NCBI RefSeq assembly: GCF_900187885.1
Contig: NZ_FYEK01000078.1
Span: forward strand, 1 to 64,000
Reading direction: 5' to 3'
Source: Thermoflexus hugenholtzii JAD2
Lineage (GTDB): Bacteria > Chloroflexota > Anaerolineae > Thermoflexales > Thermoflexaceae
DNA: 64,000 nt
The notes under the pieces were generated by a model that ran no database searches, was not told the DNA's origin, and saw nothing but the letters and a program-made list of their open reading frames with translations. Position numbers and translations under genes: made by a program. The stretch's first letter is position 1; every line of letters begins with the position of its first letter. Shown here in pieces: positions 1 to 64,000 of this stretch.

Positions 1-2
1 CG

Positions 3-173
3 TGGCTGCGGGCCGGGGGGCTGGAGGACCCGGCGGTGGCAGCCGGGCTTCGGGGGGAAGTACCCTGGCCGCCCGAGACAGAGGATCCCGATCTCAGCGT
101 CGCGTCCCCCTTTTTGGAGGACACTCTTCGAATTTGTCCTCCTTTTTGGAGGACCACGGCTTCCGCTGGCTGA
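3..173 (+). CDS. C-terminal fragment of an unidentified protein (cut by window edge)
   Basis: An open frame enters from the left edge and ends at TGA 171-173, giving 56 residues that begin WLRAGGLEDPAVAAGL. The acidic, proline-rich composition and GC-rich codons look coding, but no family is recognisable from this tail. Its last 25 codons run across two near-identical hairpins (104-122 and 136-154), so the natural C-terminus may have been altered there. The start lies outside the window. Confidence 0.4.
   Translation, partial: WLRAGGLEDPAVAAGLRGEVPWPPETEDPDLSVASPFLEDTLRICPPFWRTTASAG
104..154. repeat. Two tandem near-identical hairpins GTCCYCC-TTTTT-GGAGGAC
   Basis: Positions 136-154 read GTCCTCC, five T, GGAGGAC, a perfect 7-bp stem. 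Positions 104-122 have the same structure with one C for T in the left arm. They are 13 bp apart and lie in the 3' end of the truncated first gene. There is no following T-run, so they are not obvious terminators. Function unknown. Confidence 0.5.
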
Positions 174-228
174 ATCGCATGAAAACCGAAAGCCGACCCG
201 CGAGCGGAGGGGAAGCGAGGAGCGAACG

Positions 229-1215
229 ATGGCTACTCTACGATGCGGATGCTCGGTGTGCGCGGCCCTGGCCCGGGAGGTGGAAGCCCTGAGCGGCGGG
301 CGGCTGGGGGTGCGGAATTTGCGGGACCCCGAGGTCCGGGCCCTGCTCGATCGGGCTCACCCCGGCTGGCGCTGGGAGCCGATGCTCCTGGAGGTCGAAG
401 GGGAGCGGGTGCGGGTCTGGGCGAGGCTGGCGATGCGGGCGCGCCTGGTGCAGGTCCTGGGCCCGGTGCGGGCCCTGCGGGTGGCCCAGGCCGTGGCCCG
501 GATGGGAGGCCCCGTGCTCGGGGTGGATTGGGGAAGGCGACGGCTGCTGCGCCAGAGCCTGGCCCTGGCCGGGCTGGCCCTGCTGCGGCGGATCCCCGGA
601 GGGCTTCAACCCTCCGGCCCTGTAGAATCCACGGTCCCTGTTCCCCAGGCCCCTGAGGGCGAACAGTGGAAGGGATTCCTTCTGCTTCCTCCGGGGGCTC
701 CCCTTCCTTCTTTCGTTCGCCAGGTTCTCACTCCGATTTTGTGCCAGACCGATGGCAGCCCGGAGGCCGAGGCCTTGCGCGGGGAAGTCCTCACCTTTCC
801 CGACCTGGAGCAACTGCGCCCCTTCATCCGGTTCCCCCTGTATAGGCCCTCCCGGCTGCCACCGGGGATTAAATGGCAATGCGCGGCCGTCACCCGATTT
901 GCGCGTTCGGGGGAGGTGTTTTCGGTATCGTTGAACTTTGGGGACGGGGAGGGGGTGCCGCGGATCCGGGTGATCGCCCAGCCGATGTATCCGTCTCCGT
1001 ATCCGGTGTGGCCGGTGTATTCGCCGGATCGTCCCGAGGAGCTGATCTTTCCGGAGAAGGTCTTCTTCACGCCCAGGCCGGGGCTGCTGCTGCCCAGCGC
1101 CCAGGGCCATCTAGCCCTCTGGATCGAACAAAACACCCTCTATATGCTCATTGCCGAACATGATACACGTCTTGAAGCCAACGTAGAACTCATAAAAAGC
1201 TTAAATTACCCATAA
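229..1215 (+). CDS. DCC-like N-terminal region joined to a DUF4367-like C-terminal domain; probable frameshift at the 5' end
   Basis: A 328-residue protein. Residues about 6-100 (CGCSVCAALAREVEAL onward) resemble the DCC (DUF393) thioredoxin-like family, whose signature is YDADCxxC. Here the YDAD part lies in a different frame (230-250, WLLYDADA), and one extra T after 250 would join it to CSVC. Residues about 103-125 contain GRRRLLRQSLALAGLALL, which resembles a Tat-type twin-arginine motif plus hydrophobic stretch. The last 150 residues end with LWIEQNTLYMLIAEHD and a SL-rich tail, similar to DUF4367 domains. ATG 229 has a GAGGAG site upstream, so a protein can still be made. It lies 18 nt before the next gene and may share its transcript. 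Function unknown. Confidence 0.6.
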   Translation: MATLRCGCSVCAALAREVEALSGGRLGVRNLRDPEVRALLDRAHPGWRWEPMLLEVEGERVRVWARLAMRARLVQVLGPVRALRVAQAVARMGGPVLGVDWGRRRLLRQSLALAGLALLRRIPGGLQPSGPVESTVPVPQAPEGEQWKGFLLLPPGAPLPSFVRQVLTPILCQTDGSPEAEALRGEVLTFPDLEQLRPFIRFPLYRPSRLPPGIKWQCAAVTRFARSGEVFSVSLNFGDGEGVPRIRVIAQPMYPSPYPVWPVYSPDRPEELIFPEKVFFTPRPGLLLPSAQGHLALWIEQNTLYMLIAEHDTRLEANVELIKSLNYP

Positions 1216-1233
1216 TTTGATTGGGAGGATGCC

Positions 1234-1779
1234 ATGCCTACGGTATATGTATATGCCCCAGTATCTGGAACTGTTACTCGTTGTAACACATCGACGCATT
1301 GTCCTTGTACCGATTCTTGCCCTTGCGGAGGATGTTATACGGTTGATATTTCGGCATCTGCCGGGACGCAGATTAAGCTATATGTCAACTATCCATATAT
1401 CAAAAGCATATATTGGGAAGAGGATACCTCCGGATCCTTCGAATGCTGTGATGGAGTTAACGTACCGATAGATCTTAAACGAGCAATCCGGGTTCATCTT
1501 TATGCTGATTATAATTATGGATGCTATGTAGGCTGGGTTCTCTTTGGCCATATTGATCCAACAGGAAGGAACATACAGAACGGCAATATATCTAGCAGGG
1601 AAGTTGGGGTTGTGGGTCGCGTTCCATCAGGTAGCGGATATAGCTGTTACTCCGGTCCGCATGTTCACATGGAGATTGCTCCCTCCTGGGGGTATGCCTT
1701 CTCATGTGCAAGCGGTGTCACTGTTTCTATGGGATATACAGCTATTTATTACCGGAGCTATTCTACATGTCCAACATAA
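1234..1779 (+). CDS. Cysteine-rich M23-like (LytM-type) protein, AT-rich
   Basis: A 181-residue protein with no visible signal peptide. The C-terminal half reads GHIDPTG, then VGVVGRVPSGSG, then YSGPHVHMEI, matching the end of M23/LytM peptidases where HxH supplies zinc ligands. The upstream H/D ligands are not clearly identifiable, so activity is uncertain. There are about 12 cysteines, six of them in residues 17-34 (CNTSTHCPC and CPCGGC). The gene is about 45% G+C in the part I counted, far below its neighbours, and uses many A/T-ending codons, which suggests recent acquisition. GGGAGG lies just upstream of the ATG. The propeller lipoprotein gene follows 16 nt downstream. Confidence 0.6.
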   Translation: MPTVYVYAPVSGTVTRCNTSTHCPCTDSCPCGGCYTVDISASAGTQIKLYVNYPYIKSIYWEEDTSGSFECCDGVNVPIDLKRAIRVHLYADYNYGCYVGWVLFGHIDPTGRNIQNGNISSREVGVVGRVPSGSGYSCYSGPHVHMEIAPSWGYAFSCASGVTVSMGYTAIYYRSYSTCPT

Positions 1780-1795
1780 TTCTTGGGGAGGGAAA

Positions 1796-3244
1796 ATGAT
1801 GAAAATATCTCTTTTTCGTGCCCTTTGGGCGCTGAGCCTTTTGGGGGTGCTGGGGGGATGCGTGGGGGCACCCCAGAATCTGCCTGCGCCCTCCGCGCCC
1901 GTGAGTTCGCCTTCCCCGACGCTCGCCCCCACCACGACGCCTGTCCTCACCCCCCAGGCAACGCCCACCTCCGCTCCCGAGCGCATCCGGCTGCTCGGCC
2001 CCGGAAATCGGCTCCGTCTGTCCGCCGATGGCCACTGGGGGGTGGGGATGGACCGGGAGTCCCTCTTCCTCTGGGACGCCGGGCGGGGGGTCTTCGAGCC
2101 CCTGCGCGTGGGCCCGGAGGGGCAGCCGGCCGCGGGCATCGGCCCCGCCCTCTCCGCCAACAGCCGCCTCATCGCCTTCTTCGCCCGCCAGCCCCGCCCC
2201 ACCCCCGCCGGAGATCCCGATTGCTACCCCCTGGCCCTCTACGATCTCAACACAGGGCAGCTGGAATGGCTCCCCGCCAGCATTTCCCGGATGGGCATCG
2301 CCGGCCACGCGGGCCCCGCCCTCTCTGCCGACGGCCGCTGGCTGGCCTGGGCCAACGACAGCACTTGTCCCCCCGGCCCCGGGGTGTATCTCTATGACCG
2401 CCAGAGCCAACGGCTCCATCGGGTTCATCCGCCCACCGAATCCCCCGCCGTCTTCGGCGGCGCCCTGGTGGCCCTTTCTGCCAACGGCCGCTTCCTAGCC
2501 TTCGTCACGAAGGATGACGGCGTGGTCCCGGAGGACCGCAACGGCCAGTTCGATGTCTTCCTCTACGACCGGGAGACGGGGAAGACCGCCTGGGTCAGCC
2601 GGCCGGTTCGGCCCGAGGATCCTCCCCAGCCCAGCGGCCTGCAGCTGGTTCCCGGCACCGATGGGGCGTGGGAGGGGGGCATCGCCCTCTCGGCCGACGG
2701 CCGCTTCCTGGCCTTCGCCGCCGCGGCCCGGCTGGTGGATCGCCCGCTGAAACCCTGCGCGCCCTGGCCCGGGGCAGAGCCGTTGCCTTTCTGCCGCCAC
2801 ATCTACCTGTATGACCAGGAGACGGGGCAGATGGAGCTGGTGGATGCGAACGCGGCGGGGGAGCCGGGGGATGGGGCAGCGGAGGGCCCGACGGTCTCCG
2901 GCGACGGCCGCTGGGTGGTCTTCGCCACCCGGGCGCGCAACCTGGGGTCGGTGGGCGCGACGGAGTGCCCCTCCCGGCCGGTGTGGGGGCGGCCCTGCGA
3001 CCTGTGGCTGGCGGTGTGGGATCAGACGACGGGTCGGGTGACGATCCTGAGCCGGGGCGAGGCCGGTCGGCTGGCCGGGCCGAGCTACAACCCAGTCCTC
3101 TCGGCCGATGGGCAGTGGCTGGCCTGGACCTCGGAGGCATTGGAGTGGCTCCCGAAGCCGCTGTCCCTCCCCAAGGGTCGGCCGGCCGAATACCTCTACC
3201 TGGCCGAACGGGAGGCGTTGCTGCGCTTTCAAACCGCACCGTAA
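1796..3244 (+). CDS. Lipoprotein with seven PD40/TolB-like beta-propeller repeats
   Basis: A 482-residue protein. The signal peptide ends in a lipobox, LGGC, with Cys22 the predicted lipidation site. A proline/threonine/alanine-rich linker follows (residues about 25-60). Seven copies of the PD40 signature are visible, of the type LSADGRWLAW or LSANGRFLAF, spaced about 55-80 residues. This is consistent with one seven-bladed propeller outside the membrane. The frame is open upstream, but only ATG 1796 (or 1799) with GGGGAGGG gives a signal peptide. Likely role: surface ligand or protein binding; no catalytic motif seen. Confidence 0.75.
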   Translation: MMKISLFRALWALSLLGVLGGCVGAPQNLPAPSAPVSSPSPTLAPTTTPVLTPQATPTSAPERIRLLGPGNRLRLSADGHWGVGMDRESLFLWDAGRGVFEPLRVGPEGQPAAGIGPALSANSRLIAFFARQPRPTPAGDPDCYPLALYDLNTGQLEWLPASISRMGIAGHAGPALSADGRWLAWANDSTCPPGPGVYLYDRQSQRLHRVHPPTESPAVFGGALVALSANGRFLAFVTKDDGVVPEDRNGQFDVFLYDRETGKTAWVSRPVRPEDPPQPSGLQLVPGTDGAWEGGIALSADGRFLAFAAAARLVDRPLKPCAPWPGAEPLPFCRHIYLYDQETGQMELVDANAAGEPGDGAAEGPTVSGDGRWVVFATRARNLGSVGATECPSRPVWGRPCDLWLAVWDQTTGRVTILSRGEAGRLAGPSYNPVLSADGQWLAWTSEALEWLPKPLSLPKGRPAEYLYLAEREALLRFQTAP

Positions 3245-3246
3245 TC

Positions 3247-3360
3247 GTGGCGCTCTGGCGCCTTCGGGCACGCGACTTACCAGAGACAACTCGCGCGATC
3301 TGGACGCCGGTTATCGCGGTCATCCCGATTATTGGCCCGTTCGCCTTTTTGCGTGTGAAT
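3247..3360 (+). pseudogene. Remnant resembling a PLDc_N (phospholipase D nuclease N-terminal) membrane segment
   Basis: The frame beginning at 3247 reads RARDLPETTRAIW followed by TPVIAVIPIIGPFAFL. This resembles the PLDc_N domain, in which a short basic stretch precedes a hydrophobic helix containing PxxGPxxxL. There is no start codon or 5' half, because the sequence begins directly after the stop of the propeller gene. It is probably a truncated remnant. The same frame runs on into an unrelated-looking HTH remnant. Confidence 0.4.
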
Positions 3361-3381
3361 GCTGCCGGACGAGATAGGGCA

Positions 3382-3528
3382 GAGGAGGGGTCTGAGGCGA
3401 TTGCCCAGGCGTTGGGCGTAGCGGAGCGCACGGTAGAGTCCCCTATGAGCCATGTGTGGGACCAGCTGGGGCGGAGGTCACGGGGACAGGCGGCGGCCTG
3501 GGGGCGGGAGCACCGCCTGGGGGAGGTG
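3382..3528 (+). pseudogene. Remnant of a LuxR/NarL-type helix-turn-helix
   Basis: In the frame of position 3382 the translation reads EAIAQALGVAERTVESPMSH, then VWDQLG, then RSRGQAAAWGREH. This matches the C-terminal HTH of NarL/LuxR regulators (consensus EIAxxLxxSxxTVKxHxxxIxxKLGxxxRxxA) with several damaged positions: K to E after TV, and H to P before MSH. No receiver domain precedes it. It is best read as the decayed tail of a response regulator. Confidence 0.5.
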
Positions 3529-3529
3529 T

Positions 3530-4077
3530 CTGGAGCCGGATGGCCTCTGGGTCATTCAAGCCCGGTTGGTGGCGAACACCCCGGACGTCCTCGCCCCCTA
3601 CCGCCAGGCTCGCCTGGCGGCCGCGAAGGCCCTCCTGGATCGCCCCTGGCCAGGCCCGATCCCTGTCCAGATCACCTTCCGCTCCCCTCTCTCCCTCCGT
3701 GCCGTTCAGAGCCTCCTCCAGGCCGGCCATTTGGAGTTCGATAGCGTGGCGGGTGTGTTGGCCCCCGACTTCGCCTGGGGCGGATGGGCGGACCCGCGGG
3801 AGTGGGCCGCCACCGGCCTCACGATCGATCCCCACTGGCTGGAACGAATCGGCTGGTCCGGCACCCCTGGGAGGCCCCTCTCGTCACCCATCTCACCGGC
3901 TGGCTCCATCGCCCGGAGGACTTGCGCTTCTGGTTGGAGCGACCGGAGGTGGAGCTGGTCGACACCCTGGGGGCCGAGCTGGAAGCCTGGGTGCGCCACA
4001 GCCTCCCTTATCGCCTTGGAGGCGGGCGCCTGGGATATGCCCACCAGACGATCCCCACGCGGCCCTGGATCGAATAG
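3530..4077 (+). pseudogene. Frameshifted gene of unknown family
   Basis: Coding-like sequence continues from LEPDGLWVIQARLVANTPDV (frame of 3530) through HLEFDSVAGVLAPDFAWGGW to HWLERIGW. At about 3862 it jumps to another frame, reading HPWEAPLVTHLTGWLHRPED and then LRFWLERPEVELVDTLGAEL, ending at the stop near 4077. Both halves look like one protein of about 180 residues. There is no clear start codon after a ribosome-binding site. I do not recognise the family. A single-base indel, real or from sequencing, would explain it. Confidence 0.5.
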
Positions 4078-4103
4078 GCTCGATTCCCGGCAACAGAGGG
4101 CCG

Positions 4104-4775
4104 ATGATCCGCACTGTGCGAGAGGGAACCGAATGGGTGCTGATCCACATCGGGGTGGGGGCCCTGGCCCTGCTCGGGCTGTGGGAGTGGGAGCGGACAG
4201 GGCTGGCGGCCCTCCGCCCCCTGTGGAGCCGCCTCCCGGGGTGGCCCCCCGTGGATGTCACTTTTTTTCTCTTCACCGGCGGCCTGGGGGTGGGGTTGCT
4301 CCTCGGCCTCGGCCAAACCTTGACCGGCCGCCTGCCGGTGGCGCCCGCATCCTGGATCCTCCGCAGCGGCCTTGGGGGCGGGCTAGCCCTCCTGATCCCC
4401 TGGGGGCTTTTTTGGATCATCGGCCCGGAGCGGGTCCTGCCTCCCGCGCTCCCCATGGACCCCGAGTTCTACTCCTCCCTCCTGATCTTCGGGGTCAACG
4501 GGGCCAGCCTGGGGCTGGGGGTGGGGCTGGCCCAATGGACGCTTCTGCGGCGGGTGAGCCGGGAGGCCTGAGCGTGGCTGACCCTGACCGCCTTCGGAGG
4601 GCTTCTGGCGGGATGGGGGATGGCGTGGCTGGCAGGACGCCTGGCGGATCGCCTTCCAGAGGGGCAGGAGCCGCTGGGATGGCTGGCCCTGGGTGCGCTG
4701 GCTGGGTTGCTCTTCGGAGCGATGACGGCCTGGAGCCTCCCCACCCTCTCCTCTCCCGGAAGGGATCGTCCGTGA
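4104..4775 (+). pseudogene. Membrane protein gene interrupted by an in-frame TGA
   Basis: From ATG 4104 the product has about six hydrophobic segments, for example VLIHIGVGALALLGLW, VTFFLFTGGLGVGLLLGLG and GLGGGLALLIPWGLFWIIG. TGA at 4569-4571 stops it after RRVSREA. The same frame then continues with AWLTLTAFGGLLAGWGMAWL and GWLALGALAGLLFGAM to a stop at 4773-4775. The intact ancestor would have had about 222 residues. The family is not recognised. The point nonsense change matches the decay of the neighbouring upstream genes. Confidence 0.55.
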
Positions 4776-4995
4776 AAGCTACTCCGCGAATCATTCATTG
4801 TTTTGGATCCAGCCACCTGGGAGGTAGCATGACGTTGGGGAGCGATTATGCCAGGGCCCACCGGGTCAGAGAGCCGCGAATCCACCCATCGCTCAGGAGA
4901 GAAACAGCAAAGCCCTCGCCGCGCGGCGGATTTTTGTCCCCCTTCGCCCCAGCCGATTAAGATGGATAAGATGTTCGCCGGAGAGGAACAGCCAC

Positions 4996-5622
4996 ATGGA
5001 GCCTGAGGGGTGGAGGATGTGGGCAGAGACTCGAACGTCGGCGCCGGATCCAGACCGGCTGGCGGAGGCGGTGGGGGCGCTGCTGCGGGCACTGGGAGAG
5101 GATCCGGATCGCGAGGGGCTGCGTCGCACCCCGGCCCGGGTGGCGGCCATGCTCCAGGAGGTGCTGGCCGGCTACTGGATGGACCCGGCCGAGCTGATCA
5201 ACGGGGCGATCTTCGAGGCCGAGGACAACGACCTGGTCCTGGTGCGGGACATCGAGTTCTACAGCATGTGCGAGCATCACCTGCTGCCGTTCTACGGCCG
5301 AGTCCACGTGGCCTATATCCCCGATGGCCGGATCATCGGCCTCTCCAAGATCCCCCGCATCGTGGAGCTGTTCGCCCGCCGCCTGCAGGTTCAGGAGCGC
5401 ATGACGCGGCAGATCGCGGATTTCCTGGAGCGGGTGCTGCAACCCCAGGGCGTGGCGGTCATCGTCGAAGCGGCCCACCTGTGCACCATGATGCGCGGCG
5501 TGCGCAAGTCCGGCGCCCGCATGGTCACCCAGGCCCTTACCGGCGCCTTCCGCACCGACCCCCGGCTCCGCAGCGAGCTCCGCGCCCACCTGCGCCACCC
5601 GGACCGGGATGCGGCGGGATAA
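4996..5622 (+). CDS. folE: GTP cyclohydrolase I
   Basis: A 208-residue protein of normal length for FolE. It converts GTP to 7,8-dihydroneopterin triphosphate, the first step of folate/pterin synthesis, in the cytoplasm. It contains the zinc and active-site segment [14 protein letters not shown] (about residues 88-101), the [16 protein letters not shown] segment, and the second zinc cysteine in HLCTMMRGV (about residue 162). The first 30 residues are variable, as usual. The gene is isolated: 220 nt of non-coding DNA precede it and the convergent AAA gene ends 21 nt downstream. No other pterin genes are nearby. Confidence 0.95.
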
Positions 5623-5643
5623 GCAGGGGCCTGCGGATCGAGC

Positions 5644-8271
5644 TCAGCGCTCGAACTGTCGCCGCAACGTCTCATAAAAAGTGATCATCTCGGAGGTCAA
5701 AGAAGGGGGCGTTTCGCGCAAGATCTCCTCCAGCATGGCCTTCGTGATGAACACCATCCTTCCCTCCCGCATGGACTGACGAGCTGCGCGACGGGCTGCG
5801 GCGTTGCAGATCGCCTCGATATCTGCGGCAGAGTAGCCCTCCGTGCGGCGTGCCAGCTCCTCCACATCCACATCCGCAGCCACCGGCTTGCCCTGCAGAT
5901 ACCGCCGGAACAGCGCTTGCCGGGCCGGAAGATCGGGAGGTGGCACATACACCACGCGGTCGAAGCGGCCGGGCCGCAGGAGGGCTGGATCCAGCGCGTC
6001 CGGCCGGTTGGTGGCCGCGAGCACCACCACGCCCCGCAACGGCTCCAGCCCGTCCATCTCCGTCAGCAGGCGCGTCACCATGCGGGCAATCGTCCCCTCG
6101 GCGCTGCTGCGGATGCCGGCGATGGCGTCGATCTCATCGAAGAACAGGATGCAGGGAGCGCTCTCCCGGGCCCGGTCGAACAGCTCCTGCAGGTTCTGCT
6201 CCGAGCGCCCGAGCTCGGGACGCAGCAGCTCTGGACCGTGGACGGCGATGAAGTGGGCCCGGGCCTGGCCGGCCACCGCCCGCGCCAGTAGAGTCTTCCC
6301 ACAACCCGGCGGGCCGAACAACAGCACGCCCCGAATCGGCCGGATCCCATAGGCCTGCATCAAATCCGGGCGGGTAAGCGGCCACTCCACGGCCTCCCGG
6401 AGGGCTTCCTTCGCTTCCTCCAGCCCCGCCACGTCCTCCCAGGTCGGCAGGTTCTCCGGGCGCTCCACCTGGATCTCCACCGGGCCCACGCGGCGCTGAT
6501 ACCGCTCGGCGATCCGCTGATACTCTCGGAGCATCTGAAACGTGACTGAGGGGCGCATCCCCCGAAGGACCTCCTCGAAGTCTTCGGACGTGATGGGGAC
6601 GGGTCTACCGCCCCCTCGACGCATCGCCCGCCGCGCGGCCTCCATGCACAGGGCCTCCAGATCCGCCCCGGTGAACCGCTCCGTCCGGGCCGCCAGCGCC
6701 TCCAGATCCACGTCCGGCGCCAGGGGCTTGCCACGCAGATAACGCTGCAGGATCTCCAGCCGGCCCTGGCGATCCGGGGGCCCGATGTAGATCAGGCGAT
6801 CGAAGCGGCCCGGGCGCAGCGCCGCCGGATCGATCATCTCCGGATGGTTGGTGGCGCCCACGAGCAACACGCCCTCCAGATCCCCCAGGCCATCGGTGTA
6901 GGATAGAAATGTGGCCACGATCCCCTTCTCCGGCGCATCGGCCCGGGAGAGCTCCGTGCGCTTGGGCAAGAACGCCTCCAACTCATCGAAGAACAGCACG
7001 CACGGACGCAGATTCCGGGCCTCCTCGAAGATGCGGCGCAGGTTGGCCTCCGACTCGCCGAACCACTTGCTGGTGAACTCGGTGCCGCTGACCGCAATGA
7101 AATGCGCCCGGGCCTCATGGGCGATCACCCGCGCCAGGCGGGTCTTGCCGGTTCCCGGAGGCCCATACAGCAGAACGCCCCGGATGGGCCGGATCCCCAT
7201 GCGGGCCATCATCTGCCGCGTGGCCGGGTCAAATTGAGAACGAATGGCCTCCTCGATCTCCTCCCGGATCCCGGAAATGCCTCCCAGATCCTCCCAGGTG
7301 TCCGGAGGGATCTCCCGCCGAAACATCGAAGCCGGCAGCGCGCCCTCCCCTTCCGACGTCGATCGGACGGGGATCCTCTCCCTGGCTTCGCCCGTACCCT
7401 CGGCCCATCCCGAAATCAGCGGGAACAGTAACGTCGCGATGGGGATCGAGAGGACGATGGAAGGCAAAAGGGAGAGATCCGCCTTCCCGCTGAAGACCAG
7501 ACTCAGGCCGGCTTGCCCAAGGAGCTGGATGGCGGCCCCCGCAGCAGCAGCCAGCCCGGCCTGGCGCCACCCGGGCGGGGAGCGCCGTTGCAGGATCCAG
7601 GCCGCCACGCCGGCGGCCAGCGCCCACATCGCCAGGCGCCCGGGGATCTCCGGCCGGCGCGCCGCCTCATTGAGCAGCGCCTCCAGCCGATCGATCACCG
7701 CAGATCCGGAGGCCGCGCGTCGCGCCGGAGGGGACAGCAACTCCGTCAGGGAAGCCGCCGGGCGCTCGACTCTCCGGAACAGGCTGGCCCCCTGCGCGCG
7801 CTCCAGCAGGCCGGGGACGGCAACGCCGCCCAGGGCTCCATACAGCAGCAGGCCGAGGCCCGCCCACAGACTGATCCAGGCCGCCCGGCGCCCCCCTGAA
7901 AGGCCAGCCACCAGGGGAACCAGCACGAGACCCGAAGGGGTGCGCAGAACGCCCAGAAGGAGCCCGACAGCCATCGCCACCGGCCAGGCCGCCGGGCCCA
8001 GCCCGATGCCGACCAGCCCATACAGCCCATACAGCCACCCGAAGCCCGGCATCCGGGAGTAGGCGAGCGGCAGCGTGACGATCCAGAACGCCGCCCACGC
8101 CCACCCCGGATGACGCCAGCCCAGCCCGCCCAGCGCCAGTCCCAGCAACTCCGGCCATCCCGGAGGATAACCCGGGATCGCCCGCAGGATCATCCCCGTG
8201 AATAGGGCGATCGCCAGCGCCCGCAAGAAGCGGCGGATCTGCGCCTTATATTCCAGGATCCTTCGGTCCAT
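5644..8271 (-). CDS. Membrane-anchored tandem AAA ATPase (Cdc48/FtsH-like)
   Basis: An 875-residue protein. The first about 290 residues contain several hydrophobic segments (for example LRALAIALFTGMIL, WAAFWIVTLPLAYS, ISLWAGLGLLLYGALGG and SIVLSIPIATLLFPLI). Two AAA modules follow: Walker A GPPGTGKT (about 369) with Walker B VLFFDELEAF, and Walker A GPPGCGKT (about 651) with ILFFDEIDAI. Each has an arginine-finger region ending LRPGRFDR. The D1 pore loop is KWFGESE (aromatic), while the D2 position reads RPELGRSE with no aromatic residue. This is the reverse of Cdc48/p97, where D2 carries the aromatic pair. No protease domain is present, so it is not FtsH. Probably a membrane-protein unfoldase. 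GAGGGGTGA precedes ATG 8271. Confidence 0.85.
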   Translation of the reverse strand: MDRRILEYKAQIRRFLRALAIALFTGMILRAIPGYPPGWPELLGLALGGLGWRHPGWAWAAFWIVTLPLAYSRMPGFGWLYGLYGLVGIGLGPAAWPVAMAVGLLLGVLRTPSGLVLVPLVAGLSGGRRAAWISLWAGLGLLLYGALGGVAVPGLLERAQGASLFRRVERPAASLTELLSPPARRAASGSAVIDRLEALLNEAARRPEIPGRLAMWALAAGVAAWILQRRSPPGWRQAGLAAAAGAAIQLLGQAGLSLVFSGKADLSLLPSIVLSIPIATLLFPLISGWAEGTGEARERIPVRSTSEGEGALPASMFRREIPPDTWEDLGGISGIREEIEEAIRSQFDPATRQMMARMGIRPIRGVLLYGPPGTGKTRLARVIAHEARAHFIAVSGTEFTSKWFGESEANLRRIFEEARNLRPCVLFFDELEAFLPKRTELSRADAPEKGIVATFLSYTDGLGDLEGVLLVGATNHPEMIDPAALRPGRFDRLIYIGPPDRQGRLEILQRYLRGKPLAPDVDLEALAARTERFTGADLEALCMEAARRAMRRGGGRPVPITSEDFEEVLRGMRPSVTFQMLREYQRIAERYQRRVGPVEIQVERPENLPTWEDVAGLEEAKEALREAVEWPLTRPDLMQAYGIRPIRGVLLFGPPGCGKTLLARAVAGQARAHFIAVHGPELLRPELGRSEQNLQELFDRARESAPCILFFDEIDAIAGIRSSAEGTIARMVTRLLTEMDGLEPLRGVVVLAATNRPDALDPALLRPGRFDRVVYVPPPDLPARQALFRRYLQGKPVAADVDVEELARRTEGYSAADIEAICNAAARRAARQSMREGRMVFITKAMLEEILRETPPSLTSEMITFYETLRRQFER

Positions 8272-8709
8272 TCACCCCTCTATCCGCATCCGAGCATCCC
8301 GCGGAGCGCTCACGAGGCCCCGACGCGCCATCGCGCTTCCCTCCGGAAGCCCTCCGCGCCTAAGCCCGCTCGACGTGGCGGCCGAACCCGGAAAAGCCTC
8401 CCTTCTCCGTTTCTCCGTATCCATCCGCCGCGCATCCTTCGCCTCCTCGCCTCCGCCCCGTCGGGGTGGACGATCAGGGTGCCGATAGGCTTCGCCCCCG
8501 CCGGGTCCACTGCCTCCGGGAAGATCTCCTTGCATTCCTCGAGGTATGAACTATAATACACTACACCGCTGTGGGCCACGAGAACGAACCGCACCTTAAC
8601 AATTGAGAGAAGAGGTCAGCGAAAGTTGCCGCAAGCGCTCGAGCACAGGGCGAGGCAAACCCTCATGCTCCCGAGTTCGAGAGCACGAACCCTTATTAAG
8701 GAGGGGAGC
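8272..8709. other. Intergenic region between the AAA gene and the small-gene pair
   Basis: No convincing gene. It holds a plausible plus-strand promoter (8530-8557) followed by a leader of about 145 nt rich in short inverted segments. A weak minus-strand open frame starting at GTG 8594 begins with plausible protein-like sequence (MRFVLVAHSGVVYYSSYLEE) but becomes an arginine-rich run of low quality, so it may be a fragment. Confidence 0.4.
8530..8557 (+). promoter_or_regulatory. Sigma70-type promoter, TTGCAT-16-TATAAT
   Basis: TTGCAT at 8530-8535 and a perfect TATAAT at 8552-8557 are separated by 16 bp on the plus strand, pointing at the 8710 gene. The predicted start near 8564 would give a long 5' leader of about 145 nt. 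Predicted from sequence only. Confidence 0.5.
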
Positions 8710-8865
8710 ATGAAAACTATGCCCATGGTGACGGCCTCGGGCCTGCGGCATCCGGCCAAGGGCCGCCGAGGAAGCCCGATGGGGGCGGATCATCGCTCCC
8801 TTCGCGCCTCGCCTTTCAGCGAGATCCTTGAAAGCGCTGGAAGGTCACCGGCGAGCGGGTGGTAG
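8710..8865 (+). CDS. Small unknown protein, first of a coupled pair
   Basis: A 51-residue basic protein starting MKTMPMVTASGLRHPAKGRR. It is supported mainly by an excellent ribosome-binding site (AAGGAGGGG, 8698-8706) and an upstream promoter. Its TAG stop at 8863-8865 overlaps the AGGAGG of the next gene, suggesting translational coupling. There is no membrane segment, motif or recognised family. It could be a leader peptide for the downstream gene rather than a functional protein. Confidence 0.4.
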   Translation: MKTMPMVTASGLRHPAKGRRGSPMGADHRSLRASPFSEILESAGRSPASGW

Positions 8866-8876
8866 GAGGATCTTGT

Positions 8877-9200
8877 ATGCCGTGGATTCCTGCCCGCTCG
8901 GCCGAGCGTGCCCGCCGGCAGTGGTCCTTCCGACGGGCGCGAGGAGATCCGAACTCTCCGTTTCGGATCTTCGCCTTCCTCCTTCGACGGGGGAGGGAGG
9001 TGTGGCACAGCGGGAGCCAGCGGCTGCAATCTTTGCGACGCCCCCTCAGTCCGAAGTGGGCAAGCCGCCTGGCTTTCGTCCTGCGCACGCTTCGCCTCCT
9101 TTGGAATGTTCTCCGGGCAATCGATCAAATCTATGACGTTGGAGACTCCCTGTCCAAGGTGGCGGAGCTTCTGAACCAGGCCCTTCAGATGCTGCGGTAA
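8877..9200 (+). CDS. Unknown 107-residue basic protein with C-terminal helix
   Basis: Begins MPWIPARSAERARRQW and is very arginine-rich in the first 80 residues. It ends with an amphipathic, coiled-coil-like tail: VLRAIDQIYDVGDSLSKVAE then LLNQALQMLR. AGGAGG at 8864-8869 lies 7 nt from ATG 8877, an ideal spacing, and overlaps the stop of the 51-codon gene. A strong terminator follows at 9470-9499. No family recognised. The hydrophobic stretch FRIFAFLLRR is too short to be a clear membrane helix. Confidence 0.45.
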   Translation: MPWIPARSAERARRQWSFRRARGDPNSPFRIFAFLLRRGREVWHSGSQRLQSLRRPLSPKWASRLAFVLRTLRLLWNVLRAIDQIYDVGDSLSKVAELLNQALQMLR

Positions 9201-9377
9201 AGGGGCCTGGATTCGGCCTAGCTGGGCCCTGGCCCGGCAGGCGTTAAGATCCCGTTTCCGGAGGGTTGACGGCAGCTGCCATCCTTGTTCTCCTCTGCTT
9301 CTGCAACGAGGGCCTTGACGGCCCTGTAGGGTGGCGAAGCGACAGGCTGGCCTACCAAACACGTCCCATCGGAAGGT

Positions 9378-9405
9378 GTAGGGGCGATCGGCTGGTCGCT
9401 CCTAC
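9378..9405. repeat. Dispersed palindromic repeat, GTAGGGGCGA...TCGCTCCTAC
   Basis: A 28-bp imperfect palindrome nearly identical to 47968-47995 (two or three differences) and with the same outer arms as 22334-22364. A more degenerate relative may lie just upstream, near 9330-9354 (TAGGGTGGCGAAGCGAC onward). Intergenic, REP-like. Confidence 0.6.
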
Positions 9406-9469
9406 GGCTTCAAGGCGAGATCAATGACAATATGCTGGAGAAGGGAGCTCACAACCTTCTCACAGCAGG

Positions 9470-9499
9470 GGGGGAGCCGTTGAAAGGCTCCCCCTTTTT
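9470..9499 (+). terminator. Strong intrinsic terminator
   Basis: GGGGGAGCC (9470-9478), a 7-nt loop, GGCTCCCCC (9486-9494) and then TTTTT (9495-9499). The T-run is on the plus strand, so it ends transcription from the small-gene pair and also insulates the convergent YfhO-like gene, which ends at 9501. Confidence 0.85.
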
Positions 9500-9500
9500 G

Positions 9501-12200
9501 TTATGGGGATCCATTCGACAAATCCCTCGGCGATCCGCGTCGCCGGCTTGCCATGGCCAGCCCCCCCACCCCCAATAGGGTGCCGATGCCGCCCAGGATC
9601 AGGCTGGATGGGAAATACACCCAGCGCACCCGATGAACGCCCGCCGGGACGGCGATGGCCTGGAAGAGGCCGTTGGCCGGATAAACGGGAACCGCCCGCC
9701 CGTCCACCCACGCCCGCCACCCGGGATCATAGGACTCCAAAAGCACCAGCCACCCCGCCCGCTCCAGATGGACCTCCACCTCCCGGTCCTCCGGGGCGAA
9801 GCGGATCCAGCGGATCTCCACGCGACACGGGCCCTCCTCCCATCCCGCCTCCCCTTCCCCTTCGCCTTCGATCACCACGTGCCGCGCAGGATCGAAAGCG
9901 GGATCCGTCAGGCGAGCCATCGCCGCTTCTTCCCCCTGGACGAAATCGGCCGCGCACACGCCATACAGCCAGGGGAGCGCCCGTCGAAACTCGTAGACCT
10001 TGACGTCCCCGGCATACCGCAGGGCGAAGGCGCCTCCCGGGCTCAGCACCAGCGCCTGGAACGCCCCCGTCCGTCCGTCCACCAGCGCCCCGCCCGTCAC
10101 CTGCCATCCACCCCGGGCGCAGGCCTCCGGATCCGAGCGCAACACCACGGAGACCACCCGGCGGGGAACCTCCCAGCGAACGATGGAGGGCCGCCCGGCC
10201 TCCCCCGCCGCCACCGGAAGCCGGAGGACCTCGCCGTCGGCCAGCTCCAGCGCTGCCTCCCCCAAACGGACGCCGGGAGGGAACGACGCGGTGATCCGCA
10301 ATCGAAGCTCGGTGGCCTCCAAGGAGGGGAACGGGCCCGCCGCAATCGGCTCCGGGCCGCAGGCGTCCGCGGTCAGGCCGCCGTCGTAGAACACACCGTC
10401 CACCCACTCGTCCCGCAGGCGATCCGTCACGATCCAGCGCACGCCCAGCACCTGCAGCCAGCGGGGCTCCGGGATCCCGGGCAAGCTCTCCCAGAGCCGC
10501 CCGTCCCGGAGCAGGCGGTCCGCCGGGACGAAGCGCTGGGCCAGCGCGATGAACCGCCGCAACGGCAACACGCCACCGTCGTAGCCATCGGCCGTCGGAA
10601 GGCCCCACGCCATGGGCAGGTTGGGGATCAGGGCCTCCCGCTGCTTCAGCGCCACGAGGAATTCCTCGAAGGCCTCGGGCGGAAGCCGATCTCCGAAGAG
10701 GCTCCGCCACTCCCCCAGATCCCCGGGGTCGAACCGCAGGTCCACCACGCTCAGGATCCGCCCCGCCCCCGGCCCCTCCGTCCGCACGAGGTCCTCCATC
10801 ACGTAAGCCGGGAGACGGGGGAAGGACCAGGCCTCCGGGGGGACGAGGCGGTTGAGGGGCCGCCCCCACGCGGCGCCGATGAGCTCGGCCGCCCACAGCC
10901 CCAGCCACAGGGCCCGGGGCGCCCGACGCCCGACGAGAAGCAGCCCGATGCCCACCAGGGCGATCCACCCGATCAGCCGCCCGCCTTCCACCGGCCCCAG
11001 GGGGCCGGTCATCCCCGCAGGGCGCAGCGGGGCCGCCGCGGCGGCGAGGCCGATCAAAGCGAGAACCCCCAGCGCCCACATCCCCGCCCGCCGGCGGGAG
11101 ATCCTCCGAAGGCCGCTATCGAACCCCTCCCCGATCCCCAGGGCGGCCCCGAAGGCCCAGAGGGCCAGCCAGCGGGCCGGGACCCGAAAGGCGCGCAGCG
11201 GCGGCAGCAGCCAAGCCAGCGCCACATAGAGGGGGTTATAGGCGCCCCAGGCGAAGAACAGCCCGACCCCGGCGATCACCGGCCACCGTCCCCGGCCGAG
11301 GCCGGCGGCCAAGGCCAGCAACCCCAGGACCCCCACGTCGGCCGTGAACTCGGTGAAGGCCGGCGCCTCCCGACCGGGGAGGATGGATCGACCCAGCCAG
11401 AGTGGCGAAAGCGAAAAGGAGAGGACTTCGTTCAGAGGGAGGCCGCCGGCGCGGATGGAGCGCCCGGCCAGCTCCAGGGCCGGGACCCACTGGACGGCGC
11501 TCAGGGCCAGCGCCAGCGCCCCGCCCAGCCCCCCGGGCCCCCAGGCGTGGACCCAGGCCCTCCCCGACCGCGCCTCCCGCCACGGCGGCGCGAAAAGGAG
11601 GGCCAGCGCCGTCCAGCTCAAGAACACCGTCTGGGCGTGGCCGCACAGCACCTGCATCGCCCCGGCCACCCCCAGGGCCAGCGGGCGCCGGGCCGCCCAC
11701 GCCCATCCCATCCAGGGCAGCCAGGCCAGGGCCTGAAACTGATTGATGTGCTCCGCCTGGGCCAGCATATATCCGCCCATCGCGTAAGCCAGGGCCGCGG
11801 CCAGCGCCCCGCCGGGCCGGGCGCCCCTGCGACGCACCAGCCCATACATCCCCCAGGCGGCCCACAGGGCGTGCAGCCCGATCGAGAGCTTCAAGGCCTG
11901 GGGAGCCGGCATCCATGAGAGCAGCCGGTTGGGCGGGTAGAAAAAGCCGACCTGCGGGTTGGCCAGGAACGGGACCCCGGCGAAGAGATCGGGGTTCCAC
12001 AGGGGGAGACGGCCCTCCCGGGTGGCACGGGCGGCGGCCTCCCAATAAGGGTAGAAATACAGGGCCACATCCCCCCGCATCAGAACGCCCGGGGAGAAGA
12101 GCAACGGAGCCAGGGCCAGCAGAAGAAGGACGGTGATCAGCCCCCACGCGGCCGCATCTGGAAGCCATCGATTCATCGACATGCGTCGATCGATCCTCAT
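9501..12200 (-). CDS. YfhO-like polytopic membrane protein
   Basis: An 899-residue protein. The first about 490 residues contain a dozen or more hydrophobic helices with the N-terminal pattern typical of YfhO-family proteins: an LMRGDVALYFYPYWEAAARA loop and LPLWNPDLFAGVPFLANPQ, then the first helices. The C-terminal about 400 residues form an extracytoplasmic beta-rich domain, followed by a last helix near the end (WVYFPSSLILGGIGTLLGVG). In Firmicutes YfhO helps glycosylate lipoteichoic acid; here a role in lipid-linked sugar transfer or cell-envelope glycosylation is inference. The start is uncertain: ATG 12200, 12182 and 12176 all lack a good ribosome-binding site. It lies downstream of the VTT and nucleotide-sugar dehydrogenase genes on the same strand. 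Confidence 0.75.
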   Translation of the reverse strand: MRIDRRMSMNRWLPDAAAWGLITVLLLLALAPLLFSPGVLMRGDVALYFYPYWEAAARATREGRLPLWNPDLFAGVPFLANPQVGFFYPPNRLLSWMPAPQALKLSIGLHALWAAWGMYGLVRRRGARPGGALAAALAYAMGGYMLAQAEHINQFQALAWLPWMGWAWAARRPLALGVAGAMQVLCGHAQTVFLSWTALALLFAPPWREARSGRAWVHAWGPGGLGGALALALSAVQWVPALELAGRSIRAGGLPLNEVLSFSLSPLWLGRSILPGREAPAFTEFTADVGVLGLLALAAGLGRGRWPVIAGVGLFFAWGAYNPLYVALAWLLPPLRAFRVPARWLALWAFGAALGIGEGFDSGLRRISRRRAGMWALGVLALIGLAAAAAPLRPAGMTGPLGPVEGGRLIGWIALVGIGLLLVGRRAPRALWLGLWAAELIGAAWGRPLNRLVPPEAWSFPRLPAYVMEDLVRTEGPGAGRILSVVDLRFDPGDLGEWRSLFGDRLPPEAFEEFLVALKQREALIPNLPMAWGLPTADGYDGGVLPLRRFIALAQRFVPADRLLRDGRLWESLPGIPEPRWLQVLGVRWIVTDRLRDEWVDGVFYDGGLTADACGPEPIAAGPFPSLEATELRLRITASFPPGVRLGEAALELADGEVLRLPVAAGEAGRPSIVRWEVPRRVVSVVLRSDPEACARGGWQVTGGALVDGRTGAFQALVLSPGGAFALRYAGDVKVYEFRRALPWLYGVCAADFVQGEEAAMARLTDPAFDPARHVVIEGEGEGEAGWEEGPCRVEIRWIRFAPEDREVEVHLERAGWLVLLESYDPGWRAWVDGRAVPVYPANGLFQAIAVPAGVHRVRWVYFPSSLILGGIGTLLGVGGLAMASRRRGSPRDLSNGSP

Positions 12201-12225
12201 CGGAGACGCCTATGGGGAGCTGCGT

Positions 12226-12795
12226 TCATCCGCCGAACCATCGCTGCAGGAGCTCGATCCCGTAAAAGCCTGCCCAGGCGGCGATCCAGTTCTTCAGGAT
12301 CTTTCCCATCGCGCACGGGATGAAAAACAGAAGGAGGGGCATGCGGGTGGAGCCGGCCACGATCCCGGCGACGTCGAAGAGGGGGTTGGGGACCAGGGCT
12401 AGGAGGAAGATCACGGCGGGGCCGTAGCGGCGCATCCAACGGGCGATCTGGGAGTAGCGGGGGAGCTCCTCCGCCAGGGTCTGGCCGCTATAGCCGGCCA
12501 GATAGCCGCTGAGCTCGCCTACCGCCTGCCCCAGCCCGGCCACCACCCCCACGATCCACGGGTTGAACATCCCGCCCGCCAGGGTGGTCACCGCCAGGCC
12601 CGGGAGAGGTAGGATCAGCGTGGCGTTGGTCAGGGCGCTGATCAGGAAGATGGCCGGGTATCCGAAGCGCGCCCATTCGGAGAAGCGATCTCGATAGCGC
12701 AGGGTGAACCATACGGCGCCGACCAGGATGAGGACCACCGCGACGCGCGCCGCCCACAGGCGCCTTCGAGAGATCGTCGAGGTTCGGGCTTCCAC
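12226..12795 (-). CDS. VTT-domain (TVP38/TMEM64, SNARE-associated) membrane protein
   Basis: A 189-residue protein with an N-terminal anchor (VAVVLILVGAVWFTL) and a VTT-type core: PAIFLISALTNATLILPLPG, a glycine-rich GGMFNPWIVGVVAGLGQAVGE reentrant-like segment, then AVIFLLALVPNPLFDVAGIV. VTT-family proteins are lipid scramblases or transport-related membrane proteins; the substrate here is unknown. The start is GTG 12795 with AAGGAG upstream. The dehydrogenase gene ends 26 nt before it, so they are probably co-transcribed. Confidence 0.8.
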   Translation of the reverse strand: MEARTSTISRRRLWAARVAVVLILVGAVWFTLRYRDRFSEWARFGYPAIFLISALTNATLILPLPGLAVTTLAGGMFNPWIVGVVAGLGQAVGELSGYLAGYSGQTLAEELPRYSQIARWMRRYGPAVIFLLALVPNPLFDVAGIVAGSTRMPLLLFFIPCAMGKILKNWIAAWAGFYGIELLQRWFGG

Positions 12796-12821
12796 GGGAG
12801 CTCACTCCTTTTCAACTTCAA

Positions 12822-14147
12822 TCAATGGGCGTCCGGCCAGGGGGCGCCCAGGCGGACGATGCGGGCGGAGCCGGAGGGGATCCCCGCCGTGGCGTTGCAG
12901 GTGTCCACCACCAGCCGCGCCGTCGCCACCACCTTCGGATAGTCCACCGCCCGGTGCCCGGTCACGATCAACACTACATCCGCCCAGCGCAGCCATCCCT
13001 CCTCCAGCGGCACCGACTCCCACTCGACGATCTCCCGGTAGAACCGGCTTCCCCCTGCCCGGAACCGCGGCACATACGGATCGTGATAGGCCACCTCCGC
13101 CCCTCGCGCCAGCAAGAGCTCCATGATCCGCTCCGCCGGGCTGTTGCGGGCGTCGTCCACCTCCCGCTTGAAGGCCACCCCCAGCACCAGCACCCGCGCC
13201 CCCCGCAGCCCCCGCCGCTCATACCGGTCCAGGGCCTCCTCCACCTTCTCCACCACGTGGAAGGGCATCCCCTGGTTCACCTCTGCCGCCAGCTCGATGA
13301 ACTTCGTGTAAAAGTCATATTCTCGGGCCTTCCACGACAGATAATAGGGATCCACCGGGATGCAGTGCCCTCCCACCCCCGGACCCGGATAGAAGGCCAT
13401 AAAGCCGAAGGGCTTGGTCTTCGCTGCTTCGATCACCTCCCAGATGTCGATCCCCATCCGCTCGCACAGCAATGCCAGCTCGTTGACCAGGGCGATGTTC
13501 ACGCTGCGGAAGATGTTCTCCAGGAGCTTGCTCATCTCCGCCACCCGCGGCGAGGACACCCGATACACCGGCGCCCCCAGCCGCTCCAGCAGCGCCGCCG
13601 CCCGGGCCGTGCTGCGCGGCGTGATCCCGCCCACCACCTTCGGGGTGTTGCGCACCGTCCACTCCCGGTTCCCCGGATCGATGCGCTCCGGGGAGAAGGC
13701 CAGGTCGAAATCCTCCCCGGCCCGCAGGCCGCCGCGCTCCAGGATCGGCCGCACCACCTCCTCCGTCGTCCCCGGATAGGTCGTGCTCTGCAGGATCACC
13801 AGGTGCCCCCGCCGCAGGTGCGGGACCAGCCCCTCCGCCGCTGCTCGCACATACGAGAGATCGGGCGCCCGCATGGCGTCGTAGGGCGTGGGCACACAGA
13901 TCAAAACCGCCTCCACCCCCGCCAGCGCCCCGTAGTCCGTCGTCGCCCGGAACCGCCCGCTCTCCAGGGCGGCCCGCAGCGCCTCTTCCGGCACGTCCCG
14001 GATCGGGCTGCGCCCGACCATCAGCATCGCCACCTTGCCCGCGTCCACATCCACCCCGATCACTTCCAGCCCGACCTCCGCAAAGGCCACCGCCAGCGGC
14101 AGCCCCACATACCCCAGCCCGATCACGCCCACCCGCTCATCGGCCAT
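12822..14147 (-). CDS. Nucleotide-sugar (UDP-sugar) 6-dehydrogenase
   Basis: A 441-residue UDP-glucose/UDP-HexNAc dehydrogenase family enzyme, oxidising C6 of a UDP-sugar with two NAD+. An N-terminal Rossmann motif GLGYVGLPLA (residues 9-18), the central segment AEMSKLLENIFRSVNIALVN and the catalytic cysteine in PGPGVGGHCIPVDPYYL (Cys about 261) are visible. The C-terminal domain begins near VLVLGVAFKREVDDARNSP. The GVGGHCIPVDP pattern fits the WecC/WbpA (UDP-HexNAc) branch better than UDP-glucose dehydrogenase, but specificity is not certain. The start ATG 14147 lies inside the end of hisS (11-nt overlap) and is preceded by GGGAGGGAAAGG. Context with a YfhO-like protein suggests envelope glycan synthesis. 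Confidence 0.9.
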   Translation of the reverse strand: MADERVGVIGLGYVGLPLAVAFAEVGLEVIGVDVDAGKVAMLMVGRSPIRDVPEEALRAALESGRFRATTDYGALAGVEAVLICVPTPYDAMRAPDLSYVRAAAEGLVPHLRRGHLVILQSTTYPGTTEEVVRPILERGGLRAGEDFDLAFSPERIDPGNREWTVRNTPKVVGGITPRSTARAAALLERLGAPVYRVSSPRVAEMSKLLENIFRSVNIALVNELALLCERMGIDIWEVIEAAKTKPFGFMAFYPGPGVGGHCIPVDPYYLSWKAREYDFYTKFIELAAEVNQGMPFHVVEKVEEALDRYERRGLRGARVLVLGVAFKREVDDARNSPAERIMELLLARGAEVAYHDPYVPRFRAGGSRFYREIVEWESVPLEEGWLRWADVVLIVTGHRAVDYPKVVATARLVVDTCNATAGIPSGSARIVRLGAPWPDAH

Positions 14148-15474
14148 CGCCTTTCCCTCCCAGGCTCTGCCGGATCCAGCGGGCTGCCTCCTCAGGAGGC
14201 AACGTCCGCTGTTCCCCGCTCCCCATGTCCCGGACGGTGACCACGCCCCGGGCTTCCTCGTCCGGGCCGAGGATGGCCACGAAGGGGATGCCCTTCTGAT
14301 GGGCGTAGCGCAGTTGGGCCTCCAGGCGGCGGGGCTCGAAGTAGAGCATCGCCTTCAGCCCCGCCCGGCGGAAGGCCTGGGCGAGGGCGATGGAGGCCCC
14401 CATGCGGGGCTCGTCGAAGACGGTCACCAGGATCTGCACCGGCGTGCGGGGCAGGTCCGGTGGGGCCATCCCCAGCTCCTGGATCACATCGATGATCCGC
14501 TCGATGCCGAAGCTGGTCCCGGTCATCGGCACGCTCTGCCTGGCGAACAGGCCCACCAGGCCGTCGTAGCGGCCGCCCCCGGTGATGGAGCCGATCCTCG
14601 GCTCGGTGACCACCGTCTCGAAGATGGGGCCGGTGTAATACTCCAGGCCCCGCACCATGGTGAAGGAGATCCGGTAGCGCTCCGAAGGCACCCCCATGGC
14701 CTCCACGAACCGAAGCAACGTCTCCAGTTCCCGGATCCCTTCCAGGCCCTCCGGGATCTCCGCTGCCTGCATCCGGCGGGACAGCTCCCCCAGGATCTCC
14801 GTGTGATCCCCTTCGATCTGGAGCAGGTCCAGCATGCGGGCGATGGCTTCCTCGGGGATCCCATACCGGCGCATCTCCTCCCGGACGCCCTCCAGACCCA
14901 GGCGGTCGAACTTGTCGATGGCCCGGTAGAGGCTCCCCAGCAAGGGCTCCGGGACCCCGGAGTAACGGCCGAGGCCGGTCAGCAGCTTGCGGTCGTTGAG
15001 CAGGATGACGAAGTTCCGGAAGCCCAGGCGGGTGAGGGCCTCGTGGATCAGGGAGATGATCTCGGCGTCCGCAGCCATCGAGGAGGTGCCCACGATGTCG
15101 GCGTCGCACTGGTAGAACTCCCGGTAGCGCCCCTTCTGGGGACGCTCCGCCCGCCACACCGGGGCGATCTGGTAGCGCTTGAAGGGCCGGGGGAGGTTCG
15201 GATACATCGCCACCACCCGGGCCAGGGGGACCGAGAGGTCGTAGCGCAGGCTGAGCTCCTCCTTGCCCTCCCGGTGGCGGGCGTCGTAGATCAGCTTCTC
15301 CGCGTCCGACCCGTATTTGCCCATCAGCGTCTCGCGCAGCTCCAGGGCCGGGGTCTGGAGCGGCTCGAAGCCGTAGGCCTCGAAGATCTCTTCGAAAGAC
15401 CGGATCACATACCGGCGCAACATCATCTGCTCGGGAAGGATGTCCCGCATCCCGCGGGGCAGACGGGGTTCCAT
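14137..15474 (-). CDS. hisS: Histidyl-tRNA synthetase
   Basis: A 445-residue class II synthetase that charges tRNA-His. It shows the N-terminal LPRGMRDILPEQ motif, motif 2 region RYDLSVPLARVVAMYPNLP with YQIAPVWRAERPQKGRYREF, the histidine-specific GLEYYTGPIFE loop, the GGGRYDGLVGLF motif and the C-terminal anticodon-binding domain (VTVFDEPRMGASIALAQAFR). The frame is open 14 codons further upstream, but ATG 15474 with GAGGTGGATGT and the conserved LPRGM beginning mark the start. It overlaps the nucleotide-sugar dehydrogenase gene by 11 nt. Confidence 0.95.
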   Translation of the reverse strand: MEPRLPRGMRDILPEQMMLRRYVIRSFEEIFEAYGFEPLQTPALELRETLMGKYGSDAEKLIYDARHREGKEELSLRYDLSVPLARVVAMYPNLPRPFKRYQIAPVWRAERPQKGRYREFYQCDADIVGTSSMAADAEIISLIHEALTRLGFRNFVILLNDRKLLTGLGRYSGVPEPLLGSLYRAIDKFDRLGLEGVREEMRRYGIPEEAIARMLDLLQIEGDHTEILGELSRRMQAAEIPEGLEGIRELETLLRFVEAMGVPSERYRISFTMVRGLEYYTGPIFETVVTEPRIGSITGGGRYDGLVGLFARQSVPMTGTSFGIERIIDVIQELGMAPPDLPRTPVQILVTVFDEPRMGASIALAQAFRRAGLKAMLYFEPRRLEAQLRYAHQKGIPFVAILGPDEEARGVVTVRDMGSGEQRTLPPEEAARWIRQSLGGKGDGR

Positions 15475-16006
15475 ACATCCACCTCTTCGTCTGGATTCCC
15501 GGACCGGTTGCTTCACCTATCATAACTCAGGTCACCGCAGGGCGATGATCCGCAGAGAGACAAGCCGCGACCCCGCTGGATCGAGGAAGACAGGGATTGC
15601 AGGTTGAAGACCCCTCCCCGAAGATGCCCCGTGCGGCCATCAAGACACCGGTTCGGGGCGAAAGCCCCTCCTACAAAGATCAATCCTTGTAGGAGCGGCT
15701 TCAGCCGCGACCTTAAGGGAATCGAAAACCAGGGTTCCGGGTTGAAGATCTTCCTCTCAAAAGCAACGGCAGCCTCATTGAGGGCAAAAGTTCGGGGCGA
15801 AAGCTCCTACAGAGAGCGACCTGAAGGACCAAAATCGAGGCTGAAGCTCCTCTTACCGGGAGCGAAGCGGTCAGTGGGATCCATTTCGATCCACGATTCA
15901 TGGCGGAGAAAGGATGCCCCGCGGGATTATAATGAAGACGGGATGGAGCGAAGATCCCGCGAAGCGATGCGGGCCTCTATCTTATTGACGCCGCAGGGGA
16001 GGTGGA
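15475..16006. other. Intergenic region with degenerate dispersed repeats
   Basis: No gene seen. It contains inverted arms TCCTACAA and TTGTAGGA around 15669-15694, flanked by GGCTTCAGCCGCGACC, and two related blocks (near 15651 and 15790) reading TTCGGGGCGAAAGC then CTCCTACA. These look like decayed copies of a mobile or REP-like intergenic element. A TATAAT at 15928-15933 may be the -10 element for the plus-strand genes beginning at 16007, with no clear -35. Confidence 0.5.
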
Positions 16007-16204
16007 ATGGTTCGCCTGATCTATCGCAACCAGGTGTTCGAAGTGCCGGCCGGCCTGACCGTCCGAGAGGCCATGAAACAGGTGGGCCTCAACCCGGAGA
16101 TCACGCTGGCCGTCCGGGAGGGGAAGCTGCTGCATGAGAACACCGTTCTGCAGGACGGAGATGAGGTCCGGCTGGTCGCCGTGATCTCCGGGGGCGGGGG
16201 CTGA
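16007..16204 (+). CDS. ThiS/MoaD-like ubiquitin-fold sulfur carrier
   Basis: A 65-residue beta-grasp protein ending VAVISGGGG, the C-terminal di-glycine tail that becomes thiocarboxylated in ThiS, MoaD and TtuB. The body matches the family pattern: VPAGLTVREAMKQVGLNPE, then LLHENTVLQDGDEVRLV. The client pathway (thiamine, molybdopterin, or tRNA 2-thiolation as in Thermus TtuB) cannot be told from context, because no activating E1-like or sulfurtransferase gene is adjacent. GGGGAGGTGGA precedes ATG. Confidence 0.8.
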   Translation: MVRLIYRNQVFEVPAGLTVREAMKQVGLNPEITLAVREGKLLHENTVLQDGDEVRLVAVISGGGG

Positions 16205-16272
16205 GGATCACCGCACATCCACCGGAGGACTTCACCGGCCCCCGTCCATCTCCGGATCGCGGGGAGGCTCCG

Positions 16273-16857
16273 ATGCTGGCGGTCTTATTGACAGCTTATC
16301 TGCTCGGCTCGATCCCAACGGCGTATCTGGTGGCCCGGGGGGTGGCCGGGTTGGACATCCGGACGGTGGGGGATGGGAACCCCGGGGCGCGCAACGTGTG
16401 GCTCCACCTGGGATGGCGCTGGGGGGTCCTGGTGGCCATCCTGGATATGCTCAAAGGCTACGCGGCGGTGCGCTGGGCCCAGGCCATGGGCTTCGCGGAA
16501 CCCTATGCCTTCCTGGCGGGCGTGGCCGCGGTGCTGGGGCACGACACCTCGCCCTTCCTGCGGTTCCGCGGAGGACAGGGGATGGCCACCACTCTGGGGG
16601 TGATGCTGGCCCTGCTGCCGGGGGAGACCCTTTTCGCCATCGCCGTGTTCCTGCTGGCCTATCGCCTGACCCACCGCTGGGATGAAAGCCTGCTCGCCGG
16701 GATGATCTGGCTGCCGCTTCTGCCACTCCTGCAGGGGCGCGAGCTCCGATACGTGCTCTACCCAGTCGTCCTGCTTCCCACCGTGGGCATCAAGAAGGGG
16801 ATCGACACGCTTCGGCGCTCCGGGGGCGTCCGACGGATCCTCCATCTCCATCGCTGA
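16273..16857 (+). CDS. plsY: Glycerol-3-phosphate acyltransferase (acyl-phosphate dependent)
   Basis: A 194-residue integral membrane enzyme that transfers acyl from acyl-phosphate to glycerol-3-phosphate, the first acylation of phospholipid synthesis. PlsY signatures are clear: [13 protein letters not shown] near the N-terminus, [11 protein letters not shown] (phosphate-binding loop), AILDMLKG, and [21 protein letters not shown]. About five transmembrane helices. GGGAGG lies upstream of ATG. It sits 68 nt after the sulfur-carrier gene and 18 nt before the DUF4126 gene, probably in one transcription unit. Confidence 0.93.
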
Positions 16858-16875
16858 GAAAGCGGAGCTCACGGA

Positions 16876-17451
16876 ATGGATGCCGCCTATACGGTCCTTT
16901 CGGCCTTCGGGCTGGCGGCGGCCGCCGGCCTGAACGCTTATGTTCCATTGCTCGTCGTGGCCCTGCTGGCCCGCTTCACCGACTGGGTCCGGCTCGCGCC
17001 GCCCTATGACACGCTGACCCATCCGGCGATCATCGGCCTGCTCCTCGTTCTGGCCCTCATCGAGTTCCTGGCCGATAAGATCCCAGCCGTGGACGCCGCC
17101 AACGACCTCCTGCAGACGGTGATCCGTCCGGCCGCGGGAGCGATCCTCTTCGGGGCGCAGACCGGGGCGATCCGCGCGCTGCACCCGGCCCTGGCGCTGG
17201 CCTGCGGCCTGCTCATCGCCGGGGGGATCCACGGGCTGAAGGCCACCCTCCGGCGGGCCGTGCAGGCGGGCGCCCCACCCCTGGCTCCGCTGACCACGCC
17301 GCTCCTCAGCCTCCTGGAGGATCTGGCCGCGCTGGCCCTCAGCCTGATCGCTCTCCTGGCGGCGTGGCTGATCCTCGCCGGGGCGATCCTGATCGCGGCC
17401 GTGGCGCTCCGGCGCATTCAGGGCTTTTGCAACCTGAGACTCCGACGATAG
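16876..17451 (+). CDS. DUF4126 family membrane protein
   Basis: A 191-residue hydrophobic protein with the DUF4126 pattern: an N-terminal FGLAAAAGLNAYVPLLVVAL helix, PAIIGLLLVLALIEFLADKI, then VDAANDLLQTVIRPAAGAIL and two C-terminal helices. The function of DUF4126 is unknown. It begins 18 nt after plsY with GGAGCTCACGG upstream, which suggests co-transcription with a phospholipid-synthesis gene. Confidence 0.8.
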   Translation: MDAAYTVLSAFGLAAAAGLNAYVPLLVVALLARFTDWVRLAPPYDTLTHPAIIGLLLVLALIEFLADKIPAVDAANDLLQTVIRPAAGAILFGAQTGAIRALHPALALACGLLIAGGIHGLKATLRRAVQAGAPPLAPLTTPLLSLLEDLAALALSLIALLAAWLILAGAILIAAVALRRIQGFCNLRLRR

Positions 17452-17633
17452 GCTGACGGAATGGCCCAAGCGGTTCCAGCGGGGCGGCGACAAGCTGCAG
17501 GTGAAGAACGGCCCCTTTAAGCCAGCGACGGGGCTTCGCGAGGGGAGCGATTCGCGAATTCCACCAAGCCTCCTTTCCGCGCTTCGTCGGCGGATCCGGA
17601 ATCCACCGGAGAGTTCCCCTTCCTTCCCCCCGG

Positions 17634-17642
17634 TGCTATAAT
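17634..17642 (+). promoter_or_regulatory. Extended -10 promoter for the sdh operon
   Basis: TGCTATAAT at 17634-17642 is a perfect extended -10 (TGn-TATAAT). It lies about 32 bp before ATG 17674, giving a short leader that still contains the AAAGGAG site. No good -35 is present at the expected position, which is usual for extended -10 promoters. Confidence 0.65.
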
Positions 17643-17673
17643 TCAAGTGAAAACTTTCCCAAAGGAGCCGGCC

Positions 17674-18159
17674 ATGGCGGGCTCAGAGACGGTCCTTCCG
17701 AAGGGAACGCGGAACCGATGGCGGACCCTGGAATGGGCGTGGGCGCCGGCATCTGGGCTGAGCGCGGTGGTTCGGGAGATCCCGCAGTATCGGGGCCGGA
17801 TCCACCAGTGGGCCTGGGTGGCCAACCGGGTGGCCGGGCTGGGAACCCTCCTCTTCCTCACGATCCACGTCCTGGACACCTCCCTCGTCTATTTCGCCCC
17901 CACCTGGTATGAGCACGCCCTTGCCCTGTATCGGCATCCGATCTTCGGCCTGGGCGAGCTGATCCTGGTGGGCTGCGTCCTCTGGCACGGCCTGAACGGC
18001 CTGCGCATCGCGATCAGCGACTTCCGGCCCCGCCTGTGGGCCGCGGAGACCCAGGCCCGGTTGATCCTGTGGACCCTCATCGCCTTCCTCGTCCTCTACA
18101 TCCCCACTTTCTTCATCATGGGCAACGTCATCCTGCAAAAAGGCATCCTGGGGAGGTAA
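17674..18159 (+). CDS. sdhC: Succinate dehydrogenase membrane subunit (cytochrome b, SdhC)
   Basis: A 161-residue membrane anchor. Three helices are visible: VAGLGTLLFLTIHVLDTSLV (with a candidate heme-ligand His), GLGELILVGCVLWHGLNGLR (second conserved His), and LILWTLIAFLVLYIPTFFIM. The WANRVAGLG-like segment and HGLNGLR motif are typical of SdhC. The subunit carries quinone reduction and heme b in complex II. The frame extends upstream to GTG 17647, but ATG 17674 with AAAGGAG is preferred. Three nucleotides separate it from sdhD. Confidence 0.9.
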   Translation: MAGSETVLPKGTRNRWRTLEWAWAPASGLSAVVREIPQYRGRIHQWAWVANRVAGLGTLLFLTIHVLDTSLVYFAPTWYEHALALYRHPIFGLGELILVGCVLWHGLNGLRIAISDFRPRLWAAETQARLILWTLIAFLVLYIPTFFIMGNVILQKGILGR

Positions 18160-18162
18160 GCC

Positions 18163-18588
18163 ATGGCGGCCATCCCGAAAGCTGTCCCGCGGACCGTCCC
18201 GGCGATCCGCCCCCGCCTGGAGGTCTGGCTGTGGACCTTCATGCGGGTCTCCGGTGTGCTGCTGATCCCGCTGGCCTTCGGCCACCTGGCGATCATGCAC
18301 ATCATCAATAACGTCCATGACATCAACGCCTGCTTCGTGTATTACCGATGGAACGTCCTCTTCTGGTGGCGGGTGTATGATGCCCTGCTTCTCTTCCTGG
18401 CCTACATCCATGGCTTGAACGGCCTGCGCTATGTGATCGATGATTACGTGCATCACCGGGGCTGGAACCGGGCGCTGAAGTGGATCGCGTTCATCGGAGG
18501 ATCGCTGGTGATCCTGGTGGGAGCCATCGCCCTCATCGGCGGGGTGCGGGTCACCGCTCTGCCTCAGGGATGCCCGCCGATCCGTTAG
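18163..18588 (+). CDS. sdhD: Succinate dehydrogenase membrane subunit (SdhD)
   Basis: A 141-residue second membrane anchor of complex II. It has three helices: WTFMRVSGVLLIPLAFGHLA, VYDALLLFLAYIHGLNGLRY and FIGGSLVILVGAIALIGGV. The RVSG and HGLNGLRY motifs match SdhD-type subunits, with histidines suited to heme or quinone binding. GGGGAGGTAAGCC lies upstream. It is followed after 9 nt by a retropepsin-like gene instead of directly by sdhA. Confidence 0.88.
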   Translation: MAAIPKAVPRTVPAIRPRLEVWLWTFMRVSGVLLIPLAFGHLAIMHIINNVHDINACFVYYRWNVLFWWRVYDALLLFLAYIHGLNGLRYVIDDYVHHRGWNRALKWIAFIGGSLVILVGAIALIGGVRVTALPQGCPPIR

Positions 18589-18597
18589 GAGGCGCGG

Positions 18598-18951
18598 ATG
18601 GGATTGACCTACATTGAGGGGATCGTAACCGGTCCAACAGGGAAACAGGCCTCTGTTCGCTTTCTTGTGGACAGCGGGGCCACCTACACCTTGCTTCCTC
18701 ATGAAGTCTGGCAGGCCATCGAGCTGAAGCCGAAACGCTCGGCCACGTTCGTCCTGGCGGACGGCACAACCATCGAGCGTCAGATCTCCGAATGCCACAT
18801 CGCCTTGCCCCAAGGGGAAGGGCATACCCCGGTCATCCTCGGGGAGCCCGGGGACGAGGCCGTGCTGGGGGTGGTGACCCTGGAGATCCTGGGGCTGGTG
18901 CTCAATCCGTTCACCCGCACCCTCCAGCCCATGCGAATGCTGCTGGTGTGA
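18598..18951 (+). CDS. Retropepsin-like aspartic protease (clan AA)
   Basis: A 117-residue protein with the aspartic-protease signature [13 protein letters not shown] near residues 22-34 and a hydrophobic [18 protein letters not shown] second motif near the C-terminus. This is the size and pattern of single-domain, homodimerising bacterial retropepsin-like proteins. No signal peptide, so probably cytoplasmic. AGGAGGCGCGG precedes ATG 18598 and the stop of sdhD is 9 nt upstream, placing it firmly inside the sdh operon. Substrate unknown. Confidence 0.8.
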
Positions 18952-18965
18952 GAGGAATGCGGCGA

Positions 18966-18987
18966 AGCGAGGTCCAGGGTCCTCGCT
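18966..18987 (+). other. Hairpin between the retropepsin gene and sdhA
   Basis: AGCGAGG (18966-18972), an 8-nt loop and CCTCGCT (18981-18987) form a 7-bp perfect stem about 40 nt before the sdhA start. No T-run follows, so it may set mRNA stability or subunit ratios instead of terminating transcription. Predicted only. Confidence 0.35.
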
Positions 18988-19027
18988 CGCCCGAACTTGC
19001 GATGTCAGGCCAGAAAGGAGTTCCCCG

Positions 19028-20803
19028 ATGAAAGTCCATCGGCATCAATTCGACGCGGTAGTGGTGGGCGCGGGAGGGGCCGGCCTGATGGCCGCCCTCT
19101 ACGCCTCCAAGCAGGTTAAGACCGCGGTCCTCAGCAAGCTCTACCCCACCCGTTCCCACACCGGGACGGCCCAGGGGGGCATCGCCGCGCCCCTGGGGAA
19201 CATGGAGGAGGACCGACCGGAGTGGTATGCCTACGACACCGTGAAAGGCGGGGACTGGCTGGTGGACCAGGACGCGGCGGAGATCCTGGCCTATGAGTCC
19301 ATCGAGGCCATCATCGAGCTGGAGCACATGGGCCTGCCCTTCGACCGGACGCCCGACGGCAAGATCGCCCAGCGCCGGTTCGGCGGGCACACGCGCAACT
19401 TCGGCGAGGCGCCGGTCATGCGGGCCTGCCACTCCGCCGACCGCACCGGTCACATGATCCTCCAGACCCTCTACCAGCAGTGCATCAAGCACAACGTCCA
19501 CTTCTTCGACGAGTTCTTCGTCACCGACCTGATCTTGGAGGACGGGGTGGTTCGCGGGGTGGTGGCCATCGAGATCGCCACCGGGGACATCCACGTCTTC
19601 CACAGCAAGGCGGTGCTCTTCGCCACAGGGGGCGCCGGTCGGATCTACAAGGTGACCTCCAACGCCCACTCCCTCACCGGCGACGGGATGGCCATCGTGT
19701 GGCGCCGCGGGCTCCCCCTGGAGGACATGGAGTTCTTCCAGTTCCACCCGACCGGCATCTACAAGCTGGGGATCCTGCTGAGCGAGGCCGCCCGGGGCGA
19801 GGGGGCGGTGCTGATCAACGATAAAGGCGAGCGCTTCATGGAGCGCTACGCCCCCACTCTGAAGGACCTAGCCAGCCGCGACGTGATCTCCCGGGCCATC
19901 TACATGGAGATCCGGGAGGGCCGCGGCATCGGCGGAAAGGATTACGTCTATCTGGACATGCGGCCGGAGACCATCAACCGCCTCAAGAGCGCGCCGGGCG
20001 GCCGGGAGGTCACGCCGGAATACCTGGAGCAGAAGCTCCCGGACATCATCGAGTTCGTCCGCGTCTACCTGGGCATCGACCCCATGCGGGAGCCGGTCCC
20101 CATCCAGCCTACCGCCCACTACGCCATGGGCGGCATCCCCACCGACGTGGACGGCCGGGTGATCCGCGATGAGCGCAACACCCCGGTCCCGGGCCTCTAC
20201 GCCGCCGGGGAGGTCGCCTGCGTCTCCGTGCACGGGGCCAACCGCCTGGGGACCAACTCCCTGGTCGACCTGGTGGTCTTCGGCCGGCGGGCGGGCCGCC
20301 ACATGGCGGAATACTGCCAGCAGGCAGACTTCGCCCCGCTCCCGCCGGAGCCGGAGGCCTTCACGGTGGAGATGGTGGAGCGCATCCGCAACGGGACGGG
20401 CGAGGAGCGCGTGCCCCTCATCCGGAACGAGCTCCAGGAGACCATGCAGACCTATGTGAGCGTGTTCCGGGAGGCCAGCGGCCTGGAGACCGCCATCGAG
20501 AAGATCCGGGAGCTGCAGGAACGCTACCGCCACATCCGTATCGACGATAAGGGCGAGCGCTTCAACACCGACCTCCTGGAGGCCATCGAGCTGGGCTTCC
20601 TGCTGGACGTAGCGGAGGCCACCGCCTTCAGCGCCCTGAACCGCACCGAGAGCCGGGGCGCCCACTATCGGGAAGATTACCCCAAGCGGGACGACGAGAA
20701 CTGGCTGAAGCACACCTTGATCTGGCGCCAGGATGGCCGAGTGACCTTCGCCTACAAGCCGGTGGTCATCACCAAGTGGCCGCCGAAGGAGCGGAAGTAT
20801 TGA
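19028..20803 (+). CDS. sdhA: Succinate dehydrogenase flavoprotein subunit
   Basis: A 591-residue protein that oxidises succinate to fumarate at covalently bound FAD. An N-terminal [11 protein letters not shown] dinucleotide fold, the flavin-attachment segment [19 protein letters not shown] (histidine of SHT), [16 protein letters not shown], the FHPTGIYK catalytic loop, [12 protein letters not shown] and [21 protein letters not shown] are all present. Length is normal. The AGAAAGGAG site precedes ATG 19028. Its TGA stop overlaps the next ATG (TGATG), so sdhA is translationally coupled to a HEPN gene rather than to sdhB. Confidence 0.96.
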
Positions 20804-21195
20804 TGCCCTCCCGCTATCGGGACTGGCTGGCCCAGGGGCTTCGGGATCTGAAGGCCGCCCGCTCCATGCTGGATGAGGGCTTCTACGAGTGGGCGGCCTT
20901 CCAGGCTCACCAGGCGGCCGAGAAGGGGCTGAAAGCGCTGCTCCGTTTCCACCATCGCGAGTATCGAGGGCATCGTCTGGTGGCTATGCTTGAGGAGCTC
21001 GCCCAACAGACCCACATCCCCGAAGCGCTGTTCGAGGCGGCTCGGGAGCTGGACCTGCATTACATGGGCTCGCGTTATCCAAATCATTTCGCGGAAGGCT
21101 ACCCGGCTCAATACTATGATCGGAACATCGCTCAGCGGTGCGTGGATTATGCCGGGCGGATCATGGAGTTCGTGCAGCAAAGCCTGGGAGAGTAG
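20803..21195 (+). CDS. HEPN-domain protein
   Basis: A 130-residue all-helical HEPN (PF05168-type) protein: RDWLAQGLRDLKAARSMLDE, then YEWAAFQAHQAAEKGLKALL, then the family hallmark ARELDLHYMGSRYPNHFAEG with PAQYYD. The RX4-6H motif of RNase HEPN toxins is not clear (RYPNH has only three intervening residues). It may therefore be a non-catalytic HEPN, as in many nucleotidyltransferase partners. The ATG at 20803 overlaps the sdhA stop, and it overlaps the MNT gene downstream. It probably forms a complex with the adjacent MNT protein. Confidence 0.85.
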   Translation: MPSRYRDWLAQGLRDLKAARSMLDEGFYEWAAFQAHQAAEKGLKALLRFHHREYRGHRLVAMLEELAQQTHIPEALFEAARELDLHYMGSRYPNHFAEGYPAQYYDRNIAQRCVDYAGRIMEFVQQSLGE

Positions 21196-21613
21196 CCCTC
21201 AGGCTTCAGCCATCCGCTCCTTTCTGGAACGCATCCGGGAGCTGGAGCCCGACGCAGTTTTTCTGTTCGGTTCGCTGGCACGGGGCGATTACCTGGACAC
21301 CAGCGACGCGGATCTGCTGGTCCTGTTCTCCCGGCCGATGCCCTATGCGGAGGTAGATCGACGGGCACACGGGAACCTCCATATCCTGGTGGAAACCTGG
21401 GAGAAAGTGCGGCGGCAGGTCCAGGAGGGAGAGCCTTTCTACCTGGAGATCGTATTGGAGGGATGCCTGCTGGAGGAACGGGAGGGACGGGGTCGGGCCC
21501 TTATCGAGGCAGCACGGGAAACTGTCCTCTCCATGGGATTCCGCCGCATTCCTGGAGGGTGGGCCTGGTCACCCTCTGCTCAAACCCAGACCGCATCGGA
21601 GGAGACGCCATGA
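21149..21613 (+). CDS. MNT-type minimal nucleotidyltransferase
   Basis: A nucleotidyltransferase of the polymerase-beta superfamily. The signature FLFGSLARGDYLDTSDADLL holds GS and the DxD metal-binding pair. A second conserved acidic region is near PFYLEIVLEG. Upstream the frame has ATG 21149 inside the HEPN gene (46-nt overlap); a non-ATG start nearer SFLERIRELEPD is equally possible, so the N-terminus is uncertain. The stop overlaps the sdhB start (ATGA). In known MNT-HEPN pairs the MNT protein can adenylylate or neutralise the HEPN partner. Whether this pair is a toxin-antitoxin system or has another role is unknown. Confidence 0.8.
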   Translation: MPGGSWSSCSKAWESSPQASAIRSFLERIRELEPDAVFLFGSLARGDYLDTSDADLLVLFSRPMPYAEVDRRAHGNLHILVETWEKVRRQVQEGEPFYLEIVLEGCLLEEREGRGRALIEAARETVLSMGFRRIPGGWAWSPSAQTQTASEETP

Positions 21614-22323
21614 AGGTCCGGCTGCGCATCCAGCGGTTCAACCCGGAGAAGGACCGCAAGCCGTGGTGGGGGGAATACGAGGTCGAAGCGGAGCCGGTGG
21701 ATCGGGTGCTGGACGCCCTCCACTACGTTAAGTGGTATATCGATGGCACCCTGACCCTCCGACGTTCCTGCGCCCACGGCATCTGCGGCTCGGACGCCAT
21801 GCGCATCAACGGCCGCAACCGCCTGGCCTGCAAGGTCCTGGTGCGGGAAGCCCTCGCCGAAGGGCGCGGGGTGATCACCGTCCAGCCTCTGCCTGGCCTC
21901 CCGGTGATCAAGGACCTGGTTGTCGACATGGAGCCCTTCTTCGCCAAATACCGGATGATCATGCCGTATCTCGTCAACAACGATCCGCCGCCGGAGCGGG
22001 AGCGCCTGCAGACGCCGGAGGAGCGCGAGCGCTACGACGACACCACCAAGTGCATCCTGTGCGCGGCGTGCACCACGTCCTGTCCGTCCTTCTGGGCCAA
22101 CGGGGAATACATCGGGCCGGCGGCCATCGTCCAGGCCCACCGTTTCATCTTCGACAGCCGGGATCAGGCGGCGGCGGAGCGGCTGCGCATCCTCAACGAG
22201 TGGTTCGGGGTCTGGCGCTGCCGCACCATCTTCAACTGCGTGGAGGCCTGCCCGCGGGGCATCCAGATCACGCGGGCCATCGAGGAGGTCAAACAGGCCA
22301 TCCTGACCGGACGGCTGGGGTGA
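21610..22323 (+). CDS. sdhB: Succinate dehydrogenase iron-sulfur subunit
   Basis: A 237-residue electron-transfer subunit. The N-terminal 2Fe-2S ferredoxin domain has RRSCAHGICGSDAMRINGRN followed by LAC. The C-terminal domain has CILCAACTTSCPS and CRTIFNCVEACPRGI for the 4Fe-4S and 3Fe-4S clusters. ATG 21610 overlaps the MNT stop (ATGA), which fixes the start; no other start gives the conserved MKVRLRIQRFNPE beginning. The gene ends the operon, followed by a large palindromic repeat. Confidence 0.95.
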   Translation: MKVRLRIQRFNPEKDRKPWWGEYEVEAEPVDRVLDALHYVKWYIDGTLTLRRSCAHGICGSDAMRINGRNRLACKVLVREALAEGRGVITVQPLPGLPVIKDLVVDMEPFFAKYRMIMPYLVNNDPPPERERLQTPEERERYDDTTKCILCAACTTSCPSFWANGEYIGPAAIVQAHRFIFDSRDQAAAERLRILNEWFGVWRCRTIFNCVEACPRGIQITRAIEEVKQAILTGRLG

Positions 22324-22333
22324 TCCCATGGCC

Positions 22334-22364
22334 GGTAGGGGCGCAGCGGCGCTGCGCCCCTACC
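22334..22364. repeat. Palindromic GTAGGGGCG repeat after sdhB
   Basis: A 31-bp nearly perfect palindrome, arms GGTAGGGGCGCAGC and GCTGCGCCCCTACC, between the convergent sdhB and the 22370 gene. It shares outer arms with the copies at 9378 and 47968 but has a different core. It could form a very stable hairpin and act as a bidirectional 3' end barrier, though there is no T-run. Confidence 0.65.
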
Positions 22365-22369
22365 TGTAT

Positions 22370-22792
22370 TTATGTCCGGCGATCCAGACGGCGCAACCGC
22401 TGGTAGCGGGGGATCCCCTGGAGCTCCTGCCAGCGGGCCTCCGCATCCCCCCACCGCCATTCGTAGGTCACCCATCCCTCCCCGTCCAGATACGCAAAGC
22501 GGGGCCCTGCCCCCAGGGAACGCTGGAGCGCTTCCACAATTTTGGGCAGATCCTGGTCCATACGCAGGATCACATAACGGCGGGGCTCGAACTCGATCTC
22601 GAAGGCATGCCCGCGCCAGTAACCCCGATACCGGAAGGGCGGATCCTTTTGAAGCGGATCCACCGGCGAGACCCATGCCTCCTGCAGGCGCGCGAACCAG
22701 AGGCTCTGGCGGAGCTGCTCCGCCACCGCCCCCGCGCTGGGGCGCTTCTCCGCGTAGAACCAGTGGACCTCAGGGGGCACACCCGCAGACAT
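22370..22792 (-). CDS. Conserved-looking hypothetical protein
   Basis: A 140-residue soluble protein rich in tryptophan and tyrosine: HWFYAEKRPSAGAVAEQLRQ, then YRGYWRGHAFEIEFEPRRYV, then GEGWVTYEWRWGDAEARWQE. No signal peptide or metal motif seen. A strong GGAGGGAAGGAAGG site precedes ATG 22792. It is convergent with sdhB across the palindrome. Family not recognised. Confidence 0.65.
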   Translation of the reverse strand: MSAGVPPEVHWFYAEKRPSAGAVAEQLRQSLWFARLQEAWVSPVDPLQKDPPFRYRGYWRGHAFEIEFEPRRYVILRMDQDLPKIVEALQRSLGAGPRFAYLDGEGWVTYEWRWGDAEARWQELQGIPRYQRLRRLDRRT

Positions 22793-22838
22793 CCTTCCTT
22801 CCCTCCGATGAAGATCTCAGAAAAAGAAGGACACCGGC

Positions 22839-24137
22839 TCATCCCACCCAGGCCGGCCCGCGCCGGTAACAAATCAGGCGCTGGGATCGAGCCCGATGGG
22901 CCTTCAGGACCTCCTGGTAAAGCCCCAGGATGCGATCGGCAATGAGGGGCCAGGCGAACTCCTGGGCCCAGCGGCGGCCGCTCTCCCCCATCCGCCGCCG
23001 CAGCGCCTCATCCCGCAACAAGCGGTCCAGAGCCCGGGCCAGGGCGATGGGCTGACGCCGGGGCACCCGCAGGCCGGTCTCCCCGTGGCGGACCAGATAG
23101 ACCAGCCCGCCGACCTCCGAGGCAATGACCGGTGTGCCGCAGGCCATGGCCTCCAGGGCCACCAGGCCGAAGGACTCATAGTCCGAGGGCATCACCACCA
23201 CATCCGCCGCATTGTAATAATATGGCAGGGTCTCCTGGGCCTTCGCCCCCAGGAAGGTCACCAGATCCGAGATCCCCAGATCCTCCCGCAGCTGCTGCAG
23301 CCGGCGCATCTCCGCATCCGCGGAGGCGTCGGGATCGCCGCCGATGATCACCACTGCGAAATCCCGCGTCCAGGTCGGGCACTCCTGGGCCAGGATGGCC
23401 ACCGCCCGCATCAACGTCTCCAGCCCCTTCAACGGCTCGATCCGCCCCACGAAGAGGACGTAGCGTCGGTCTGGAGGAAACCCCAGCACCCGCCGCGCTT
23501 CCTCTTTGGGAAGGGGGCGGAACTGCTCGAGATCCACCCCCGGCGGGATCACGGAGATGTGGGAGGGCGTGGCGCCATACAGCCAGACCAGCTGGGCCTT
23601 CTCCACGGGAGTGGCGGCCACCAGCCGATCGACCTCCTGGACGATCCGCCGCTCCGCCTCCAGACGCTGGGGAGGCTCCTGCTCCTCCGGCCGCCGGGCG
23701 ACCCGGTTCTTCATCCGACCCAGTGTGTGGAACATGTGGATCACCGGCGCGCGCCAGGCCGCCCGCAAAGACAGGGCCGCCAGGCCAGAGAGCCAGTAAT
23801 GGCTGTGGATCACATCGTACGTGAGGTCCTCCCGCTCCGCGAAGCGCCGAACCCACTCGACGAACTCCGGCAGGTGCGGAAGGATGCGGGCCTTCTCCAG
23901 AGGGGCCTCCGGCCCGGCTGGGACGTGGATCACCCGTCCGCCGGGGCCCAGATCATGGACGATGTGGGGGAGATGCGGGTTCTGGGAGCGGGTGAACACA
24001 TCCACCGCGATGCCCCGGCGGGCCAGCTCCCGGGTCAGCTCCCGCACGTAAACGTTCATGCCCCCCGTGTCCTTACCGCCCAGGGTCGCCAGGGGGCAGG
24101 TGTGCACACTGAGCATGGCCACGCGGCGCACCGCCAT
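22839..24137 (-). CDS. GT4 glycosyltransferase (MshA / sucrose-phosphate-synthase-like)
   Basis: A 432-residue GT-B fold enzyme. The N-terminal domain reads LSVHTCPLATLGGKDTGGMN then VYVRELTRELARRG, the signature of the MshA/SPS branch of GT4. The C-terminal domain has ISVIPPGVDLEQFRPLP, VLFVGRIEPLKGLETLMRA and the EX7E motif region ESFGLVALEAMACGTPVIAS. Likely substrates are UDP- or GDP-sugar donors and a small polar acceptor; this is not decidable from sequence. GGGAGGCGATGGG precedes ATG. It follows the methyltransferase gene by 12 nt, so they are likely co-transcribed. Confidence 0.88.
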   Translation of the reverse strand: MAVRRVAMLSVHTCPLATLGGKDTGGMNVYVRELTRELARRGIAVDVFTRSQNPHLPHIVHDLGPGGRVIHVPAGPEAPLEKARILPHLPEFVEWVRRFAEREDLTYDVIHSHYWLSGLAALSLRAAWRAPVIHMFHTLGRMKNRVARRPEEQEPPQRLEAERRIVQEVDRLVAATPVEKAQLVWLYGATPSHISVIPPGVDLEQFRPLPKEEARRVLGFPPDRRYVLFVGRIEPLKGLETLMRAVAILAQECPTWTRDFAVVIIGGDPDASADAEMRRLQQLREDLGISDLVTFLGAKAQETLPYYYNAADVVVMPSDYESFGLVALEAMACGTPVIASEVGGLVYLVRHGETGLRVPRRQPIALARALDRLLRDEALRRRMGESGRRWAQEFAWPLIADRILGLYQEVLKAHRARSQRLICYRRGPAWVG

Positions 24138-24149
24138 CCCATCGCCTCC

Positions 24150-24977
24150 CTATGCGTGGACTTCGGCGGAAGCGGAAACGGGAGCCGCCCGGAGCGGCTC
24201 CGGGGAGCGGGCCTTGCGGGCCAGGAAGAACGTCACCTTGGCGTCCACCTCCAGCCCGCCCAGCTCCCGGATGCGGGGCTCAAAGCGGGCCCAGACGGCC
24301 CGCCAGTCCGGCTTGTTCCGCCATCCGTAGGCGCGCTCCAGCCAGTCGCACTCGAACTGGATGAAGGCCCTTGCCTCATCCGGATCCAGGTTCACCCCGG
24401 TGGGGTAGAACTCCACTTGCTCCACCTGAAACCCCATTCGCTCGAGGGCAGCCCGGATCTCCGCTTTGGTGAAGAACCCGGCCCGGATGTATTGATAGAT
24501 CTCGAGGGCGAGCCGCTGGGAGGGCGTCTCCGCGTCCTCCGGGGTGGTGGTGGCCAGGGCCAGCCATCCTCCCGGCTTCAGGACCCGACGGATCTCCCCA
24601 AGGAAACGGTGCAAGCTCGGGAGATCCAGGCAGATGTCCTGGAGCGCCAGGAACGTCCCCACCCCATCGAACGTCTCGCTGGGGAAGGCCAGCCGGTAGG
24701 CGTCCATTTGAACGAAGACGCTGGAGCGAGATGAGAGATCCCGGGCGTGCTGTCGGGCCAGCTCCACCTCGCAGCGGGCCAGGTCGATCCCCACCACCAC
24801 CCCCGGGGATCCGGCCTTCTCGATCTCCAACGCGAACCATCCATCCCCGGTCCCGACGTCCAGCCAGCGCTCCCCGGGGGCGATGGGGATCCGCTGGACG
24901 ATCGCCCGACGCACCCCGTTGAGATCATCGTAGTAGCTCTGGAACTCCCGGATCACACGCAGGCCACGCTCCCCCAT
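24150..24977 (-). CDS. Class I SAM-dependent methyltransferase
   Basis: A 275-residue protein with the SAM-binding motif I WLDVGTGDGWFALEIEK, motif II/III region VVVGIDLARCEVELARQHAR, and post-motif LGEIRRVLKPGGWLALATTT typical of the UbiE-like fold. The C-terminal part is variable and gives no substrate hint. GGAGGGAGCGATCG precedes ATG. It is just upstream of the GT4 gene on the same strand, so it could modify the same small molecule or lipid; that is inference. Confidence 0.85.
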   Translation of the reverse strand: MGERGLRVIREFQSYYDDLNGVRRAIVQRIPIAPGERWLDVGTGDGWFALEIEKAGSPGVVVGIDLARCEVELARQHARDLSSRSSVFVQMDAYRLAFPSETFDGVGTFLALQDICLDLPSLHRFLGEIRRVLKPGGWLALATTTPEDAETPSQRLALEIYQYIRAGFFTKAEIRAALERMGFQVEQVEFYPTGVNLDPDEARAFIQFECDWLERAYGWRNKPDWRAVWARFEPRIRELGGLEVDAKVTFFLARKARSPEPLRAAPVSASAEVHA

Positions 24978-25118
24978 CGATCGCTCCCTCCGCTGAGATT
25001 CAGACGTGGCGGACTTCCTCCGCCTTCCTTTGCCGGCTCCTTCGGGCGATCAAAGGCGGGTGGAGCGGAGACGCCCCACCCGCCCGGATCCATCGGCGCC
25101 CCTGCCGACGCGGGCCCT

Positions 25119-26534
25119 TCATCCTCCGCCGGACATCCCGGCCACGAAGCCGCCCTCGGTCATCTTCCGCACGTCCAGGACCTCGTCGAGCTTCTCCGGC
25201 GGCATCAGACCCATCTCCAGGACCACCTCCCGGATGGTGCGGTTCTCCGCCATGGCCTTCTTAACCACCTCCGCCGCCCGGTCGTAGCCGATGTAGGGCG
25301 TGAGGGCGGTGGCCAGGATGGCGTTCTTGTGCACCAGGGTCTCCATGTGCTCCCGGTCGGGCACGATGCCGCAGATGCATTTATCGGCCAGGACGGTGGC
25401 GGCGCTCGCCAGGATGTGGATGGACTGCAGCAGGTTGTGGGCGATCACCGGAAGGGCCACGTTGAGCTCGAAGTTCCCCGAGGCCCCGGCCATGTTGATG
25501 ACCACATCGTTGCCCATCACCTGCATGCAGACCATCATCACCGCCTCGGGGATCACCGGGTTGATCTTCCCGGGCATGATCGAGGAGCCCGGCTGCAGGG
25601 CGGGGAGGCGGATCTCCGCCAGGCCCGCCTGAGGGCCCGAGTTCATCCAGCGCAGGTCGTTGGCGATCTTATAGAGCGAGACCGCCACCGTCTTCAGCTG
25701 CCCGCTGAGCTCCACCGCCGCGTCCTGGGCCGCCTGGGCCTCGAAGTGGTTCTCCGCCTCACGGAACGGCAGGCCGGTCTCCTCGCGCAACGCCGCCGCG
25801 ATGCGTTGACCGAACTCCGGATGGGTGTTGATGCCGGTCCCCACCGCCGTCCCGCCCAGGGCCAGCTCCGCCAGGTGCGGCAGGGCCGCCTCAATGCGCC
25901 GGATGCCATGTTCGATCTGGCTGGCGTAGCCTGAGAACTCCTGCCCCAGGCGGATCGGCATGGCGTCCATCAGGTGCGTGCGGCCGGTCTTGACGATGTC
26001 ATCGAACTCCCGGGCCTTATCCGCCAGCACCTCGTGGAGATGCCGCAGGGCCGGGAGCAGCCGTTCATGGACGGCCAGGTAGGCCGAGACGTGGATGGCG
26101 GCCGGGATGACGTCGTTGGAGGACTGGCCCAGGTTCACATGGTCGTTGGGATGCACCTCCTTCGAGCCGATGGCCCCGCCCAGGATCTGGATCGCCCGGT
26201 TGGCGATGACCTCGTTGGCGTTCATGTTGGTCGAGGTCCCCGAGCCGGTTTGGAAGATGTCCAGCGGGAAGTGATCATCCAGCTTCCCCTCGATGACCTC
26301 CCGGGCCGCCTGCATGATCGCGTTCGCCCGGCGCTCATCCAGCAGGCCCAGATCCCGGTTGACCCGCGCGGCGCAGTATTTGATCAGCCCCAGGGCGCGG
26401 ATGAAATCCCGGTGGAACCGGATCCCGCTGATGGGGAAGTTCTCGATGGCCCGCTGGGTCTGCGCCCCCCACAGGGCATGGGCGGGGACCCGCACCTCGC
26501 CCAGCGAATCCCGCTCAATTCGGAACGCCTCCAT
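25119..26534 (-). CDS. fumC: Class II fumarate hydratase
   Basis: A 471-residue homotetrameric-type fumarase converting fumarate and L-malate, the step after succinate dehydrogenase. The fumarase/aspartase superfamily signature [20 protein letters not shown] is present, along with [19 protein letters not shown] and [20 protein letters not shown]. The start is ATG 26534 (AGGAGGTCGCC upstream); an upstream extension in frame is unlikely. It encodes a TCA enzyme close to, but not within, the sdh operon, on the opposite strand. Confidence 0.95.
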
Positions 26535-26580
26535 GGCGACCTCCTGCGGATGGATGTCGCCACCGCCGCCCATCCGCCCC

Positions 26581-26808
26581 TCACCGCCAGAGTCGGAACA
26601 CCAGGTTCAACACCAGCGTGAGCAGCAAGCTCAACAGGATCGAGGTGGCCAGCGGGAAGAAGAACACGAAATTCCCCTTCTGGATCAGGATGTCCCCCGG
26701 CAGCCGGCCCAGGCCGGGGACCCGACCGATGAGAAGGAACAGGAAGCCGAAAGCCAGGAAGAAAAGGCCGATCAGGATGAACCAGCGTCCGAACTCCTGG
26801 AACGGCAT
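26581..26808 (-). CDS. DUF2905 family small membrane protein
   Basis: A 75-residue protein with two helices, [20 protein letters not shown] and [20 protein letters not shown], around the DUF2905 hallmark [20 protein letters not shown]. Function unknown; common in bacteria. ATG 26808 was chosen because GGAGGGGG lies 6-8 nt upstream; ATG 26814 is the alternative. It lies 46 nt upstream of fumC. Confidence 0.85.
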
Positions 26809-26833
26809 CCGCATCCCCCTCCAAACGCCGGGC

Positions 26834-27373
26834 TTACCAGCCTTCCAGGTATTTCCGCCATTCCACATATTCTCGCAGATAGGACCCAAAAAGATAGCGG
26901 ATGGTGGGGACCGGCTCGAAGGGCGGACGGAGCAGGGTCATGTGAGCCTCCGCCGGCGTGCGGTTCCCCTTGCGACGGTTGCATGCCGGGCAGGCCGCCA
27001 CCAGGTTCTCCCAGGTGTGCCCCCCGCCCCGATGCCGCGGGATCACGTGATCCACCGTGAGATGCGGGGAGGACCGCCCGCAATACTGGCAGGTATACTG
27101 ATCCCGGCGGAGGATCTCCCGCTTGGTCAAACGGAGCCGGCGGGGCGGCCGGCGCACCACATAGCGCAGACGGATCACCGAGGGGCGGGGGAAAACCCGG
27201 GAGGGCGTGCGCACCTCGCCCCGGCCGTTCTCCAGGATCTCCGCCTTCCCGCTGAGCACCAGGACGATCGCCCGGCGGAGGGAGCAAACGTTTAACGGCT
27301 CGAAGTTGGCGTTCAGCACCAACACCGGCTCTCGAAGCGGCGATAGGGATGAGAACCTCCTTGAGGCCTCCAT
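26834..27373 (-). CDS. HNH endonuclease family protein
   Basis: A 179-residue HNH protein. The zinc-ribbon-like HNH core is [20 protein letters not shown], then [20 protein letters not shown], with paired CxxC motifs and the DH/N/H catalytic residues. The N-terminal half ([32 protein letters not shown]) is the conserved extension of a widespread stand-alone bacterial HNH family, possibly linked to DNA repair rather than restriction. The frame is open 41 codons further upstream, but ATG 27373 with AGGAAGGT and the conserved start position are preferred. Confidence 0.85.
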
Positions 27374-27439
27374 GGCTTCAACCTTCCTGCCGCTGGCTTC
27401 TCCAGGCGGATCGGGAGATCTCGAACGCGCTCGCCCTCC

Positions 27440-27445
27440 ATTATA
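27440..27445 (-). promoter_or_regulatory. -10 element upstream of the HNH gene
   Basis: On the minus strand the sequence reads TATAAT at 27445-27440, about 67 bp before the HNH start. No convincing -35 is seen at 16-18 bp, so this is a weak prediction. Confidence 0.35.
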
Positions 27446-27515
27446 AACACAGGAAGCCGGATCCGCCAGCCGGCGGGTTGAGGAATCCGGGGACACGGCT
27501 GTGACCCTTGTGGCC

Positions 27516-28670
27516 TCAGGGGAGGGAAGCCTCGGGCCCTTCGCCGGGAGCGCCGCCCAAGGCCCGGAGCTCGTGGTGAAGGCGCCGGGCCAGGAGTCGA
27601 CGTTCCTCCGGGCTCAGGAAGGCGGCCTCGATCCCGTTCTCCAGGATCCGGAGCAGGTCGGGCCACTGCAACCCCATCCCGGCCATAGCGAACAGATACT
27701 CATCGGTCAGGGTGGTATCGCTGATGCTGGGATCATCTGTGTTCAAGGTGACCTTCAGGCCCAGGCGGTAAAGATCCGGGAGGGGATGTCGGTGGAACCC
27801 GGCCACCGCCCCGGTGTGCAGGTTGCTGGTGGGGCAGACCTCAAGGGGGATGCCTCGCTCGTGCAGCAGCCGGAGCACCTGCACATCATGCACCGCCTGG
27901 ATCCCGTGGCCGATGCGATGGGCTCCCAGGACCAGGATCGCCTGACGGATGTTGGCCGGAGGGCCTACCTCCCCGGCGTGGACGGTGAGGAAGAGCCCCT
28001 GCTCCCGGGCCCACCGGAAGACCGGCAGAAGCGATTCCGGCCCGTAGCGAGCCTCATCTCCGGCCAGATCCAAGCCCACCACCCCATCCCGGCGATGGGC
28101 CACCGCCAGGCGGGCGATCCGCCAGGCCACCTCGGGATCCTCCCCCCGCACGATGGTCATGATGAGGCGCACCATGATATCGAAATCGCCCTCGGCCCGG
28201 CGCACTCCCTCCAGCACCCACTCGGTCACCTCCTCCAACCGGAACCCCTGGGCCTGGGCCAGGGCCGCGGGATTGAAGCGCAGCTCCAGATAGCGCACGC
28301 CATCGGCGGCCGCGTCGGCCACCGCCTCGTATGCCATGCGCTGGATGGCCTCCTCGCTGGTGTAGAAGCGACGGAGGATCTGAAACCGGGCGAGGAAGCG
28401 CTGGAAATCGGCGGGCTCGCTCGCCGTGACCCGCAACAACGGCTCCAGGGTCGCCGGGGTCGGATCCAGCCCCAGAGGGAGTTTGTGGCGCCGGGCGATC
28501 TCCAGCAATGTGCTCAGGCGGAGGGAGCCTTCCAGATGCCGGTGCAGATCCACCTTGGGGAGGCGCCGCAACCAGGCCCGCCAGGCATGGGCCGCCGGCC
28601 CATGCCGCAGGCGCATCCGGTCCCGCTCCGGGGTCCGCAGCTTCACATCCTCTGGATCCCGGCGGATCAT
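27516..28670 (-). CDS. add: Adenosine deaminase family
   Basis: A 384-residue amidohydrolase-fold enzyme. Zinc ligands are in [14 protein letters not shown] (HxH), VHAGE, and [10 protein letters not shown]; the catalytic glutamate region [15 protein letters not shown] and the [10 protein letters not shown] motif are typical of adenosine deaminases. It hydrolyses adenosine to inosine in purine salvage; adenine or aminodeoxyfutalosine deaminase activity is possible in this family. GGGGAGCGAGG precedes ATG 28670. Confidence 0.88.
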
Positions 28671-28740
28671 CCTCGCTCCCCGTTCGATTGTGCCTTTTCA
28701 CAGGATGCCATGGGGTGGATTCGCTGGACCGCCACAGCCT

Positions 28741-31700
28741 TTACGATTCCCCGAAGAGGAACTCCAGCAGCTCGTCGGAGGCCACGGCCGGCGGCTTGGG
28801 GATCGTGAAGTAGAAAGTGCTCCCCTTGCCGAGCTCGCTCTCCGCCCAGACCCGTCCCCCGTGGGCCTCCACGATCCGCTTGACGATGGCCAACCCCAGC
28901 CCCATCCCGCCGAACCGCCGCCGGGTGGAGCCGTCCACCTGATAAAACCGCTCGAAGATCCGATCCAGTTTATCCGGCGGGATGCCGATGCCGGTGTCCT
29001 GAACGGAGACCTCCACGTGGTCTCCGCGATCCACCACCCGCACTGTGATGCGCCCCCCATTGGGGCTGAACTTCACCGCGTTGTGCAACAGGTTGTCCAG
29101 GACCTGGGAAAGCCGCTCCCGGTCGCCCCACACGACGAGCGGCCCGCCGGGCTCCTCCAGGAGGATCTCCAGATTGGACTGGGATGCCGTGAGTTGGAAA
29201 CCCTGGATGGAGACGCGGGCCAGGCTCACGATATCCACTGCCTCAAAGGCCAACGTCCCCCGCTCGATCCGCTGCAGGGTGACGATGTCCCCCACCAGCC
29301 GGGTGAGGAGGTTGGTCTTCTCCGCGATGATCCCCAGGGCCTCCCGCTGGGCCTCCGTCAGCGGGCCCATGGAGCCATCGATCAGGAGATCCACATACCC
29401 CTTGATGAACGTCAAGGGCGTGCGCAGCTCGTGGGAGACATTCTGCACGATCTCGTCCTTCAGGCGATCCGCCTCCTGGAGCTCCTCATAGGCCCGGCGC
29501 AGCTCCTCCGCGTGGACCCGCAGCTCGTAGAAGAGGCGGGCGTTCTCGATGGCCGCGGCAGCCTGGGCGGCCACCACCGTGAGCAGCCGCTCGTGCTCCG
29601 GCTGAAACGCATGGGGGACCTCATCATCGACTGAGAGGGCCCCAATGGCCCGATCCCCCACGATCAGGGGAACACACAGGATGGAGCGCACCGAAGGGTC
29701 GAAGACCACAAAGCGAGGATCTTCGCGGGTATCGGGGACGTAGATCGGGCGCTTCTCCTGAACCACCCGTCCGGCGATCCCTTCCCCGATCCGCAGGCGG
29801 GCTTCCCGCCGCCAGCGGTCCTTCACCCCGGCGGCCGCCCGGATCTCCAGCATCTCCGTCTTGGGGTTCAGCAACATGATGTTGGCCGCCCGGCAGCGGA
29901 GCACCTCCCGCAAGGTCGTGACCACGGAATCCAGCAAGATCCCCAAATCAAGGGTGGTGCTCATGCGGCGGGCGAACTCATAAAGGGTAGTCACTTCCCG
30001 GAGGCGCTGGGCGGTCTCGCGATGGAGGCGGGCGTTCTCCAGCAGCACCGCCAGGTGGCCCGCCAGGACGGTCATTAGACGAAGATCTTCCTCGCTGAAG
30101 GCGTTGGGCCGTGGGCTCTCCGCGTTCAGCACGCCGATCACGCGCTCGCCAATCTTCAAGGGGACCGCCAGCTCGGATCGGGTGCTGGGCTCCGCCTCGA
30201 TGTAGTCTGGATCCTGCCGCACGTCCGGCACCAGGGCGGGCATCCCGGTGCGGGCGACCCGCCCGCAGATGCCCTGCTCAACCGTCAGGGGGACGCGAAG
30301 GGCCTGCTCCGAGAAGCCGTAATGTCCGATGCTCTTCAGCGCCCCGGTCCCTTCCTCCAGCAACAAGCACTCCACTGCCTCGAAGCCCAGAGTGCGCTGG
30401 ATGGCCGCGAGGGCCTGGCGGACGACCCGGTCCGGATCCAGGGTCACCGCCGCCGCGGTGATCACCTCATACAGGATCGTCAACTCGTTCAGGCGGCGAC
30501 GCACCGTTTGGAAAAGCCGGGCGTTCTCCAGGGCGATGGCCAGCTGGCCGGCCAGAGCGCTGAGCAGACGGATGTGCTCCTCCCGGAAGGCCCCCGGCTC
30601 CGGGCTCTGGACGTCCAGGACTCCGACCAGGCGGTCGCCTGCGAGCAGGGGAACCGCCAGCTCGGAGCGCGTCTCAAGGATGGAGGGAAGGTAGCCCGCA
30701 TCAGCCTGCACGTCCGGGACGCACACCGGGGCCCGCGTGGCTCCCGCCCGCCCGACGATGCCCTCCCCGAGGCGCACCTGTGACACCCGCCGCGCCTCCT
30801 CCGCCCGCTCCCCGGTTCGATACCGCACCAGGATGTGAGGATCCACCGGATGAGCCAGGAAAAGGGCAACGTAGCGGAAGGCAGGTATCTCCTGGAGCAT
30901 CTTCAAAGTTTGCTCGACTAGGGTCTCGAAATCCATCGAGCGGACGGCGATCTCGGAGGCCTGGCGCAGGATCTCCAGCTCGGCGAGGCGCTGGCGGGCG
31001 GCCTCGTAGAGCTGAGCGTTGGCGATGGCCACGGCCACCTGATCGACCACCGTGCCCAGCCAGCGGAGCTCGTCCGCGCGGAACAGTCGGGGCTCCCCGA
31101 AAACCACGTGGAGCGTCCCGATGATCCGGCCGGCGTGACGCAGGGGGAAGGCCGCGACCGCCCCCACCCTCCACGTCCGCGCCTCCGCATCCTGGAAGAA
31201 GGGATGGACGGTCGCATCCGGGATGATCAGAGGATGCCCGGTTCGACACACCGTTTCCGTGACCCCCCCGGGGCGAGGAGGAGGGGCCTCCCACCGGAGC
31301 TCCCCTTCCCGGGCGAGCGTCATCCCGCCGCGCCAGCGCTCCCCGGCCTCATCCCGGAGATGGATGTAAATCCGATCCGCACCCGTATGCTCCAGCAGCC
31401 GCCGGGCCACCGTTTCGAGCACATGATGGAGATCGAGGGTGGAGGTGACCTGAGCGGCCACCTCCTGCAAGGTGGTGAGCTCCGCGATCCGCCGCTGGGA
31501 GTCTTCATACAGTCGGGCGTTGTGCAGGGCCAGGCCGATGTGATCGGCCAGGGACTGGAAGATCGGCTCATCCTCCGGAAGGAACGTCTCGGGGTGGACC
31601 GAGAAGAGCACCAGCGCTCCGAGCACCATCCCTTCCAGGTGGAGGGGAATGACCGCCAGCGAGCGGACCGGATCCATCTCCTCCGGCACGAAGGGCTGAT

Positions 31701-34587
31701 AACGCTCATCCCGCCGCGCGTCCATGATGCGCGCGATCGCATCGTTTTCGATGCTCCAGGCCAAGACACCGCCCATCGGCCGAAGGTCCCCGGCGGGAAG
31801 GTATTCCGAGAGCAGGCCGGCGGAGGCGGCCACCTCAACATGCGCCCGGTCCGCGCTGACCCGGAAGAGAACGGCCCCGTCGCAGATCCCCATCTCGGCC
31901 ACGATCTGCCGGGCCGCCGTCTCGAACACCTCCGGGATCCGCAAGGCTCCCGTCAGCGGCCGGGTGATCCGGCTCAACGCCTCGAGCAGCCCCGCCCGGC
32001 GCTGCTCCGCTTCATAGAGCATCGTGTTAGCCAAGGCCACGCTCACCTGATCCGCCAGGGCCCGGGCCAGCTGGATCTCCTCGTCCGTGAACGTCCTCAA
32101 CCGGACGTCGCTGAGCTCGATCAGGCCGATGGCGCGGCCCCGCACCCACAGCGGGAGCATCAGACAGGTCTGATACCCGAACTCCTGCATCCATGCCTTC
32201 TCGTGGGGATCCGCCTCCGGGTCGTCCATACGGATCACCATGAACTCCCCTACCTGAAGCAGCCGGGTCGTGGCCGGATACTGCGCCAGGGGATACCGCC
32301 GGCCGACCTCCGGCAGGGAGGGATCCTCCGCCTGTCGCTCCGGGGGCGTGTAATCCGCCTGAACCACCAGGGACTCCCCCTGGGGATCCAGGAGGGAGAT
32401 CGAGCAATTGGTCACCTGGAGCACGCCGGCGAGATGGCGGGCGGCCTGCCAGAGGACCTCCTGAGTGCTCAGGGTGGAGGCGGCCAGGGCGGCGCCCACC
32501 ACCAGGGCCCCTAAATCCCGCAGCCGCCGCTGGCCCTCGTGATACAGCGCAGCGTTCTGAAAGAGGATGGCTGCGTGGAAAGCCAGCAAGCCGAGGGCTT
32601 CCCACTCCTCATCCGGAAGATCCCGCCCGGGTTCCGGGAAAAGGAGGAGGACCCCCAGGGATCGCTCGCCATAGCGCAGGGGGATCCGCCAGGCGGGCTC
32701 CCCATCCAGGACGATAGCCTGGGGTTCCGCCCCTGCTTCCTCCAGAACCGCGCGCATCGCCCCCGGAGGGCGGGCCGGATCGGAAGGGGGATCCGAGGCG
32801 GCCAGCCGGGCTCGATGGCCTCCTGTGGCGCTCCACACCCAGACCTCGGCGCGTTGGGCCTCCACGAGCTCCCGGGCGACCGCTGCCAGCCGGCTCAGGA
32901 TCCCCTCAGGCTCCGTCTCCGCGGCGAGGGCCGCCATCCCTCGACTCAGCCGGCCCATCCGCAGAACCCGCCGGCGTTCCTGCAGGGTGATCCGGGCGGC
33001 CTCCAGCATCGCGCCCAGCTGGTCGGCCAGGGCCAGGATCAGCCGGGGCTCGGAGGCGAGCCAGCCGCCCGAGCCCGAGGCGCTCAGGCCCAGCAGGCCG
33101 ATGGTCTGCTCCCGGGCCCGGAGGGGGGCCAGGATCAGAGTGCCGGACGGCAAGGGAATCGTCCGAGCCTGACCCTCCCGGAGGACCGCATCGATCGTCT
33201 GCGGCGGGAGCGCCCGCATCCACTCCTCAACGACCTCCGGGGCCAAGCCGTGGCTGTAGCGGCCCTGTCCTTCCCCATCCTGCAGATCCAGCCATCCGCC
33301 TGCGAACCCCAGGCCTTCGACGAGACGGCCCAAGGCCTCCTGGATCAACCGGGGCAACTCCGGTTCGAGCTTCGAGAGGCCGGCCACCGCGTGGCTGATC
33401 TCAGCAACCTGGGCGAGGGCCTGCTGGTAGCGGTCCCGCTCGATGCCGGTAACGCGCAGGCGCTCGGCCATCACCAGGAGCATGGCGATCTGATGGCTGA
33501 GGAGCGTCAGCAGGTCCCGCTCCAGCGGATGGGCGGGTCGGGGCCAGCGATAGCCGAAGGCCAGCAGCCCGATGGTCTCCCCTTGATGGAGCAGGGGGAG
33601 CATCACCAGGGTGCGAACCCCCAGGCTCTCCACCACCTCTCGGGTGATCGGCGCGAGGATCGCGGTGCGGGTATCTTCGATATACCAGGCGTAGCGATGC
33701 GCCCGGAAGGCGGCGTAGGTCGGCTCATCCATTTCCAGCTGGCCGAAACGGACGGGGAAGGCCTCGCCCACACCGAAGCCGATCACCAGCTTCATCCGAC
33801 GGCCGTGCACCCGATAAGCCGCCCCCAGGTCCGCCTTCCACATCTCCATCAGCAGATGCAGGGCGCGAGCGAGCAGCGACCGGGAGTCGTGGAGCTCCGC
33901 GCTCAGCTCCGCCAGCATTCCCAGGCTCTGGGAGAGCTCCCGATGGAGGCGTTCCTCCGCGCCGGGGCTCGTCTGCCGGATCAATCCGCCGCCGGGGATC
34001 GGAGTGGCCAGCCAGCGGGCCTGTCCGCGCTCCCCTTCGGGCCCCAGCACAACCTCCCAGATCACCGGGAGACCCTCCCGGAGGACATGGACCCAGGCCT
34101 CCGCCAGGGCCTGACGCTGAGCGAGGCTTGCCCACTCCCAGAGCGGGCGCTCCAGGAACTGGGATCGGGGGAGCTGCCAGAAGTGGGAGGCCGCGGCGTT
34201 CGCCCACAGGATCCGGCCCTCTGGATCCAGCATGTAGAGAGGCTCGCCGAGCTCCTCCCAGTGGGCGAGGCGGTCTGGAGGGATTAACGGGTCCAGCTGT
34301 AGACGAAGCGCCCCTGGGGAGCGTCCCATCGTGGCAATAAAACGGCATGGAAACGCCATCGGCGCCAGCCAGAGATAGCCCTCCCGCGGCTCGCCCGTGC
34401 GGGCGGCCTCCTCCAGGACAGACCATGCAGGCGAAAGCCGCAGGATGGCCTCCTCCACCCGCAGCCGCCGACGGGGGGCTGATCCGAAGATCCATCCAGC
34501 GAGGGCGGATCTGCCGGGGTAAAGCCAGCCTGTGCGCAGATCCACACGGAGAACCGGATCAGAGGAATGTGCCCCTTGCGCCTTCAT
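28741..34587 (-). CDS. Very large cytoplasmic sensor histidine kinase: PAS plus nine GAF domains
   Basis: About 1948 residues with no membrane segments. One PAS domain (YMLDPEGRILWANAAASHFW) is followed by nine successive GAF modules, recognised by repeated endings such as VRTLVMLPLLHQGETIGLLA, RSLAVIPLHLEGMVLGALVL, RSELAVPLLAGDRLVGVLDV and RSILCVPLIVGDRAIGALSV. Linkers often end in ALENARLF-type helices. The HisKA domain follows (NVSHELRTPLTFIKGYVDLL, phosphoacceptor His about residue 1712). The HATPase domain follows, with DNLLHNAVKFSPNGG, DTGIGIPPDKLDRIFERFYQ and GMGLGLAIVKRIVEAHGG. No receiver domain. Start uncertain: ATG 34587 assumed; ATG 34659 is possible. Signal unknown; redox, light or small-ligand input is typical of GAF domains. 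Confidence 0.88.
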   Translation of the reverse strand: MKAQGAHSSDPVLRVDLRTGWLYPGRSALAGWIFGSAPRRRLRVEEAILRLSPAWSVLEEAARTGEPREGYLWLAPMAFPCRFIATMGRSPGALRLQLDPLIPPDRLAHWEELGEPLYMLDPEGRILWANAAASHFWQLPRSQFLERPLWEWASLAQRQALAEAWVHVLREGLPVIWEVVLGPEGERGQARWLATPIPGGGLIRQTSPGAEERLHRELSQSLGMLAELSAELHDSRSLLARALHLLMEMWKADLGAAYRVHGRRMKLVIGFGVGEAFPVRFGQLEMDEPTYAAFRAHRYAWYIEDTRTAILAPITREVVESLGVRTLVMLPLLHQGETIGLLAFGYRWPRPAHPLERDLLTLLSHQIAMLLVMAERLRVTGIERDRYQQALAQVAEISHAVAGLSKLEPELPRLIQEALGRLVEGLGFAGGWLDLQDGEGQGRYSHGLAPEVVEEWMRALPPQTIDAVLREGQARTIPLPSGTLILAPLRAREQTIGLLGLSASGSGGWLASEPRLILALADQLGAMLEAARITLQERRRVLRMGRLSRGMAALAAETEPEGILSRLAAVARELVEAQRAEVWVWSATGGHRARLAASDPPSDPARPPGAMRAVLEEAGAEPQAIVLDGEPAWRIPLRYGERSLGVLLLFPEPGRDLPDEEWEALGLLAFHAAILFQNAALYHEGQRRLRDLGALVVGAALAASTLSTQEVLWQAARHLAGVLQVTNCSISLLDPQGESLVVQADYTPPERQAEDPSLPEVGRRYPLAQYPATTRLLQVGEFMVIRMDDPEADPHEKAWMQEFGYQTCLMLPLWVRGRAIGLIELSDVRLRTFTDEEIQLARALADQVSVALANTMLYEAEQRRAGLLEALSRITRPLTGALRIPEVFETAARQIVAEMGICDGAVLFRVSADRAHVEVAASAGLLSEYLPAGDLRPMGGVLAWSIENDAIARIMDARRDERYQPFVPEEMDPVRSLAVIPLHLEGMVLGALVLFSVHPETFLPEDEPIFQSLADHIGLALHNARLYEDSQRRIAELTTLQEVAAQVTSTLDLHHVLETVARRLLEHTGADRIYIHLRDEAGERWRGGMTLAREGELRWEAPPPRPGGVTETVCRTGHPLIIPDATVHPFFQDAEARTWRVGAVAAFPLRHAGRIIGTLHVVFGEPRLFRADELRWLGTVVDQVAVAIANAQLYEAARQRLAELEILRQASEIAVRSMDFETLVEQTLKMLQEIPAFRYVALFLAHPVDPHILVRYRTGERAEEARRVSQVRLGEGIVGRAGATRAPVCVPDVQADAGYLPSILETRSELAVPLLAGDRLVGVLDVQSPEPGAFREEHIRLLSALAGQLAIALENARLFQTVRRRLNELTILYEVITAAAVTLDPDRVVRQALAAIQRTLGFEAVECLLLEEGTGALKSIGHYGFSEQALRVPLTVEQGICGRVARTGMPALVPDVRQDPDYIEAEPSTRSELAVPLKIGERVIGVLNAESPRPNAFSEEDLRLMTVLAGHLAVLLENARLHRETAQRLREVTTLYEFARRMSTTLDLGILLDSVVTTLREVLRCRAANIMLLNPKTEMLEIRAAAGVKDRWRREARLRIGEGIAGRVVQEKRPIYVPDTREDPRFVVFDPSVRSILCVPLIVGDRAIGALSVDDEVPHAFQPEHERLLTVVAAQAAAAIENARLFYELRVHAEELRRAYEELQEADRLKDEIVQNVSHELRTPLTFIKGYVDLLIDGSMGPLTEAQREALGIIAEKTNLLTRLVGDIVTLQRIERGTLAFEAVDIVSLARVSIQGFQLTASQSNLEILLEEPGGPLVVWGDRERLSQVLDNLLHNAVKFSPNGGRITVRVVDRGDHVEVSVQDTGIGIPPDKLDRIFERFYQVDGSTRRRFGGMGLGLAIVKRIVEAHGGRVWAESELGKGSTFYFTIPKPPAVASDELLEFLFGES

Positions 34588-34971
34588 TTCCCCATCCCCT
34601 GTATTTTGGGAACATTCGGAGCACGCGCCTTCAGCGGTTCCCTCCCGTCTATTATCCATTATCCCCACAAGCAACGATCCCGAGTGCGCCCACGCCCAGT
34701 CCGTTGGGGAGATCGCCAGGAAGGCGCATTTCGGGCCGGGCAACGCAGGCGACGTCGAAGGAATGGGACCCCGGAAGGCCTATGGCCGACGGTTGGCCTG
34801 ATGCGTCGAATGAATTCGACCTCAAGGGGCCTTCGGCCAACAGTCGGCCTGCGCCGACCGAAAAAAATCCTTTACGTCGGCGAAGTCCGACGCCCGGCGC
34901 GCAGCGCCTTATAAGGCCGATTTCCATCGGCGTGAAGGCCTTCGGCCCCACGCATCCTGCGCTTGTGACGA
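34588..34971. other. Intergenic region with GGCCTTCGGCC-type imperfect repeats
   Basis: No convincing gene. Three related blocks near 34770, 34830 and 34938 contain AAGGCCTATGGCC or GGCCTTCGGCC followed by short GTCGGCCTGCG-like tails, suggesting a decayed repeated element. On the minus strand CGTCGG-ACTTCG-CCGACG (34892-34875) followed after 7 nt by seven T (34867-34861) could be a weak terminator for secA. Confidence 0.4.
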
Positions 34972-39042
<4,071 letters not shown>

Positions 39043-39338
39043 CGTCTCCTCTCAGCGCTCCAGAACATCCGAATTGAGCCAAGAGCCCCCTTCCCCGCCC
39101 TCCCCGCGGGCCGGTCCCGGGGCTCTTCCTTAAGTTTAAACCGGATCGCAGGAAGCAAAGGAACCCCGGGCCCGAACGAAAGGGCCATGCGGCTCCCCTG
39201 GAGAGCACCTCCCCAGACCGTATTTCTAACCCTTGATATACGGCGATCCAACGCCGTTGTTTTTCTAAGACCTCTAAGAAATCGATCGCGGAGACAGGCT
39301 GGCGCTCCCGGTCCTCGAACCCCTCCCAGGAGGCGCGC
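39043..39338. other. Intergenic region between secA and the beta-helix gene
   Basis: Divergent spacer containing presumed promoters. A small hairpin ACGGCG-ATCCAA-CGCCGT at 39240-39257 followed by TGTTTTT resembles a weak plus-strand terminator or attenuator, but no plus-strand gene lies just upstream. No protein-coding sequence seen. Confidence 0.35.
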
Positions 39339-40703
39339 ATGCTGCGCACGGTGTGTTCGCTGATCATGGTGGTGGGAGCGGCCTACCTGATCCTGGTCAT
39401 GGGTTCCAGAGACCCGCGGACGAACGCCCGGACGCTCTGGGTGGACGATGACGGCACGGTGGGGGCGGCCGCCTCTTCCTGTGATGGCCCCGACCCGGCT
39501 TACATCCGCATCCAGGCGGCCATCGAGGCGGCCGAGGATGGCGATGAGATCCGGATCTGCCCCGGGGTGTATCGGGAACAGATCACCATCCATCGGAATT
39601 ACCTCACCGTCCGCTCTGTGGACGGATCCGCGGTGGATGCCAGCCCCGATACGATCCTGTTGCCTGAGGAGCTGGACCCGGCCGGGGTGTGGATCCTGGG
39701 GGACGGCAACGTCCTGGAGGGGCTGGTGATCCAGGACACGGCGGCTGGCCCGCCCCATCCCGTCCATCTTCACCGGCTTATCTGGGTGGGGGGCGATCGC
39801 AACACGGTCCGCCGCAACCGCCTCGTCGGCCGGGGGCCAACAGGCCCTGCGGATATCGGGGTGGAGGTGCACGGGGGAGATGTCGGCAACGGGGTGGCGG
39901 AACGGAATGAGATCGTCGAGAATGAGATCCTTAACGTCTTCAGCCACGCGATCCTGGTTCGGAGCCTGGCCCGCGACCGGGCTGCCTACTGGACGGTTAT
40001 CAGAGGTAACCAGATCCATGATAACCCGGGGAACGGCATCACGGTGGATCGCTCGCCCGCCACACGGGTGGAGCGCAACACCCTGTCCCGTAACGGGGTG
40101 GCTATCGTCTTCCATAGTGAGCCTGCGTTCCCGGCCATCGAGACGATGTTCCGGTGCAATCAGATCGTTGGCAATCGCACAGGAGCTCGGAACGCCGCAA
40201 CAGATGGCTTGGTGATGCGAGCAGAGTATAACTGGTGGGGGAACGAAAACGGCCCCCGCCATGATCTGCGGAACTCGGGGGGAGGCGGAGATGCGGTAGG
40301 AGACAACGTGGCGTTTCGGCCCTGGCTGACCGGGCCGCTGGAGGAGATATGTCCCCTGCTGCGCATCCGCATCGATGTGATGCCGGGGGACACCACGAAC
40401 CGCATCCATCCCGGAAGCCACACCCTGATCCCGGTGGCCCTCCTTTCCAGCTCGGGCTTCATCCCGCTGGCCGAGGTGGATCGAAGGCGTCTGCACTTTG
40501 GAGCCACGGGCGGGGAGAGCGCTGTGGTTGGCTGCGACAGTCTGATCGGCGACCTCAACGGCGATGGGATCGGGGACCTGGTTTGCTACTTCCGGTCCGA
40601 GCTTACCGGCCTGGGGCCGGACCACCGGGTCGCCCGGCTGCGGGGTCAAACCCTGGAAGGGGTTGCCATAGAGGGCCAGGATGCTGTAGAGATCCTTCCA
40701 TAA
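39339..40703 (+). CDS. Secreted right-handed beta-helix protein with a DNGDG-type C-terminal domain
   Basis: A 454-residue protein with an N-terminal signal anchor (VCSLIMVVGAAYLILVMG). Repeated right-handed beta-helix coils follow (residues about 60-300), with PbH1-like spacing: DGNVLEGLVIQDTA, GDRNTVRRNRLVG, ERNEIVENEILN, TVIRGNQIHDNPGNGITVDR, ATRVERNTLSRNGVAI. The C-terminal about 110 residues read IRIDVMPGDTTNRIHPGSHT, then IPVALLSSSGFIPLAEVDRR, and DLNGDGIGDLV. This resembles the common secreted IDIKPGS...SINxxS...PVAxL domain with a calcium-loop-like DxNGDG. AGGAGG precedes ATG 39339. Probably a polysaccharide-binding or lyase-like surface protein; no catalytic motif recognised. Confidence 0.75.
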   Translation: MLRTVCSLIMVVGAAYLILVMGSRDPRTNARTLWVDDDGTVGAAASSCDGPDPAYIRIQAAIEAAEDGDEIRICPGVYREQITIHRNYLTVRSVDGSAVDASPDTILLPEELDPAGVWILGDGNVLEGLVIQDTAAGPPHPVHLHRLIWVGGDRNTVRRNRLVGRGPTGPADIGVEVHGGDVGNGVAERNEIVENEILNVFSHAILVRSLARDRAAYWTVIRGNQIHDNPGNGITVDRSPATRVERNTLSRNGVAIVFHSEPAFPAIETMFRCNQIVGNRTGARNAATDGLVMRAEYNWWGNENGPRHDLRNSGGGGDAVGDNVAFRPWLTGPLEEICPLLRIRIDVMPGDTTNRIHPGSHTLIPVALLSSSGFIPLAEVDRRRLHFGATGGESAVVGCDSLIGDLNGDGIGDLVCYFRSELTGLGPDHRVARLRGQTLEGVAIEGQDAVEILP

Positions 40704-40775
40704 CTAAACTATAGGGCGAATTTCCTGAGCGTCGAGGGGGCGATCCCAAGGAGGCTGCGCCGGATCCGGAGACAA

Positions 40776-41852
40776 TCATCGAAGAGCCTGACCGCTTTGG
40801 GCATCCATCCAGCGCACCGCTTCGGGGGGGAAGGACAGCCAGAGGGTTTGACCCGGCTCCACCGCGCGTCCCGGAGGCAGCGTCATCTTCAAGGTCTGGG
40901 AGCCCAGGTAGGCGGTCACCAGAACCTGAGCCCCCAGGGGCTCCACGACCGAGACCGTAACGGGGACCGTCCATGGCTGCGGAGACGCTTCGATGCGGAT
41001 GTGCTCCGCCCGGATGCCTAACAACAACGGCTGCTGGGGGACGACCCCGGGGATCTCGGGCATGGGGAGGCGATATCCTTCCAGGACAAAACTCCACCCG
41101 CCCTCGCTATTCTCCGCCACCCCACGCAGGAAATTCATCGGCGGGTTCCCGATGAACCCGCCCACGAAGACCGTGGCCGGGGCTTCATAAATCCGCATGG
41201 GTGTGTCGACTTGGACGATCTCCCCCTCGCGCATCACGGCGATACGATCCCCCAGGCTCATCGCTTCCACTTGGTCATGGGTCACATAGATGATCGTCAT
41301 CCCCGTCTCCTGGTGGAGCCGTTTCAGCTCCGCCCGCGCATGCAACCGCAACAGCGCGTCCAGATTGCTGAGGGGCTCATCCATCAGCAGCACATCCGGC
41401 TGCATCACCAGGGCCCGGGCCACCGCGACCCGCTGCCGCTGACCTCCGGAGAGCTGGGCGGGATACCGGTCGAGCAACCCCTCCAGCTGCAACATCGTCG
41501 CGGCTCGCTCCACCCGCCGCCGCACCTCCGCCTCCGGAACCCGCCGCATGCGCAACCCGAAGGCGATGTTGTCGTAAACCTTCATGTGGGGGAAAACCGC
41601 ATAGCTCTGGAATACCATGGCGATGTTTCGACGGCGGGGAGGCAGCCCGGTGACCTCCCGCTCTCCGATGAAGATACAACCGTGATCCACCCGCTCCAGG
41701 CCGGCGACACAGCGCAACAGGGTGGTCTTGCCACATCCGGAGGGCCCCAGCAGCACAAAGAACTCTCCATCCTCGATCGTCAGGGAGACGTCCCGCAACG
41801 CAATGACCTTCCCGAAGGTCTTCCGGATCCGCTCCAGACGCACACGTGCCAT
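40776..41852 (-). CDS. Sugar ABC transporter ATP-binding protein (UgpC/MalK family)
   Basis: A 358-residue ATPase energising carbohydrate import. Walker A GPSGCGKTTLLRCVAGLE, Q-loop VFQSYAVFPHMKVYDNIAFG, signature LSGGQRQRVAVARALVMQPD, Walker B VLLMDEPLSNLDA and H-loop YVTHDQVEAM are present. A C-terminal TOBE-like region of about 120 residues follows, as in MalK. The frame is open upstream of ATG 41852, but that start begins the conserved MARVRLERIRKTFG and avoids overlapping the permease gene. It is last in a minus-strand operon of transporter genes. Confidence 0.92.
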   Translation of the reverse strand: MARVRLERIRKTFGKVIALRDVSLTIEDGEFFVLLGPSGCGKTTLLRCVAGLERVDHGCIFIGEREVTGLPPRRRNIAMVFQSYAVFPHMKVYDNIAFGLRMRRVPEAEVRRRVERAATMLQLEGLLDRYPAQLSGGQRQRVAVARALVMQPDVLLMDEPLSNLDALLRLHARAELKRLHQETGMTIIYVTHDQVEAMSLGDRIAVMREGEIVQVDTPMRIYEAPATVFVGGFIGNPPMNFLRGVAENSEGGWSFVLEGYRLPMPEIPGVVPQQPLLLGIRAEHIRIEASPQPWTVPVTVSVVEPLGAQVLVTAYLGSQTLKMTLPPGRAVEPGQTLWLSFPPEAVRWMDAQSGQALR

Positions 41853-41884
41853 ATGGTCTTCACCCCCGAATATGGGGCGCCGGC

Positions 41885-42700
41885 TCAGCGGCTGACGACC
41901 CCCCAAAGATTGAAGAGATAACGCCGGATGATGAGAAGGATGATCATGGCGGGGGCGACCATGAAAAAGCCCCCAGCGAACCGGAAGTAGAGGGGCGATT
42001 CGTTGAGGACCGTGAGGACCAGGGCCGGCAACGTTCGTTGCCGCAGGGTCAGGATGGTGGCGGCGAAGACCTCATTCCATGAGATCACGAAGGTGAAGAG
42101 GCTGGCGGCAGCCAGGCCAGGCAGGGCCAGAGGCAAGGAGACCCGAAGGAAGGCGGTGAGCGGGCTGCAGCCCAGGGTCATGGCCGCCTCCTCCAGATCG
42201 CGGGGGATGGCCATGAACACGCTGGAGGTGATCAGGATGACGAAAGGGAGGGCCATAGCGGTATGGACCAGGGCCACTGCCCATGGCGTGTCGTAGAGGC
42301 CGATGCGGATGAAGGTCACCGCCAGGGGGATGGAGAGGATCGCCATTGGGAACATCCGGGTCATCAGGATCCCCATGCGCACCGCCTCCCGCCCCGGGAA
42401 GATGAAGCGAGCCAGGGCGTATCCCGCCGGCGCCCCCAGGGCCAGGGACAGGATCATCGTGAGCAGGGCAACCACCACGCTGTTGCGCGTGGCCGCCAGC
42501 GTCCCCGTGGCGTTCACGAAGAATTGCATGGTCTCCACCGAGAACTCCAGCGGAAGCAGGGGACGGGGCCAGCGATACACGGCCATACGCGGGCTGAAGG
42601 CCAGCAGCCCGATCAGGTAGATCGGGGCCAGCACCCAGAGGGCCAAAAGCGCTGCCCCCCCATACCAGAGCAGGTCCGCCATCCGGGATCCCCGCTTCAT
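41885..42700 (-). CDS. Sugar ABC transporter permease (MalG type)
   Basis: A 271-residue inner-membrane permease with six helices and the EAA loop EEAAMTLGCSPLTAFLRVSL preceded by SVFMAIPRDL. The VLAPIYLIGLLAFSP beginning and the C-terminal FFMVAPAMIILLIIRRYLF are typical of MalG-type CUT1 permeases. ATG 42700 overlaps the stop of the MalF-type gene (ATGA), so the two are translationally coupled. Confidence 0.9.
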   Translation of the reverse strand: MKRGSRMADLLWYGGAALLALWVLAPIYLIGLLAFSPRMAVYRWPRPLLPLEFSVETMQFFVNATGTLAATRNSVVVALLTMILSLALGAPAGYALARFIFPGREAVRMGILMTRMFPMAILSIPLAVTFIRIGLYDTPWAVALVHTAMALPFVILITSSVFMAIPRDLEEAAMTLGCSPLTAFLRVSLPLALPGLAAASLFTFVISWNEVFAATILTLRQRTLPALVLTVLNESPLYFRFAGGFFMVAPAMIILLIIRRYLFNLWGVVSR

Positions 42701-43563
42701 CGCCCCATCTCCTCCGGGCGCACCCGCAGGACGTAGAGATAAAAGCCGGTCACCAAAGCGGACAGGGCCAGGATGATCAGCGAATACGCCGCGGCCACAT
42801 GGGGGTTATGGGCCCCCGCATACCAGACGTAGGCCTCTGAGGCCAGGACGGGCAGGACCCCCCCGCCCAGGGCCACCACCACGGCGAAGGTCTGGAAGGC
42901 GAAAAGGGTGCGGATGATCAGGGCCGCCTGCAGGCTGGGCCGCAGCAGGGGCAGGACCACGTAACGCAGTTTCTGAGCCAGGTTCGCGCCGAAGACCTCC
43001 GCCGCCTCCCAGTACTCGCCCAGGATCATCTGCAACCCCGCCACCAGGGTGACCATCACGATAGCCGTGGCCCTCCACACCTCCGCGATCACCACCGCCA
43101 GGAGGATGCCGATCGGGTGCTCATATGAGAGAAAGATGATGGGACGCTGGATCAACCCCAGGGCGCGCAAGACGACATTGAGATATCCCCGCTCGGTGAA
43201 GATGGCCAGCCAGACCAGCCCCGCCGCCAGCTCCGAGATGGCCAGCGGGATCGCATACACGTAAAGGAAAAATCCGGCGCCGCGGCGCCGGGACTGCGCA
43301 ATCAAGGCCATGGTCAAAGCCAGAGCCAGCTGCAGGGGGATCACCAGGGCGATCAGCACCAGCGTGTTGCGCAGGGCGGGCATGAAGCGGGTGTCCGCCA
43401 GCATGCGGCGGAAGGGCTCCCCGGACCAGGAGCCATCCGGGGCCTGGGCGGCCAGCAACAGAGCCTGGACGCTGGGGAGAGCGATGAACAGCCCCAGGAA
43501 AAGAATGGCCGGCATCAACAGCGCCAGCGGCAACCCGATTTCGACTTTCCACCACCGACTCAC
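42697..43563 (-). CDS. Sugar ABC transporter permease (MalF type)
   Basis: A 288-residue permease with six helices. The EAA loop reads EYWEAAEVFGANLAQKLRYV, and LPLALLMPAILFLGLFIALP begins the first helix. The start is taken as GTG 43563 (AGGGAGGCTGGG upstream), giving SRWWKVEIGLPLAL; the frame is open 26 codons further upstream but that part overlaps the solute-binding gene poorly and is arginine-rich. It overlaps the MalG-type gene by 4 nt. Confidence 0.88.
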   Translation of the reverse strand: MSRWWKVEIGLPLALLMPAILFLGLFIALPSVQALLLAAQAPDGSWSGEPFRRMLADTRFMPALRNTLVLIALVIPLQLALALTMALIAQSRRRGAGFFLYVYAIPLAISELAAGLVWLAIFTERGYLNVVLRALGLIQRPIIFLSYEHPIGILLAVVIAEVWRATAIVMVTLVAGLQMILGEYWEAAEVFGANLAQKLRYVVLPLLRPSLQAALIIRTLFAFQTFAVVVALGGGVLPVLASEAYVWYAGAHNPHVAAAYSLIILALSALVTGFYLYVLRVRPEEMGR

Positions 43564-43625
43564 CCCAGCCTCCCTGAAGGTCGGGAGGCAGACCCTCGGC
43601 CTGCCCCCCGACCGCGATCCCCGGA

Positions 43626-44993
43626 TCACCGCACCTGGCATGGTCCGGTGCTGGGCGGATCCGGTGGCCAGCAGGCGGCGCCGGTCTCGTTCAGGATCGC
43701 CTGCAGCTTGGCCGCTTCCTCCTGAAGCACCTTTTCGATGTCCTCACCCTTCAGCACGATGCGCTCCAGGGTGTCCCGGTTGACCTTGTTGAACTCGCCG
43801 GCCTTGCCGCCCAGGCCCACCGGCAACAGCGCCGGGATCGCATCTTGTGCCCCGGATTGCTTGACGACCGCCTCGCCTTCGATCCGGACATGAGCGGGCA
43901 TATCCGCCGGCATGGGGATGTCCAGGACCGGGAAGAAAGCGACCTCGCGGAGGATGGTCAGCTGAGTCTCCGGCCGGGTGAGGAACTCAATCAACGCCTC
44001 CGCCCCTTCCCGGTTTGGCGCGCCCTTCACGATCCCGAGACAGGCCAGCACCGGCATGAAGCCCCGTCCCTTGGGGCCCGCCGGCACGGGGGCCGCGATG
44101 AAGTCCTCCGGCCGCTCCTTGAAGGCGTTCACCAACCGGGCCGTGTGATCCCAGGCGATCCACACCTCCTCGGCCAGCAACGGCTCCTGCATGAAATCAT
44201 AGGTGGTGGATTGTGGGTTGACATGCTCCCAGAGGGCCTTAAAGGACTTCCACATCTCCACCGCCTCCGGGCTCTTGTACGTTGTGACGAAGGCGCCGGT
44301 GTAGGATGGATACAGATAGCCCTGGACGAAGCGGTGGATCAGGCCCTTGGGACCCAGGGGGAACCCCAGACGGCGCTCCCCTGTCGCCTTATGGATGTTC
44401 TCCCCCCACTGTCGGAGCTGATCCCATGTCAGGGCGTTGACATCCGCGCCCGCAGGCAGGTAGTCCAGCGCCTTCTTGTTGATCGCCAGGATATAAGTGG
44501 CCTGCATCCACGGGATGCAATACTGGCGATCCGTGCCCAGCTTCCCCAGCTCCGCGAACTGGGAGATCATCGGACGATCCTTCAGGCGCTCCATCAGCGG
44601 GGTGAGATCCTCCAGGGCGTTGTCCTTGAGGAGCGTGACGAAGTTACCATGCAACGCCCCCACCACATCCACCGTCACCTTGCCCGCCTGGATCTCCGCG
44701 CGGATCCGATCGTGGAAGGGGCCTTCGTCCTCCGGGATGAACTCCACAGGGGCGCCGAAGGGTTTGAGGATCACGTTGCGCATCTTCTCCGCCTCCTCCA
44801 CCGGCCGCAGCTGGGTGGAGAGGAAGAGGACCGGCTTGGGCGGCGGGGTGGGCGTGGGCGGAGGAGGCGTGGGGGAGGGCGCCGCCGGCGGAGGCGGAGC
44901 GGTGGGAGTCGGCGTGGGAGGTGCCGCCGGCTGGCAGGCGAGGGACAGGATGAGGGCGACCGTGAAGAGGGCCCAGAGCCTTCGCGTACGCAT
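43626..44993 (-). CDS. Extracellular solute-binding lipoprotein of a sugar ABC transporter
   Basis: A 455-residue type 1 solute-binding protein. The signal peptide ends in LSLACQP, Cys20 the lipid site, followed by a long proline/threonine linker (residues about 22-52). The body matches CUT1 binding proteins: VLFLSTQLRPVEEAEKMRNV, then YCIPWMQATYILAINKKALD, and WIAWDHTARLVNAFK. AGGAGGTGGATC precedes ATG 44993. It lies directly upstream of the two permease genes and downstream of the GntR-SBP regulator, completing the importer. Substrate unknown, likely a sugar or compatible solute given the divergent GH63-like gene. Confidence 0.88.
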   Translation of the reverse strand: MRTRRLWALFTVALILSLACQPAAPPTPTPTAPPPPAAPSPTPPPPTPTPPPKPVLFLSTQLRPVEEAEKMRNVILKPFGAPVEFIPEDEGPFHDRIRAEIQAGKVTVDVVGALHGNFVTLLKDNALEDLTPLMERLKDRPMISQFAELGKLGTDRQYCIPWMQATYILAINKKALDYLPAGADVNALTWDQLRQWGENIHKATGERRLGFPLGPKGLIHRFVQGYLYPSYTGAFVTTYKSPEAVEMWKSFKALWEHVNPQSTTYDFMQEPLLAEEVWIAWDHTARLVNAFKERPEDFIAAPVPAGPKGRGFMPVLACLGIVKGAPNREGAEALIEFLTRPETQLTILREVAFFPVLDIPMPADMPAHVRIEGEAVVKQSGAQDAIPALLPVGLGGKAGEFNKVNRDTLERIVLKGEDIEKVLQEEAAKLQAILNETGAACWPPDPPSTGPCQVR

Positions 44994-45011
44994 GATCCAC
45001 CTCCTGATCGT

Positions 45012-46517
45012 TCAATGTGGGAACAGATGGCTTTCCGGCAACATATAACCCGTGAGGGCAGCGATCCGCTCCGCCGCCCTCGGGACCGCCGCTTCCAGCG
45101 GACGACGGCCGAGCAGTACGTCCTCCACCAGCGCCTGCCATTCCTCCGAAACCCGGGCGTAAGCCGGCAGGGAGGGGCGCGGCCGCCCCTGCTCCACCCA
45201 ACGCTGCGTCCGCGCCAGGAACCCTCCTCGCTCCCCGGCCAGATGGGAGAGGGCGTGGATCCAGGGAGGATGGCGCCCAGTCATGCGGGCGAACGCCCGC
45301 AAAGGCTCCCCCTCCACGGCCTGTCGCAACAGCGCCAGGGCCCGCTCGGGATGGCGGGATTGCCGATAAATCCCGAACGCCATGCCGCCCATCAAACCGG
45401 CCGGACGCCCATGAGGCCCTGCCGGGATGGGGAGGACCATGAGGCGCTCCAGGAAGGTCGCTTCATCCCACCCCGCCGCCTGCTGGATCAAATCCGCCTC
45501 ATAGGTGCCTCCCACGGCCATCACCACCTGCCCCTCCGCCAGCCAGAGAGCCGCCTGCTCTCGATGGAAGGCGGTCACCTCGGGGGGCATCAGCTGATGT
45601 TCCCAGATCAACGCCCGCAGGAAGGCCAGCGTCTCATAAGTGGCCGGCTGATCCAGCAGGACCCAACCCCCGCTCACCAGCTCGCCCCCATTCGCCCAGA
45701 GGAAGGGAAGCGTTTGATAGGTGGTGGTCTCGCCGCCCGTCCGGCCGGCCACCATCGCCAGCGGATAAGGGCCCAGGCCGTAACGCCGGCGGACCTCCGG
45801 TTGCCGAAAATGAGCCCCTACCCGGAGCAGATCCTCCCAGGTGGTCGGCGGGCGCAGCCCTTCCGCCTCCAGCAGATCCCGCCGCACCCACAGGACGCTG
45901 ACATCCATGCTGATGGGGATCCCATACAGGTGTCCTTCGAAGACCCACGCCGAGCGGGGGCCCGGCATCAGCGTGGCCAGCGCCTGGGCCTCCCAGGCCG
46001 GATCGATCTCCCCGACGGCTCGTAGATGGCGAAGGGTCACGAACTCCGCCAGCCAAGCGGAATCCAGGATGGAAAGATCAGGAGCCCCGCCATTCCCCAC
46101 CGCCTCCATCAGCGCTCCCCGCAACTGTAGGAAAGGGATTTGCTCCACCGCCAGCTCGATCGGCTGGTCTGGATGTTGCTGATTCCAGCGGGCGACGGCG
46201 AGATCCAGGGGGATGCGCCAGCGGGGGTGGGAGATCACCACCCGCAACACCAATGGAGAACTCGCCCCCCCGTTTCGAGGGGCGACAAAGGTGCCCCGCC
46301 CCCGTTGACGGAGGATCAGACCCTCCCGCGCCAGATCCTCCAGGGCCTGACGGACCGGCGCCCGGCTGATCCCATAACGGGCGCAAAGCTCCGCTTCCGT
46401 GGGCAGACGATCCCCCGGCCGGAGCCGACCCCCCAAGATCTCCGACCGCAGGAGCTGCTTTAGCTGCTCGTGAAGCGGGACCCCCAGCGCGGGATCCAGC
46501 CGCCGACGTGCCCCCAC
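45012..46517 (-). CDS. GntR DNA-binding domain fused to a type 1 solute-binding-protein fold
   Basis: A 501-residue protein. Residues about 12-80 are a GntR winged helix: PLHEQLKQLLRSEILGGRLR, PGDRLPTEAELCARYGISRA, PVRQALEDLAREGLILRQRG and RGTF. Residues about 90-490 resemble the SBP_bac_1 fold of extracellular sugar-binding proteins: VARWNQQHPDQPIELAVEQI, FEGHLYGIPISMDVSVLWVR, RRDLLEAEGLRPPTTWEDLL and GGMAFGIYRQSRHPERAL. There is no signal peptide, so the binding fold is probably the cytoplasmic inducer-sensing domain. The start is GTG 46517. It heads the transporter operon and faces the GH63-like gene, so it most likely controls both. Confidence 0.85.
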   Translation of the reverse strand: MGARRRLDPALGVPLHEQLKQLLRSEILGGRLRPGDRLPTEAELCARYGISRAPVRQALEDLAREGLILRQRGRGTFVAPRNGGASSPLVLRVVISHPRWRIPLDLAVARWNQQHPDQPIELAVEQIPFLQLRGALMEAVGNGGAPDLSILDSAWLAEFVTLRHLRAVGEIDPAWEAQALATLMPGPRSAWVFEGHLYGIPISMDVSVLWVRRDLLEAEGLRPPTTWEDLLRVGAHFRQPEVRRRYGLGPYPLAMVAGRTGGETTTYQTLPFLWANGGELVSGGWVLLDQPATYETLAFLRALIWEHQLMPPEVTAFHREQAALWLAEGQVVMAVGGTYEADLIQQAAGWDEATFLERLMVLPIPAGPHGRPAGLMGGMAFGIYRQSRHPERALALLRQAVEGEPLRAFARMTGRHPPWIHALSHLAGERGGFLARTQRWVEQGRPRPSLPAYARVSEEWQALVEDVLLGRRPLEAAVPRAAERIAALTGYMLPESHLFPH

Positions 46518-46539
46518 TCCTTACTCCAACCATCAAAAC

Positions 46540-46576
46540 TTTGTTATAATGATATACAAAATTTTGGACTTGTCAA
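46540..46576. promoter_or_regulatory. Overlapping divergent promoters with a GntR-like operator
   Basis: Plus strand: extended -10 TGTTATAAT (46542-46550) toward the GH63-like gene. Minus strand: TTGACA (46576-46571), 16-bp spacer, TATCAT (46554-46549) toward the GntR-SBP gene. The two -10 elements overlap. A symmetric 21-bp element TTTGT-11 bp-ACAAA (46540-46560) covers both, the form of a GntR-family operator. A regulator bound here would block both directions. Confidence 0.6.
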
Positions 46577-46651
46577 GGAAGGAAGCATGAGGCGGGTCTC
46601 CACCCCTCCGCGCTCTCCGGTCCTGCAAGGGCCTATCAACAGGAGGGCTTG

Positions 46652-47971
46652 ATGATTCAGAAGGACCTGCGACAGGCGGCAGAAGAGGTGCTGCGGCGGA
46701 ACGATCGGGGGACATTCACCGCCCCTTCCCCCCGGCAGTATCCCCACCTCTGGCTGTGGGACGCCGGGTTCGCCGCCCTGGGCTGGGCGGCCTTAGGGGA
46801 TTACGAGCGGGCCTACCGGGAGATCCGGGCCGCCCTCCGGGGGCAGTGGCGCAACGGGATGCTCCCCCACGTAGTCTTCTACGACTGGCCCAGCGCCTAT
46901 TTTCCGGGCGCCGATGTCTGGCGCTCCGATCTGGCCTCGGAAGCCCCGGCGGAGCTCCCCACCTCCGGCATCACCCAGCCCCCGGTCCTGGCTTTCGTGG
47001 TCGAGATCCTGACCCGCTATGATCCCGATCGAGGGCGCGCGGCAGCCTTCCGCCGGGAAGCCTTCCCCGCACTCTACGCGTATCACCGGTGGCTGCACAC
47101 CGCTCGGGACCCCGAGGGCATGGGCCTGAGCGTCCTGGTGCACCCCTGGGAGTCCGGGATGGACAACAGCCCCCTGTGGGACGCGGCCCTGGCCCGGGTG
47201 CCGGTGGGGGATCTGCCGCCCTATCGCCGAGCCGATGCCCATTGGGTGCCCGAGGAGCAGCGACCCCGCTCCGCCGACTACGACCGCTTCCTGGCCTTGA
47301 TCCTCCATCTGCGATCGCATCGCTACGGGGAAAGCGGCGTCCAGACCTCTTCCTTCCGGGTCTATGACATCCTGTTCAACGCCCTTCGCTATCGCTCGGA
47401 GGAGGCCCTCTGGACGATGGCGGCGGAGCTGGGCGAACCGACAGGGGAGATCGAGGGGTGGCTGGCGCGAGGCCGCGCCGCCTTTCAGGCCTATCTGTGG
47501 GATCCGGCGCGTGGGTTCTTCCTGGACTGGGACGCGGTGGCGAAGGCCCGGATCCCGGTGATCGCGGCGGGCGGGTTCCTGGCCCTCTACGCAGGCCTGG
47601 CCACGCCGGAGCAGGCCCACGAAATGGTGGCGCGCTATCTCACGAACCCGGAGGCCTTCGCCCCGGACGGCGGGACGCGCTATCTGGTCCCTACAGTGAG
47701 CAAGGCCGAGCCCGGCTGGGAGCCCCGACGCTACTGGCGGGGGCCGATCTGGATCAACCTCAACGCCCTGATCGCCCACGGCCTGCGGCGCTATGGGTTC
47801 GTCGACCTGGCCGAGCAGATCCGCGCCGACACCTTTGCCCTCGTCGCTCGCTCAGGGTTCTGGGAATACTACGACCCCCGCACTGGGGAAGGATTGGGAA
47901 TCGGAGATTTCACCTGGTCCGCCGCCCTCCTCCTGGCCTGGGACCTGCTGGAGATCCCCGAAACGAGGTAG
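46652..47971 (+). CDS. GH63-like (trehalase/mannosylglycerate-hydrolase type) glycoside hydrolase
   Basis: A 439-residue cytoplasmic (alpha/alpha)6-barrel enzyme. HLWLWDAGFAALGWAALGD near the N-terminus, LVHPWESGMDNSPLWDAALA (candidate acid/base Asp) and PRTGEGLGIGDFTWSAALLL near the C-terminus are the pattern of GH63 mannosylglycerate/glucosylglycerate hydrolases. The exact substrate is not certain. ATG 46652 follows AGGAGG by 5 nt; TTG 46649 is in frame and less likely. It is transcribed divergently from the sugar importer, so it probably hydrolyses the imported glycoside. Its stop codon lies inside a palindromic repeat. Confidence 0.8.
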   Translation: MIQKDLRQAAEEVLRRNDRGTFTAPSPRQYPHLWLWDAGFAALGWAALGDYERAYREIRAALRGQWRNGMLPHVVFYDWPSAYFPGADVWRSDLASEAPAELPTSGITQPPVLAFVVEILTRYDPDRGRAAAFRREAFPALYAYHRWLHTARDPEGMGLSVLVHPWESGMDNSPLWDAALARVPVGDLPPYRRADAHWVPEEQRPRSADYDRFLALILHLRSHRYGESGVQTSSFRVYDILFNALRYRSEEALWTMAAELGEPTGEIEGWLARGRAAFQAYLWDPARGFFLDWDAVAKARIPVIAAGGFLALYAGLATPEQAHEMVARYLTNPEAFAPDGGTRYLVPTVSKAEPGWEPRRYWRGPIWINLNALIAHGLRRYGFVDLAEQIRADTFALVARSGFWEYYDPRTGEGLGIGDFTWSAALLLAWDLLEIPETR

Positions 47972-47995
47972 GGGCGACCGGCTGGTCGCCCCTAC
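47968..47995. repeat. Dispersed palindromic repeat supplying the GH63 stop codon
   Basis: GTAGGGGCGACC-GGCT-GGTCGCCCCTAC is a perfect 28-bp palindrome apart from the 4-nt loop and matches 9378-9405. The TAG stop of the GH63-like gene (47969-47971) is part of its left arm. The convergent nitrilase gene ends 6 nt after it. Confidence 0.7.
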
Positions 47996-48001
47996 GCCTC
48001 C

Positions 48002-49585
48002 CTACCCGCCTGCCCCGGAACCTGCAGGATGCGGGGAGGGCACGGAAGGTCGGTCAAAGACGATATGGGAGCCAGGGGCCATCTCCTTATGGCGGGTCAG
48101 GGGACGGAACAGGGAGGCCAGGATCCCCTGCTCGCGGTCCGGCAGGCCGGTGGCGAGGGGCTGCCCCAGCGGGTCAAAGACGGCAGCCGGGGCACTGGGC
48201 TCACCGAACAGTGGGGAGGCCCGCACCAGGAAGACCCGGTTCTCATCCGCCCGGGTTCGGGCGAGGAGATCGTCGGTCGCCCGACGGGCGGAGGGGAGCC
48301 AGATCAGCAGCTCCGCGCCCTGGGCCATCAGGCTGCGGGCGATCTCCGGCGCCCAGATCTCCTCCGACCCCAGCACCCCGAGGCCACCCCATGGCGTCTC
48401 CATCGCCCGCGGCGGATCCCCGACGCGGCGGCGGGCGATCTCCTGCCCGCGGTCGATAAGGTGGATCCCCACATGCCCTTCATCCACCAGGGGAGCGATC
48501 AGGCCGCAGGCCAGCCGGGCGCTGAGGGCCTGGAGGGCGTCGAGGGTTGTCGTCTGCTGATAGGCCGGGGCGCGCTCCCACCCCTCCGGGATGCCGGGCA
48601 GGATCAGAAGGGAGGCCCCCTGGCGGATCAGGCGCTCGCCCAGCTCCTCCACCCGTCGCCGCCACGCCTCCGGATCCTCATAGGGCTTCAGCTGGAGGAT
48701 GCCGACCCGGAGATACATCGAATCCGCTGGGATCGGCTCCCGGAGCCGCCGGGCCACCGGGAGCGCCTCCCCCGGCGTGTTCCACCACAGTGCTGGCGTG
48801 GAGGGCCGCGCGCGGGGGCCGGGCGCCGCCGCCAGATCGACCTCCGCCAGCACGATCTCCTCGCGATCCGGGCTCCCCAGCGCCCGATAGGCGCCGTCCG
48901 GCCCCACCACGCCGCTCCGTCCGCAATAGAGGATGCTCTCGGCCTCCACCCCCACCTTGTTCGCCCAGGCGATCCAGAGGCCGTTCTCCAGGGCCCGGGC
49001 GGGCAGGAGATAAGTCACCTGGGGATTGGTCCGGGCCTCGGGGGCCCCGGTGGAGGTCACCAGAGCGGTGGCGTCCAGGATCAGGCGGGCGCCCCGCAGG
49101 GCCAGGGTGCGGGGGATCTCCGGCATGCGGGCGTCGGCGCAGATCATCAGGCCTACCTGTCCGAAGGGGAGATCGAAAACCGGCAGTTCGGAGCCGGGAT
49201 CGAACCACTCTCGATCGAAGTGCCAGAGGAAGAGTTTGTCGTGGAAGCCCAGGACCTGGCCGTGGGGATTGATGAGGGCCACTGAGTTGCGCAGCCGCCC
49301 GGAGGGATGGGGGCGGACGAGGCCCACCGCCACATAGGCCCGGTGCCGACGGGCCTTCTCTCCGAACAGACGGAGGACCTCCTCCAGCGGACGGGGCTCG
49401 GCGCGATGATAAGCCTCTAACGAGTGGAGATAGTAAGCGGGGTAAGTGCACTCCGGCAGCAGGATGAGATCCGGCCGGTGGCGTCCGGCCTCCTCCACGC
49501 CCTGCAGCGCCCGCTCCAGGGCCTCTTCCGCCCGCTCCAGCCCGAGGGCCTCCAGCTGCACACAGGCGATCCCAAGTCGGGACAT
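48002..49585 (-). CDS. Tandem carbon-nitrogen hydrolase (nitrilase superfamily), second domain degenerate
   Basis: A 527-residue protein with two nitrilase-fold domains. Domain 1 (about residues 1-270) keeps the catalytic triad: Glu in LILLPECTYPAYY, Lys in GFHDKLFLWHFD, Cys in VGLMICADARMPEIPRTLAL. Domain 2 (about 300-500) retains the fold (LGILQLKPYEDPEAW-like start, ETPWGGLGVLGSEEIWAPEI) but the catalytic Cys and Lys are missing, so it is probably inactive and structural. It hydrolyses or condenses amides; substrate unknown. ATG 49585 follows GGGAGGTG. It is convergent with the GH63-like gene. Confidence 0.85.
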   Translation of the reverse strand: MSRLGIACVQLEALGLERAEEALERALQGVEEAGRHRPDLILLPECTYPAYYLHSLEAYHRAEPRPLEEVLRLFGEKARRHRAYVAVGLVRPHPSGRLRNSVALINPHGQVLGFHDKLFLWHFDREWFDPGSELPVFDLPFGQVGLMICADARMPEIPRTLALRGARLILDATALVTSTGAPEARTNPQVTYLLPARALENGLWIAWANKVGVEAESILYCGRSGVVGPDGAYRALGSPDREEIVLAEVDLAAAPGPRARPSTPALWWNTPGEALPVARRLREPIPADSMYLRVGILQLKPYEDPEAWRRRVEELGERLIRQGASLLILPGIPEGWERAPAYQQTTTLDALQALSARLACGLIAPLVDEGHVGIHLIDRGQEIARRRVGDPPRAMETPWGGLGVLGSEEIWAPEIARSLMAQGAELLIWLPSARRATDDLLARTRADENRVFLVRASPLFGEPSAPAAVFDPLGQPLATGLPDREQGILASLFRPLTRHKEMAPGSHIVFDRPSVPSPHPAGSGAGG

Positions 49586-49724
49586 TTTCACCTCCCGCGA
49601 TGCTTTGTATGTGTGGGATCTGTATGCGTGGAATCTTCGATCCGCCCCTCAACCGCCTCCCGGGTCAAGCGCTCACATCCGGGCTTGTTGGATCGGCTCC
49701 GGCGACCCGGAGAGATGCAGACCT

Positions 49725-50135
49725 TCACTCCAGGATCTCATACGGGCTTGGGGTGGGCCACTGAGGGAGCAATCCCATCAGCATGATGCCCGCCACCACG
49801 CACAGGCGCACCGGCTCCGTCCCGGTGTTGAACACGCGATGGGCGGTGTTCTCACGATTGTAGATGGCATCCCCCGCCTCGAACTCGTAACGCTCTCCTT
49901 CCGATTCGATGTAACCCCTACCCTGGAGGACGAAGTAGACCTCCTCGCAGTTATGCCGGTGCAGGGGCGTGTGCGCACCGGGATCGATCTCCACGATCCC
50001 CATGATCAATGTCTTGGTGGGAAAGCCTGTCTCCGGGTAAATCACCTTCCAGTCCCGCACGCCGGGCATGCGCTCCATGGGAGCGCCGCTCAGGAACTCC
50101 GAAGACTTGATCACCACGCGGCGTGATCCTCCCAT
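49725..50135 (-). CDS. Single-domain cupin
   Basis: A 136-residue beta-barrel protein. Cupin motif 1 is PGAHTPLHRHNCEEVYFVLQ with GRGYIE, and motif 2 is AIYNRENTAHRVFNTGTEPV. The histidines and glutamate needed for metal binding are present. Likely a small-molecule isomerase, dioxygenase or sugar-binding cupin; substrate unknown. ATG 50135 follows AGGAGGTGGCCGG. It lies 139 nt upstream of the nitrilase gene on the same strand. Confidence 0.82.
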   Translation of the reverse strand: MGGSRRVVIKSSEFLSGAPMERMPGVRDWKVIYPETGFPTKTLIMGIVEIDPGAHTPLHRHNCEEVYFVLQGRGYIESEGERYEFEAGDAIYNRENTAHRVFNTGTEPVRLCVVAGIMLMGLLPQWPTPSPYEILE

Positions 50136-50403
50136 CCGGCCACCTCCTGGCAAGTTAGAGGAGAAACGATCTTTACGCGTAGTATTGCATCAAGCAGGCA
50201 GAGAGCAAGAAGCCGAGGACCATCGATTCGAACCGGCTGTGAGACAGGAGCGCCGCATGCTCTCATTGCTTCCTTGATGCCGGTGCGGCTTACAGCTCCA
50301 CAAAATGAGCATCCAGCGATAGACCTTCCGGTGAAGTGCAAGGCCGCGTGGCAACCAGCCGGATCCCGTAAACTGAAAGGCGATCCTTCCGGGGAGGCCT
50401 GTG
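50136..50403. other. Divergent intergenic region, cupin / creatininase-family
   Basis: No gene seen. The right part presumably carries promoters for the creatininase-family gene (a weak TAAACT near 50369) and the left part for the cupin gene, but neither has a convincing two-box match. A T-loop-like GATTCGAACC at 50226 has no surrounding tRNA fold. Confidence 0.3.
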
Positions 50404-51141
50404 ATGTCCCTGGTGCGCTACGAACATCTGAACGGAGAAGAGGCGCGTCAGATCCTGACGGCGCGTCGGCTGGCCATCCTGCCCATCGGAGCCCTGGAAG
50501 CCCACGGCCCGCATCTCCCAGTGGGCACGGACAACCTGCTGGCCCAAGCCATCGCCGAGCGGGTGGCCGAACAGGTCGGAGGCGTGCTGCTGCCCCTCCT
50601 CCCTTATGGCCAGGTCTGGTCCCTTCAGGATTTCCCCGGATCCCTCTCCATCTCCAACGAGGTCCTAAGCGGTCTCCTGGTCGACCTGGGGCTCAGCCTC
50701 CAGCGGCAGGGGGCGGCGATCCTGGCGGTGATCAACGGCCATATCGGCAACGGAGCCGCCCTCCAGGCGGCCGCCCGTCGCCTCCACGCCCTCCAAGGCC
50801 CCGTGATGTATGTCTTCACCTACCCCGGGCTCGGCGAGGCCGCCACGCGGATCTGCACCTCCCGCCCCCTGCCCGGCGGTTACTTCCACGCCGATGAGAT
50901 CGAGACCTCTATGGTCCTCTATGTCGCCCCTGAACACGTGCGTCTGGATCGGATGATCCGAGAGGAACCCCGACTCCCCCCCGACTTCCCTTACCGCCCG
51001 GTCCCCTGGACCGAGATCACCCGCACCGGCGTCCTCGGCGACCCCACCCTGGCCACGGCAGAGAAAGGAGCCGCCCTCATAGAGGCCATCGTCGCCCAAA
51101 TCGTCTCCGTCCTCCGCCTCGCCCTTCAGCGACTCGGATGA
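50404..51141 (+). CDS. Creatininase family (amidohydrolase-like) protein
   Basis: A 245-residue metal-dependent amide hydrolase. Conserved metal and active-site segments are LPIGALEAHGPHLPVGTDNL, INGHIGNGAALQAA and YFHADEIETSMVLYVAPE. The family includes creatinine amidohydrolase, mycofactocin MftE-like proteins and riboflavin/F420-related amidases. The substrate here is not evident. GGGGAGGCCT precedes ATG 50404; an in-frame GTG sits one codon upstream. It is convergent with the PTS operon, separated by a terminator. Confidence 0.88.
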   Translation: MSLVRYEHLNGEEARQILTARRLAILPIGALEAHGPHLPVGTDNLLAQAIAERVAEQVGGVLLPLLPYGQVWSLQDFPGSLSISNEVLSGLLVDLGLSLQRQGAAILAVINGHIGNGAALQAAARRLHALQGPVMYVFTYPGLGEAATRICTSRPLPGGYFHADEIETSMVLYVAPEHVRLDRMIREEPRLPPDFPYRPVPWTEITRTGVLGDPTLATAEKGAALIEAIVAQIVSVLRLALQRLG

Positions 51142-51175
51142 AAAACGAGAGGGGCGGGCTTTCCGCCCGCCCCTC
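51141..51175 (-). terminator. Intrinsic terminator for the PTS operon
   Basis: Arms GAGGGGCGGGC (51149-51159) and GCCCGCCCCTC (51165-51175) with a 5-nt loop; on the minus strand five T follow (51145-51141) after a 3-nt gap. It lies 57 nt beyond the end of the IIC gene and overlaps the creatininase-family stop codon. The plus-strand side has no T-run. Confidence 0.7.
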
Positions 51176-51231
51176 CCATCCGTCCGCGCAGGCCGAGACG
51201 CCCCCGAGGGAAGCCTCCGGTTCGGATGCGC

Positions 51232-52536
51232 TCAACGGCCCAGGATCCGGCCGATGAGGGCGATCAGCAGGGGCCAGAGCACGTAATCCGTGTCCGAGGC
51301 CCAGCTGAAGAAATCGCCGATGGCGAAGCCCAGCACCGGCCACATCAGCGCCTGCCCCACGCCCATCAGCACTCCGGCGACTACGCCCCCCAGGATGGCG
51401 CCTGGGATCCCCCAGTATTTATTCCCATACACGCCGGCGGTGGCCCCGTGGAACCAAACGGACATGGTGGGGGCGAAGATGAAGAACGGATAACGACCCG
51501 CGGCGAAGAGGAGGGAGACCAGGACCATGGTCAGCATCCCGATCAGGCCGCCGTAGGCCATGGAGACCTGGCCGTAAGGGAAGAAGAGGGGGCAATCGAG
51601 GGCGGGGATGGCGCCGGGGACGATGCGCTCGGCGATACCCTTGAAGGAGGGGATCAGCTCGGCGATGATCATCCGCACGCCCATGATCAGGATGGCGAAG
51701 CCGGCGGCGAAGTTGAGGGCCTGCAACAGGACCCAGATGATCGGATGCTTGCCCGCCTTGCCCGCCGCCTCCACCACGAAGCCTACGTTCAGGGCAGCCA
51801 TGATGAGGTAGACCACCAAGAAGGTAGCCGCCATCAGCAGCATGGGCTCCCGCAACCACTCCAGCGCCCGCGGGAAGCGGAGGGCCTCCATGTCCCCCAC
51901 CCGCCGCTTCCCTCCCCCCGACAGCAGGCGCGACAGCCACGCCGTCACCAGGACGGTCAGGGAAGAGGAGTGGCCCAGGACGAACCCACTGCCCTCGTTG
52001 ACGAAGAGATCAAAGCGATGGGTATACCAGGGCTGGATGGTCTGATAGAGGCCGGTGAACAGACTGGCCACGATCACCAGGGCCGCCCCCTCCAGCCCCA
52101 GGGCATACCGGAAGGCAGAGACGAAGATCACGGCGTTCCAGAAGATCAGGTGACCGGTGAGGTAGATATACTTAAACCCCAGGCCGCTGAGGAGGCGGGT
52201 GAGGAGCACGTTGATCAGGAAGGCGAAGAGCATGACCAGGCCGATCTGGATCCCGAGCTCGCTGATGATCTTCTGGGTCCCGATCTGGATCTGGACCGGC
52301 GGCAGGCCCAGGGTCTTCCCGGCCAGCTCCCCCAGTGGGAGCAGCGCTTGGACCATGAGGTTGACCCCTGCCAAGAGGATGAGCAACCCGATGGCCGTCT
52401 TGAGGGTCCCGGAGATCGTCCGCTCGACCCGCTCCCGGAGCAGGAGGAAGCCCAGCAACGCGATCAGCCCCAGGAAGAGGGACGGCTCCTGCATGAACTT
52501 CTGGATGAATTCCAGGACAGCGCGCAAGGCCTCCAT
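51232..52536 (-). CDS. PTS permease EIIC, UlaA/SgaT (ascorbate) family
   Basis: A 434-residue polytopic membrane transporter with about ten helices. The UlaA family pattern is visible: TLKTAIGLLILLAGVNLMVQ, LGIQIGLVMLFAFLINVLLT, YIYLTGHLIFWNAVIFVSAF, VLGHSSSLTVLVTAW and the late FAPTMSVWFHGATAGVYGNK. It imports and phosphorylates a sugar acid or lactone together with the downstream-coded EIIA and EIIB. No PTS EI/HPr genes are in the window. AGGAGGTTGCC precedes ATG 52536. It is last in the SorC-led operon. Confidence 0.88.
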   Translation of the reverse strand: MEALRAVLEFIQKFMQEPSLFLGLIALLGFLLLRERVERTISGTLKTAIGLLILLAGVNLMVQALLPLGELAGKTLGLPPVQIQIGTQKIISELGIQIGLVMLFAFLINVLLTRLLSGLGFKYIYLTGHLIFWNAVIFVSAFRYALGLEGAALVIVASLFTGLYQTIQPWYTHRFDLFVNEGSGFVLGHSSSLTVLVTAWLSRLLSGGGKRRVGDMEALRFPRALEWLREPMLLMAATFLVVYLIMAALNVGFVVEAAGKAGKHPIIWVLLQALNFAAGFAILIMGVRMIIAELIPSFKGIAERIVPGAIPALDCPLFFPYGQVSMAYGGLIGMLTMVLVSLLFAAGRYPFFIFAPTMSVWFHGATAGVYGNKYWGIPGAILGGVVAGVLMGVGQALMWPVLGFAIGDFFSWASDTDYVLWPLLIALIGRILGR

Positions 52537-52545
52537 GGCAACCTC

Positions 52546-53004
52546 CTATGGGGGGTTCTGGATCAAGGACCGCACCAACTCCTTCCATTGCTCGGGGGTT
52601 CCCAGGCGCGCGGCCGCTTGCGCGAGCGCGTCAGCCCGCGCCAAGAGCTCTGCCAGCTGGCGCAGGAGATCGATGTGAGCCGATCGATCGGGAGTCGCAA
52701 AAGCGATGAGCACGCGAACGGGATCGTTGTGCGATCCGAAACGAACGCCCTCCCGAACCACCACCAGGGACAGGCCCAGGCCGTTGGCCCCATCCTCCGG
52801 CCGGGCGTGGGGGATGGCCACCCCAGGGGCAATGGCGATGTAAGGGCCCAGCTCCTGACAAGTCCGAACCATGTGATCCACATACGAAGGTGTGACCAGG
52901 CCGTCGGCAGCCAGGAGCTCCCCGCTGATCCGAACTGCCTCTTCCCAGGAGCTCACGCGCTCCAGGATGCGGATGCGCCCGTCCAGGGCCTCCAGGAAAT
53001 CCAC
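52546..53004 (-). CDS. PTS EIIA component (fructose/mannitol/ascorbate class)
   Basis: A 152-residue phosphocarrier. The phosphorylated histidine is in IAIAPGVAIPHARPEDGANG, followed by SLVVVREGVRFGSHNDPVRV and a conserved IAFATPDRSAHIDLLRQLAE segment. It receives phosphate from HPr and passes it to the EIIB encoded just upstream. Start GTG 53004 with GGAGGGGTAAGCCC; 4 nt separate it from the EIIB stop. Confidence 0.88.
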   Translation of the reverse strand: MDFLEALDGRIRILERVSSWEEAVRISGELLAADGLVTPSYVDHMVRTCQELGPYIAIAPGVAIPHARPEDGANGLGLSLVVVREGVRFGSHNDPVRVLIAFATPDRSAHIDLLRQLAELLARADALAQAAARLGTPEQWKELVRSLIQNPP

Positions 53005-53008
53005 GGGC

Positions 53009-53311
53009 TTACCCCTCCAGCCGCCGCACGGCGGCTAGCAGCTTCTCCTGGATCTCCGCTTTGTTCCCGTAGTTGGTGACCGCCACGATCTCCCGGGCCC
53101 GGGCCCGCTGGTGGAACATCTCCGCCAGGTCCGGGCCGGTGACGATGATGTCGGCCGAGATAGTAGGCGCCAGGGTGGCGTCGGCCGTCTCCACCACCGC
53201 CGGGATGCCCGCCTTTTTCAGGATCTCCTCCACCGTCATCTTCAGGTAGAGGGCGGTCCCGGTCCCCAGCCCACAAGCCGCCACGACCCGGATCGGTGGC
53301 TTCCCGCTCAC
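53009..53311 (-). CDS. PTS EIIB component (lactose/ascorbate class)
   Basis: A 100-residue EIIB with the phosphocysteine loop VVAACGLGTGTALYLKMTVE near the N-terminus. The UlaB/SgaB-like core follows: ADATLAPTISADIIVTGPDL and VTNYGNKAEIQEKLLAAVR. The start codon is GTG 53311 after AGGAGGTGCACC. Part of the IIB-IIA-IIC set. Confidence 0.88.
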   Translation of the reverse strand: MSGKPPIRVVAACGLGTGTALYLKMTVEEILKKAGIPAVVETADATLAPTISADIIVTGPDLAEMFHQRARAREIVAVTNYGNKAEIQEKLLAAVRRLEG

Positions 53312-53366
53312 GGTGCACCTCCTCCTGCCCTCGCTGAAGGTTTCGATGCTTGATGTCCTGGACCGC

Positions 53367-54281
53367 TTATCCGATGGCCAGCGCCTGCGCCGGGTTGTGG
53401 ATCAGGAGATCCCGGATCGCCTCCTCCGGCACCCCCTCCGAGCGCAGCCACGGGACGAAGCGCAACAGGATATACGTGAGCCCCGGCCCGCCTCCGGTCC
53501 CATAGCTGGGCCAGTAGGACTTGCGTGCCATATCCCCGCCTAGCAGGATCTGCTTCCCGTAGCCCTCGGCGATCAGACGTCGGATGAACTCGACCCGGAG
53601 GCGATCCGGCGCGTATTTCTCCTTGCTGATCTGGTCGTAGCTCAGGTAAACCCCCGCCCGGGCCAGGGCCAAGTGATACTCCCATTCCATCCGGCGGTCG
53701 ACGTGCCCGATGATCACCCGCGCCGGATCCACCCCTTCCGACCGCAGGAGGGCCACTTGCTCCAGGCCCATGGTGCCCGCCTCGGTGTGGGTGGAGATGG
53801 GCGCCCCGGTGAGGCGATGGGCGATGGCGGCAGCCCGGAAGACCTTCTCCTCGTTCGGCGTGATGCGATTCAGGCTGCTGCCGGCCTTGATGACCCCGGC
53901 CCGGATCCCCGTCCCGTCGATGCCCTCCACGATCTCCCGCACGAACCGATCGGCCAGCTCGTGGACCGAGCGCCCTTCCACCCAGGGGCCGGAGAAGGCC
54001 TCCTTGTGGTGGCCGGTGGCCGCGATCAGATACACGCCGGCCGCCTGGGAGATCCGATACAGGGCCTGGACGTCGCGGCCGTAATCGGGTGGGGACATCT
54101 CCACCAGCGCCTGCCCGCCCGCTTCCCGGAACCCGCGCAGCTCCTCGATGGCGACATCCTCGCGGTCCAGGATCAGGTCCGCATCCTCCACCGGGGGCCG
54201 GCAGAAGACATGCTCATGGGCGTAGCAAACCCCCAGGGATTCCGGGGGGATATCGCCGGTCACCGTCCGAATGATCGCCAC
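53367..54281 (-). CDS. Phosphotriesterase-family (PTE, COG1735) lactonase candidate
   Basis: A 304-residue amidohydrolase-fold enzyme. Binuclear metal ligands are in VCYAHEHVFCRPP (HxH), the bridging lysine in GVIKAGSSLNRITP, histidines in APISTHTEAGTMG and IIGHVDRRMEW, and the final Asp in LLGGDMARKSYWPSYGTGGG. Related PTE-family enzymes hydrolyse phosphorylated sugar lactones; with the adjacent PTS and aldolase genes, a lactone-phosphate substrate is the best inference. Start GTG 54281 with GGAGGGGAGCCCT. Ordinary phosphotriesterase activity on pesticides is unlikely. Confidence 0.85.
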   Translation of the reverse strand: MAIIRTVTGDIPPESLGVCYAHEHVFCRPPVEDADLILDREDVAIEELRGFREAGGQALVEMSPPDYGRDVQALYRISQAAGVYLIAATGHHKEAFSGPWVEGRSVHELADRFVREIVEGIDGTGIRAGVIKAGSSLNRITPNEEKVFRAAAIAHRLTGAPISTHTEAGTMGLEQVALLRSEGVDPARVIIGHVDRRMEWEYHLALARAGVYLSYDQISKEKYAPDRLRVEFIRRLIAEGYGKQILLGGDMARKSYWPSYGTGGGPGLTYILLRFVPWLRSEGVPEEAIRDLLIHNPAQALAIG

Positions 54282-54303
54282 AGGGCTCCCCTCCGCTTTG
54301 GGA

Positions 54304-54975
54304 TCACGGAACGCGCGCCATCTCGCCGGCGAGGGCCCGGGCCTCCCGGGCCCGGCGGATCAGCTCCTCCTTCTGTCCTTCGCGGATCAGACGGCGATCC
54401 GCCAGCCAAGTGCCGGCGCAGGCGAGCACGTTGGGCAGGCGCAGGTAATCCTGAAGGTTCCGCGCCTGGATTCCTCCGGTGGGGATGAAGCGAATCTGGG
54501 GGAAGACCGGCGCCAGGGCCTCCAGGGTCCGCACCCCGCCCATGGCCTCAGCGGGGAAGAACTTGAGCACCTCCCACCCCTGCCGCCAGGCGGCCATGAC
54601 CTCTGAGGGAGTCGCCACCCCCGGGATCAGGAGGATCCTCCGCTCCCGGCACCAGCGCCCCAGCTCAGGCTCCCACCCCGGGGAGACCAGGAACTCCGCC
54701 CCTGCGGCCACTGCCTGCTCCGCCTGCTCTGGAGAAAGGATGGTCCCCGCCCCGATGCGTAGAAGCGGATCGGCTCGCCGCAGATATCGGATCACCTCGG
54801 AGGCCACCGCGGTGCGGAAGGTCACCTCCAGGAGCGGGATCCCGGCCTCCTGCAAGGCGTCCGCCAGGATGCGGGCCTCCGCCTCGCTTTCCAGAGTCGC
54901 CACCGGGATCACCCGGACCTGGGCCATGGCCTCCAGGATCCCGCCCGATCGTTCTGTCACCGCCTCGCCGTTCAT
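54304..54975 (-). CDS. KDPG/KHG-type aldolase
   Basis: A 223-residue class I aldolase that cleaves 2-keto-3-deoxy-6-phosphogluconate or a close analogue to pyruvate and an aldehyde phosphate. The conserved glutamate is in GIPLLEVTFRTAVASEVIRY and the Schiff-base lysine in WEVLKFFPAEAMGGVRTLEA; RIGAGTILSPEQAEQAVAAG is also typical. ATG 54975 overlaps the SorC stop (ATGA), so the frame upstream of it is not used. Context points to a 2-keto-3-deoxy sugar phosphate made by the lactonase route. Confidence 0.9.
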   Translation of the reverse strand: MNGEAVTERSGGILEAMAQVRVIPVATLESEAEARILADALQEAGIPLLEVTFRTAVASEVIRYLRRADPLLRIGAGTILSPEQAEQAVAAGAEFLVSPGWEPELGRWCRERRILLIPGVATPSEVMAAWRQGWEVLKFFPAEAMGGVRTLEALAPVFPQIRFIPTGGIQARNLQDYLRLPNVLACAGTWLADRRLIREGQKEELIRRAREARALAGEMARVP

Positions 54976-55964
54976 CCGCGGGCCTCCGGGGACCTTTGGA
55001 GATGAAGGTTCAGGACCTCCGTGGCCGCCCCTTTGTCCGTGATCAGGATGTCGATCAGGCCGCTGCGCAGGGCCGCCAGGATCGCCGGGGCCTTCACCGT
55101 CCCTCCGGCCACTGCGATCACACAGGGGATGCGCCGGATATCCTCCAGGGTGAGGCCGATGGTCCTTCGATCGAAGGGCGTGCTCACCGGGCACCCGTTC
55201 AGGTCCAGATACCGGCCGCAGAGGTAGCCCACAGCGCCCCGCCGGCGCAGCTCCGCCAAGTCCTCGTCCGAGAGATAGCCGGCGCGCTTCAGCGAGGAGG
55301 CCTCGGCCTGGGTCGTCCCGATGCCTACCAGCAACAGATCGGCGCTCCGGGCCAGGTCCAGGACCTCCTGGATGGCCCGCTCCTCCAGCAGGCGCTGGGC
55401 CACCTCCTCGCGCTCTACCATCACCGGCGCATGCAGGTAATACCCCTGAGCCCCCAGGGTCTCCGCCAGCTTGCGGACGATGGCCGGGGTATCACAGGGT
55501 TGGCGCCCCCCCAGGGCCCCCAGGCACTGGACAATCCGCAGCCGTGGATACGAGGAGGAAGGAAGTGCCTGGACCACCTCCCACAGGGTGGTCCCCCAGG
55601 TGACGGCCACCGTCATCCCGTCCCGGAGGTGGGGGAGCACCTCGAGAGCGGCCAGCTTCCCCAGCTGGCCGAGCAGCTCCCGGTAGGAGGAGTTCTCCGC
55701 ATCCAGGACGCGGGCGCCCTGTAGGGAGAAGGCCTCCATCAGCTGGCTTTCCAGGTGGGGGACGGTTTTCACGGGCCACCGGATGTGGATCTGGACGATG
55801 CCCTTGCGCCGCGCCTCGCTGAGGAGGCGGGAGACCATAGAGCGGCTCAGCCCCAGCCGCCGGGCGATGCGGGCCTGATCCCAGCCGCGCTGGTAATACA
55901 GGCTGGCCACATAGGCCAGCAGCTCCTCACGGGTCGGAAACAGAGAAGACGTCCTCCGAGGCAT
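54972..55964 (-). CDS. SorC/DeoR-type sugar-binding transcriptional regulator
   Basis: About 330 residues. The N-terminal HTH reads VASLYYQRGWDQARIARRLG then LSRSMVSRLLSEARRKGIVQ. The C-terminal sugar-phosphate-binding SorC domain has TVAVTWGTTLWEVVQALPSS, ADLLLVGIGTTQAEASSLKR, GAVGYLCGRYLDLNGCPVS and IAVAGGTVKAPAILAALRSG. The start is uncertain: ATG 55964 or 55970, because the frame is open upstream to 56039. It heads the operon downstream of a consensus promoter and an inverted repeat, so it probably regulates itself with the effector being a phosphorylated intermediate. Confidence 0.9.
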   Translation of the reverse strand: MPRRTSSLFPTREELLAYVASLYYQRGWDQARIARRLGLSRSMVSRLLSEARRKGIVQIHIRWPVKTVPHLESQLMEAFSLQGARVLDAENSSYRELLGQLGKLAALEVLPHLRDGMTVAVTWGTTLWEVVQALPSSSYPRLRIVQCLGALGGRQPCDTPAIVRKLAETLGAQGYYLHAPVMVEREEVAQRLLEERAIQEVLDLARSADLLLVGIGTTQAEASSLKRAGYLSDEDLAELRRRGAVGYLCGRYLDLNGCPVSTPFDRRTIGLTLEDIRRIPCVIAVAGGTVKAPAILAALRSGLIDILITDKGAATEVLNLHLQRSPEARG

Positions 55965-56028
55965 CCCCATCCCACGCGCCGGAAGGATTCCCGCTCGCCG
56001 CCCACAAGCCCCAAGCCTTCCTCTGCCC

Positions 56029-56044
56029 CACATGAGCAAATGTG
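56029..56044 (-). promoter_or_regulatory. Candidate SorC operator, CACAT-6-ATGTG
   Basis: A perfect 16-bp inverted repeat (CACATGAGCAAATGTG) about 20-35 bp downstream of the predicted transcription start. A repressor bound here could block elongation. Predicted, not shown. Confidence 0.4.
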
Positions 56045-56070
56045 CATTTTATGCAACTACGTTCGAGGCG

Positions 56071-56099
56071 ATTATAAACAGGGTTTTCGGGCCTGTCAA
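56071..56099 (-). promoter_or_regulatory. Consensus sigma70 promoter for the SorC-PTS operon
   Basis: On the minus strand TTGACA (56099-56094), exactly 17 bp, TATAAT (56076-56071): both hexamers match the sigma70 consensus perfectly. Predicted start near 56064, leaving a leader of about 95-100 nt. Confidence 0.75.
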
Positions 56100-56164
56100 C
56101 CCTTTCGGCCCGGGCTTTAGGACCGGGGAGGTTGAGGGACGTGCGAGGGCTCGATCGTTCGGAC

Positions 56165-57238
56165 TCACCCCCCACGAGGGGATGGGGCCCGCAGGTTCCT
56201 GTGCGTAAAGGGGCGGTGAAGGGACCACCTCTGTCGCCAAGTGCCGACCAGCCCCTGGGGGAAAGACAGCACGATGATCACGTAGAAAAGACCGAACAGC
56301 AGGAACCAGATGGGGCCGAACATCCGATTGAACAGATAGCCGACGAGCTCCAGCAACGCCGCGCCGAACATCGGGCCGCTCAGGGTCCCCACCCCACCCA
56401 CCAAGGTCATCAACAACGCCTGGATCGTGGTGTTCACGCTCAGGAGCGAAGGGGTGGCGTTTTTGTTCAGCAAAGCGTTCAGCGATCCCGCCAGGGCGGC
56501 CAACGTCCCGGAGAACACGAAGGCCAGCAACCGGAAGACGAAGGGGGAATAGCCCAGCGCGACCGCGCGCTCCTCGTTCTCCCGCAAGGCAACCCAGACC
56601 CGGCCGGTGGGAGAATCCACCAGCCGTCGCGCCAGGAAATAGGCCCCCACCATGAAAAACAGAGCCACATAGTAGAACCGCAGGCGATGCACCGCCGGAT
56701 CCAGCCAGGCCGGGACGGGGATGCCCTGAAGGCCATCCTCGGCACCCGTGTATTGCCGGAAATCCGGAGCCTCGCTCAGGATGAAAGCGGCTTGAGCCAG
56801 CGCCAGGGTCACCATCGCCAGATAGACCCCGCGAACCCGTAAGGAGAGGACGCCCACAATCCCGCTGAGCACTACCGCGAGGAGCACTGTGGATAGCAGG
56901 GCGATCGGAAGGGAGGCATGGAGATGCTTGAGCAGGATGCCCGTGGCATAGGCCCCGCCGCCGAAGAACAGCGCGTGGCCGAAAGACAGAACGCCCGTGT
57001 AACCGATCAGGAGGTCGTAGCTGAGGGCGTAGACCGCCATCAGGTAGACGCGGATCAGCAGGCCCTGGAGGAAGCGTGGCCATCCAGATTCCACAGGCTC
57101 ACGGAAAACCCCGCTGAGCATGAAGGGCAACCCGACCAGGATGCCCAGACCGATCAGCCATCCTATGTGCGGTTGGATCCATCGCCGGAGCGCTTGAAGC
57201 GGCGAAAGGCTCATCCACCGTCCTCCGATTCGCTCCAT
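56165..57238 (-). CDS. Liv-type ABC transporter permease (LivM)
   Basis: A 357-residue permease with about nine helices. LivM signatures: YLMAVYALSYDLLIGYTGVL, SFGHALFFGGGAYATGILLK, RGVYLAMVTLALAQAAFILS and LAFVFSGTLAALAGSLNALL near the EAA-like loop. The start is ATG 57238 with AGGAGGCAGCGCGG. Last gene of the Liv cluster. LivM/LivH homologues transport branched-chain amino acids, but also urea or aromatic acids in some bacteria. Confidence 0.9.
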   Translation of the reverse strand: MERIGGRWMSLSPLQALRRWIQPHIGWLIGLGILVGLPFMLSGVFREPVESGWPRFLQGLLIRVYLMAVYALSYDLLIGYTGVLSFGHALFFGGGAYATGILLKHLHASLPIALLSTVLLAVVLSGIVGVLSLRVRGVYLAMVTLALAQAAFILSEAPDFRQYTGAEDGLQGIPVPAWLDPAVHRLRFYYVALFFMVGAYFLARRLVDSPTGRVWVALRENEERAVALGYSPFVFRLLAFVFSGTLAALAGSLNALLNKNATPSLLSVNTTIQALLMTLVGGVGTLSGPMFGAALLELVGYLFNRMFGPIWFLLFGLFYVIIVLSFPQGLVGTWRQRWSLHRPFTHRNLRAPSPRGG

Positions 57239-57299
57239 CCGCGCTGCCTCCTGGGATTTCCTCACCGCAGCATTCCAAGGAGGACCCGGCCGCTCATTA

Positions 57300-58748
57300 T
57301 CAGGTTGGTGAGCTGGTTTTCTGACCGAACAGGCCGCTCGGTCGGATCAGGAGGACCACCGCCATGATCAGCACGGTGGAGGCCCGGGCAACAGCCGGGG
57401 AGAAGCGTAGCGCCTCCGCCATGCCGGGGAGCGCGATCCCCACTGTGACCAGGTAGTCCCCGAAGGCCCGGGCCAGACCCACCAGCATCGCCCCCGCCGC
57501 GGCACCCCCGTAGTGCCCCATGCCGCCGATGATCACCGCGATGAAGGCCTGGAGCAGGAACTCCAGCCCCATCGCTGGGCTCAGGCCCAGGAACGGGGTA
57601 GCCACCACGCCGCCCAACGCCGCCAGGGCAGAGCCCATGGCGAACACCCCGGTGAACAGCCGCCGCACCGGGATCCCCAGGGCTTCCACCATCTCCCGAT
57701 CCTCCACGGCGGCCCGCACTGCCATGCCGACACGGGTCCATCGCAACCACAGGCCGATCCCGGCCCACATCGCGATCCCCACGCCAATGATCAGCAGCCG
57801 ATAGGTAGGGAAAGGACGCCCCAGCACGTCCAAGGAGGCACATCCTTGACTCAGCCACTCCCCGATGGATGACGCCAGGCACGGCGCGGCGAAGAGAGAG
57901 GGACGCGGCAGCGGAGCATAGTTCCCGGGTCCCCAGACCACCCGCACCAATTCCGTGCCCACGTAGGACAAGCCCAGGGTCAGGAGGACCTGATAGATCG
58001 GGCGGGCGTAAAGAGGACGAATCAGCGTAGCCTCTATTCCAGCGCCTAGGGCGCCGCCGGCCAGGGTCCCGGCGAAAAGCGCTATGAGGAACCGGAGATC
58101 CGCCGGACTTCCCAGGATCCAGCGCTCCAAGGGCTCCCGGCCGATCAGCATCAGGATGCCCAGCCCCAACAGGCCGGCGGAAAGGGCCCCCGCGCGACGC
58201 AAAGACGTGGCGCGACGCCCCAACAGCCATCCACCGCACAGACCTGCCAGCCCCATGGCCCCCATGCGGGCGAAGACGATCCCCAACGGCTCCTGGGCAA
58301 GCGGGGTGGGGATCGAGCCGCCGGGCACTGTGCTCCCGAAGGCGACCAGCTTCCCGAGGTTGTAGTTCCAGAACGCCAGGGCTCCCAGCCCGACCATCCC
58401 CAAACCGGAGAGCGTCCGGGGCACTGACAGCCGGCCCGCTGTGGCCTGCCCCGTCGCGATCCCAGCCCCCAGGGCCAGCCATAACGGGATCCCATTGAGC
58501 AACAGGCGCGGGTTCTGGTAAGCAGTCCAGCCGATGTAAGCTCCCAGCATAAACAGCGTGCCATGCGCAAAATTGATCACATCCATCATCCCGAAGATCA
58601 GAGAGAGTCCGGAGGCGACCAAGAAGAACAAGGAGGCCAGGGTGAGGCCAGAGAGCACCACAGAGGCCCAGACCGGAGAAGGGAGGAAGAGGGCAGGGAG
58701 CCCCACGAGAGCCAGGAGGACCAGAGCGATCACCCATGTTCCCTTCAT
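57300..58748 (-). CDS. Liv-type ABC transporter permease (LivH), extended
   Basis: A 482-residue permease, longer than the usual about 300. The extra about 180 residues form added hydrophobic segments between the N-terminal LFFLVASGLSLIFGMMDVIN block and the GTLAGGALGAGIEATLIRPL block. LivH motifs are present: FAHGTLFMLGAYIGWTAYQ and TGVFAMGSALAALGGVVATP. The start ATG 58748 overlaps the LivF stop (ATGA). Confidence 0.85.
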   Translation of the reverse strand: MKGTWVIALVLLALVGLPALFLPSPVWASVVLSGLTLASLFFLVASGLSLIFGMMDVINFAHGTLFMLGAYIGWTAYQNPRLLLNGIPLWLALGAGIATGQATAGRLSVPRTLSGLGMVGLGALAFWNYNLGKLVAFGSTVPGGSIPTPLAQEPLGIVFARMGAMGLAGLCGGWLLGRRATSLRRAGALSAGLLGLGILMLIGREPLERWILGSPADLRFLIALFAGTLAGGALGAGIEATLIRPLYARPIYQVLLTLGLSYVGTELVRVVWGPGNYAPLPRPSLFAAPCLASSIGEWLSQGCASLDVLGRPFPTYRLLIIGVGIAMWAGIGLWLRWTRVGMAVRAAVEDREMVEALGIPVRRLFTGVFAMGSALAALGGVVATPFLGLSPAMGLEFLLQAFIAVIIGGMGHYGGAAAGAMLVGLARAFGDYLVTVGIALPGMAEALRFSPAVARASTVLIMAVVLLIRPSGLFGQKTSSPT

Positions 58749-59452
58749 AGGGTTACTCCCAAATAGCGCTCGAGCCATCCTCGGTTTTCCCGCAACTCCG
58801 CCATCGGTCCGCTTCGCACCACCCTCCCGTCCTCCATCAGGAGGTAATGGTCCGCCACATGCTGGACGGCGTGAAAGTTCTGCTCCACCAAGAGGATCGA
58901 CACCTCCCCGCGCAGCTTGTGGATGGCATCCATCACCTGCTCCACCAGCATCGGGGCTAAGCCCTCGCTGGGCTCATCGATGAGGAGAAGGCGGTTCTCC
59001 GGGACCAGGGCGCGGGCGATGGCCAGCATCTGCTGCTGGCCACCGGATAAAAGGCCAGCGGGCTTTTTCAGCGCTGCCTTCAGGTCCGGGAAAAGATGGA
59101 AGATCCAGTCTGCCCGCCGGGCCAGATCCCCCCGGCGCCGCTCTGCCAGCTTCAGGTTTTCCTCCACCGTAAGGCTCCGGAAGATCGCCCGATGCTCCGG
59201 AACGTAGCCAATGCCCCGCCGCGCGATCTCATCGGTGGGACGCCCCCGGAGTTCCTCCCCCAGGAACCATATGCTTCCCTGGGTGGCCGGCCAGAGGCCC
59301 ATGATGGTGCGCAGGGTGGTGGTCTTTCCCACTCCGTTTCGGCCCAGCAGGACAGTCAGGCTTCCTGCCTTCACCGCGAAAGAAACCCCCTTCAGGATGT
59401 GAAAGGACCCAACGAACGTATGAACCTCCTTCAATTCGAGGACGGCATCCAT
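58745..59452 (-). CDS. Liv-type ABC transporter ATPase (LivF)
   Basis: A 235-residue ATPase. Walker A GRNGVGKTTTLRTIMGLWP, Q-loop region GYVPEHRAIFRSLTVEENLK, signature LLSGGQQQMLAIARALVPEN, Walker B LLLIDEPSEGLAPMLVEQVM and H-loop LLVEQNFHAVQHV. LivF lacks the long C-terminal extension, as here. ATG 59452 overlaps the end of the LivG gene. Confidence 0.93.
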   Translation of the reverse strand: MDAVLELKEVHTFVGSFHILKGVSFAVKAGSLTVLLGRNGVGKTTTLRTIMGLWPATQGSIWFLGEELRGRPTDEIARRGIGYVPEHRAIFRSLTVEENLKLAERRRGDLARRADWIFHLFPDLKAALKKPAGLLSGGQQQMLAIARALVPENRLLLIDEPSEGLAPMLVEQVMDAIHKLRGEVSILLVEQNFHAVQHVADHYLLMEDGRVVRSGPMAELRENRGWLERYLGVTL

Positions 59453-60207
59453 GTCCGTTCCCCCAAGTATGCGCGTTGGACTTCCTCATCGCGGGCGATC
59501 TCCTCCGGGGTGCCTTCCGCCAGCACGCGCCCGTGATGGAGGACGGTTACCCGATGGGCCAAGCGCATCACCAGGTCGATCTTGTGCTCGATCAGGAGGA
59601 TGGTCCGCCCTCGCCGCTGGTGGATCTCCTCAATGAGGCGGATCAGCCGAGGGATCTGCTCGAGGGCCATCCCGGCCGCCGGCTCGTCCAGCAGCATGAG
59701 CTCCGGCTCCTGAGCCAGGAGCATCGCGATCTCCAGCCACCGCCGATGCCCGTGGGAGAGGATACGGGCCGGGAGATCAGCCAGCTCCGCCATGCCGATC
59801 TCATGCAGCACCGCCCAGGCCCGATCCAGATACCGGTGGAGCCGGCCGGCCGGGACCCAGAAGCGGAAGTTATCAGGCCCCAGGGCCTGGGCGGCCAATC
59901 GCACGTTCTCCAGGACGCTCAGGTTGGGGAAGACATGAATGAGCTGATAGGCGCGGCCGATCCCCAGATGCGCCCGACGGTAAGGGGGGAGATCCGTGAT
60001 GTCCTGGCCTCGGTAGAAGATGCGGCCGGCGCTGGGACGCAATGCGCCTCCGATCAGGTTGAAGAGCGTGGACTTGCCGGCTCCGTTGGGCCCGATGAGG
60101 GCGTGGATGGCGCCCACCTCCACCCGCAGATTCACTCGATCCACCGCCCGCAACCCTCCGAAATCCTTTGTCAATTCCCGGGTCTCCAGAAGAATCCCCC
60201 CTGGCAT
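59431..60207 (-). CDS. Liv-type ABC transporter ATPase (LivG)
   Basis: A 258-residue ATPase. Walker A GPNGAGKSTLFNLIGGALRP, the GRAYQLIHVFPNLSVLENVR region, a variant signature LSHGHRRWLEIAMLLAQEPE instead of LSGGQ, Walker B LMLLDEPAAGMALEQIP and LLIEHKIDLVMRLAHRVTVL. SHG-type signatures occur in LivG and urea-transporter UrtD homologues, so it is probably functional. ATG 60207 follows GGGAGGGGAGGG; upstream in-frame sequence is not conserved. Confidence 0.93.
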   Translation of the reverse strand: MPGGILLETRELTKDFGGLRAVDRVNLRVEVGAIHALIGPNGAGKSTLFNLIGGALRPSAGRIFYRGQDITDLPPYRRAHLGIGRAYQLIHVFPNLSVLENVRLAAQALGPDNFRFWVPAGRLHRYLDRAWAVLHEIGMAELADLPARILSHGHRRWLEIAMLLAQEPELMLLDEPAAGMALEQIPRLIRLIEEIHQRRGRTILLIEHKIDLVMRLAHRVTVLHHGRVLAEGTPEEIARDEEVQRAYLGERTWMPSSN

Positions 60208-60339
60208 CCCTCCCCTCCCTGGACCTTGGTCGGCCCCCTTCGCTTGCCGGATCCTACCTTCGCCTTTATCCTCGAGAAGGGTTCGCCCCGGTGAGGGCGG
60301 GCAGCGCCCCGTGCCCCTCAGCTGCCCGCCCCTCACCGC

Positions 60340-61650
60340 CTACGGTTTGGGACAGCGCTCCTGATAGGGACCCTCCAGCATGCACGGCGGCGCTGTCTCC
60401 TCCGGCGAGAACTCCTTGATCAGCTCGAAGAACCGGAACTGGGGATCCTTGGGATCCTTCAGACGGACCAAATACATGGGCTGCAGGGCAACGTGGTCAT
60501 AGGGACGGATGATGTAAGTGCCCTTTGGGCCCTGGAAGGTCATGCCCTCGAAGACGGGGATCAAGGCCTCCGCCCGGGCATCGCCGTTGGTTTTCTTCAG
60601 CCCCTCGACCACCATGATCGCCGCGGCCATGCCACCTGCGGTGAAGAGATCAGGCGGCGTCCCGAACTTCTCCTGGTGACGCTTCACCAGCCAGTCGTTG
60701 ACCGGGTTCTTAGGCAACGTGTAGTGATAGACACTCACGCCGACCGCTCCCACCGCGGAAGCATAGCCAGAGGCGATGCTCTGGTTGTCCCCCATCCCGG
60801 TGGCCACCGTCATCTTCTGGAAGATCCCCAGATCCTGCATCTGCTGAAAGAGCGGCACAAACCCTGCGCCGGCCCAGGTCACGATGAGGACCTCCGCGTT
60901 CGCATCCAGCACCCGCTGGAGGTAAGGGGTGAAATCCGTGGTCTCCAGAGGGATGAAGATCGTCCCTGCGCCCTCAGGGGTGTCGTTGATGGTGAAGCGG
61001 CCGCCCAGGCTTTTGACCACGTTGTAAAACGCACGAGCGGAGCCATGGCCGAAGGCATAATCCGGGGCGATCTGCACGAAGGTCTTGCCCATCTCGATCA
61101 GGGCCTTGCCCATCGTCAGGGCATCCTGCACGCTGGTCCGGCTGGTCCGGAAGGTGTAGGGATTGAAGTTCTTGCCGGTGATGTCCGGGCTGGCCGCCGG
61201 CTCCGCGATCAGGATGACTTTGTGCTCCTCGGCCACCTTCTGGACGGCCAGGGTGACGCCGGAGCTGGGGGCTCCGACTAAGATCTCCACGCCCTCAGCC
61301 TCGATGAGCTCGCGGGCCTGGGCCACCCCTTTCTCCGGGTCGCTGGCATTGTCGCGGACGATGACTTGGATGGGGCGGCCCGCCACCTCCATCGTCCCGC
61401 CGGTGGCGTATTCCAGGCCCAGCATGAAGCCGTTCTCCAGCATGGGTCCATAGAGCGCCAGGGAGCCGGAGCGGTCGGTGAGCAGGCCGATCTTCAGCGG
61501 CTTGCCCGGTGTTGGGGATGGGATGGGGGCCACCGTGGGCGTGGCCGGGGCAGGTGCCGCGGTGGGCGTCGGCGAGGGTGCCACCGGCGCCGCGCAGGCC
61601 CCGGCCAGCAACAGGAGAACTATCCATCCTACCAGGCGGTAACACTTCAT
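60340..61650 (-). CDS. Liv-type periplasmic/lipoprotein substrate-binding protein
   Basis: A 436-residue class B binding protein of the LivJ/LivK fold. The signal peptide ends in LLLAGACAAP (Cys19), followed by a proline/threonine/alanine linker of about 30 residues. The domain begins LKIGLLTDRSGSLALYGPML and contains RDNASDPEKGVAQARELIEA, GAPSSGVTLAVQKVAEEHKV and EPAASPDITGKNFNPYTFRT, as in ABC amide/branched-chain binding proteins. Ligand unknown. AGAAGGAGGTGGGAG precedes ATG. It lies 18 nt downstream of the MaoC gene, linking the acyl-CoA genes to the importer. Confidence 0.9.
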   Translation of the reverse strand: MKCYRLVGWIVLLLLAGACAAPVAPSPTPTAAPAPATPTVAPIPSPTPGKPLKIGLLTDRSGSLALYGPMLENGFMLGLEYATGGTMEVAGRPIQVIVRDNASDPEKGVAQARELIEAEGVEILVGAPSSGVTLAVQKVAEEHKVILIAEPAASPDITGKNFNPYTFRTSRTSVQDALTMGKALIEMGKTFVQIAPDYAFGHGSARAFYNVVKSLGGRFTINDTPEGAGTIFIPLETTDFTPYLQRVLDANAEVLIVTWAGAGFVPLFQQMQDLGIFQKMTVATGMGDNQSIASGYASAVGAVGVSVYHYTLPKNPVNDWLVKRHQEKFGTPPDLFTAGGMAAAIMVVEGLKKTNGDARAEALIPVFEGMTFQGPKGTYIIRPYDHVALQPMYLVRLKDPKDPQFRFFELIKEFSPEETAPPCMLEGPYQERCPKP

Positions 61651-61667
61651 CTCCCACCTCCTTCTGT

Positions 61668-62105
61668 TCAGGTTCGCTGATCATCGGCAGGACGCCGAAG
61701 ATCGCCTCCCGGAGCCAGAACGACTGCTTCCCCGCGCAACACCTCCTCGCCGTGCTGGTTGAGGCAGCGTGTCGCCAGGGTGATCACCGGCTTGTCCTCT
61801 CGGATTCGGACCACCTCCACCACCGCGGTGACCGTGTCACCAAGGTAGACCGGCCGGAGGAACTCCAAAGTCTGGCGGAGGTAGATCGTCCCCGGACCCG
61901 GCAATATCCGCCCCAGGACGGCGGAGATCAGCCCCGCCACCAGCATCCCGTGGGCGATGGGCCGGCCGAAGCGAGTGTTTCGGGCGAACTCCTCATCCAG
62001 ATGCAACGGATTATCGTCCCCGGTCAGCGCCGCGAAGGCCTCTACATCCGCGCGAGTGATCGTCTTCGTCCATGAGGCGGTGGCGCCAATCCGCAGCTCA
62101 ACCAT
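61668..62105 (-). CDS. MaoC-family (R)-specific enoyl-CoA hydratase
   Basis: A 145-residue hotdog-fold enzyme that hydrates trans-2-enoyl-CoA to (R)-3-hydroxyacyl-CoA. The MaoC motif DDNPLHLDEEFARNTRFGRP and the catalytic-region AHGMLVAGLISAVLG are clear. ATG 62105 overlaps the end of the KAS III-like gene by 8 nt and has GGGGAGGTCCTC upstream. Confidence 0.88.
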   Translation of the reverse strand: MVELRIGATASWTKTITRADVEAFAALTGDDNPLHLDEEFARNTRFGRPIAHGMLVAGLISAVLGRILPGPGTIYLRQTLEFLRPVYLGDTVTAVVEVVRIREDKPVITLATRCLNQHGEEVLRGEAVVLAPGGDLRRPADDQRT

Positions 62106-63120
62106 GAGGACCTCCCCACCGGAGCACGGTGGCACCCCAGGAGTATCCCGTGCCGGCACTCAGCAGCACCACCACATCGCCGTTCCGCAGACGGCCCGCC
62201 TCTCGCGCCAGGTAAAGACCGAGCAGGGGATCCGCCGCGGAAAGATGCCCGTAATCCGAAAGGTAGATCGCCTGGGATTCCGCTAAACCCAGAGTAGAGA
62301 GCAGGGCCTCGAAGAGGGAACGCTTGGTGTGCAGCGGGATCAGGAAATCGGGGCCATGACATCCGCTCCGAGCGATGGCCTCCCGTACCACCCCTACGAA
62401 ATAATCGAGGGTGATGGGATCCAGCATGGCCTTCATCTGGACCGGATCCGTGACATCGAAATAATGCAGGCGCCGCTCCACGGTCTCGTGGCTGGGCGGG
62501 AGCACGGAGCCGCCCGCCGGGACCCGCACGAACTCGGCGAAACGGCCGTCGGTGCGCAATGCGGATTCCAGCACCACGTTGAAGGGGTGATCCCGCCGGA
62601 GCAAACAGGCCGCCGCCCCGTCGCCGAAGTTGAACATAAAGCGGGCGCGGTGGTTGGTGTAATCCAGGAGCATGGACTCGTTGGAGGCCGCTACCAGCAG
62701 GACGTGGCGCAGGGAGGGATCGGCCAGCATCATGCTTCGAGCCGCCTTCATGGCGAAAGGGAGCCCGGCCGAGGTCCCGCAGATCTCGAAGGCATAGGCC
62801 CGATGGGCCCCCAGAAGCGCCTGGATACGGGGCGCGGCCAGCCACACGTAGTAATCCTTATGCATGCTCCCGAAGTAGATCAAGGCGTCCACCTCCTCCG
62901 GCGGAACCCCGGCGTCCTGGAGGGCGCGCCGGCTGGCCTCGGCGGCCATCATGGAGACCGTCTCCCCCTTTCCCGACACATCCGCGATGCGCTTCTGGTT
63001 CAGGCCGAACTTGACGCGGATGACCTCCTCGGGGATGCCGGAGGCCGCGGCCAGCTCCCCTGCGGTCATTGCCCGCTCCGGGAGATAGACGCCCAGCCCG
63101 GCGATGCCGATCACGGTCAT
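62098..63120 (-). CDS. KAS III / thiolase-superfamily enzyme with a changed active-site triad
   Basis: A 340-residue thiolase-fold enzyme. The catalytic cysteine is in YAFEICGTSAGLPFAMKAA, and the histidine in FLIPLHTKRSLFEALLSTLG. The position usually occupied by Asn in FabH (YGNTSAAS) reads YGHLSAADPLLGLYLA, so the triad would be Cys-His-His, as in KAS I/II, not Cys-His-Asn. FabH, HMG-CoA-synthase-like or acetoacetyl-CoA-forming activity is possible. It overlaps the AMP-ligase gene by 4 nt (ATGA) and MaoC by 8 nt. Confidence 0.85.
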   Translation of the reverse strand: MTVIGIAGLGVYLPERAMTAGELAAASGIPEEVIRVKFGLNQKRIADVSGKGETVSMMAAEASRRALQDAGVPPEEVDALIYFGSMHKDYYVWLAAPRIQALLGAHRAYAFEICGTSAGLPFAMKAARSMMLADPSLRHVLLVAASNESMLLDYTNHRARFMFNFGDGAAACLLRRDHPFNVVLESALRTDGRFAEFVRVPAGGSVLPPSHETVERRLHYFDVTDPVQMKAMLDPITLDYFVGVVREAIARSGCHGPDFLIPLHTKRSLFEALLSTLGLAESQAIYLSDYGHLSAADPLLGLYLAREAGRLRNGDVVVLLSAGTGYSWGATVLRWGGPHG

Positions 63121-64000
63121 GACGTCCCCCCATAACGAGCCTTCACTTCGGAACGCACGATTTTCCCCAGTGCATTCCGAGGCAGGGCCTCAACGAAAAC
63201 CACGGACTTGGGGATCTTATAACGAGCCAGGCGCCCCTCACACCAGGCCAACAACTCCTCCGGCTCCGCTTTCCAACCCGGACGCAAAACCACCACAGCC
63301 CGCCCCACCTCTCCCCATTTCGGATCCGGCACCCCAATGACGCATACCTCTTGAACAGCAGGATGCTGCGCCAACACTGCTTCTACCTCCGCTGGATATA
63401 CATTGAGACCCCCGCTCTTAAACATCTCTTTCAGACGCCCAACAATGTAGGTGAATCCCTTCTCATCACGGTAAGCTAGATCTCCTGTTCGAAACCAGCC
63501 ATCCCGGAAAGCATCCACGGTCGCGTCCGGGAGGTTCCAGTATCCCGAAAAGATGTTGGGACCACGCAGCCAAAGCTCCCCGACTTCGCCCGGCTTCGCT
63601 TCATGACCTTCAGGGGTTACGATGCGAGCTTCGGTGAAGAAGGCCGGCTTGCCGATGAAGCCCAGGGACCGGGTTCCCTGTTCGAATTCCTCCGGCTCCA
63701 GCATGAACGCTGTAGGGGACGTCTCGGTCAGCCCATAGCCACCCCCGAAAGGCAAACCCCGCTTTCGAAAGGCCTCCACAACCTCCAGCGGACAGCGATC
63801 ACCGCCGTTGTAGAAGGCCCGCACACTGGACAAATCCGTTCGATCGAAGAGGGGCGAACTGAGTAGCATCTGAAAGATTGTGGGCACGCCCATCACGATG
63901 GTCACCCTTTCCTGCTCGATCAACCGAAGGGCCTCATCAGGATCAAAACGCCGAGGCATCACCACACGCCCACCCACCAGCAAGGTGGGTAAAGTGAAGA
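63117..64000 (-). CDS. Acyl-CoA synthetase / AMP-forming ligase, 5' end cut by window
   Basis: The last about 294 residues of an ANL-superfamily ligase, open to the right edge. Motifs: FGGGYGLTETSPTAFMLEPE (A5-like), GEVGELWLRGPNIFSGYWNL, DGWFRTGDLAYRDEKGFTYI (A7), GRLKEMFKSGGLNVYPAEVE (A8) and the catalytic lysine near the C-terminus in ALPRNALGKIVRSEVK. It activates a carboxylic acid to the acyl-CoA. It is first of a tight operon with KAS III-like, MaoC and Liv transporter genes. The N-terminal half lies beyond the window. Confidence 0.92.
   Translation of the reverse strand, partial: FTLPTLLVGGRVVMPRRFDPDEALRLIEQERVTIVMGVPTIFQMLLSSPLFDRTDLSSVRAFYNGGDRCPLEVVEAFRKRGLPFGGGYGLTETSPTAFMLEPEEFEQGTRSLGFIGKPAFFTEARIVTPEGHEAKPGEVGELWLRGPNIFSGYWNLPDATVDAFRDGWFRTGDLAYRDEKGFTYIVGRLKEMFKSGGLNVYPAEVEAVLAQHPAVQEVCVIGVPDPKWGEVGRAVVVLRPGWKAEPEELLAWCEGRLARYKIPKSVVFVEALPRNALGKIVRSEVKARYGGTS

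Follow-up and report, generated by a model that had tools for sequence, protein, structure and literature searches.

A regulator gene of Thermoflexus hugenholtzii JAD2 codes for a protein in which a GntR winged helix is joined to a complete solute-binding-protein fold of the SBP_bac_1 type, an arrangement confirmed by domain profiles and structure prediction, with the binding-protein part as a predicted cytoplasmic sensor. The gene lies in the first 64,000 nucleotides of contig NZ_FYEK01000078.1 (assembly GCF_900187885.1), the whole stretch analysed here and referred to below as the window; the features discussed are collected in Table 1. The protein represents a real, conserved and little-described class of regulators, and its likely link to the glycosylglycerates is the new result of this analysis.

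Table 1. Features of the regulator locus, in positions of the window.
Feature	Position	Strand	Remarks
Importer ATPase (ABC_tran + TOBE_2; UgpC/MalK type)	40776..41906	-	assigned by domain profiles
Importer permease 2 (BPD_transp_1)	41885..42700	-	assigned by Pfam
Importer permease 1 (BPD_transp_1)	42697..43641	-	assigned by Pfam
Importer solute-binding lipoprotein (SBP_bac_1)	43626..44993	-	18 bp past the regulator stop codon
Regulator gene	45012..46517	-	GTG start, 501 aa; GntR winged helix 16-78, short linker ~79-88, SBP_bac_1 sensor ~89-489
DNA coding for the GntR domain match	46284..46472	-	85.3 bits
Candidate operator TTTGTTATAATGATATACAAA	46540..46560		overlaps the -10 box; AT-rich
-10 box TATCAT, regulator/importer operon promoter	46549..46554	-	predicted; 16-nt spacer
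-35 box TTGACA, regulator/importer operon promoter	46571..46576	-	predicted
GH63-type hydrolase, divergent	46649..47971	+	most similar to the mannosylglycerate hydrolase of T. thermophilus; ATG likelier at 46652

With regard to the DNA-binding part, the Pfam GntR model (PF00392) matches residues 16-78 with 81.7 bits against a cut-off of 27, which places the protein in the GntR family; it carries one of the two GntR domains found above cut-off in the genome. The remainder is matched by SBP_bac_1 (PF01547) at residues 107-397, with 90.4 bits against a cut-off of 26, and SBP_bac_8 likewise exceeds its Pfam cut-off. Pfam shows no sensor domain of the UTRA, FCD, aminotransferase or LacI type in the protein at E<=1, and NCBIfam returned only GntR models over about the first 80 residues, plus a weak SBP match. 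In a sequence search of the PDB, residues ~6-80 matched YvoA-type heads, and residues ~108-490 matched MalE3 (6dtq) and TMBP (1eu8). The AlphaFold2 model, computed from an alignment of 35 relatives, displays two domains with a mean pLDDT of 92.1 and a pTM of 0.81, low confidence being confined to the termini and to the linker around residue 83. When this model was compared with the PDB by Foldseek, the matches included MalE3 (E 3.5e-28, TM-score 0.86 by target length), the trehalose/maltose-binding protein and further sugar-binding proteins of the same class; the best 50 matches listed belong to the MalE class of sugar-type ABC solute-binding proteins. Among them is SmoF, the ligand of which, sulfoquinovosylglycerol, is an acidic sugar-glycerol compound that resembles a glycosylglycerate, an analogy that is suggestive only. 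The first-pass annotation of this DNA had proposed a fusion of GntR with SBP_bac_1 in which a cytoplasmic binding-protein fold acts as the sensor. Both points are borne out by the Pfam domains, the predicted structure and the Foldseek matches; UTRA or another known GntR effector domain, looked for in the C-terminal part, is absent, and a UTRA/FCD assignment of this part is ruled out by Pfam and NCBIfam.

The regulator has no predicted signal peptide or membrane helix, and its N-terminus is occupied by the winged helix. The hydropathy maximum over 19 residues is 1.0, compared with 1.8 at the start of the importer binding protein. Since signal peptide and membrane helix are both missing, the sensor is expected on the cytoplasmic side; the protein thus carries the SBP_bac_1 domain of an importer component, but not the corresponding export signal.

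AraR consists of a GntR head and a LacI-type PBP-I sensor, and MngR belongs to the GntR/UTRA class. Like AraR, the regulator joins a GntR head to a periplasmic-binding-protein-like sugar sensor; however, the AraR sensor has the type I (LacI/ribose-binding) fold, and no Peripla_BP match was found in the regulator by Pfam. AraR is a minor subfamily among the six (FadR, HutC, MocR, YtrA, AraR and PlmA) distinguished in a 2015 paper, where a class with an SBP_bac_1 sensor is absent (PMC4494728). The head is nearest to the models of the HutC subfamily (YvoA, MngR) and to YvoA itself, and the candidate sites, where seen, display the GT-N4-AC spacing reported for HutC-type GntR regulators (PMC4494728), but the missing UTRA domain sets the protein apart from this subfamily. 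It also differs from the FadR subfamily, having no match to the all-helical FCD/FadR_C domain and a predicted sensor of the alpha/beta SBP fold. In E. coli, mannosylglycerate uptake is repressed by MngR and proceeds through the PTS component MngA, the only import route described in this source (PMC8490865), whereas the importer beside the regulator is of the ABC type.

By its way of working, the nearest known kind is that of SgrR and DsvR, which combine a helix-turn-helix with an SBP_bac_5 domain (PMC13060122). They too are cytoplasmic one-component regulators with a whole solute-binding-protein fold as sensor, and negative autoregulation has been reported for E. coli SgrR (PMC13060122); they differ in the DNA-binding head, in the SBP type (SBP_bac_5 instead of SBP_bac_1) and in the gene neighbourhood; neither the SgrR-type HTH nor SBP_bac_5 was matched in the regulator by Pfam at E<=1. 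The Thermotoga maritima MalE3 and the Thermococcus litoralis trehalose/maltose-binding protein share the fold of the sensor (TM-scores of 0.86 and 0.82 by target length; 23% identity), but are extracytoplasmic importer components devoid of a DNA-binding domain. A survey notes in general terms that transcriptional regulators, too, can use SBP-type Pfam domains for sensing (PMC9602780), so the principle is already known.

The fusion forms an old and conserved family. Among 100 genomes, comprising the source genome, eight congeners and other members of the same class, ten including the source carry full-length fusions, six in the genus and four in other families. These genes are all uninterrupted and share 78-96% identity with the regulator in the five congeneric genomes and 38-47% in the four genomes of other families (five genes). 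An artefact of frame, gene fusion or assembly is ruled out by such full-length relatives across genomes. When 400 genomes were drawn evenly from the phylum, three proved to be carriers, source genome included, and a scan of GTDB representatives with the family alignment gave 38 loci, mostly from Chloroflexota, Thermomicrobiota and Bipolaricaulota, with three from Actinomycetota. The fusion occurs in 27 of 100 genomes of the Bipolaricaulota group, fragments counted, and in three of 395 genomes of the class of Arthrobacter. Its description by the first-pass annotation as rare or little described is thus right in one respect: we found no published account of GntR joined to SBP_bac_1 in the open-access literature searched. 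On the other hand, its frequency in Bipolaricaulota and its presence in Chloroflexota show that it is no one-off.

In two Bipolaricaulota genomes (G918, contig C36; G945, contig C54), the fusion gene is split or interrupted by stop codons, through sequencing error or decay. Two loci labelled Neomarinimicrobiota (L065) and Caldisericota (L068) nest within the Bipolaricaulota clade with end branches of 0.059 and 0.014, respectively; this nesting and the short branch of L068 point to misbinned MAG contigs or, failing that, to very recent transfer, and both loci were left out of the phylum count. In a plasmid search, SBPs and GntR heads were found separately, a single record alone covering 80% of the query.

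The regulator is predicted to head an operon in the order regulator, binding protein, permease, permease and ATPase. The sensor shares only distant similarity with the binding protein of this importer (26% identity over 216 aa, E 2e-4; E 0.003 in a second comparison), so that an origin by duplication of that protein is ruled out, and it is closer to binding proteins of the maltose/trehalose type. A similar importer cassette is found with the fusion in Anaerolineae, Bipolaricaulota and Arthrobacter pascens; most pairs of permeases and of ATPases share 45-70% identity. This conserved synteny supports the earlier suggestion that sensor and adjacent importer have a ligand class in common, which would now be narrowed to the glycosylglycerates.

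One indication of this ligand class comes from the divergent hydrolase. The Thermus thermophilus mannosylglycerate hydrolase TTHA0978 is its nearest structural relative (E 3e-120), and the Mycolicibacterium hassiacum glucosylglycerate hydrolase (MhGgH) comes second. Alignment to MhGgH, with chain numbering shifted by two, revealed that the catalytic Asp and Glu and the substrate-contact residues listed for these enzymes (PMC6608630) are kept. The NCBI model for glucosylglycerate hydrolases (NF047898) gives 369 bits, under the equivalog cut-off of 550; this score leaves both substrates, and the enzyme is accordingly annotated as a predicted mannosyl- or glucosylglycerate hydrolase. It adjoins the fusion in three congeneric genomes, source included, and is located on another contig in two congeners that carry the fusion (G005 and G008), while in G001 and G003 the hydrolase is present and the fusion was not found. 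Past the hydrolase, at 48002-51141, the window codes for a small cupin, a creatininase-family protein and a 529-aa carbon-nitrogen hydrolase in which the Pfam domain is matched twice. Carbon-nitrogen-hydrolase-like genes, with products 28-29% identical to that of the window, also follow ABC permeases near the fusion in two Actinomycetota loci (L074:14928-15737 and L075:19294-20118).

Other genes for glycosylglycerate metabolism accompany the relatives. Mannosylglycerate synthase (GT78; 377 bits with Pfam MGS_GT, E 2e-162 with PDB 2y4k) adjoins the fusion in eight loci and stands between fusion and importer cassette wherever the contig includes the latter. In Arthrobacter, a divergent operon codes for binding protein, permeases, ATPase, a glucosylglycerate hydrolase (675 bits, cut-off 550) and a glycerate kinase. 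In two loci from Anaerolineae (L051 and L076), the fusion gene overlaps at its start with the gene for a glycosyltransferase of the mannosylglucosylglycerate-synthase type. The L051 enzyme reaches 243 bits, the cut-off being 640, and every match among these synthase-like GT4 enzymes lies under the family cut-off. Among 21 test loci kept apart from those behind the glycosylglycerate idea, the synthase was found within ~10 kb of the fusion in four, and the GT4 enzyme in eight. In three of them (L135, L140 and L142), the regulator is again followed by binding protein, two permeases, ATPase and synthase, in this order, and in the last two a divergently oriented GT4 gene lies ~160 bp from the regulator, a layout like that of the hydrolase in the window. 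As for the 100 Bipolaricaulota genomes, 27 have the fusion, 21 the synthase and 16 both (Fisher p 1e-7, shared ancestry not corrected), and 14 of these 16 pairs lie on the same contig at most 5 kb apart. The synthase-like GT4 is present in 45 of 100 Chloroflexota genomes and is common enough there for its weight as evidence to lie mainly in Bipolaricaulota. In a separate Chloroflexota clade (L055-L061 with L063/L071), different ABC importers are adjacent and none of the tested glycosylglycerate enzymes is nearby; the family may therefore not share one ligand, or these loci differ. Altogether, gene context indicates that the sensor probably binds a compound of the mannosyl- or glucosylglycerate class, and the reading we favour, with a reasonable degree of confidence, is that of a cytoplasmic GntR repressor with an SBP-fold sensor, which would sense imported mannosyl- or glucosylglycerate and act on its own operon.

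The same neighbourhoods bear on the direction of control. If the protein served osmolyte homeostasis, its ligand-bound form would bind DNA with the solute as co-repressor and would stop mannosylglycerate from being either taken up or made as soon as its pool in the cytoplasm is full. The linkage of the Bipolaricaulota fusion to mannosylglycerate synthase and a mannosylglucosylglycerate-synthase-like enzyme, next to a similar importer, would suit such a role, and synthesis genes among these neighbours fit homeostasis as well as catabolism. However, the neighbours in the window and in Arthrobacter are hydrolases, with a glycerate kinase in the latter, and suit substrate induction; moreover, none of the mannosylglycerate synthase or synthase-like types searched for was found in the source genome, which fits a consumer and not a producer. 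While synthase-linked loci fit induction and end-product control alike, hydrolase-linked loci fit induction, and we regard co-repression as rather unlikely.

A different ligand may also be considered, namely an ordinary alpha-linked disaccharide of the trehalose or maltose type, in which case the glycosylglycerate genes would lie by chance beside a generic sugar importer. Maltose- and trehalose-binding proteins are indeed the closest among solved structures, and in the alignment with the trehalose-binding protein, D152, W155 and D205 of the sensor fall on an Asp/Trp motif and an Asp motif conserved in these proteins; the position of D205 is occupied by Ser throughout the synthase-linked clade. 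That linkage to various types of glycosylglycerate enzymes recurs in unrelated phyla, and also in the independent loci, speaks against chance and makes this alternative decidedly doubtful. Last, it is highly improbable that the SBP domain is only a module for dimerisation or protein docking, reading for instance the state of the importer through permease contact with no small-molecule ligand: SBPs dock to permeases by nature, and transporter contacts control some other regulators, but SBP docking faces lie outside while this sensor is cytoplasmic, and D152, E263, Y339 and R447 are invariant across a deeply diverged family. Among the 35 relatives, the sensor residues D147, D152, W210, W227, E263, G336-G337, Y339, G377-G378, Q386 and R447 are invariant, and such motifs suggest a retained pocket.

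The divergent region between regulator and hydrolase contains one strong sigma-70-type promoter, with 11 of 12 consensus matches against 0.1 such sites expected in shuffled sequences. The candidate operator at 46540-46560, singled out by the first-pass annotation, is present as TTTGT-N11-ACAAA, but its palindrome alone is no better than those of shuffled sequences and was dropped as a significant signal. It holds TATAATGATA (46545-46554) and TGTTATAAT (46542-46550), both recurring in promoters of relatives. Across 40 upstream regions, the motif TRTNATNAYA was found in 11, compared with 0.45 in shuffles, and the stricter TGTNATNACA, of the GT-N4-AC type, in five, compared with 0.07. Both motifs were picked post hoc and overlap AT-rich -10 boxes, and are hence given as leads. 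From the position of the site over the promoter, we infer that the regulator acts as a repressor. The notion of a binding protein turned into a repressor is thus consistent with the fold, although the sensor does not derive from the adjacent binding protein, and the word repressor reflects the promoter geometry.

In other branches, a palindrome TTTGGTGTA...TACACCAAA was noticed over a TTGACA promoter in three loci (L055, L057 and L060). Directly upstream of the regulator gene at 9280 in L056, there is a strong palindrome, AACTTTGTCACTCATGCGTTACAAAGTT, that exceeds shuffled sequences and makes a good candidate for the operator of the Thermomicrobiales branch.

Under the favoured reading of a repressor relieved by an imported glycosylglycerate, the protein would be a one-component factor made of a GntR/HutC-type winged helix and a complete solute-binding-protein fold of the maltose/trehalose class, dimerising via or beside the sensor. 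It would sit over the -10 region, repressing its own operon and probably the divergent hydrolase gene. The linked importer would bring in alpha-mannosylglycerate or alpha-glucosylglycerate, on which the sensor cleft would close, and this closure would shift the winged helices and release the DNA. In Thermoflexus hugenholtzii, the GH63 hydrolase could then cleave the imported solute into sugar and glycerate.

Mannosylglycerate is a thermoprotective solute, protecting against heat and salt, and a single-protein sensor for it, if the proposal is true, would be usable as a biosensor. The genomic linkage provides a concrete ligand prediction together with a candidate ABC importer for mannosylglycerate. 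Whether the fusion amounts to a new GntR subfamily, with a whole type 1 SBP as sensor, spread over at least three phyla and acting as a dedicated mannosyl- or glucosylglycerate sensor that marks an ABC importer, is in our view evenly balanced. If so, the GntR family, whose members are usually classified by their effector domain, would gain a further class of sensor, and SgrR would be joined by a second case of a solute-binding protein turned into a cytoplasmic gene switch.
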